The notes under the pieces are model-generated. The model did no database searches and was not told the origin of the DNA. It was given only the letters and a program-made list of their open reading frames with translations. Shown piece by piece: positions 1-33,184 of a stretch of DNA of 33,184 nt (position 1 is its first letter; each line of letters opens with the position of its first letter). This DNA comes from Chitinophaga pinensis. Lineage in GTDB: Bacteria > Bacteroidota > Bacteroidia > CAMBQF01. Location of the stretch: the NCBI GenBank assembly GCA_945869825.1, contig CAMBQF010000020.1, positions 1 through 33,184 of the forward strand. Direction: 5' to 3'. The translations under genes were made by a program, and so were the position numbers.

Positions 1-378
1 GCTTACGAAAACGAAGGTGCTATGTGGATTGTTACGCCCGGCATAAGCAACAGTGCAGGCAACCTGGCCTTGCACCTGGTTGGTAACCTTAACAACTTTA
101 TAGGCGCTGCATTAGGCAATACAGGCTATGTACGCAACCGCGATGCTGAGTTTACAACCAAAGATGTTCCAAGGGAGAAAATCATTGCTGATATTGACGA
201 AGTAATAGGTATTGTTAAATCTACCGTTGGAGCGTTAACGCCCGCTCAACTGGAGGAGATATACCCTGAAGACAAATGGAAAGACCCGGTTACTGTGCAC
301 CATTTATTGTTGCACCTGCTTACTCACCTTAACTACCATTTAGGGCAGATAAATTACCATAGGAGATTGGTGGGCTAA
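1..378 (+). CDS. DinB-like (DUF1572-type) four-helix protein, 5' end missing
   Basis: The open frame enters from the window edge: codons before the first internal ATG at 22 are already in frame, so the true start lies outside. The visible 125 residues are all helix-prone. They end in a histidine-rich helix (HLLLHLLTHLNYHLGQ) that resembles the metal-binding third histidine region of the DinB/YfiT superfamily. Members are small four-helix metal-binding proteins; some act as thiol-dependent transferases, but most have no assigned reaction, so no substrate is proposed. The gene ends at TAA 376-378, followed by a 92-bp gap of repeated GAAAAAT-type sequence before the next gene on the same strand. 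Family assignment rests on the helix pattern and the final histidine motif; the N-terminal part cannot be judged. Confidence 0.7.
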   Translation, partial: AYENEGAMWIVTPGISNSAGNLALHLVGNLNNFIGAALGNTGYVRNRDAEFTTKDVPREKIIADIDEVIGIVKSTVGALTPAQLEEIYPEDKWKDPVTVHHLLLHLLTHLNYHLGQINYHRRLVG

Positions 379-470
379 TGAAAATGAAAGACGAAAAATG
401 AAAAATACATCCTATAAAACCTTAACCATTTAATAAGGTCGCTGCTATAGTATTTAAGTATATTTCAGCC

Positions 471-1367
471 ATGAAAAAACTACTTTTTGTTCTTTTAACT
501 TTTTGCGCACTTCCCTTATTGGCGCAGAAACCCAAATACGTTTTATTAATTGGTATTGATGGTTTAGGTGGCTATGCTTTCCCAAAGGCAGAAACACCAA
601 ACATTGATGAACTGGCTAAGAATGGCGCATCGACCTACACAGCCAAATGCGTTATGCCAAGCAGTAGCAGCCAAAACTGGGCCAGCATGATTATGGGTGC
701 TCCTCCAAAGTATACAAACATTCCACGTAATGGCTTTAGTATAAAAAAGGCTACCGGAACTGCGTATTGTGGCAGGCCAAAAGGCAGGTTATTCCCATCA
801 ATATATACTATACTGCGAGAGCAAAAACCAACATCGAAAATTGTGGTTTTGCACCATTGGGGTGATTACGACCGCCTTGTTGAAGACAAAGACCTGACCA
901 TTCGCAAGCATACTAAAACTGAAGATAGTACAGCCATTGCAGCTGTTGATGTAATTAAAAACGGCATGCCCGATTTACTGTTTCTGCATTTTGACCATGT
1001 TGACCATGCCGGCCATAGCATTGGCCACAATACCGATGGGTATTACAAAGCCGTAGCCAAAGCCGACTCGCTGGTAGGGGTTGTTATTGCTGCACTTAAA
1101 ACTGCAGGGGTTTATGATGATACCGTAATTATTTTAACCGCAGACCATGGCGGCAAAGGTAAAGGCCACGGCGGCCCAAGCCTTGTAGAACGTAACATAC
1201 CGTGGATTATAAGCGGGCCCGGGGTAAATAAAAACGTATCGCTTATAAACGAGATTAACACCTACGATACCGCAGCTACTATAGCCTACGTAATGGGCCT
1301 TACCCAACCTGAATGCTGGAAAGGTAAGCCTGTGACAGGAGCATTTAAACTAAATATGAAAAACTAA
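471..1367 (+). CDS. Secreted alkaline-phosphatase-superfamily phosphodiesterase/pyrophosphatase
   Basis: This 298-residue protein opens with a signal peptide (MKKLLFVLLTFCALPLLAQ, about residues 1-19), so it is exported to the periplasm or beyond. The mature part carries the landmarks of the type I phosphodiesterase/nucleotide pyrophosphatase branch: a first metal motif GIDGLG near residue 28, a nucleophile region CVMPSSSSQNWASMIMG around 60-76, HFDHVDHAGH near 174-183 and TADHGGKGKGHGG near 224-236. The Asp and His residues are those that hold the two metal ions in this superfamily. At about 300 residues it is a minimal catalytic domain with no accessory domain. It lacks a T9SS C-terminal domain. 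The substrate cannot be read from sequence. The frame begins at an ATG with the signal peptide directly after it, so the start is well supported. Confidence 0.85.
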   Translation: MKKLLFVLLTFCALPLLAQKPKYVLLIGIDGLGGYAFPKAETPNIDELAKNGASTYTAKCVMPSSSSQNWASMIMGAPPKYTNIPRNGFSIKKATGTAYCGRPKGRLFPSIYTILREQKPTSKIVVLHHWGDYDRLVEDKDLTIRKHTKTEDSTAIAAVDVIKNGMPDLLFLHFDHVDHAGHSIGHNTDGYYKAVAKADSLVGVVIAALKTAGVYDDTVIILTADHGGKGKGHGGPSLVERNIPWIISGPGVNKNVSLINEINTYDTAATIAYVMGLTQPECWKGKPVTGAFKLNMKN

Positions 1368-1554
1368 AAATGAAAAATATTCCGCTTACGTAAATTCAAA
1401 TTTCTATTACAACAGCAGGGCTTTCAGCATATAATTGGATTTATTTACAAAAAGGGCAAACTATTGTGTGCCTCAAAGCGTTATAATACTTTCAAAACAA
1501 TAGCGTACTAATATCTATTTTCTATTTTTACGCCCCAACACACCGCAAACACGA

Positions 1555-3108
1555 ATGGACAAAATAAATATACTTTGGGCCGACGATGAAATCGACCTTT
1601 TAAAACCCCACCTTTTATTTCTTAAAGAAAAAGGGTACGAAGTAAAAACCGCCAACAACGGGCAAGACGCAATAGATATGTTTGGTGCCGGTAATTTTGA
1701 CATTGTATTTTTAGATGAAAACATGCCTGGCCTATCGGGCCTGGAAACCCTTAGCCGCATTAAGGCTTTAGATGCAGGCATACCTATTATTATGATTACC
1801 AAGAGCGAGGAAGAGCATATAATGGAAGATGCCATTGGCTCTAAAATTGCCGACTACCTTATTAAACCGGTAAACCCTAACCAGATATTGTTAGCGCTTA
1901 AAAAATCGCTGGATAATAAGCGTTTAATTAAGGAGAAAACCTCATCGGCCTACCAGCAAGAGTTTCGAAATATAGGAATGAGCATGAGTGATAAGCTTAG
2001 CCCTGAGGAGTGGAAAGAGATGTACCGTAAGTTGGTATATTGGGAGCTGGAGCTATCAAAATCGCAAACAGAGGGCATGGACGAAATTTTGGCCATGCAA
2101 AAAACAGAGGCCAATAACCTGTTTTCTCGCTTTGTAGCAAATAACTATATCAGCTGGTTAAACGGCAGCGCTAAAGACGCGCCTACGATGTCGCACACGT
2201 TGTTTAAAAACAAAATTGTGCCGGTAATGGACCAAAGCGACAGCACCTTTTTTATACTGATAGATAATCTGCGCTTTGACCAGTGGAAGGTAATACAGCC
2301 CATACTTAGCGAATATTTTAAGGTAGAAACAGAGGATATGTATTTTTCTATACTACCCACGGCTACCCAATATGCACGTAATGCCATATTTGCTGGTTTA
2401 TTGCCATCAGAAATTGAACGCCGTTTTCCTAAGTTGTGGTTGAACGATGATGATGAAGGGGGCAAAAACATGCACGAAGCCGAGTTTTTGGCCGACCAGC
2501 TAAAACGCCTAAACCGCGATTGCAAACACAGTTACCACAAGGTAACCAACCATGCAACAGGTAAAAAACTGGCTGAGAGTATACCCAACTTAATGTCGAA
2601 CAAGTTTAATGTTATTGTATACAATTTTGTAGACATGCTATCGCATGCCCGCACCGAGATGGAGGTGATACGCGAGCTGGCTGATGATGAAGCGGCTTAC
2701 CGTTCCATCACCCAATCGTGGTTTGAACACTCTCCCCTATTGGATATATTTAAACAACTGGCAGAGCGTAAAGTAAATGTTGTTATAAGTACCGACCATG
2801 GTACGATACGTGTTAAAGAAGCATCGAAAATTATTGGCGACCGCAACACCAACACCAACCTGCGCTACAAACAAGGCAAAAACCTGCAATACGAGAAGAA
2901 AGACGTATTTGAAGTAAAAAATCCATTGGATGCTTACCTGCCACGCACTAACGTAAGCCAAACATTTGTTTTTGCTAAAGAAGACATGTTTTTTGCATAC
3001 CCTAATAACTTTCACTACTACGTAAACTACTACCGCAACACGTTTCAACACGGTGGTATATCGTTAGAGGAAATGATTATACCTTTTGTTGTTTTAAGCA
3101 GTAAATAA
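1555..3108 (+). CDS. porX: PorX-like response regulator with PglZ phosphodiesterase domain
   Basis: This 517-residue protein has a receiver domain at about 1-120, with acidic pocket D10/D11, phosphoacceptor D54 (FLDENMPG), T82 and K104. A helical linker follows, then a PglZ domain of the alkaline-phosphatase superfamily from about 230 to the end. Visible metal and nucleophile motifs are LIDNLRFDQW (D237), ILPTATQY (T271) and STDHGTIRV. This is the architecture of PorX, the regulator of the type IX secretion system, which in Porphyromonas works with the kinase PorY and an ECF sigma factor. The PorX PglZ domain is known as a zinc-dependent phosphodiesterase acting on oligonucleotides, and the Thr at 271 fits its nucleophile. 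The many T9SS cargo genes in this window fit. No PorY or sigma-factor gene is present here. The 187-bp upstream gap holds no promoter I could call firmly. Confidence 0.93.
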   Translation: MDKINILWADDEIDLLKPHLLFLKEKGYEVKTANNGQDAIDMFGAGNFDIVFLDENMPGLSGLETLSRIKALDAGIPIIMITKSEEEHIMEDAIGSKIADYLIKPVNPNQILLALKKSLDNKRLIKEKTSSAYQQEFRNIGMSMSDKLSPEEWKEMYRKLVYWELELSKSQTEGMDEILAMQKTEANNLFSRFVANNYISWLNGSAKDAPTMSHTLFKNKIVPVMDQSDSTFFILIDNLRFDQWKVIQPILSEYFKVETEDMYFSILPTATQYARNAIFAGLLPSEIERRFPKLWLNDDDEGGKNMHEAEFLADQLKRLNRDCKHSYHKVTNHATGKKLAESIPNLMSNKFNVIVYNFVDMLSHARTEMEVIRELADDEAAYRSITQSWFEHSPLLDIFKQLAERKVNVVISTDHGTIRVKEASKIIGDRNTNTNLRYKQGKNLQYEKKDVFEVKNPLDAYLPRTNVSQTFVFAKEDMFFAYPNNFHYYVNYYRNTFQHGGISLEEMIIPFVVLSSK

Positions 3109-3151
3109 TTATTCAGTTGAAATCTGAAAATTGAAAACTAAAAAATAAAAG

Positions 3152-3829
3152 CTAAGCGTTTCGGATAATAACCTCGTTGCTGCGTTTGGCGGCGATTTCG
3201 GCTAATACCAAATCGGCTATTTGCTTGGGTTTGATGAAGTTGGAACGGTCTGCGCCGGAGCCATCCCACGATGGGGTATCTACATTACCAGGAATAACAG
3301 AGGTGACAAACACCCCTTTATCTTTCAAATCGCTTTGCAACACGCGGCTAAAGCCCAATTGGGCATGCTTACTGATGGAATAGCTTGAGGCATAGGGAAC
3401 AGACTCTATAGAAGCAATGGAGCAAATATTGATGATATGCCCTGAACCACGCTCGGCCATGCTTTGTACAAATGGCATGGTTAGCCTATAGGTAGACCAA
3501 AAGTTGACCTGCATTTGCTGTTCCAGTATATCAACGTTGGTGTTTAGTATTCCATCAACAGCAAATACACCCAGGTTATTTACCACCACCTGTGGTATGC
3601 CGCAGTATTGCTTTATGTAATGCACAAGGCTTTCTACCCCATGAGCTGTGCTCAAATCAGCAGTAAATGGAATAACATTGCTATACTCCTGCTGAAGCGA
3701 CTCAAGGTCGGTCCGGGTTCGGGCACACGCTATAACCGTGTAGCCATTGGCAGCCAGGGTGCGCGTAATAGCACTGCCTATGCCTTTTCCGGCACCGCTA
3801 ACAATGGCATATTTAGTTTGCTGATGCAT
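3152..3829 (-). CDS. Short-chain dehydrogenase/reductase (SDR)
   Basis: A 225-residue classical SDR if started at the ATG at 3829; an upstream TTG at 3838 is possible but less likely. Numbering from the ATG, the nucleotide-binding motif GAGKGIG is at 12-18, the motif usually read NNAG is NNLG at 84-87, the catalytic Ser is about 137, and the catalytic pair Y150/K154 lies in YSISK. Length and motifs match NAD(P)H-dependent oxidoreductases of the FabG/sepiapterin-reductase type, soluble and cytoplasmic. The substrate is unknown. The start lies inside the 3' end of the upstream outer-membrane gene (17-nt overlap), so the two are probably translationally coupled. It is the last gene of a three-gene minus-strand operon, and converges on porX with a 43-bp gap. 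Confidence 0.88.
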   Translation of the reverse strand: MHQQTKYAIVSGAGKGIGSAITRTLAANGYTVIACARTRTDLESLQQEYSNVIPFTADLSTAHGVESLVHYIKQYCGIPQVVVNNLGVFAVDGILNTNVDILEQQMQVNFWSTYRLTMPFVQSMAERGSGHIINICSIASIESVPYASSYSISKHAQLGFSRVLQSDLKDKGVFVTSVIPGNVDTPSWDGSGADRSNFIKPKQIADLVLAEIAAKRSNEVIIRNA

Positions 3830-4532
3830 GATTGCCAAATGTGTAGCCTAATGTAAGGTGCACAAATGTGTTGTACAGGCCGGTTTCTGTAAACCCGCGA
3901 GAGCTGAAAAAGCCTTTGCGGTATACCGAACGGAAGCTACGCGATGCGCGCAAAGCAACATTAAGCCCAAACTTAGTGTGATAGGTACCACCAAGGGTAG
4001 CACCATAGTCAAAGCGGTTTAGCTCGCCAATGTTGTTGTATTGCACCTTTTGGTTAAATACACCATTCTCTACAAACACAATATCGTTGGTTCCTTTATC
4101 AGAACCCGCTACAATGTAAGAAAACAGGGGGCCAAAATCGACAGTACCGCATTTGGTTACATAGTAGCTGGCAAGCAAAGGCACATCAATGTAATGCAGC
4201 CTGAGTGTGCCATTTATATTAGAGGTATAATTAGTGGTAACAGGTACCTGGTTTTGCCCAACGGTAACGTATACGGTAGAATCGTTGGTAGATGTTTGCT
4301 GGTATTCAGCACTACGGGAAGAATATAGCAGCATAGCGGCCAGATTCCATTTGGGCGATAGCTTATAATTGAATACAGCCCCGCCTATTAAACCGGGAAT
4401 GGGTTTGCCCGAACCTTCAATTTTACCAATAGGTCCACCATAATTAACACCCGCGGTAATGCCCATAGCAAACTGTGCCATGGCTGCACCATAACTAAGC
4501 AATACTAAGCATGCTGCAAAAAAGCCCCTCAT
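3813..4532 (-). CDS. Outer-membrane beta-barrel protein, PorT/OMP_b-brl family
   Basis: This 239-residue protein has an N-terminal signal peptide (MRGFFAACLVLLSYGAAMAQ). The rest is alternating hydrophobic/polar strands rich in Gly, Tyr and Asn, with repeated features of small Bacteroidota barrels (MGITAGVNYG near the start; LHYIDVPLLASYY in the middle; a terminal strand HLTLGYTFG). That layout and length fit the eight-stranded PorT-like outer-membrane family. Many such proteins have no known role, and nothing here shows that this is the T9SS component PorT itself. Its ATG overlaps the TAA of the upstream type A cargo gene by one base (TAATG), and its own end overlaps the SDR gene, so all three should be one transcript. 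Confidence 0.8.
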   Translation of the reverse strand: MRGFFAACLVLLSYGAAMAQFAMGITAGVNYGGPIGKIEGSGKPIPGLIGGAVFNYKLSPKWNLAAMLLYSSRSAEYQQTSTNDSTVYVTVGQNQVPVTTNYTSNINGTLRLHYIDVPLLASYYVTKCGTVDFGPLFSYIVAGSDKGTNDIVFVENGVFNQKVQYNNIGELNRFDYGATLGGTYHTKFGLNVALRASRSFRSVYRKGFFSSRGFTETGLYNTFVHLTLGYTFGNHASAN

Positions 4533-5437
4533 TAATTATGCGCAATAGTGCCCCAATACAGGGTTTGGTTGTTTTGGTTGATGGTGTAGCTGTAAATTCC
4601 ACAAGGCACGGCCATAAAATCTACCGTATTAAGGCCTTTTAACATCTGCTTGGTAAGTATTTGCTTACCATCGGCACTGTAGAGGTTTAGGGTTGATTTG
4701 CCTTCGATATTCTCAAGGTTGATGGTAACATTATCTACAGCCGGGTTGGGGTAAAGGGTTACTACAACCTCGGGCATTAGTGGTATATTGATACCGTTGA
4801 GGATACTCAGCTCTACATTGTCAACCCATAAGGCGCTTCCCACCTGGCCGTTATTATTGGCTCCATCGGCACTAGATGTAAAAACTATTTGAATAGAATC
4901 CGGAATTTCTTGACTAAAGTACTCGTAGGTGTAGCTAAAGTTGGTATAATTTGCCTGGGGCTGCGCTGTTATGCCACCTGCGGATGCTATTGTATCACGA
5001 CTGTTGGTTTGTGAGTTCCACTTGGTTAGTATAGATACCAATGCTGCAGAATCGCCATTTACGGGGGCATATTTATAACATCCACTAAGCGTTTGCGACT
5101 TTTGGGTAAAGGGCTTACCAATGGTTAAGGGGTTGGCCAGGTTTAGCTGGTTAAAGGTGCCTGATGCTAAAAAGCCCGCTACCAAAAGACTGGTAAAGTT
5201 TTTAGTGGTAAGCTTGGCTGCAAACTCGCCCTGGCACGCATCAGTAGTTTTTTCTACGGTAACGGGGCCTGTTAAATCGACCAAGGGGTTAAGAGTTGCC
5301 CAAAAACCACCTGTTGGCTGGCTGTACAAGCCGCTTTGCGATTGTTGCCATCCTTCTAAATTGCCATTAGGAAAAGGTTGGGCAATAACCTTACTAACTA
5401 TTATAAAAGCAATAGTAAACAGTAGTAACTTTTTCAT
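4532..5437 (-). CDS. T9SS type A cargo protein with PCMD-like domain
   Basis: The start is placed at the ATG at 5437, which gives 301 residues and a clean signal peptide (MKKLLLFTIAFIIVSKVIAQ). An upstream ATG at 5479 would add 14 residues ahead of the signal and is unlikely. The mature N-terminal region (FPNGNLEGW, then CYKYAPVNGDSA, then SALWVDNVELSI) resembles the putative carbohydrate-metabolism/PCMD type of beta-sandwich; this is a moderate call. The last about 75 residues are a type A T9SS sorting domain: VVVTLYPNPAVDNVTINL, a LYSADGKQ strand and a final GIYSYTI strand. The protein should pass Sec, then the type IX system, and be released or anchored at the surface. First gene of the operon with the barrel and SDR genes. 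Confidence 0.82.
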   Translation of the reverse strand: MKKLLLFTIAFIIVSKVIAQPFPNGNLEGWQQSQSGLYSQPTGGFWATLNPLVDLTGPVTVEKTTDACQGEFAAKLTTKNFTSLLVAGFLASGTFNQLNLANPLTIGKPFTQKSQTLSGCYKYAPVNGDSAALVSILTKWNSQTNSRDTIASAGGITAQPQANYTNFSYTYEYFSQEIPDSIQIVFTSSADGANNNGQVGSALWVDNVELSILNGINIPLMPEVVVTLYPNPAVDNVTINLENIEGKSTLNLYSADGKQILTKQMLKGLNTVDFMAVPCGIYSYTINQNNQTLYWGTIAHN

Positions 5438-5528
5438 AAACTGTGTTATACAGCTAAAATACAACTTTAGTAACGACATTATTTAGTATACATCGTAAAA
5501 CGTTAGATACCAAACTATTAGCAATTAC

Positions 5529-6707
5529 TTATTTGGAATAAATAACCTCACCAAATGGATGTTTGATTACCACCTCCGTTTTATCAGCAGCCACTACCCT
5601 GCCAATAATTTGGGCTTCTACCCCAAAGCTTTGCGATATAGCTATAATATCAGCAGCAATAGCTTCAGGCACATATAGTTCCATACGGTGCCCCATGTTA
5701 AATACGCGGAACATCTCGTCCCAGCTAGCACCGCTTTGTTCTTTAATAATATTGAATAGCGGTGGTATAGGGAACAGGTTGTCTTTTATAACCTTCACCC
5801 CATCAACAAAATGAAGCACCTTGCTTTGCGCGCCGCCGCTACAATGCACAATGCCATCTACTTGGTTACGGTAAGCCGAAAGTATTTTAGCAATTACGGG
5901 GGCGAAGGTACGTGTAGGCGATAATACCAGTTTACCAGCATCAAGGCCTGTGCCATCTATCTTATCAGTAAGGTTATATTTGCCTTTGTATACCACTTCG
6001 GCAGGTACATGGGCATCATAGCTATCAGGGTATTTTTGGGCTAGGTAGTTGGCAAACACATCGTGGCGGGCTGATGTAAGGCCATTACTACCCATACCGC
6101 CATTGTATTCAGTTTCGTAAGTGGTTTTGCCATACGATGCTAAACCCACAACTACATTGCCTGCTTTAATATTGGCATTGTCTATAACGTCGCTGCGCTT
6201 CATTCGGCATACAACGGTAGAGTCTACTATAATAGTGCGCACTAAGTCGCCTACATCGGCTGTTTCGCCGCCGGTAAGGTAAATATTAAGGCCGTGCTTG
6301 CTCAATTCATCTACAAGCTCTTGTGTTCCGTTTATAATGGCTGATATAACATCGCCTGGTATCAGGTTTTTATTGCGGCCTATGGTGCTCGATAGCATTA
6401 TGTTATCGGTAGCACCAACGCACAACAAATCATCCAGGTTCATTACCAGTGCATCCTGGGCTATGCCTTTCCACACACTAAGGTCGCCGGTCTCCTTCCA
6501 ATACATATAGGCCAGCGACGATTTGGTGCCTGCACCATCGGCATGCATTACAATGCAATGCTCATTGCTCCCCGTCATATAATCGGGTACTATTTTACAA
6601 AAGGCTTTAGGGAACAAGCCCTTATCCAGTTTGCTTATTGCCTTGTGCACATCTTCTTTAGAGGCCGAAACCCCGCGCATATTATAAAGAGACTCGTTTT
6701 TTTGCAT
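5529..6707 (-). CDS. purM: Phosphoribosylformylglycinamidine cyclo-ligase (AIR synthase)
   Basis: This 392-residue protein matches the PurM family: an ATP/substrate loop HADGAGTKSSLAY near 54-66 (usually DGVGTK), IAQDALVMNLDDLLCVGA near 82-99, TGGETADVGD around 145, and the C-terminal AIRS domain with MGHRMELYVP. It converts FGAM to AIR in the fifth step of purine synthesis and acts as a cytoplasmic dimer. It is somewhat longer than the E. coli enzyme, as usual for the Bacteroidota form, and the GVGTK-to-GAGTK change is minor. It is monocistronic in appearance: a strong terminator (6721-6750) sits directly upstream and a TATTTTTG box ends five bases before the ATG, so its mRNA may have almost no leader. 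No other pur genes are nearby. Confidence 0.92.
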   Translation of the reverse strand: MQKNESLYNMRGVSASKEDVHKAISKLDKGLFPKAFCKIVPDYMTGSNEHCIVMHADGAGTKSSLAYMYWKETGDLSVWKGIAQDALVMNLDDLLCVGATDNIMLSSTIGRNKNLIPGDVISAIINGTQELVDELSKHGLNIYLTGGETADVGDLVRTIIVDSTVVCRMKRSDVIDNANIKAGNVVVGLASYGKTTYETEYNGGMGSNGLTSARHDVFANYLAQKYPDSYDAHVPAEVVYKGKYNLTDKIDGTGLDAGKLVLSPTRTFAPVIAKILSAYRNQVDGIVHCSGGAQSKVLHFVDGVKVIKDNLFPIPPLFNIIKEQSGASWDEMFRVFNMGHRMELYVPEAIAADIIAISQSFGVEAQIIGRVVAADKTEVVIKHPFGEVIYSK

Positions 6708-6712
6708 GGGTA

Positions 6713-6720
6713 CAAAAATA
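6713..6720 (-). promoter_or_regulatory. Candidate -7 box of purM
   Basis: Read on the minus strand this is TATTTTTG, matching the Bacteroidota -7 consensus TAnnTTTG. Only TACCC separates it from the purM ATG. No TTG is found at the usual -33 spacing because that stretch is the upstream terminator stem. Transcription would begin at about the start codon. Confidence 0.45.
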
Positions 6721-6750
6721 AAACATCCCGCCGAGGTGGGCGGGATGTTT
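6721..6750 (-). terminator. Intrinsic terminator of the OmpA-family gene
   Basis: A perfect 12-bp stem (AAACATCCCGCC at 6721-6732 with GGCGGGATGTTT at 6739-6750) and a 6-nt loop. It is followed on the minus strand by TATTTTT. It lies between the end of the upstream OmpA-family gene and the purM promoter; the A/T tracts on both sides mean it could also work from the other direction. Confidence 0.85.
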
Positions 6751-6772
6751 TTAATATGGTTTACTAATTTAC

Positions 6773-8857
6773 TTAGTTTTTAGGAGGAGTTGGGGTAGTT
6801 CCACCAGGTGCAGGAGCATCTGTTGGGGTTGGCTCTACTTCTTCGCCATCTTCGTCTTCGATAATAATTTTCGGAGCTACAATTTTCGATGGATCTTTAG
6901 GAGCAACATAGTCGTTACGGATAACTTTAAAGTCGGTACGACGGTTAACCTGGTGTTCTTCTTCAGTACACTTAACGCCATCTTTACATTTGTTCAACAA
7001 TTCGTATTCGCCCATACCTTTTGGCATCATGCGGTCGCCAGCAATACCTTTGCTGATTAAGTAATCAACAACAGATTGAGAACGTTTGAAAGATAATTCT
7101 TCGTTGTATTTGAATGATGAACGAGAGTCAGTATGAGAACGTAGTTCGATAACAATGCTTGGGTTATCGTTCATCGTTTTGATAAGGCCATTTAATGAGT
7201 CCTGGTATTGTGGTTGAAGTTCCCATTTAGCAAGTTCAAACAAAATTAATGGAAGTTTAATAGGCTTATCAGTAGTTAATAACATAAAGTCAAGAACAAA
7301 GTCTTTGCTTTCTTCTAAGCCTTTAGTATCAAATTTACTAATACCGGTGGTGTTGATGAATTTATCTTTAGATACGTTAACCTCAAACGAAGTGTTTAGT
7401 TTGAATTTAGCGGTAGGCTTGCACTCAAACATATAGCTGCCGGTAGCATCGGTAATGGCCTCTAAAGCAGTACCGTCTGAACCTGTTACGGTTACTTTAA
7501 CACCAGGCATAACCTCTTTGGTTTGCTCATTGCGGGCAACACCTTGTAAAGTAAAACATGGAGGAGGAAGCATGAAAGAGTAAATATCATCGCCACCTTT
7601 ACCACCTTTACGGTTAGAGCTTAAGTAGCCTTTCTCTAAGAAATCACCTGTTGGAGACTGACCTTGGAAAACGATACCAAAATCATCTCCGCTAGAGTTC
7701 ATTGGGTATTTCATGTTGGCTACGCCACCCCATTTGCCGCTTGCTTTTTTGGCTTGGAAAATATCTAATCCACCCATGCCTAAGTGGCCATCAGATGAGA
7801 AGTAGAAAGTACCATCATCGTGCAGGTAAGGGAAACGCTCGTTGCCTGTAGTATTAATAGTGTTGCCAAGGTTAGTAGGCTTGCTCCACTCTTTTTTCTT
7901 TTTGTCGTAAGTAACAAACCAAATATCGGTGCCACCTTGTCCACCCGGCATGTCTGACGAGAAGAACAATGTATCTTCTGTTGGAGAAAGGGCAGGGTCG
8001 CCGCAAGAGAAGCTATCTTCAGGAGAAAGCATAATTTGTGTAGGCTCATCCCAGGCGGTAGCGCCTTTTTTCTTGCTTAAAAAGATTTGACAACCAACAG
8101 TCTTATCTTTTTTCTCAGAGCAACGGGTAAAATACAATAGTGTGTATTTGTTATTTGATGAAGGAGAACCTTCGTTCATTTTGCTGTTGAAAGGGGCAGC
8201 AAGCGGTGCAGGAGTGCTCCATTTACCGTTTTTGTCAAGCTTAGCTTCAAAAACGTCTTCAGTGCTTTGACCTAACCATGGGTCAAGCTCGTTACCAGTA
8301 GTGCCTTCACGAGAAGATGTAAAGGCGATGTCTTTAAAGTTCTTTTTAGTGTAAGCTACACCCCAGTCGTTGTATTTGGTATTTAGCTGAGAAACGTTCT
8401 CTACCGAATATTTGGTAGGAGCATCTTTCCACTTTTGAGCCAGTTTGCATGACTCAACGCCATTCTCGCCGCGAGGGTCAGATGGGGCCAGTTTTTTATA
8501 GTCATTGTAAGATACAACGGCTTCGTCATACTTCTCCTGCGCTTTTAGGGCGTCGGCAAGGTATAAAGTAGCTAAAGGGTCGTCGTACTTAGCTTTAATC
8601 GCTTTTTTGTACCAAACCTCAGCATTCTTATAATCGTGATTACGACGGTAAGCTTCTGCTGTTTTGAAGGTAATCTCTACCTTCTGGTCTTTTTTAATTT
8701 TTTTTGAACTTGCCTTTTTGTAAAGTTCAATAGCCTCAGAGTATTGGGCGTTTTTGTAAGCCTCATCGGCCGCCTTCAAAAACTTGTTCTGGGCCGAGGC
8801 AACTGTTGCCATAAAGGCGAAAATTGCAATAAGAGTAAGCGTTCTGCTCATATTCAT
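6773..8857 (-). CDS. PorE-like protein: TPR, PD40 propeller, carboxypeptidase-regulatory and OmpA domains
   Basis: This 694-residue protein has a signal peptide (about 1-23, ending ASAQ). TPR repeats follow at about 25-130 (AYKNAQYSEAIELYKKA and relatives), then a PD40/WD40-like beta-propeller at about 150-430 with repeated FTSSR / YFTRC / FFSSDMPGGQGGTDIW blades. A carboxypeptidase-regulatory-like beta-sandwich lies at about 435-525. The OmpA peptidoglycan-binding domain at about 530-650 shows IELRSHTDSR and NRRTDFKV. The tail is acidic and proline-rich. The same domain order is known in PorE, a peptidoglycan-anchoring T9SS component. PorE of Porphyromonas is a lipoprotein, whereas no lipobox Cys is visible here, so it may instead be a relative. 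A probable promoter lies at 8891-8919 and a strong terminator follows it. Confidence 0.88.
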   Translation of the reverse strand: MNMSRTLTLIAIFAFMATVASAQNKFLKAADEAYKNAQYSEAIELYKKASSKKIKKDQKVEITFKTAEAYRRNHDYKNAEVWYKKAIKAKYDDPLATLYLADALKAQEKYDEAVVSYNDYKKLAPSDPRGENGVESCKLAQKWKDAPTKYSVENVSQLNTKYNDWGVAYTKKNFKDIAFTSSREGTTGNELDPWLGQSTEDVFEAKLDKNGKWSTPAPLAAPFNSKMNEGSPSSNNKYTLLYFTRCSEKKDKTVGCQIFLSKKKGATAWDEPTQIMLSPEDSFSCGDPALSPTEDTLFFSSDMPGGQGGTDIWFVTYDKKKKEWSKPTNLGNTINTTGNERFPYLHDDGTFYFSSDGHLGMGGLDIFQAKKASGKWGGVANMKYPMNSSGDDFGIVFQGQSPTGDFLEKGYLSSNRKGGKGGDDIYSFMLPPPCFTLQGVARNEQTKEVMPGVKVTVTGSDGTALEAITDATGSYMFECKPTAKFKLNTSFEVNVSKDKFINTTGISKFDTKGLEESKDFVLDFMLLTTDKPIKLPLILFELAKWELQPQYQDSLNGLIKTMNDNPSIVIELRSHTDSRSSFKYNEELSFKRSQSVVDYLISKGIAGDRMMPKGMGEYELLNKCKDGVKCTEEEHQVNRRTDFKVIRNDYVAPKDPSKIVAPKIIIEDEDGEEVEPTPTDAPAPGGTTPTPPKN

Positions 8858-8890
8858 AGGTTGATTAGGTCTTTACTTAATCCTTGTCAG

Positions 8891-8919
8891 CTAAAGTAAA
8901 AAATATTTTCCACAACAAA
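8891..8919 (-). promoter_or_regulatory. Candidate promoter of the OmpA-family gene
   Basis: On the minus strand TTTG (8919-8916), a 17-nt gap and TACTTTAG (8898-8891) approximate the Bacteroidota consensus TTTG-N17-23-TAnnTTTG with one mismatch in the -7 box. It sits 33 bp before the ATG. Confidence 0.4.
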
Positions 8920-8969
8920 TAAAGGTAAAAATTATAAAAGCAACAAAAGGTTTAGGCAAAATCTTGTTA

Positions 8970-9227
8970 TTATTGTTTACCAGGGTCGTCGGTAATGTCT
9001 TTTGTGGCGTCCTGAGTTATCTTTTTAGCCTCTTGTTCCATTTTACGGGCACTATCCTGTATCTCTCGCTGAATGCCGTTTGTAGCGTCTTTAAACTCGC
9101 GCATACCTTTACCCAGCCCCTTGGCCAGTTCGGGTATTTTGTTGGCACCAAACAAAAGCATCACCACAAACAAAATCAAAACTATTTCGCTTGTACCAAG
9201 ATTTAAAAATAAAATGATTGCGTTCAT
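8970..9227 (-). CDS. tatA: Twin-arginine translocase subunit TatA/TatE
   Basis: An 85-residue protein with the TatA layout. A short N-terminal membrane helix (about 5-25: [21 protein letters not shown]) is followed by the [21 protein letters not shown] hinge and amphipathic helix, then a charged tail rich in Lys, Asp and Gln. TatA multimers form the pore by which folded proteins cross the inner membrane in the Tat pathway; a TatC partner is not in this window. Length is typical. It has its own consensus promoter (9247-9279) and lies downstream of the secDF terminator, so it is probably expressed separately from secDF. No terminator was seen in the 112 bp before the next gene, so some readthrough is possible. 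Confidence 0.93.
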
Positions 9228-9246
9228 ACTTATTACCTGATATATG

Positions 9247-9279
9247 CAAAGATACAGTAAGAACCGATGCCTGAAACAA
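9247..9279 (-). promoter_or_regulatory. Promoter of tatA
   Basis: Minus strand TTG (9279-9277), 22-nt gap, TATCTTTG (9254-9247): a full match to the Bacteroidota housekeeping consensus TTG-N17-23-TAnnTTTG. It lies 19 bp before the ATG. Confidence 0.65.
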
Positions 9280-9301
9280 TTTGTTGCTGTTGATTTGATG
9301 C

Positions 9302-9333
9302 AAAAAAAATCCCCCGGCTGATACCAGGGGATT
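9302..9333 (-). terminator. Intrinsic terminator of secDF
   Basis: A stem of AATCCCC (9308-9314) with GGGGATT (9327-9333) and a 12-nt loop that can add two inner G-C pairs. On the minus strand the 3' arm runs directly into an eight-T tract. It sits just after the secDF stop at 9357. Confidence 0.85.
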
Positions 9334-9356
9334 AAAACGTCATTTAAACTTACCGT

Positions 9357-12300
9357 TTACTTAGCTGTTGCTCCCTTTTTAGCTTCTTCAACTAATTTCT
9401 TCTTGCGGAAATCAACCACAATAGGGGTTGCTATACATATAGAAGAGTAGGTACCTATTATAATACCAAGTAACAGCGCGAAAGAGAAACCACGGATAAC
9501 CTCGCCACCAAATACAAATATTGCGAACAATACAAAGAAAATGGTTAATGAGGTGTTGACGGTACGGCTTAGTGTTGAGTTTAATGCATCATTAATAACA
9601 CTAGAAACTTCGCGTTTAGGGTTATCAGCAAGATACTCGCGGATACGGTCGAATACTACTACGGTATCGTTAATAGAGTAACCCATAACAGTTAATATAG
9701 CGGCAATAAAAGCCTGGTCTACCTCTAAGCTAAATGGCAATATGCCATAGAATATAGAGAAGCATGAAAGAATAAACAAAGAGTCGTGCAGTAACGACAC
9801 AACAGCACCCAAACCAAACTCCCATTTACGGAAACGGAATACTATATATAGGAATATACCGGCAACCGCAAATAAGAACGACCAAGCAGAAGAACGCTTA
9901 ATATCGTCGGCCACTGTAGGTCCCACCATATCGCTGCTTTCTACTTTAGCTTTGTTGTCAGGCATGGCGGTAGCCAGGGTTGATTTTAGTAAATCTTCAA
10001 CCTCTGTACTTACGTTTTCTGTTTTATCGTCAATACGGTACTTGGTGGTAATTTTCACCTGGCTTTGTTCGCCAAAGGTTTTAACCTCAGGGGCATTGCC
10101 TCCAAATGGTTTAGCTAAAGCTTCGGCCACTGCGGTGGTTTCTACAGCCTTATCAAAGCTAACTACATAAGAACGGCCACCTTTAAAGTCTACACCAAAG
10201 TTTAGTCCGCGGGTAGCTAAAGAGGCAGCACCAGCTAATGTAACTAAGATAGAGAATGCGTAGTAGTATTTACGTTTGCCAATCCAGTCGATTTTAACAT
10301 TGCGGAAAAGGTTTTCAGTAAGCTTGGTAGAGAATTTAATATTCATGTTACGGCCAAGCATAAACTCAAACACTAAACGTGTGATGAAGATGGCAGAAAA
10401 CAATGAGGTTAAAATACCAATAACAAGGGTGGTAGCAAAGCCCTGCACAGGGCCAGTACCGTTTACAAACAACACCACACCTACAATTAAGGTGGTTACG
10501 TTAGCATCTATAATAGATGAGTAGGCCATTTTAAAACCATCGGCAATGGCCAGGCGTATGCCTTTACCATGTCGCAGCTCTTCGCGTATACGCTCATAAA
10601 TAAGTACGTTCGCATCAACCGACATACCCACCGTAAGTACGATACCCGCAATGCCGGGTAGTGTTAATACTGCACCTATAGAAGTTAAAACACCCATTAT
10701 AAAGAACAGGTTGACAAACAAGGCAATATCAGCAACCCAACCAGAGTTGTTGTAGTAGAAGCCCATGAATAGTAATACAAGGGCAAGAGCTATCATAAAC
10801 GACAGGAAACCATCGTTAATAGCTTTTTGGCCAAGCGATGGACCCACTACAACGTCTTGCACAATGCGTGCGGGGGCGGGCATTTTGCCTGCTTTAAGCA
10901 CGTTGGCTAAGTCTTTTGCCTCATCAAGTTTAAAGTTACCTGTAATTTGAGAGCTACCGTTAGGAATTTCGTTAATTACGTTTGGTGCAGAGTATACATA
11001 CCCATCAAGAACAATGGCGATAGCTTTGCCTTTGTTATCGGCGGTAAGGCGTTTCCACCTTTGAGAGCCCTCACCATTCATTTGCATTGAAACCTGTGCT
11101 TCAGAGCTGTTTTGCTGGTAATCGGCACGGGCATCAATAACCACCTCGCCGCTTAGGGCAGGAGTGCCATCGTTGCTGGTTACACGTATAGAAAACAGTT
11201 CAAGAATAAGTTTACCGTTAGATAATGTTTTAGGCTTTGCAGCCCAGTATGGCCTGAAATCGGCAGGGAAAAGAGCTCTGATAGATGGCAGGTTTAGGTA
11301 TTTATTAACCTTGGCAGTGTCTTTAACCTCGGCAACACCAAAAGCGGCACCATCAACATATACTTGCTGGCCGGCCTCGTTTGTTCCAATATTAGGGTTA
11401 AGTACGGCGTATAGTGGGTTTTCTTTGTTAAACTTGGCACGTTGCTCATCTTCGCTTAAGCCAGCGGTATCAGCAGCTGCTTTTTTGTTAGAGTCGGCTT
11501 TGGCAGCAGCCATAGCTTTGTTTGCACTATCTTTTTTAGCGACCGCCAGTTGGGCAGCTTTAGATGTATCGGCTACAGCTGCGGTATCCTGTACAGTGGC
11601 AACAGTATCGCCACCAGCAATAAGGCGCAACATGTCATTAGCCTTTTGCATGTAAGGGGCCATCTCTTCGTTTTGGTAAGTTTCCCAAAACTCAAGGTTT
11701 GCAGAACCCTGAAGCAGTTTACGCACACGGCCTTTATCTTTAACACCCGGTAGCTCTACCAATATACGGCCGGAGTTGCCAAGCTTTTGAATGTTTGGAG
11801 AAGTAACACCAAACTTATCGATACGCGTACGTAATACCTGAAAAGTACGGTCTATGGCGGCATCAGCCTCGGCGGTTAATACCTTCAACACATCCTCGTC
11901 GGTAGACTTGTAAGGGTCTATCTTATCTTTATTGGCAGCATTGCCAAATATAGCAGGCGATGCTAAGCGCTTACCCGGAGCTACGGTTTTCCAGGCCTCG
12001 CCAAACAGGGTAACAAAATCTTTATCAGAAGTTGCCTGGTTGGTTTGGGCAAGGGCTATAGCCTTTAAAAAGTCGGGGTCGGTGCTGTTGTTGGCCATTG
12101 TTTTAATCAAGTCAACAGTAGACACCTCCAGAGTAATGTTCATACCTCCTTGTAAGTCAAGGCCCAACACCAATTCGCGGGCTTTACACTCCTGGTAGGT
12201 ATAGTTATAAATACCCAGGTTAAATACCTTTTCGTTTTTAATAGAGTCAAGGTAGTTACGCTCTTTGGCGGTGTCGCCAGCTGCAAATTCGCGGGCATCG

Positions 12301-12398
12301 CTCTCAACCGAGCGAGTAATGAATGTAAACGAGATTTGGTAAATACAAACCAAACCAAGTATAATTGCGAAAAGCCTTATGGCTCCTTTATTCTGCAT
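9357..12398 (-). CDS. secDF: Protein translocase subunit SecDF (fused)
   Basis: This 1013-residue protein carries SecD and SecF in one chain, the usual Bacteroidota form. SecD half: a first membrane helix at about 8-28, the D1 motif LGLDLQGGMNITLEV near 78-92, the P1 periplasmic domain, then five membrane helices with GIVLTVGMSVDANVLIYERIREE. SecF half (from about 690): DFKGGRSYVVSF, VGPTVADDIKRS, and the second helix bundle with VMGYSINDTVVVFDRIREYL. SecDF uses the proton gradient to pull proteins through SecYEG, needed for all cargo of the type IX system. The P1 domain contains a low-complexity Ala/Lys/Asp insertion (about 270-330). A textbook promoter is at 12436-12465 and a strong terminator follows the stop. 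Confidence 0.96.
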   Translation of the reverse strand: MQNKGAIRLFAIILGLVCIYQISFTFITRSVESDAREFAAGDTAKERNYLDSIKNEKVFNLGIYNYTYQECKARELVLGLDLQGGMNITLEVSTVDLIKTMANNSTDPDFLKAIALAQTNQATSDKDFVTLFGEAWKTVAPGKRLASPAIFGNAANKDKIDPYKSTDEDVLKVLTAEADAAIDRTFQVLRTRIDKFGVTSPNIQKLGNSGRILVELPGVKDKGRVRKLLQGSANLEFWETYQNEEMAPYMQKANDMLRLIAGGDTVATVQDTAAVADTSKAAQLAVAKKDSANKAMAAAKADSNKKAAADTAGLSEDEQRAKFNKENPLYAVLNPNIGTNEAGQQVYVDGAAFGVAEVKDTAKVNKYLNLPSIRALFPADFRPYWAAKPKTLSNGKLILELFSIRVTSNDGTPALSGEVVIDARADYQQNSSEAQVSMQMNGEGSQRWKRLTADNKGKAIAIVLDGYVYSAPNVINEIPNGSSQITGNFKLDEAKDLANVLKAGKMPAPARIVQDVVVGPSLGQKAINDGFLSFMIALALVLLFMGFYYNNSGWVADIALFVNLFFIMGVLTSIGAVLTLPGIAGIVLTVGMSVDANVLIYERIREELRHGKGIRLAIADGFKMAYSSIIDANVTTLIVGVVLFVNGTGPVQGFATTLVIGILTSLFSAIFITRLVFEFMLGRNMNIKFSTKLTENLFRNVKIDWIGKRKYYYAFSILVTLAGAASLATRGLNFGVDFKGGRSYVVSFDKAVETTAVAEALAKPFGGNAPEVKTFGEQSQVKITTKYRIDDKTENVSTEVEDLLKSTLATAMPDNKAKVESSDMVGPTVADDIKRSSAWSFLFAVAGIFLYIVFRFRKWEFGLGAVVSLLHDSLFILSCFSIFYGILPFSLEVDQAFIAAILTVMGYSINDTVVVFDRIREYLADNPKREVSSVINDALNSTLSRTVNTSLTIFFVLFAIFVFGGEVIRGFSFALLLGIIIGTYSSICIATPIVVDFRKKKLVEEAKKGATAK

Positions 12399-12435
12399 TA
12401 TTTTTAGTGTTTATACAGGGTTATTTTAAGGTCGG

Positions 12436-12465
12436 CAAATATAAGAAACTATTGTTAACCGCCAA
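12436..12465 (-). promoter_or_regulatory. Promoter of secDF
   Basis: Minus strand TTG (12465-12463), exactly 19 nt, then TATATTTG (12443-12436): a perfect match to the Bacteroidota consensus, 37 bp upstream of the secDF ATG in the 205-bp divergent intergenic region. Confidence 0.75.
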
Positions 12466-12577
12466 CACCCCCTATAAAATTCGGGGAAAGGCCAACAATT
12501 ACAAGCGGTTTAAGGGGGTTTAAAATTAACTTTAGTAAAGAAGTGCCTGCCAAAGTACAATTTAAGGCCCAATAGCT

Positions 12578-12585
12578 TAACTTTG
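12578..12585 (+). promoter_or_regulatory. Candidate -7 box of the FG-GAP gene
   Basis: TAACTTTG matches TAnnTTTG and lies 18 bp before the ATG at 12604. No TTG is present at the normal distance upstream, so only the -7 half supports it. Confidence 0.4.
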
Positions 12586-12603
12586 TAGAAACAGCGTAGT
12601 ATT

Positions 12604-14883
12604 ATGATATTAAGAGTTAGTACCCTTGCAATTGCCTTATTAGTAACCCAAGTGCTTACTGCCCAGTATGTTTTTAAACGTAACGACACGGTGCAGGTGA
12701 TAAAAAACACCAACATACAGCAATATGCCTGGGGCGGGGGCATCAACTTTTCTCAATACTCTAATATAGACCTGAACTTTGATGGCAAAAAAGACCTTTT
12801 TGTTTTTGACCGTACCGGAAACCGTATACTGTGCTTTATAAACACGGCCACCACGCCTGGCCAAACCGCCTGGACATTTGACCCCGGCATGTGCTACAAA
12901 TTCCCCCCGATGGAGAACTGGGCCCTGCTGCGCGATTACAACGGCGATGGGAAGGAAGATATTTTTACATCGTTTAACGGTAGTGCCAAGGTGTACTTAA
13001 ACACATCGAACCCAACAGATGGATTGCAGTTTCAGCTGGTAAAGTCGCAATTGCTTTCTTTTTATACTGTAAGCCTGCTGGGTTTATTTATTAGCCCCGC
13101 CGATATTCCGGCTATTGATGATATTGATGGTGATGGTGACTTAGACATACTTACGTTTAGCCTGGTAGGATCGTGTGTGGAATACCACCAAAACCAAAGC
13201 ATGGAAACGTATGGTAATGCCGACAGTTTAAAGTTTATTTTAAAAACCGACAACTGGGGCCTGTTTACCGAAAATATTAATAACAACAACGTTACATTTA
13301 ACGATAGCTGCGATAAACCCGACCCGCAAGGGCCTGAACTGTTGATTGCGCCTGATACCTATGTTTCTAACCCTGTGCATGATATGCCTGATGAGGATGG
13401 AGACGGCACCTATCCCAACCTACGCCATCAGGGTTCGACAGTAGCTACGCTGGATTTAGAAGGCGATGGCGACAAAGATTTGTTTTTGGGCGATGTATCG
13501 TTTACTAACGTGTCTATGCTTACAAATAGTGGCAGCGCCCAATATGCTTTGATGGATGCGGTAGACCTTAGTTTTCCGGGTTACGATACGCCGGTTGATA
13601 TACAGCTTTTTCCGGGCACCTACTTTGTTGACATAAATAACGATACAAGACCTGATATGATTTGCACTCCCAACACAGGACTGAATGGCGAAAATACCCT
13701 TGGCGTATCATTATACTATAATATAGGTAGTGCCCCGCAAAATACTTTTGACTTTATACGCAAAGAATTTATACAGGGCGATATGGTTGATGTGGGCGAA
13801 AATGCCCTGCCTACCTTGTTTGACTATAATAACGACGGGCTGCAAGACCTTGTTATTGCCAACTATGGCTACTACCAAAACGGCGGTATTTACCGTGGTG
13901 GCTTATCTTTGTACAAAAATATTGGCACCCCTACCATACCCAAATTCAAGTTTATGGACCGCGACTGGGGAAGCCTGTCAAACCAAAACATAAACTTTAT
14001 GGCCCCCAGCTTTGGCGATCTTGACGGGGACGGTAAAAAAGACCTTGTATGTGGCGACCGAACCGGCAATCTGCATTTTTTTAAGAACATAGCCCCTACT
14101 AACGATACGGTTGTTTTTACCCTTATGCCTACGGCCTTATCTACTATTGATGTGGGTGGCTACTCATCGCCGCAGTTGTACGACCTAAATAAAGACGGGC
14201 TGCTAGACCTTATTGTGGGCGAGAAAAACGGCAACTTAAACTATTTCCCAAATACAGGAACAGCCAACAACTTTATCTTTGCCACCCTGCCTTTAACAGA
14301 TAACCTGGGCGACATTGATATTATAGACCAAACGGTTAGCAACTTTGGCTACAGTATGCCCTGCCTGTTTGACAGTGCCGGAGTAACCCACCTGGTGGTT
14401 GGCGCCCAACGCGGCACCCTGTTTCACTATACTAATATAGATGGTAACCTTACCGGGGCTTTTACCATGCAAGACAGTACCTTTACCACCCTTACCCGCC
14501 AGGGCACCTATGCTGCACCTACCATGGGCGATATTAATAACGATGGGTATATTGATGCCATTACGGGTGTTGCTACAGGTGGGGTACATTTATACCTTGG
14601 CCAAAACCCCCTTACATCTTCGGTGGAAGAAAATGTTACGCCCTCTGATATTTCTATATACCCCAACCCTGCAAATGGTATGGCATTTATTACAAATACC
14701 AAGGTTAAGCCAGGCGAAAAACAGGTTCTTACTGTATATGATTTAACGGGTAGGGTTATTATGAGCGAGAATATGACTGGCAACCAGCACCAGTTGAATA
14801 TCAGCACACTTACTAAAGGCATGTACTTAGTTACCATGCAAAATGCTAAGGGAATGGTAACCAAGCGGTTGATGGTTTATTAA
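12604..14883 (+). CDS. FG-GAP/VCBS-repeat propeller protein, T9SS type A cargo
   Basis: This 759-residue secreted protein has a signal peptide at 1-20 (ending VLTAQ). The body is built of FG-GAP/VCBS repeats with calcium-binding loops of the form DxNxDGxxD: NFDGKKDLFVFD, DYNGDGKEDIF, DIDGDGDLDIL, DLEGDGDKDLF, DYNNDGLQDLV, DLDGDGKKDLV, DLNKDGLLDLI and DINNDGYIDAI. These should fold as one or two seven-bladed beta-propellers. The last about 80 residues are a type A T9SS sorting domain (DISIYPNPANG at its start, GMYLVTM and KRLMVY at its end). Proteins of this kind are surface-exposed or released and often bind ligands or other cell-surface molecules; no enzyme motif is visible. Divergent from secDF and probably monocistronic. 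Confidence 0.9.
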   Translation: MILRVSTLAIALLVTQVLTAQYVFKRNDTVQVIKNTNIQQYAWGGGINFSQYSNIDLNFDGKKDLFVFDRTGNRILCFINTATTPGQTAWTFDPGMCYKFPPMENWALLRDYNGDGKEDIFTSFNGSAKVYLNTSNPTDGLQFQLVKSQLLSFYTVSLLGLFISPADIPAIDDIDGDGDLDILTFSLVGSCVEYHQNQSMETYGNADSLKFILKTDNWGLFTENINNNNVTFNDSCDKPDPQGPELLIAPDTYVSNPVHDMPDEDGDGTYPNLRHQGSTVATLDLEGDGDKDLFLGDVSFTNVSMLTNSGSAQYALMDAVDLSFPGYDTPVDIQLFPGTYFVDINNDTRPDMICTPNTGLNGENTLGVSLYYNIGSAPQNTFDFIRKEFIQGDMVDVGENALPTLFDYNNDGLQDLVIANYGYYQNGGIYRGGLSLYKNIGTPTIPKFKFMDRDWGSLSNQNINFMAPSFGDLDGDGKKDLVCGDRTGNLHFFKNIAPTNDTVVFTLMPTALSTIDVGGYSSPQLYDLNKDGLLDLIVGEKNGNLNYFPNTGTANNFIFATLPLTDNLGDIDIIDQTVSNFGYSMPCLFDSAGVTHLVVGAQRGTLFHYTNIDGNLTGAFTMQDSTFTTLTRQGTYAAPTMGDINNDGYIDAITGVATGGVHLYLGQNPLTSSVEENVTPSDISIYPNPANGMAFITNTKVKPGEKQVLTVYDLTGRVIMSENMTGNQHQLNISTLTKGMYLVTMQNAKGMVTKRLMVY

Positions 14884-14917
14884 CTATAAGCTACGTATGT
14901 TTTTTAGTTTACATCTG

Positions 14918-15350
14918 ACAACTGAAATCTGACAGATTAGCTTTTCTATTTCTCTTTCAATGTTTTAATTGAAGAAACCAGCATTCTTATTAATTCTTGA
15001 GAATCAGCAATCAAGCTTAAATATACCTCAACCGAAATAAAGTGAGTGTCTTTTAATAAGCTTAGCCAATAAGAAGTTTCGTTGGCTTCTTTCAATGCTA
15101 TACTAAGTTTGTGCACAAAGTCAGCCTTTGACTGTGCATGCTCAGCTTCGCGTACCAAAGCACCAATAGCGGTACCCGACCGAAGCAATTGGCGGCTCAT
15201 ATCAAACTCTTTATGTTCTTTGGCAATACCTCTGCAAGTATTAATACAGCGGATTGCAAAAGCATACGATTTTTCCTGGATAACTCCTTTTAACTTTAAC
15301 TCCATAGAACAAATAGGTTTAGTTCTTTTCTGTCAGATGTCAACTGTTAG
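14918..15350. repeat. Imperfect inverted repeats flanking the four-helix-bundle gene
   Basis: About 23 bases at 14918-14940 (ACAACTGAAATCTGACAGA...) match the reverse complement of about 15328-15350 at 18 of 23 positions by eye. A perfect 10-bp inverted pair ACATCTGACA (14911-14920) / TGTCAGATGT (15331-15340) overlaps them. They bracket one short gene like the ends of a small cassette. No target-site duplication or transposase is visible. Confidence 0.45.
14946..15305 (-). CDS. Four-helix bundle protein (23S rRNA intervening-sequence type, TIGR02436-like)
   Basis: A 119-residue, fully helical protein with the family landmarks: KSYAFAIRCINTCRGI in the first helix, DMSRQLLRSGTAIGALVREAEHAQSKADFVHKLSIALKEANETSYWLSLL in the middle (positions about 35-84), and a final helix ending MLVSSIKTLKEK. 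Relatives are encoded by intervening sequences in bacterial 23S rRNA genes and, very commonly in Bacteroidota, as free genes. They form pentamers, and their function is unknown. Here the gene stands alone between a T9SS cargo gene and a dipeptidase gene. Short inverted repeats flank it, which suggests mobility (inference). The ATG start at 15305 gives the normal length. Confidence 0.88.
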   Translation of the reverse strand: MELKLKGVIQEKSYAFAIRCINTCRGIAKEHKEFDMSRQLLRSGTAIGALVREAEHAQSKADFVHKLSIALKEANETSYWLSLLKDTHFISVEVYLSLIADSQELIRMLVSSIKTLKEK

Positions 15351-15358
15351 ATTAAAGA

Positions 15359-16732
15359 CTATGCTTTGCTCATTTCTACATAATACTTATAGAAGTAAGG
15401 GATGGTTTCGATGCCTTTGTAGTAGTTAAACAGGCCATAATGCTCGTTTGGTGAGTGGATAGCATCGCTATCTAAACCAAAGCCCATAAGTACTGACTTA
15501 GCCGCCAGCACTTTCTCAAACATAGCTACAATAGGTATACTGCCACCGCCGCGTGTTGGTATAGGGCGTTTGCCAAAGGTTGTTTCCATAGCCTTGGCTG
15601 CAGCTAAAAACGCAACAGAATTGGTTGGGGTAAGCACAGGCTCGCCGCCATGGTGGGCGCGCACCTCTACTTTTACCGAAGCCGGGGCAATGCTTTTGAA
15701 ATAGCTGGTAAACAGCTCGGTAGCTTTATCAGAGCTTTGGCCCGGAACTAAACGCATAGATATTTTAGCAAATGCTTTTGACGGAAGTACGGTTTTAGAA
15801 CCTTCGCCGGTGTAGCCACCCCAAATGCCATTAACATCAAGGGTTGGGCGGGTACCGGTACGCTCTAAAACGGTGTAGCCCATTTCGCCCCATACATCGC
15901 CCATATCAAGGTCTTTTTTGTATTCCTCAATATCAAAAGGCGCTTTGTTAAGTTCGGCACGTTCTTCGTCTGTTAACACCAACACATCATCGTAAAAACC
16001 GGGAATGGTAATGTGGTTGTTCTCATCGTGCATCTGGGCTATCATTTTGGCCAAAATGTTGATTGGGTTGGCAACCGCGCCGCCATAAACACCGCTGTGA
16101 AGGTCGCGGTTTGGGCCGGTTACCTCCACCTCAACATAGCTAAGGCCACGCAGGCCAACGTCTAACGATGGGGTGTCGTTACCAATCATTGATGTATCAG
16201 AAATTAAAACCAAATCGCACTTTAATTTCTCTTTATTGGCAATACAAAAATCAGTCAGGTTACTGCTGCCTACCTCTTCTTCGCCCTCTATTAAAAACTT
16301 TACGTTGCAAGGCAGTTTGTTCTCTTTAAACATGTATTCAAACGCCTTAACGTGCATATACATCTGGCCTTTATCGTCGGCACTGCCGCGGGCATAAATT
16401 TTTTCGTCTTTTATTACCGGTTCAAACGGTGGAGAGTCCCACAGGTTTAAAGGGTCGGCAGGTTGCACATCGTAGTGGCCATATACCATAATGGTTGGTA
16501 ACGAGGCATCTAAAAACTTCTCTCCATACACAATAGGGTGGCCCGGGGTGGTGCAAATTTCAACACTGTCAGCTCCAGCCTCGGTAAGGCGGGCGGCTAC
16601 CATTTGGGCAGCTTTAACCACATCGCCGGCATATTTAGAGTCGGCGCTAACCGATGGGATGCGAAGCAAATCAAGCAATTCGTTTAAAAAGCGGTCTTTA
16701 TTTTGGTCGATGTATTGTTTAACTGTATCCAT
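15359..16732 (-). CDS. M20-family dipeptidase (CNDP/PepV-like)
   Basis: This 457-residue protein shows all M20 zinc-peptidase landmarks: YGHYDVQPAD near 84-93 with the first metal His and catalytic Asp, GSADDKGQ near 115-122 with the bridging Asp, and the catalytic glutamates in IEGEEEVGSSN near 148-158. A lid/dimerisation domain follows (GPNRDLHSGVYGGAVANP) and a closing motif DAIHSPNEHYGL that supplies the last metal His. Length and motifs fit the metallo-dipeptidases annotated simply as dipeptidase in Bacteroidota. It has no signal peptide and is therefore cytoplasmic, probably hydrolysing dipeptides for nutrition. The gene is divergent from the large T9SS cargo cluster across a 330-bp gap, and followed 53 bp later by the four-helix-bundle gene. 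Confidence 0.92.
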   Translation of the reverse strand: MDTVKQYIDQNKDRFLNELLDLLRIPSVSADSKYAGDVVKAAQMVAARLTEAGADSVEICTTPGHPIVYGEKFLDASLPTIMVYGHYDVQPADPLNLWDSPPFEPVIKDEKIYARGSADDKGQMYMHVKAFEYMFKENKLPCNVKFLIEGEEEVGSSNLTDFCIANKEKLKCDLVLISDTSMIGNDTPSLDVGLRGLSYVEVEVTGPNRDLHSGVYGGAVANPINILAKMIAQMHDENNHITIPGFYDDVLVLTDEERAELNKAPFDIEEYKKDLDMGDVWGEMGYTVLERTGTRPTLDVNGIWGGYTGEGSKTVLPSKAFAKISMRLVPGQSSDKATELFTSYFKSIAPASVKVEVRAHHGGEPVLTPTNSVAFLAAAKAMETTFGKRPIPTRGGGSIPIVAMFEKVLAAKSVLMGFGLDSDAIHSPNEHYGLFNYYKGIETIPYFYKYYVEMSKA

Positions 16733-17062
16733 GGATGATTATTTTTTTTGCAAGTTTATTAATAATAAGCTTACGCTACCACGCCTTTTTACCCCTCGCC
16801 CAACCCTTCCCCTTTAAGGGTGGCTAAAAATCTTCTTTTATCCGCATACTCTGTACAAATACTTATCTAAAATCCATCAGGTATTGGATTGATATATTAA
16901 ATTTCGTGTTCCGATAAACCTTTAAATATGTTTTTTGTCTGTTTATAATAATGTCAAATTTTTGGCGTATTAATTGCAGCAACTTGGTTGTTATGGTTTG
17001 CGTACAAAGAAAATGCTTGCGTGTACCACTTTTTTTGCTATTTTTATAAAAAATTTTACCTT
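16733..17062. other. 330-bp divergent intergenic region
   Basis: No gene or RNA gene could be supported here. It separates the dipeptidase gene from the first type B cargo gene and must hold both promoters. A TATAAT-like stretch occurs near 16945, but no full TTG/TAnnTTTG pair was found. The part from about 16900 is strongly AT-rich, and the cargo frame remains open back to a TTG at 16988 without an ATG. Confidence 0.5.
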
Positions 17063-19201
17063 GTGTTGACTATAAATAAAGGCTTATACAAACTAAATCC
17101 TGTTGGCAGCTTTGCTGTTAAAGGAGTTTGGGTATTGGCCCTTTTGTTGTTTGTAAACGCAGGTGCTAAGGCTCAACTTGATGCCACGCCCGGTGGGGCA
17201 GCTACACTGGTACAAAATACTTTGCTTGGGCCAGGTATTACGGTATCAAACATTCAATTTTCGGGCGCAGCGCAAATGCTGGGCTCTTTTACCTACGGAG
17301 GTGGGACGCCCAATTTAGGGCTGGTCAGTGGTGTAATGCTTAGCAGCGGCAACATTACCGATGGTGAGGGGGCAAACACATCAGCCAATGCGGGTGTTGA
17401 CTTTGGGCAACCCGGAGACCCAAGCCTGGACCAGATACTTGGAGCTCCAACTATGGATGCAGCTGTGCTTGAATTTGATTTTGTTCCCCAATCAGATAAT
17501 GTGGCCTTTAGGTACGTTTTTGCATCAGAAGAATACCCTGAGTTTGTAGGCACACAATATAACGATGTGTTTGGCTTTTTTATTACCGGGCCGGGGTTTC
17601 CGCCTGCAGGCCAAAACATTGCCATTATACCAGGCACTGCAACCTCTGTAGCCATTAACAACGTAAACCAGATAAGTTTTTCTAACTATTACCGCGATAA
17701 TACAGGTGGTGCATCAACCCAGTTTGACGGGTTTACAGCCGTATTTACTACCAGAACAGCTACGGTTGTTCCCTGCTCTACCTACCACATTAAAATTGCT
17801 ATTGCCGATGTTGGCGACGGTTTTTATGATTCTGCAGTGTTCCTTGAGGCATCGAGCTTTAAGAGTGTAACCAATAACATTACTGCTACCGTTAGCTTTG
17901 GCACCAACAGCAACCTGTTGTATGAAGGTTGTGGACAGGCTAACATTAAATTAAGTAAATCGCAGATTACAAATATAGCCGAGGATATGACCGTTAGCAT
18001 TTCGGGAACGGCTACCAACGGGGTAGACTACAACCAATTTCCCACAACGGTAACATTCCCCCCCGGCGACACAGTGGTTACAATACCCCTTGTGCCTATT
18101 TTTGATGGGGTAACAGAACCCAACGAAACGGTAACCCTTAGCATAACACAGAATATTTGCGGGCAAATCATAACTAAAACAGTAAACCTTACTATTACCA
18201 ACGTTGAGCCTTTGCAGGTAAACGTAACGCCCCCTTTTACAAGTTACCAGTGCCCCAACATTGCAACCAACCTAACGGCAAACGTAACGGGCGGCATAAG
18301 CCCTTATACCTACACGTGGGATAACGGGCTGGTTGGACAAACCATAAACGTATTGCCCCAGCAAACCACAACATATACCGTAACGGTAACTGACAATTGC
18401 AACGCGCAAACAGCACAGGCACAGGCGGTTATTGATTTACCAGGCTATGTGCCGCTTGATTTGATAACGCCACCCGACGCAGTAATATGCCCCGGCGACT
18501 CTATTCAACTGGCGGTAACCCACAGTGGTGGACGTGGAGGCGCTGGCGAGGTTACATTTTTATGGAATAACAACCTTGGTACCGACTCTGTAATATGGGT
18601 TAAGCCTAACGTAATAACATCGTACGACATAACAGTAACAGACAGTTGCGGTACTACAGTTACCAAAACCATTGTGGTAGATGTAATGCCTACCAATGCC
18701 GATTTTGATTATTTCTACATTGAAAACAGGATTATTAAATTTATGGACCAGTCGTCGGCTGATGCTATAGACTGGCGATGGGATTTTGGGGATGGAAATA
18801 TTAGTACCGACCAAAACCCACTGCATAATTATGCCGATACAGGGCTGTACCGTGTTACCCTTATTATTGAGAACAAGTACGGCTGCACCGACACGATTAC
18901 CAAGATAGTTAGGGCATACCCAGACTATGCATTATATGTGCCAAATGCCTTTACACCTAACGGTGATGATATAAATGAAAATTTTTCAGGCCTCGGGCAG
19001 GGCTTTACTAACTACGAAATGTATATCTTTAACCGCTGGGGCGAACAGATATTTAAGTCTACGGATTATGCCACCCGTTGGAATGGGCGCGACAAAAGCG
19101 GTCAGATATCACCGCAAGGCATATACGTCTACCTTATTAAAGTAAAAACACCCCCTGGTGATGAATACACGCTGCGTGGAAGCGTAGCTTTAATAAACTA
19201 A
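17063..19201 (+). CDS. Choice-of-anchor L / PKD protein with type B T9SS (gliding-motility) C-terminal domain
   Basis: There is no ATG before the signal peptide. The likely start is GTG 17063 or TTG 17066 (about 712 residues), which puts a hydrophobic signal segment ending NAGAKAQ at a normal distance; the frame is open to TTG 16988. Domains in order: a choice-of-anchor L domain (about 40-265 of the mature frame, with FRYVFASEEYPEFVGTQYND and IAIADVGDGFYDSAVFLEA), a Calx-beta-like sandwich (ATNGVDYNQFPTTVTFPPGD), two Ig/SprB-like repeats (YTYTWDNG; VTDSCGTT), a PKD domain (WRWDFGDGNISTDQNPLHNY) and a CHU_C type B sorting domain (VPNAFTPNGDDINENF ... MYIFNRWGEQIFKS). It is an exported surface adhesin-like protein. 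One base separates its stop from the next gene's ATG. Confidence 0.88.
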   Translation: MLTINKGLYKLNPVGSFAVKGVWVLALLLFVNAGAKAQLDATPGGAATLVQNTLLGPGITVSNIQFSGAAQMLGSFTYGGGTPNLGLVSGVMLSSGNITDGEGANTSANAGVDFGQPGDPSLDQILGAPTMDAAVLEFDFVPQSDNVAFRYVFASEEYPEFVGTQYNDVFGFFITGPGFPPAGQNIAIIPGTATSVAINNVNQISFSNYYRDNTGGASTQFDGFTAVFTTRTATVVPCSTYHIKIAIADVGDGFYDSAVFLEASSFKSVTNNITATVSFGTNSNLLYEGCGQANIKLSKSQITNIAEDMTVSISGTATNGVDYNQFPTTVTFPPGDTVVTIPLVPIFDGVTEPNETVTLSITQNICGQIITKTVNLTITNVEPLQVNVTPPFTSYQCPNIATNLTANVTGGISPYTYTWDNGLVGQTINVLPQQTTTYTVTVTDNCNAQTAQAQAVIDLPGYVPLDLITPPDAVICPGDSIQLAVTHSGGRGGAGEVTFLWNNNLGTDSVIWVKPNVITSYDITVTDSCGTTVTKTIVVDVMPTNADFDYFYIENRIIKFMDQSSADAIDWRWDFGDGNISTDQNPLHNYADTGLYRVTLIIENKYGCTDTITKIVRAYPDYALYVPNAFTPNGDDINENFSGLGQGFTNYEMYIFNRWGEQIFKSTDYATRWNGRDKSGQISPQGIYVYLIKVKTPPGDEYTLRGSVALIN

Positions 19202-19202
19202 C

Positions 19203-21035
19203 ATGGTAAAACATTACACTAAAAATCTATTTACACTTGCAATTGCTTTAACATGTATTGTTATTTCGGCAGATGCACAGTTAACAGTGCAAGGCGGGCA
19301 AACCCCACAATCGCTGGTACAAAACGTACTGGTAGGTACTGGTGTTACTGTAAACAACATAAACTTTGTTGGCGATGCTAACCAGATAGGCTCTTTTAAC
19401 GGGCAAAACTCTAACATTGGCATAAACAGCGGCATAATCCTATCAACAGGAAGCATACTTACCGCACCGGGGGTGGGTACCGATTTTTCGAGCACTGACC
19501 TTGCCTTACCCGGCGACAACGATTTGGATGCATTAACTACCCAACCAACTGAAGATGCAGCAATACTAACTTTTGACTTTATACCGCTAAACGACACAGT
19601 GGTTTTTAATTACGTATTTGCATCTGAAGAATACCCGGAATTTGTAAATGGCGGATTCAATGATGTGTTTGCCTTCTTTATATCGGGCCCAGGCTACCCA
19701 CAACCAACTAATATTGCATTAATACCCAATACAAATATACCTGTAACTATTGATAACGTAAACGCAGGATCATTTCCTCAATACTACGTAAATAATGCCA
19801 ACGGAGCAACAGTAGCTTACGATGCCTTTACCGTTAAGTTACAAGCCCTGGCCATTGTTGTGCCCTGCTCAACCTACACCCTAAAAATAGCCATTGCCGA
19901 TGCCGGTGATGACGCATACGATTCTGCCGTGTTTTTAGAGGCACAAAGCTTAACATCAGGAAATGCTGATATCTCTATTTCGGCAAATTCTGTTGCCAAT
20001 GTAAACGACAGCCTTATAGTGGAAGGCTGTATTGATGGTGTTATTGCCTTTATCCGCGGTGGCGACCTAACAGATACCACCGTAGTAAACTTTGGTATTG
20101 GAGGCTCTGCAACCAATGGTGTTGACTACACCCAAATAGCCGACAGTGTTGTGTTTTACCCTGGCGATACACTGGTACTTATAACCATTGACGCTTTATA
20201 TGACGGGGTTGCTGAAGGCAATGAGAATGTGGTTATTATATTACAACAAAATACTATCTGTCAAAATGTTCCACCGCAAACAGTATCAATTGTAATAACC
20301 AACGTAAACCCAATTGTGGCTACCATTACCCCATCAAACCCACAAGTAACCCCATGCTCGCCTGCACAAATTACGGCATCGGCAACGGGTGGTTTTGGGC
20401 CTTATACTTATACATGGGATAATAACCTACCACCAGATTCATCACACATTGTAAACCCAAGCCAAACCACTACCTATAACGTAACCATAACCGATAGCTG
20501 CGGTACGCCTGTAGGTACGGCATCGGTAACTGTAACGGTTGGCCCTCCGCCACCAATTGTGGCCCAGATAAGCATGGGCGATACCATTGTGTGCGACGGG
20601 ACAGTAACCTTTACCGCATCGGCAACGGGCGGACAGGGTCAACTATCGTACACCTGGAGTAACAATGACCCTAACCTTACCCAAACAGTAACACCTACTG
20701 AAACCACAACCTACACCATTACATTTACCGACAGCTGTGGCAGCACCCCCGGGGTTGCCGAAATAACCGTTAGTGTAATTTGCGAATTGGAGGTACCTAA
20801 CGTATTTACACCAAACGGCGACGGACAAAATGACACTTTTGTAATAGGTGGATTAGAACTATACCCAAACAGCGTACTAATGATTTATAACCGCTGGGGA
20901 CGTAAGGTATTCCAAAGCGATAACTACCTGAACGACTGGGGTGGCGATGGTCTGTCGGAAGGGGTATATTACTTTGTTCTTGATGTGCCTGCTAAGCCTG
21001 ACAAGAAGCACGGTACTGTAACTATACTTAAATAA
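19203..21035 (+). CDS. Choice-of-anchor L protein with type B T9SS C-terminal domain (paralogue of the preceding gene)
   Basis: This 610-residue protein starts at an ATG one base after the previous stop and has a signal peptide ending SADAQ. It repeats the plan of its neighbour: an anchor-L domain (about 30-245; FNYVFASEEYPEFVNGGFND and IAIADAGDDAYDSAVFLEA), a Calx-beta-like part (GSATNGVDYTQIADSVVFYPGD), two Ig-like repeats with YTYTWDNN and LSYTWSNN, and a shorter CHU_C tail (VPNVFTPNGDGQNDTF ... MIYNRWGRKVFQSDNY). It lacks the PKD domain of its neighbour. The identity of key stretches points to a local tandem duplication. Expected to be delivered to the cell surface by the type IX system. 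The ligand is unknown. Confidence 0.9.
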   Translation: MVKHYTKNLFTLAIALTCIVISADAQLTVQGGQTPQSLVQNVLVGTGVTVNNINFVGDANQIGSFNGQNSNIGINSGIILSTGSILTAPGVGTDFSSTDLALPGDNDLDALTTQPTEDAAILTFDFIPLNDTVVFNYVFASEEYPEFVNGGFNDVFAFFISGPGYPQPTNIALIPNTNIPVTIDNVNAGSFPQYYVNNANGATVAYDAFTVKLQALAIVVPCSTYTLKIAIADAGDDAYDSAVFLEAQSLTSGNADISISANSVANVNDSLIVEGCIDGVIAFIRGGDLTDTTVVNFGIGGSATNGVDYTQIADSVVFYPGDTLVLITIDALYDGVAEGNENVVIILQQNTICQNVPPQTVSIVITNVNPIVATITPSNPQVTPCSPAQITASATGGFGPYTYTWDNNLPPDSSHIVNPSQTTTYNVTITDSCGTPVGTASVTVTVGPPPPIVAQISMGDTIVCDGTVTFTASATGGQGQLSYTWSNNDPNLTQTVTPTETTTYTITFTDSCGSTPGVAEITVSVICELEVPNVFTPNGDGQNDTFVIGGLELYPNSVLMIYNRWGRKVFQSDNYLNDWGGDGLSEGVYYFVLDVPAKPDKKHGTVTILK

Positions 21036-21094
21036 AAACAATAACGCTGCATATACGTTTTTGTTTGTGATAACGGAAAAACATTTAAATAGGC

Positions 21095-23293
21095 TTGCTG
21101 AAGAAAGCTGTCATAGGGCTAATACTGGCATTAATCTCATTTCAGGTTAAGGCAACCCATATTATTGGCGGCGAGTTATATTATGAGTGTTTAGGAAACA
21201 ATCAGTACCGAATAGTTTTAAAACTATACCGCGACTGTTTTAATGGTGTGCCCCCGTTTGATAACCCTGCATTTATTGGTATCTACACATCAACAGGTGC
21301 AATGGTTGATATGGACCCTAATATTGGTGGTGCGCAGGCGCTATCTATGTTCGACCCTGTAATAACCAATCTGCCCCCGGTTATTGCCAACCCTTGTTTA
21401 GTTGCCCCACCCAATATTTGTGTGGAAGAAGGCATATACGAAACGGTTGTAACCCTGCCCCCGATAAATGGTGGGTATACGTTGGTTTACCAACGCTGCT
21501 GTCGCAACAATACTATATTAAATATTGTAAGTCCTGAAGATGCAGGCGCTACCTACACATCATTTATCCCCGGGACCGGAAATTTTGATTGCAATGCCAG
21601 CCCCTACTATAACAACTTCCCCCCTATTGTATTGTGCATTAACGATCCTTTATCCTTTGACCATTCAGCTACAGACCCCGATGGCGACTCGCTGGTATAT
21701 TACCTTTGTAACCCGTTAGACGGGGCATCGCAAACAGACCCGCAGCCCAACCCGCCTATCGCCCCGCCGTTTAATAATATTATATTCAACAACCCGTTTT
21801 CATCAGGCTACCCATTAGGCTCTAGCCCGGCTTTGAGTATAAACCCGCAAACAGGCCTACTTTCGGGCACGCCTAATATGCTGGGGCAATTTGTGGTATG
21901 TGTATGCGTAAACGAATACCGCAACGGGCAACTAATAGCCACCCATAGCCGCGATTTTCAATTTAACGTGGTTAACTGCTTATCTAACGTAGCGGCAGCT
22001 TTTATCAACCCAAACCCCGACCCGCTAAACAGCTGCAATGGCTTTGACATACCTTTTGACAACGAAAGCAATGGGGCTCAATTTTACTATTGGGACTTTG
22101 GTGTAGCGGGTATTACCAGCGATACATCAACAGAAATAAACCCTACCTACTCTTACCCCGCACCAGGCCAGTATACCGTTATGCTTATTGCAAACCCCGG
22201 CTACTATTGTGCCGATACAACCTATACAACCTTTGGTGTATACCCCTTGCTTGAAGCTTATTTTGACCCACCGCCAGGACAGTGTATTACAGGCAACAGC
22301 TTTGATTTTACGGCAGGCGGTGCCTACCAAAACAGCACGCAGTTTAACTGGGATTTTGCCCCTGCGGGTAACCCATTAAACTCTACCCAGCAAAACCCGC
22401 AAAACATAAGTTACCAGGCGCCTGGTACGTATGGCGTAACGGTTACCTATATTGGCGAGGGCTGCACGCGCAGCTATACCGATAGTGTTACTGTATACCC
22501 GCTACCAACCATCAACTTACAAATATCAGGCGGTAACGGTTGCGAGCCTTACCCTGTGCAGTTTACTAACGAGTCGACAGCATCAGACACCCCGCTGCAA
22601 TACCTGTGGGATTTTGGCGATGGGGAAACATCAACAGAAGCAAGCCCCCTGCATATATACCAAAACGAAGGGCAGTATGATGTTACGCTAATCGCCTACT
22701 CACTGTCGGGCTGTGTAGATACTTTAGTGCTGAACAACCCCAACCTTATAACTGTAAAACCCAGCCCTACGGCAGGCTTTACTATAAACCCAGTAGAAAC
22801 CGATGTGCTGGCTCCTTGGGTAACGGTTACCGACCAATCTGTTGGTGGTGTTTACTGCCAATTGTATTTAGGTGTTGGCGATACACTACCCAATACCTGT
22901 AGCTATGCTTTGGCTTATCAGGATAGTGGTACATATTATATATCGCAAATTGTGATAAACGAAGTGGGTTGCCCTGATACGCTTATCAAGCCTGTACGCA
23001 TTAACCCAATATTTCGCTTTTACGCGCCCAATGCCTTTACACCTAACGGTGATATATACAATAATGGCTGGCGCACCTATGGCGAGGGTATTAAAACCTT
23101 TCAGCTATATATTTTTAACCGCTGGGGGCAAAAGGTTTTTGAGAGTGATGACATTTTTGAAGAATGGGATGGCACATTTATGAACCGCGGGGGCGAAATA
23201 TCGCAAGACGGGGTGTATGTGTATGCCGTTTACCTTACGGATGTGTTTGGTAAAAAGCATGTTTACCGCGATATGGTAGTGCTGATAAAATAG
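21095..23293 (+). CDS. Large PKD-repeat surface protein with type B T9SS C-terminal domain
   Basis: A 732-residue protein starting at TTG 21095; no ATG lies before the signal peptide (LKKAVIGLILALISFQVKA). The mature N-terminus THIIGGELYYECLGNNQYRI is a motif seen in many large gliding-motility/T9SS proteins of Bacteroidota. A Cys-containing N-terminal domain to about 290 contains DPDGDSLVYYLCNP and a putative Ig fold (SGTPNMLGQFVVCVCVNEY). PKD domains follow (YYWDFGVAGI; FNWDFAPAGN; YLWDFGDGETSTEASPLHIYQNEGQYDVTL), and a CHU_C type B tail (APNAFTPNGDIYNNGW ... YIFNRWGQKVFESDD). It is the third gene of the cargo operon, with 59 bp to its neighbour. Confidence 0.88.
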   Translation: MLKKAVIGLILALISFQVKATHIIGGELYYECLGNNQYRIVLKLYRDCFNGVPPFDNPAFIGIYTSTGAMVDMDPNIGGAQALSMFDPVITNLPPVIANPCLVAPPNICVEEGIYETVVTLPPINGGYTLVYQRCCRNNTILNIVSPEDAGATYTSFIPGTGNFDCNASPYYNNFPPIVLCINDPLSFDHSATDPDGDSLVYYLCNPLDGASQTDPQPNPPIAPPFNNIIFNNPFSSGYPLGSSPALSINPQTGLLSGTPNMLGQFVVCVCVNEYRNGQLIATHSRDFQFNVVNCLSNVAAAFINPNPDPLNSCNGFDIPFDNESNGAQFYYWDFGVAGITSDTSTEINPTYSYPAPGQYTVMLIANPGYYCADTTYTTFGVYPLLEAYFDPPPGQCITGNSFDFTAGGAYQNSTQFNWDFAPAGNPLNSTQQNPQNISYQAPGTYGVTVTYIGEGCTRSYTDSVTVYPLPTINLQISGGNGCEPYPVQFTNESTASDTPLQYLWDFGDGETSTEASPLHIYQNEGQYDVTLIAYSLSGCVDTLVLNNPNLITVKPSPTAGFTINPVETDVLAPWVTVTDQSVGGVYCQLYLGVGDTLPNTCSYALAYQDSGTYYISQIVINEVGCPDTLIKPVRINPIFRFYAPNAFTPNGDIYNNGWRTYGEGIKTFQLYIFNRWGQKVFESDDIFEEWDGTFMNRGGEISQDGVYVYAVYLTDVFGKKHVYRDMVVLIK

Positions 23294-23356
23294 AGAGCCT
23301 TAACCCTAACAACTCTGCAAAGCTGAGGGGTACAATAAACATTTTTCAGTTTGGTT

Positions 23357-23385
23357 TGTAAGGTTAGTATCGCCTTCTCGTCTAA
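23357..23385 (+). promoter_or_regulatory. ECF-sigma-like promoter of msrBA
   Basis: TGTAAGG (23357-23363), 15-nt spacer, CGTCTAA (23379-23385). The same two boxes with the same spacing occur before the next two genes. A CGTC-type -10 element and an AA-containing -35 element are typical of ECF sigma factors (established); the specific factor is unknown. Distance to the ATG is 30 bp. Confidence 0.65.
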
Positions 23386-23415
23386 TAATAAACTGCGAAA
23401 GCGAACTCAACAACA

Positions 23416-24531
23416 ATGAAAACAAACAGATTATTTACTACGCAACTAATAATAGTTGTGGTATTAATGGTAGTACCTTTATTTTGGGCTTGCAGCCAAA
23501 AGCCTAATGATGTAAATTACAGTAAGATTAAAAACATGGACATTTCAGCAGACACCAACAAGGTTGTGAAAACCGAAGAAGAATGGAAAAAGGAACTAAC
23601 GCCCGACCAGTATTATATACTGCGCGAAAAAGGCACCGAGCGCCCTTATACAGGTAAATTTTTAATGACAAAAGATAAAGGGATGTATACCTGCGCCGGC
23701 TGCGGGAACCCTTTGTTTTCATCAGATAGTAAGTTTGACTCACATTGCGGCTGGCCAAGCTTTGATAAAGAAGTGGCGGCTGGTAAAATTATTACTAAAG
23801 ATGATAACACACTGGGTATGCGCCGCACCGAGATTATGTGCGGACGTTGCGGGGGCCACTTAGGCCACGTGTTTGACGATGGCCCAACAGATACTGGCTT
23901 GAGGTATTGTGTAAATTCAGTTTCTTTGGAGTTTGTTAAAGATGGCGATATTGCTAAAACAACTAATACTACAATGGAAAATAAATCGATAGACACCCTT
24001 ACCCTTGGTGCAGGCTGTTTTTGGTGTGTAGAGGCTGTTTACCGTATGCTTGACGGCGTTATAAGTGCCGAATCGGGCTACTCTGGTGGCAACACTAAAA
24101 ACCCAACCTATAAAGAGGTGTGTAACGGAACAACTGGCCATGCCGAAGTAGTGCAGATAGTATTTGACCCTAAGAAAACATCGGTAGAAGAAATACTGAA
24201 AGTATTTTTTACCGTACACGACCCTACAACACTTAACCGCCAGGGTGCCGATGTAGGCACACAATACCGATCGGCTATATACTACCGCGACGAAAACCAA
24301 AAGAAAATTGCGGAAGACATTATCAGCGCCCTTAGCAAAGAGCATGTGTATGACAGCCCTATTGTTACCGAGGTAACTAAGTTTGATACCTTTTATAAGG
24401 CTGAAGATTACCACCAGGATTACTACAACAACAATGGTAGCAACTCATATTGCGCCATGGTAGTTAAACCTAAGGTAGAGAAGTTTGAAAAGGTGTTTAA
24501 AGACAGGCTTAAGAAAAATGCTACTCATTAA
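23416..24531 (+). CDS. msrBA: Bifunctional methionine sulfoxide reductase MsrB-MsrA, lipoprotein
   Basis: This 371-residue fusion reduces both diastereomers of methionine sulfoxide. It begins with a lipoprotein signal (lipobox LFWAC, lipidated Cys26), so it should sit on a membrane facing the periplasm. MsrB domain, about 52-175: zinc Cys pairs C93/C96 and C142/C145 (CAGC, CGRC), HCGWPSF and catalytic C165 in LRYCVNS. A short linker leads to the MsrA domain, about 192-365: catalytic C201 in GAGCFWC, GYSGG, GHAEVVQI, and DVGTQYRS. The order MsrB-MsrA, without a thioredoxin domain, means an outside reductant is needed. An ECF-type promoter precedes it and a strong terminator follows, consistent with an oxidative or envelope stress role. 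Confidence 0.95.
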   Translation: MKTNRLFTTQLIIVVVLMVVPLFWACSQKPNDVNYSKIKNMDISADTNKVVKTEEEWKKELTPDQYYILREKGTERPYTGKFLMTKDKGMYTCAGCGNPLFSSDSKFDSHCGWPSFDKEVAAGKIITKDDNTLGMRRTEIMCGRCGGHLGHVFDDGPTDTGLRYCVNSVSLEFVKDGDIAKTTNTTMENKSIDTLTLGAGCFWCVEAVYRMLDGVISAESGYSGGNTKNPTYKEVCNGTTGHAEVVQIVFDPKKTSVEEILKVFFTVHDPTTLNRQGADVGTQYRSAIYYRDENQKKIAEDIISALSKEHVYDSPIVTEVTKFDTFYKAEDYHQDYYNNNGSNSYCAMVVKPKVEKFEKVFKDRLKKNATH

Positions 24532-24556
24532 GAACCAACCATAATATTACCATACC

Positions 24557-24587
24557 AGCCACCGGAAATTTTTCGGTGGCTTTTTTT
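24557..24587 (+). terminator. Intrinsic terminator after msrBA
   Basis: Stem AGCCACCG (24557-24564) with CGGTGGCT (24574-24581), A/T inner pairs, followed by a seven-T run. It lies 25 bp after the stop codon. Confidence 0.88.
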
Positions 24588-24596
24588 AAATTTGAT

Positions 24597-24625
24597 TGTA
24601 AGGTTGAACATAGCAGCCCGACTAA
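24597..24625 (+). promoter_or_regulatory. ECF-sigma-like promoter of the Omp28-like gene
   Basis: TGTAAGG (24597-24603), 15-nt spacer, CGACTAA (24619-24625): the same boxes and spacing as upstream of msrBA and the YHS gene. It begins directly after the msrBA terminator, 21 bp before the ATG. Confidence 0.65.
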
Positions 24626-24646
24626 TACACTAAACCATACCACACC

Positions 24647-25645
24647 ATGAAACAACTTTTTATTACTGCATTAGTACTCGTAAGTACTACTTTAGGCGCC
24701 CAGGTGCCTAAAAAAATTATTGTAGAACACTTTACCAATACCAAGTGTAGCATTTGCGCCAGTAAAAATCCTGGTTTTTATACCAACCTAAGCAACCACC
24801 CAGGGGTTTTGCATTTGGCCATACACCCAAGTTCGCCATACACAACGTGCCTGCTAAGCCAACAAAGCCTTGTTGAAAGCGATGCCCGAACCAACTACTA
24901 CGGGCTGTACGGTAGCACACCTAAATTTGTTATAAACGGCACAGACATACCCACCAGTACCGACTATAGCAATGCCGCCTTATTCACTCCATTTGCAGGG
25001 CAAACATCGCCGCTAAGCATTAGCATAAAGCAATATAAATACGGGGTTGATTCAATAAAATCAACCATTACAATAAAAGCTGTTGCAGCGCACAACTACA
25101 CCAACGTAAAACTATTTGGCGCACTGGCCGAAGACACACTAAACTACACCAGCCAAAATGGTGAAACACGCCACTATGATGTGTTTAGAAAAGCCCTTTG
25201 GGGTGCTGAAGGAACAACTATTACTGCCCCTGTAAATATTGGAGACTCGACAGTATACACCGTAACCACCTCTGCCAACCCGGTATGGAATTTTGCGCGC
25301 ATATATACCATAGCATTGGTGCAATTGGACAATACGAACGAGGTAATACAGGCCGAGGCTGTGCCTGCAACCCAACAAGACAGTGAGGCTCTAACCGGGC
25401 TGAACCAGTTAACGGTATTAGATGCGGCTATATTCCCCAACCCGGTAAAAGGCTTGCTTACAATACAACTATCCTCTGCCGGGCAGGTGAATTTAGTGAT
25501 ACTATCAGCTGACGGAAAAACCGTTACCAATACCCGTTTTAACCAACAAACTACCATAGACTTAACTGGGTTGCCGGCGGGGCTTTATGCTGCCGTTTTA
25601 ACCACGCCAACAGGCCGTGCCACCAAACGTGTAATAGTACAATAA
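24647..25645 (+). CDS. Omp28-related thioredoxin-fold protein, T9SS type A cargo
   Basis: This 332-residue protein has a signal peptide (1-18, ending LGAQ), then a thioredoxin-like domain starting KKIIVEHFTNTKCSICASKNP. The CSIC motif is in the redox CxxC position and GSTPKFVING near 88-97 supplies the cis-proline loop. This is the layout of Omp28-related outer-membrane proteins of Bacteroidota. A beta-sandwich middle (about 120-235) follows, then a type A T9SS sorting domain (LDAAIFPNPVKGLLTIQL, ILSADGKT, final GLYAAVL and KRVIVQ). Whether CSIC has disulfide activity outside the cell is not known. The shared promoter motif with msrBA suggests a common stress response. Ends at a strong terminator. 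Confidence 0.87.
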   Translation: MKQLFITALVLVSTTLGAQVPKKIIVEHFTNTKCSICASKNPGFYTNLSNHPGVLHLAIHPSSPYTTCLLSQQSLVESDARTNYYGLYGSTPKFVINGTDIPTSTDYSNAALFTPFAGQTSPLSISIKQYKYGVDSIKSTITIKAVAAHNYTNVKLFGALAEDTLNYTSQNGETRHYDVFRKALWGAEGTTITAPVNIGDSTVYTVTTSANPVWNFARIYTIALVQLDNTNEVIQAEAVPATQQDSEALTGLNQLTVLDAAIFPNPVKGLLTIQLSSAGQVNLVILSADGKTVTNTRFNQQTTIDLTGLPAGLYAAVLTTPTGRATKRVIVQ

Positions 25646-25670
25646 TACAAATACCCCTCTCTCTACAATT

Positions 25671-25704
25671 AAAAGCCGCCTGTATTGCACAGGTGGCTTT
25701 TTTT
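25671..25704 (+). terminator. Intrinsic terminator after the Omp28-like gene
   Basis: A 13-bp stem (25671-25683 with 25689-25701, one G-T pair) and a 5-nt loop ATTGC, with a T-run to 25704. Confidence 0.88.
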
Positions 25705-25722
25705 ATTCGTATAATAAAACAT

Positions 25723-25751
25723 TGTAAGGATTTTTAGCGTTACCCGACTAA
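25723..25751 (+). promoter_or_regulatory. ECF-sigma-like promoter of the YHS gene
   Basis: TGTAAGG (25723-25729), 15-nt spacer, CGACTAA (25745-25751): third occurrence of the motif with the same spacing, 23 bp before the ATG. Confidence 0.65.
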
Positions 25752-25774
25752 CAATAAACCCAATATTTACAATT

Positions 25775-26236
25775 ATGAAAAAGTTGGTGTTAGTTTTATT
25801 AGCAATGCTGGTGTCTATTTGTATTTATGCCCAGAGCAGTACATTACGCAAAAAGCACCTTAACCAAACCAACCAGATAGCCATAGAAGGTTACGACCCG
25901 GTAGCCTATTTTACCCAACGCAGAGCTGTTAAAGGTGTTAAAACCATATCGCATACAGCGCTAGGTATTACCTACTATTTTTCATCGCAAGAAAATAAGA
26001 AACTGTTTATACGGAACCGCAGTAAATACGAGCCGCAATATGGTGGCTGGTGTGCATCGGCCATGAGCAGCAATGGGCAAAAAGTAAAGGTAGACCCTAC
26101 CAATTTTAAAATTATAGACAGCAAGCTGTACCTGTTTTGCGATACCAGCTACAAGAACTCCCTTTCGGGCTGGAAGAAGGACGAAAAAGCCGTTATTTTA
26201 AAGGGCGATAAAAACTGGAACAATCAATATAAATAA
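25775..26236 (+). CDS. Exported YHS-domain protein
   Basis: A 153-residue protein with a signal peptide (MKKLVLVLLAMLVSICIYAQ). The mature part begins NQIAIEGYDPVAYF, continues GITYYFSSQENKKLFIRNRSKYEPQYGGWCA and ends with a LYLFCDTSYKNSLSGW segment. This is the YHS-domain layout found in small secreted Bacteroidota proteins; YHS domains are linked to heavy-metal proteins, but no metal site is proven here. The visible Cys residues are in GGWCA and LFCD. It is transcribed alone, from an ECF-type promoter shared with msrBA and the Omp28-like gene. Function unknown; a role in redox or metal stress would fit the neighbours (inference). Confidence 0.85.
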   Translation: MKKLVLVLLAMLVSICIYAQSSTLRKKHLNQTNQIAIEGYDPVAYFTQRRAVKGVKTISHTALGITYYFSSQENKKLFIRNRSKYEPQYGGWCASAMSSNGQKVKVDPTNFKIIDSKLYLFCDTSYKNSLSGWKKDEKAVILKGDKNWNNQYK

Positions 26237-26375
26237 ATCTTTTGCCAACTATATTATTTTTTACCAGGTTGGTTCATCAATTATTCAACTTATAAAACAT
26301 AAAATTAGGCCAATTTGGTTAAGGTGCCATTAGCTTTGGCTGCTCAATATCATAAATAGAGCTATGTAATTTTAA

Positions 26376-26383
26376 TACCTTTG
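26376..26383 (+). promoter_or_regulatory. Candidate -7 box of gpmI
   Basis: TACCTTTG matches TAnnTTTG and is followed after four bases (TACT) by the gpmI ATG. No good TTG is at the -33 position. Transcription from it would start at or next to the initiation codon. Confidence 0.5.
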
Positions 26384-26387
26384 TACT

Positions 26388-27914
26388 ATGGCTGATAAAA
26401 AGGTAATTCTGGTAATTTTAGATGGTTGGGGCATAGGTCAAAACACGCCTGCAAATGCAGTGTTGGCGGCTAATACCCCTTATTTTGATTCGCTTATTGC
26501 AAAATACCCCCATAGCCAGTTGCGCACGGATGGATTGAACGTTGGTTTGCCCGAAGGGCAGATGGGCAACTCTGAAGTAGGCCACCTGAATTTGGGCGCG
26601 GGCCGCGTTATCTATCAGGATTTGGTAGAGATAAACCTTGCATGTGAAGATGGTACCTTAGGCCAGAATGAAGAGCTTTTGAATGCCTTTAAATACGCCA
26701 AAGAAAATAACAAAGCCGTGCATATGATGGGCTTGGTTTCTGATGGATGCATCCATTCATCAGACAAACACCTATACAAGCTTTGCGAAATTGCCCGCCA
26801 GCACAATTTGGTAGATGTGTTTATACATGCCTTTACCGATGGCCGCGATACCGACCCTAAAAGTGGAGTGGGCTTTTTACAAAAGCTGCACAACCAGCTA
26901 ATGCAAACCACAGGGCAAATAGCATCGGTTATTGGGCGCTACTATGCTATGGACCGCGACAAGCGCTGGGAACGTGTGGCTGCTGCTTACAACCTATTAG
27001 TTAATGGCCAAGGCGAGCAGGTAACAGACATTATTGGCGCTGTTGAACAATCGTACACCGCCGGTATTACCGATGAGTTTATAAAGCCAATTGTAAAGGT
27101 GGATGCCGATGGTAACCCCATTGCCACTATTAAGCCCGGCGATGTGGTTATATGCTTTAACTACCGTACCGACCGTTGCAGAGAGATTACCGAGGCACTT
27201 ACCCAGCAAGACCTCCCCGAGCAGGAAATGGCTAAGCTTGACGATTTGTACTACCTAACCATGACACCTTACGACCATAGTTTTAAAGACGTTAAGGTTA
27301 TCTTTAATAAAAAAGACATTACCAATACGCTGGGCGAAGTGCTTGCTAACGCAGGCAAAACCCAGCTGCGTATTGCCGAAACAGAAAAATACCCTCACGT
27401 TACCTTCTTCTTTTCGGGAGGGCGAGAGGTGCAGTTTGACGGCGAAAGCCGCATTATGGTAGCATCGGCGAAGGATGTGCCTACCTACGACTTTAAACCC
27501 GAAATGAGTGCCTTTGGAATTGCCGAAGCGGTGGTTAAAGACATGGACGAGCATACGCCCGACTTTATCTGCATTAACTACGCCAACCCCGATATGGTGG
27601 GCCATACGGGCGTTTTCTCTGCTATTGTTAAGGCAGTAGAAACGGTTGACAAATGCCTGCAACAAACCATAGACAAGGCTATTGAAAAAGGCTACTCAGC
27701 TATAATACTGGCCGACCATGGCAATGCTGAGTTTGCCGTAAACAATGATGGCACGCCTAACACAGCCCATACAACCAACCCGGTACCATGCATTTTGATT
27801 GATAGCAACCATACCGCCCTAAAAGATGGTAAGCTGGCTGATATTGCCCCTACTATTTTAGCCCTGATGGGTGTTAAGGCCCCGGAAGAAATGGCTGGAG
27901 AGGTGTTGGTTTAG
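26388..27914 (+). CDS. gpmI: 2,3-bisphosphoglycerate-independent phosphoglycerate mutase
   Basis: This 508-residue enzyme interconverts 3- and 2-phosphoglycerate in glycolysis and gluconeogenesis in the cytoplasm. Family motifs are complete: metal Asp12 in VILVILDGWGIG, the phosphoserine nucleophile Ser62 in MGNSEVGHLNLGAGR, HAFTDGRDTDP near 148-158, FNYRTDRCREIT near 259-270, FFFSGGREV near 343-351, and the second metal group INYANPDMVGHTG and LADHGNAE. Length is normal for the family. It stands alone; the start ATG is supported by the conserved N-terminus and by the -7 box just upstream. No convincing terminator was seen before the tRNA. Confidence 0.97.
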   Translation: MADKKVILVILDGWGIGQNTPANAVLAANTPYFDSLIAKYPHSQLRTDGLNVGLPEGQMGNSEVGHLNLGAGRVIYQDLVEINLACEDGTLGQNEELLNAFKYAKENNKAVHMMGLVSDGCIHSSDKHLYKLCEIARQHNLVDVFIHAFTDGRDTDPKSGVGFLQKLHNQLMQTTGQIASVIGRYYAMDRDKRWERVAAAYNLLVNGQGEQVTDIIGAVEQSYTAGITDEFIKPIVKVDADGNPIATIKPGDVVICFNYRTDRCREITEALTQQDLPEQEMAKLDDLYYLTMTPYDHSFKDVKVIFNKKDITNTLGEVLANAGKTQLRIAETEKYPHVTFFFSGGREVQFDGESRIMVASAKDVPTYDFKPEMSAFGIAEAVVKDMDEHTPDFICINYANPDMVGHTGVFSAIVKAVETVDKCLQQTIDKAIEKGYSAIILADHGNAEFAVNNDGTPNTAHTTNPVPCILIDSNHTALKDGKLADIAPTILALMGVKAPEEMAGEVLV

Positions 27915-28008
27915 CTTACAGCGTGCAGCATAAAGCGTTTTGAATACTATCAATACGCATACTTAATGTACTGAAAAGCAATATATTGTGAATTTTTTAT
28001 CAATATTT

Positions 28009-28039
28009 TTTGCATTTTACATACAAAGTACTATTTTTG
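28009..28039 (+). promoter_or_regulatory. Promoter of tRNA-Asn
   Basis: TTTG (28009-28012), exactly 19 nt, then TATTTTTG (28032-28039): a perfect Bacteroidota consensus promoter. The expected start would be a few bases before the mature tRNA 5' end at 28052. Confidence 0.8.
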
Positions 28040-28051
28040 CAGCCCTAATAT

Positions 28052-28125
28052 TCCCTGATAGCTCAGTTGGTTAGAGCGAATGACTGTTAATCATTAGGTC
28101 TCTGGTTCGAGCCCAGATCGGGGAG
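28052..28125 (+). tRNA. tRNA-Asn (GUU)
   Basis: A 74-nt cloverleaf. Acceptor TCCCTGA pairs with TCGGGGA, with discriminator G. The D stem is GCTC/GAGC, the anticodon stem AATGA/TCATT with loop CTGTTAA (anticodon GTT at 28086-28088), and the T stem TCTGG/CCAGA with loop TTCGAGC. CCA is not fully encoded (CAT follows the discriminator). The 3' half is overlapped antisense by the end of the serine recombinase frame, the usual picture at an integration site. Confidence 0.97.
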
Positions 28126-29665
28126 CATAAGTAGACAGGCTGGCAGAAATGTCAGCCTGTTCTGTTTTAATAACTCCCAAACCATTGATATTACTAGTCA
28201 AAAGAACAAGCACCTCGTTTATTCTTGTGGTTCGATAACTATTCTCAGAAAAAATTAATTTTAAAGGGAATATCGAACCAATCAACTTTTGTTTCACCTC
28301 CAAACTAGCTCTGCTGTAATATTCCTTTATGTTATAAAGAAGGGGGAAGCCATATTCTAAGTAAGCCTTTAGTGCCGATTTTTCCATTCCCACCTCATTT
28401 CGCTTCTCAACCAATTCCTCCTCCTCACTATCAATACGCCTTTTAATTCCTTTGTAGTCTGAAGCTTCTATAAAATCGTTTAAAAATTTATCCTCAAGAG
28501 AAGCCAATTTTGCTCTTACTGCTCTTATTTGGATATCTAGGTTATCCATATATTGTTTTCTTTCTATATCACCTGCACTGAAAACATCATCCAAAATCGA
28601 ATCATATAAGCATAATATTTCCGCAGGAACTTGAAAGCTACCTAGGTAGTTCGCGAATATTTCATTCGCAACATCTGACCTAAATCTCTCGTTGCAACCT
28701 CTTTGACAATGGTAATAGTAATGCTTAGCCCCATTGCGACTTCTGGAGCCGCTTCCAGTAAGATTACTAGAGCATATACGGCAGACTAAATGTCCTCTTA
28801 AGGGAAGGTTATCATTCCGAGTTATTCTAACTGGGATTTTTTTTTTCTTTCCATCTAGTATAGCCTGCACCTCGTTAAAGAGCGACTCGTCAATGATTGC
28901 TTCATGCAAACCTTTTACTACCGTTTCGGCTTCATCTTTCCAAGCAGTAATTCTAATTTTCCCGCAATAAAATGGATTCCTCATTATATTCAGAAAGGTT
29001 TGTTTGCTGCAGTTTTTCATCCCTTCTTTAAGTAGTCGCTTTCTTATCTCGTCTATAAAATAAGTGCCCATGGCAACTTCTTGAAAGCCTCTAACAATAA
29101 AAGGTGCATTATAAGAATCAACTTCTACTAGCCGTGTTAGTTTATTATTCTTATAACCCAACGGAGCTCGACCTGTACATCTTCCTTCTTTATTGGCCTG
29201 CCTCATTCCTCTTTTGGTATTGTCACCTCGAACTAGGTTTTCTTGCTGAGCAGCACCTGTCATTATAAGAAGAGGGAGAAATTTTGCAGTATCTGTAAAG
29301 TCTAACTCTCCATCATTTAGCGAAAAAACTTTCACATTAAAAGCAGATAGCTCTTTCACCATCATAAGAGTTTCCATAGCATTTCGGGAAAATCGGTCTA
29401 TTTTTGTCACAATTAATACACCTGCCAAAATTTCCTTTGACTTTAGCATCCTCAGAATACTCTGAAACTCAGGCCTGTTAAAATTTTTTGCAGAATGGTG
29501 TTCCTCAAAAGTAAACACTTCTGTAAAATTCTCTCGTTCACAATACTGGCGAAGTCGTTGTGTTTGCTCTTGTAGACTATAGCCCAACTCTTTTTGCTCA
29601 TCAGTAGAGACACGGGAATAGATTATTGCATTAGAGCTAGTCTGTTTGTTTTTTTCGTGTTTCAT
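28094..29665 (-). CDS. Large serine recombinase (island integrase)
   Basis: Started at the ATG at 29665, it has 523 residues; a TTG two codons earlier is possible. The resolvase catalytic domain (about 12-155) has YSRVSTDEQ with nucleophile Ser20, the HSAKNFNRPEF motif and KIDRFSRN. The recombinase domain (about 165-275, GRAPLGYK and IMRNPFYCGKI) is followed by a zinc ribbon with C-x2-C (CRIC) and C-x3-C (CQRGC) and a coiled coil (about 375-430). This is the layout of large serine integrases that insert phages and integrative elements. The C-terminal residues YAPRSGLEPET are encoded antisense to tRNA-Asn, whose sequence supplies the stop codon. The frame therefore depends on the integrated state, and the tRNA is the likely attachment site (inference). 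Confidence 0.92.
   Translation of the reverse strand: MKHEKNKQTSSNAIIYSRVSTDEQKELGYSLQEQTQRLRQYCERENFTEVFTFEEHHSAKNFNRPEFQSILRMLKSKEILAGVLIVTKIDRFSRNAMETLMMVKELSAFNVKVFSLNDGELDFTDTAKFLPLLIMTGAAQQENLVRGDNTKRGMRQANKEGRCTGRAPLGYKNNKLTRLVEVDSYNAPFIVRGFQEVAMGTYFIDEIRKRLLKEGMKNCSKQTFLNIMRNPFYCGKIRITAWKDEAETVVKGLHEAIIDESLFNEVQAILDGKKKKIPVRITRNDNLPLRGHLVCRICSSNLTGSGSRSRNGAKHYYYHCQRGCNERFRSDVANEIFANYLGSFQVPAEILCLYDSILDDVFSAGDIERKQYMDNLDIQIRAVRAKLASLEDKFLNDFIEASDYKGIKRRIDSEEEELVEKRNEVGMEKSALKAYLEYGFPLLYNIKEYYSRASLEVKQKLIGSIFPLKLIFSENSYRTTRINEVLVLLTSNINGLGVIKTEQADISASLSTYAPRSGLEPET
28135..28168 (+). terminator. Terminator hairpin after tRNA-Asn
   Basis: Stem ACAGGCTGGCA (28135-28145) with TGTCAGCCTGT (28150-28160), one G-T pair, a GAAA loop, then TTCTGTTTT. 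It starts ten bases after the tRNA and lies antisense within the last codons of the recombinase gene. Confidence 0.7.
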
Positions 29666-29841
29666 ATTCAATTAGTGCTATTATGTATAATAAGTTACGA
29701 ATTTTCTTTGTTTCTTCAACATTATACTGCTTAATATTCTTGTTTAAAATTGACCTGCATTTTTCAATTGAAATCATAGAAAGCTATTGCTCTCAGCCTC
29801 GGTTTTTCCGATGGTTTTTGACGTTTGTTTTTCATTTGTTC
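29666..29841. other. AT-rich gap between recombinase genes
   Basis: No gene is supported. On the minus strand, right after the truncated gene-tail copy, a 22-codon frame begins MKNKRQKPSEKPRL. Its upstream junction resembles, with gaps, the start of the dead recombinase, so it may be a remnant of a second recombinase 5' end. Confidence 0.35.
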
Positions 29842-29895
29842 TTAAAATTTTCGTTTGTAAATTCTCTTAATATACAGTTGATTAAATCCAGAGGT
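29842..29895 (-). pseudogene. Duplicated 3' tail of the 83-residue gene
   Basis: These 54 bases match 30364-30417 at 53 positions; the single difference changes one codon from Glu to Lys. On the minus strand they encode the last 18 codons (TSGFNQLYIKRIYKRKF and the stop) of the small unknown gene, but nothing upstream of them is that gene: the dead recombinase frame runs into it. Weaker similarity continues a few bases on both sides. Confidence 0.85.
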
Positions 29896-29901
29896 TTATA
29901 C

Positions 29902-30363
29902 TCATTTATTCGGAACTATAGCGACTTTAGATGTCTTCTTGGACTTATCTAATCCAGTAATGTGTAACAACATATTCAATAGCATAAAATTATTTGAAAT
30001 ATGATGGTCTATCCATTGCTCTGTAGCATTAACTTCTATTCCTAGTTTTTTAAATTCTTTAATTTTAGTTATACCCTTTTGTATGTCTCGAGAGAATCTG
30101 TCCCATTTTATGACTAGCAAATAGTCAATATCTGCTTTATTCTTTTTAGCGTATTTAAATAATAGTTTGAACTGTGGCCTAACAAAAGTTTTTCCAGAAA
30201 AACAATCATGGTAGTGTTTAACAACTTCAATTCCTTTAGCTGCACAGTACTTTCTTAGCTCATCTTCTTGGGATGTTTGTGAGTAATTATGTAGCTGGTC
30301 ATCTGTAGCTACTCTAGTATAAAGTATTGCCTTTTTCATCGACCTGTCATTTTTAGTTTGCAT
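29902..30363 (-). CDS. Truncated, catalytically dead serine recombinase
   Basis: A 153-residue protein equal to the resolvase catalytic domain alone. The family pattern is clear: AILYTRVATDDQ, KTFVRPQFKLLF, VIKWDRFSRD, LGIEVNATEQWIDHHISNNFML. The position of the nucleophilic Ser (YxRVS) is Ala19 (codon GCT). After residue about 135 the recombinase homology stops; the usual ENDRR linker and the DNA-binding domains are missing, and the frame ends inside the duplicated tail of its upstream neighbour. It starts directly after that neighbour's stop (TAAATG), so it would be translated by coupling; a second ATG eight codons in is possible. Probably a decaying copy. Use as a regulator by dimerising with the active recombinase is conceivable but unproven. 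Confidence 0.82.
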   Translation of the reverse strand: MQTKNDRSMKKAILYTRVATDDQLHNYSQTSQEDELRKYCAAKGIEVVKHYHDCFSGKTFVRPQFKLLFKYAKKNKADIDYLLVIKWDRFSRDIQKGITKIKEFKKLGIEVNATEQWIDHHISNNFMLLNMLLHITGLDKSKKTSKVAIVPNK

Positions 30364-30615
30364 TTAAAATTTTCGTTTGTAAATTCTCTCAATATACAGT
30401 TGATTAAATCCAGAGGTCTTTACATTTATTACTTGGTGGCTATGTTCATTTAATAGCATTCCTATATTGACTTTCCCCTTTTCTACAAGCTCTACACTTT
30501 CAATAATGGTAATTTTATTGCCCGTTAGTTTTATCTTTATTTCAGATAAATTACCTTTTAGAAATTGCGAAAGCAAGTAGTTTATAGCTGTTGTATTTGA
30601 TGCTTTTTCTTCCAT
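30364..30615 (-). CDS. Small protein of unknown function (83 aa)
   Basis: I do not recognise this protein. It is 83 residues long, begins MEEKASNTTAINYLLSQFLKGN and has an alternating pattern suggesting a helix followed by beta strands (IKIKLTGNKITIIESVELV, INVKTSGFNQLYIERIYKRKF). It has no signal peptide, membrane segment or cysteine. Its stop is fused to the ATG of the dead recombinase (TAAATG), so the two were a co-translated pair. Its last 18 codons are duplicated on the other side of the recombinase. This implies that the pair once existed in at least two tandem copies. Lying just upstream of a recombinase start, it could be an accessory or directionality factor, but no motif shows this. 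Confidence 0.6.
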   Translation of the reverse strand: MEEKASNTTAINYLLSQFLKGNLSEIKIKLTGNKITIIESVELVEKGKVNIGMLLNEHSHQVINVKTSGFNQLYIERIYKRKF

Positions 30616-30679
30616 TTTTAATTTTATTAGTTAGTAAATAATTGCCCCAGTCAAATCCTTATGAGTCATTGTAAAAGAT

Positions 30680-31340
30680 ATTTTTCATGCCGTAATATAG
30701 ACAGGACAGCCAAAAAAGGGGAACCTCCACACAGCTCGACTCCTTATATATATGACTGTGGTCTTTCATGCCGTAATATAGATGGGATAGGCAAAAAAGG
30801 GGAGCCTCCACACAGCTTGGCTCCTTATATATGTTGCGGTTGTTCTTCATGGCGCAATATAGATGGGATAGGCAAAAAAGGGGAGCCTCCACACAGCTCA
30901 GCTCCTTGTATATATGACCGTGGTCTTTCATGCCGTAATATAGATGGGACAGGCAAAAAAGGGGAACCTCCACACAGCTCGACTCCTTATATATATGACC
31001 GTGGTCTTTCATGGAGCAATATAGACTGGACAGGCAAAAAAAGGGAACCATCGCCGAGCTCAGCTCCTTGTATATGTTAGGGTTATTTTTCATGCCGCAA
31101 TATCGCTGGGATAGGCAAAAAAAGGGAACCTCCACACAGCTCGACTCCTTATATATATGACCGTGGCCTTTCATGCCGTAATATAGATAGGACAGGCAAA
31201 AAGGGGAGCCTCCACACAGCTCGGCTCCTTATATATGACCGTGGTCTTTCATGCCGTAATATAGATAGGACAGGCGTAAAAGGGAGGTTCAGCGGCGCTT
31301 GGCCCATTGTCTGTATTACGATTGTTCTTCACGCCGCAAT
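30680..31340 (-). repeat. Tandem array of about eight 81-bp units with a minus-strand hairpin in each
   Basis: Using the conserved word CATGCCGTAATATAG (CATG or variant) as the mark, units start at 30686, 30767, 30848, 30929, 31010, 31091, 31172, 31250 and 31330. Six consecutive spacings are exactly 81, then 78 and 80; the last units are degraded. There are no spacers: the whole unit repeats. Since 81 is 27 codons, long frames stay open on both strands (30661-31080 plus, 30659-31174 minus), giving 27-residue protein repeats; neither has a convincing start, so neither is called a gene. In units 1-7 the minus strand carries GGAGYY-N12-GGYTCC (3' arm) followed by CC and a run of five to seven T. 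Variable bases remain paired there as G-C or G-U. Linkers of a second type recur after units 2, 5 and 8. Confidence 0.95.
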
Positions 31341-31617
31341 ATAGCTGGAACAAGAAAAAAGAGGGATAATCAACCCTCGATTGCTTTCAAAAATCGTTGG
31401 TTAAAATAAATAACAAGCCTTTGAATAGCTCTAGCAAGTGCCTATAAATACTCTTATTCTAGCACCTAAATCAAAAATTCCACCCTTAACAGCCTAAATT
31501 TCTGTTGGTTGAGATTTTTTGGCAAAAAAATTGGGCAAAAAAATGCGAGAGCATATACTCAACTTCCCTTTTTTTTATTTTTTTTTGGCGCGAAATTGAT
31601 TCGCCCCGCTGACCTCA
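31341..31617. other. AT-rich stretch without a gene
   Basis: No coding region is supported. It contains a weak GAGGG/CCCTC hairpin near 31351-31368, long T/A runs around 31565-31585, and a small hairpin GCGAA-ATTGA-TTCGC near 31590-31605. The right end of the island may lie here or just beyond, but no copy of the tRNA-Asn 3' end was found. Confidence 0.4.
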
Positions 31618-31899
31618 CTAGCTAACAACCGCCATCACCTTAATAATTTGACTGTCTTTCTTGGAAAATATTGAATGGGCAAATAAGAAGCTTGTTGCAG
31701 TCACTTTGATGTCAGTCATTTCGCTTACTTTGAAAAGTTTAAGCTTGCTATTTGTGGGGCTTATTTCAAAGCCTCTTAGCATAAGCTCACCTGTTTTATT
31801 GATGCCAATCAAGTAAGGCTCTAAAGTTCTTTTAGTTCCTTTATACGTAAATTCTATTCGCTTTTTATCTGTTATAGCGGAAATAATATCCAGTAACAT
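31618..31899 (-). CDS. Stand-alone WYL-domain protein
   Basis: This 93-residue protein consists of a single WYL-like domain: IISAITDKKRIEFTYKG, RTLEPYLIGINKTGELMLRGF, KLKLFKVSEMTDIKVTATSF. The RxLEPY and LRGF elements are the landmarks. WYL domains bind ligands or nucleic acids and usually follow a helix-turn-helix in regulators of phage defence and DNA damage. Here the helix-turn-helix is absent and the ATG is preceded by only about 20 bp before a strong terminator, so either it is a minimal single-domain form or it has lost its N-terminal part. A 22-bp dyad (31902-31923) sits just before the start. It belongs to the island or its border; its partner is unknown. Confidence 0.72.
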   Translation of the reverse strand: MLLDIISAITDKKRIEFTYKGTKRTLEPYLIGINKTGELMLRGFEISPTNSKLKLFKVSEMTDIKVTATSFLFAHSIFSKKDSQIIKVMAVVS

Positions 31900-31901
31900 A
31901 G

Positions 31902-31923
31902 TTTTTACTATAAATAGTAAAAA
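31902..31923. promoter_or_regulatory. Perfect dyad before the WYL gene
   Basis: TTTTTACTAT (31902-31911), two bases, ATAGTAAAAA (31914-31923): a perfect 10-bp inverted repeat two bases upstream of the WYL start codon. It could be an operator for autoregulation; it also overlaps the base of the adjacent terminator. Confidence 0.55.
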
Positions 31924-31959
31924 GAAATGCCACCCCGCTGAGAGGTGGCATTTCTTTTT
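31919..31959 (-). terminator. Terminator of the T9SS type A gene
   Basis: A 16-bp perfect stem (31919-31934 with 31944-31959) and 9-nt loop, with A/T tracts on both sides. It lies 27 bp after the stop of the minus-strand cargo gene and can work in both directions. Confidence 0.88.
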
Positions 31960-31985
31960 CTTAACAGGTAACTTAAAGCCTGTGA

Positions 31986-33184
31986 TTATAGTTTTATAAA
32001 CGCTCTATTGCAAGCCGCATTATCATCCATTATAAGTTTAACCATGTAAGCACCAGGCGCAAGGGTTGAGGTATTTAAGTCAAACTGTTTGCCCGATTTG
32101 TTTACCTCAGCCATTATTAGTTTGCCATACATGTCATAAATTTCAATAGCTACATTGTTAGCGAGCTTGGTAAGACTAATGGTTATGTATTCATTGGCAG
32201 GGTTGGGATATATTCTAAACTGTAGTATTGATGCATCAATTAATCCTACGTTATTATCTACCGTTAACAAAGCTATTGCAGTTGTATCTGAACAACCATC
32301 TAGTGAAACTGCGCACCTGAAGGCCTGCCCATTATTTGCGGTTGTGGTATTGCTTACTGTTAGTGTATTTGTATTTACTCCGCTGTATTGCCCCGCATTG
32401 CTTAGGTTTTGAAAACCAAACCCTAAGTCCGATTGCCACTGGTAGGTTTGTATGTTACTGCCCGAGACGCTAAAAGTCGCATTGGTAGCTAAGTCTACAG
32501 TTTGGCTCTGGGGTTGGCTTGTAATCCCTAAAGAGCAGACACTAAGTATGGCAGAGTTAGAGTTAATTGAACAGCCCCCAGAAGATATTACACACCTAAA
32601 GCTTTGGTTGTTATTGTTTGGTGTTATAGAACCAACCAACAATGTATCATTAGTCACTCCACTGTATTGCCCTGCATTGCTTAGGTTCTGAAAGCCCAGT
32701 CCTACATCGCTTTGCCATTGGTAGTTTGCATTAGGGGTAGAAGTTGTTGCTACAAATTGGGCTGTTTGTCCCAAAGATGACAGTTGGTTTTGAGGTTGTG
32801 ATGTAATAACTGGCGCAGAGCCTACAGTCACCGTTATTGCTTGTGATGTAGCGGTGCAGTTGCCATTGCCAACCGTTACGGTATAGTTAGTCGTTTGGGT
32901 TGGTGACACCGTTATACTTTGCGTTTGCTGCCCATTACTCCAATTGTAATTGCTAGCAGAGCTAGAGGTTAATGTTACCGACTGGCCTTGGCAAATTGTC
33001 AGGCCACCCGATGGGGTTATGGTGGGCGTGGGCACCGATGAGTTTACAACCACCGTTATTGCTTGTGATGTAGCGGTGCAGTTGCCATTGCCAACCGTTA
33101 CGGTATAGCTAGTCGTTTGGGTTGGTGACACCGTTATACTTTGCGTTTGCTGCCCATTACTCCAATTGTAATTGCTAGCAGAGC
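31986..33184 (-). CDS. T9SS type A cargo protein with Ig-like repeats, 5' end outside the window
   Basis: The frame stays open to the window edge, so the start and signal peptide are missing; about 398 residues are visible. Two copies of a repeat with SASNYNWSNGQQTQSITVSP and YTVTVGNGNCTATSQAITV are followed by two Ig-like domains, each with YQWQSD-[VL]-G-[LF]-GFQNLSNAGQYSG and a Cys pair (FRCVISSGGC / FRCAVSLDGC). A type A sorting domain ends the protein (LQFRIYPNPANEYITISL, EIYDMYGKL, GAYMVKLIM). It is a surface or released protein of the type IX system with an adhesin-like build. Its typical Bacteroidota cargo form suggests host DNA resumes here. Confidence 0.88.
   Translation of the reverse strand, partial: SASNYNWSNGQQTQSITVSPTQTTSYTVTVGNGNCTATSQAITVVVNSSVPTPTITPSGGLTICQGQSVTLTSSSASNYNWSNGQQTQSITVSPTQTTNYTVTVGNGNCTATSQAITVTVGSAPVITSQPQNQLSSLGQTAQFVATTSTPNANYQWQSDVGLGFQNLSNAGQYSGVTNDTLLVGSITPNNNNQSFRCVISSGGCSINSNSAILSVCSLGITSQPQSQTVDLATNATFSVSGSNIQTYQWQSDLGFGFQNLSNAGQYSGVNTNTLTVSNTTTANNGQAFRCAVSLDGCSDTTAIALLTVDNNVGLIDASILQFRIYPNPANEYITISLTKLANNVAIEIYDMYGKLIMAEVNKSGKQFDLNTSTLAPGAYMVKLIMDDNAACNRAFIKL
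32830..33184 (-). repeat. Direct 222-bp-spaced repeat inside the T9SS cargo gene
   Basis: Bases 32830-32962 and 33052-33184 are identical except for one base by eye; the offset of 222 bp equals 74 codons. The near-identity suggests recent duplication or gene conversion, and the repeat may continue beyond the window. Confidence 0.85.

Follow-up and report, generated by a model that had tools for sequence, protein, structure and literature searches.

RESULTS

Organization of the locus

The window, by which we mean the entire contig C20 (33,184 bp, from a 2.98-Mb genome in 189 contigs), contains a tandem array of 81-bp units flanked on one side by genes for serine recombinases and on the other by a gene for a WYL-domain protein (Table 1). 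The array lies directly upstream, in the minus-strand sense, of a small gene and two serine recombinases, as the initial annotation had stated.

Table 1. Features of the array and its surroundings; positions are those of the window unless contig C61 of the same genome (L091) is named
Feature	Position	Strand	Remarks and basis
tRNA-Asn	28052-28126		3' end overlapped antisense by the last codons of the integrase gene
attL core GGGGAGCA	28120-28127	.	3' end of tRNA-Asn; located by comparing sister genomes and contig C61
Large serine recombinase (integrase)	28094-29671	-	Pfam/NCBIfam; last codons antisense to tRNA-Asn
Small ORF, unlisted, about 48 aa	29640-29783	-	matches the pre-integrase ORF of relatives; profile of 35 relatives, E 9.9e-14
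74-bp direct repeat, two copies	29828-29901; 30350-30423		89% identical
153-aa protein, serine-recombinase catalytic domain only	29902-30363	-	Pfam PF00239
Small gene adjoining the array, 83 aa	30364-30615	-	predicted C-terminal domain of a MerR-like protein
Array, units 1-6	30683-31168	.	all exactly 81 bp long; first bases 30683, 30764, 30845, 30926, 31007, 31088; TRF, repeat finder, alignments
Array, unit 7	31169-31246	.	78 bp; a 1-bp and a 2-bp deletion, the rest well preserved; repeat finder, alignments
Array, units 8 and 9	31247-31402	.	about 80 and 76 bp, decayed; alignments, covariance model
Terminator-like hairpin in unit 9	31361-31378	-	GAGGG-8nt-CCCTC followed by TTTTTT; downstream of the WYL-domain gene; scan
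93-aa WYL-domain protein, other side of the array	31618-31899	-	Pfam PF13280, E 1.9e-4, exactly at the cut-off
Perfect 16-bp inverted repeat	31919-31959		T tracts on both strands
Secreted-protein gene	31986-33184		at the end of the window
N-terminus bearing a repeated motif	C61 (L091) 2-352		opens contig C61
Third serine recombinase, 200 aa	C61 (L091) 557-1159		resolvase size; far end of the element
attR core GGGGAGCA	C61 (L091) 1335-1342		on the other contig

Insertion of the element at tRNA-Asn

Two congeneric species (G001 and G002) match the window until about seven to nine bases beyond tRNA-Asn, where their DNA runs on into other chromosomal genes; they hold the unoccupied attachment site and lack the element. 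Contig C61, which belongs to the same genome as the window, carries this chromosomal continuation from base 1342 onwards, and in front of it stand GGGGAGCA and the 200-aa serine recombinase. The element is therefore bounded by attL and attR with a common 8-bp core, and both the attP and the attB of the integrase can be read at this locus. Comparison of these sequences thus places the array inside an element that owes its position at tRNA-Asn to the large serine integrase.

The secreted-protein gene at the end of the window encodes a C-terminal sorting domain (Por_Secre_tail). It and the N-terminus that opens C61 are probably the two ends of one long gene for a repetitive type IX-secreted protein, the repeats of which probably broke the assembly between the contigs. 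The inverted repeat between the secreted-protein and WYL-domain genes has the form of a strong two-way terminator.

A truncated and rearranged control module

The 83-aa product of the small gene matches a MerR-like protein (phmmer E 1.7e-4) and, with the profile of that family, aligns to the C-terminal 66 positions only (238-303 of 303; E 1.8e-5). Judged by these alignments, the gene preserves just the C-terminal domain of a MerR-like protein; the N-terminal DNA-binding part is absent. When the genome (99.8% complete) was searched with a MerR-like profile that included the 83-aa sequence, the small gene was recovered with E 8e-24 and no full-length copy was found elsewhere; because the query formed part of the profile, the informative result is the lack of any other match. 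The N-terminal part would lie where the array now stands, and a profile search detected no remnant of that part in the array or beyond. The 153-aa recombinase gene is flanked by the 74-bp direct repeat, which corresponds to the 3' end of the MerR-like gene, and looks like an insertion between the two copies or the outcome of a duplication of the segment. The MerR-like remnant and the flanked, catalytic-domain-only recombinase together indicate that the control module has been truncated and rearranged.

Structure of the array

The array consists of nine imperfect units joined head to tail from 30683 to 31402, a periodicity far beyond chance. The initial annotation had counted about eight units, six of them in a row at exactly 81-bp spacing; the six stand, and the count becomes nine, with the last unit reaching slightly past 31340. 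Tandem Repeats Finder (TRF) reported a period of 81 bp with 7.5 copies and 82% matches (score 805, 30683-31284) and a second period of 243 bp (score 913), a weak higher-order periodicity with which the somewhat greater likeness of units at lag three than of adjacent ones agrees (permutation p = 0.055). Start-to-start spacings given by the repeat finder were 81, 81, 81, 81, 81, 80 and 78. Nine matches over 30683-31402, from 107 down to 61 bits, came from a covariance model made with the units themselves; given the origin of the model, they describe the array and do not test it.

Units 1, 4, 6 and 7 are 87-95% identical to one another and unit 5 is 72-77% identical to units 1-4, 6 and 7, while the identity of units 8 and 9 to the others is 51-75% and 51-68%. 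The left edge is sharp and the right edge decayed, which bears out the earlier observation that degraded units occur at the right end only. The G+C content of the unit is 0.457, as against 0.29-0.37 in the adjoining recombinase genes. In sampled stretches of this genome totalling 800 kb, two other arrays of comparable strength were found, both within ORFs, and none that was non-coding.

Distribution of the unit

The 81-bp unit was matched nowhere else in its own genome, nor in 60 relatives, in samples of 395 genomes of the class and 386 of the phylum (which overlap), or in viral contigs, phages and plasmids, and a covariance-model search of 395 genomes did not recover it. Two exact unit patterns found nothing in 84,980 species, one genome each; because such patterns miss diverged copies, "unique" refers to these genome, viral, phage and plasmid collections at this sensitivity. 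A 27-bp match in genome G071, in ordinary sequence without repeats that resembles a membrane-protein gene, and an 18-bp exact match to apparent coding sequence without repeats in a viral contig were dismissed as chance matches. The libraries searched contained no described repeat or RNA that matched, in keeping with the statement that the array resembles no known tandem element, and nothing specific was found in the literature on 81-bp repeats and serine recombinase islands. The initial annotation had put forward a search of Bacteroidota genomes and had named occurrence at this locus only as a refutation of its reading; among all the collections covered, the unit was found only here.

Related integrases

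For comparison we used 38 related integrase loci from the same class (L012, L051-L087). In 27 of them the integrase gene ends antisense inside a tRNA or tmRNA, so that the attachment site supplies the C-terminus of the protein, and in three more a tRNA or tmRNA lies within about 75 bp of the integrase. Most of the relatives (about 35) carry directly before the integrase an ORF of 45-100 aa with a shared motif like LSLEECRKILNKNGxxYTDEEI; this small ORF is a candidate directionality or regulatory factor. In about ten of the 38, the small ORF is in turn preceded by a MerR-like protein of roughly 260-320 aa; in the single example scanned, MerR_1 scored above the Pfam cut-off. None of the 38 integrases has a comparable non-coding array beside it. 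Among these loci, the array is therefore not a recurrent feature of the integrase family.

Alternative accounts of the array

An array of contiguous units that are alike over their full length, without unique spacers, is not a CRISPR array, and an array without cassettes beside recombinases of the serine type, where an integron would have the tyrosine integrase IntI, is not an integron attC array; both exclusions had been made in the initial annotation. That annotation had left room for a recombination target, an RNA-producing locus or a regulatory leader. A target for the serine recombinases, or a locus producing RNA of a CRISPR-like or small-RNA kind, is suggested by the neighbourhood only, and we regard either as very unlikely. 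The best 30-mer of the array agreed with attP/attB at 18 positions, as compared with up to 19 for shuffled sites, so that its likeness to an att site is no better than that of shuffled sequence; a 7-bp identity (GGGGAGC) between the att core and some units was set aside because the arms do not match. The array had no Rfam match and a scan found no promoter-like site within it. Single units and the whole array folded no better than shuffles on either strand, and covariation of note was absent, which speaks against a structured RNA; a long imperfect hairpin on the plus strand was likewise rejected, its pairs being broken in several units with zero double changes. The chance that the array encodes a protein repeat of 27 residues per unit is slighter still. 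The unit length is a multiple of three and one minus-strand frame is free of stops across six units, giving 171 codons from an ATG at 31174, but by a rough estimate from composition an open frame in a 27-codon unit is expected. In that frame pN/pS is 0.74, against 0.57-0.86 over all six frames; a ratio similar in every frame indicates no codon constraint and in practice refutes the coding reading. Units 7-9 also contain frame-breaking indels, and no Pfam or NCBIfam family scored above cut-off for the reading frame.

Two further accounts remain. One treats the units as binding sites for a protein of the element (the MerR-like regulator, an excision factor or a partition protein), in the manner of iterons or operators. 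The position just upstream of the gene for the MerR-like C-terminal domain and the recombinases, and the exact 81-bp spacing over six units, would suit such a role, but the MerR-like DNA-binding domain is absent here and a full-length copy is absent from the genome, the units share no short inverted repeat, and relatives that keep the full-length regulator have no such array; we consider this account improbable. The other is that the array acts as a transcription insulator or attenuator, in which a series of seven to eight weak intrinsic terminators, all on the minus strand, would hold down read-through into the genes for the MerR-like C-terminal domain and the recombinases and so help to keep the element quiet. 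On that strand, which is the strand of the recombinase operon, each of units 1-7 has a stem of six pairs, counting G-U, that closes a 12-nt loop and is followed by a T6 tract. This terminator-like motif is absent from the plus strand, and shuffling leaves it on the minus strand in just 1% of units. The three variable columns of the stem are C/T changes, in which pairing with G is kept (as G-U) on the minus strand only; the better hairpin of unit 9 folds more stably than all 200 shuffles (z -2.9); and all element genes in the window share one reading direction. Against this, the hairpins of units 1-7 fold no better than shuffles (z -1.05 to 0.77), CC (two bases) separates the stem from the T tract, the motif is gone from unit 8, compensatory changes give the stem no real support, the single double change being in a decayed unit, and the related integrases do without such an array. 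As the only functional hint in the array, the terminator-like hairpin would be a modest one, and an insulator is on balance unlikely, if the least so of these accounts. It is doubtful that the array is, more specifically, an insulator of adjustable copy number, in which the gain and loss of units would tune read-through to the regulator and recombinase genes and hence mobility. The regulatory leader of the initial annotation is accordingly possible but weak, with the hairpin of units 1-7 as its one support.

DISCUSSION

We propose that the array is probably a non-coding intergenic minisatellite within a decaying integrative-element module. Several lines of evidence lead to this reading: the tandem periodicity, with a homogeneous centre, a decayed right edge and a 243-bp period; the absence of the unit from all collections searched and of comparable arrays near the 38 integrases; and the lack of a coding signal, RNA family or stable fold in an array that adjoins a truncated module. 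The units are spacer-less, head to tail and longer than about 10 bp, and, within the collections searched, the unit is lineage-specific and confined to a single locus. Evidence against the minisatellite reading is that the G+C content of the unit exceeds that of its neighbours and that the terminator-like motif is rare in shuffles and strand-specific; moreover, the genome is poor in such arrays, so that the array is not a common by-product of the lineage.

By this proposal, 81 bp of the element's control region would have been copied in tandem through replication slippage or unequal recombination, some of it apparently in blocks of 243 bp, and would then have begun to decay, most of all at the right edge. 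The site would be the eroded 5' part of a MerR-like/small-ORF/integrase module, just upstream of the surviving gene for the C-terminal domain. The array would need no dedicated function, and we infer that it has none; any effect would most likely be passive, with the minus-strand hairpins letting less transcription from the WYL-domain gene run on into those of the recombinases. The unit is new to the collections searched, and the array, which shows no mark of a new genetic system, is most likely of an ordinary kind.

Bacterial intergenic minisatellites are the VNTR loci used in MLVA typing (PMC10174486, PMC4860299, PMC2884548). The array resembles them in its imperfect head-to-tail units of tens of bases, non-coding and without spacers, at one locus and with decay at an edge, but differs from minisatellites in general in having a terminator-like hairpin per unit; the comparison covered one genome of the species. 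With iterons and operator arrays it has in common regular direct repeats near mobile-element genes; in contrast to iterons, its units are much longer and lack a conserved dyad, and no replication or partition gene adjoins it in the window. The element itself is like the large serine integrase elements of Bacteroidota that target tRNA genes, in which the integrase gene overlaps the 3' end of a tRNA in antisense and is preceded by a small ORF and, before it, a MerR-like gene. Unlike in those elements, only the C-terminal domain of the MerR-like gene is left here, a further recombinase consisting of the catalytic domain alone appears to have been inserted, and this copy alone has the array.

As one more intergenic minisatellite, the array would be of use chiefly as a possible strain marker; if the hairpins work, it would instead be an example of a tandem array that tunes how strongly the recombinases of a mobile element are expressed. 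More useful than the array are the precise attachment site at tRNA-Asn, with the unoccupied site in sister species, and the conserved module of MerR-like protein, small ORF and serine integrase in the Bacteroidota.

Repeats were also observed at some distance from integrases in the comparison set. Locus L063 has one longer array, with a 150-bp period, far upstream of its integrase, and in genome G032 short direct repeats at 8936-9010 and 52-139 of locus L052 (an 11-bp unit about seven times and a 21-bp unit about three times) lie roughly 0.5-0.9 kb upstream of two integrases.
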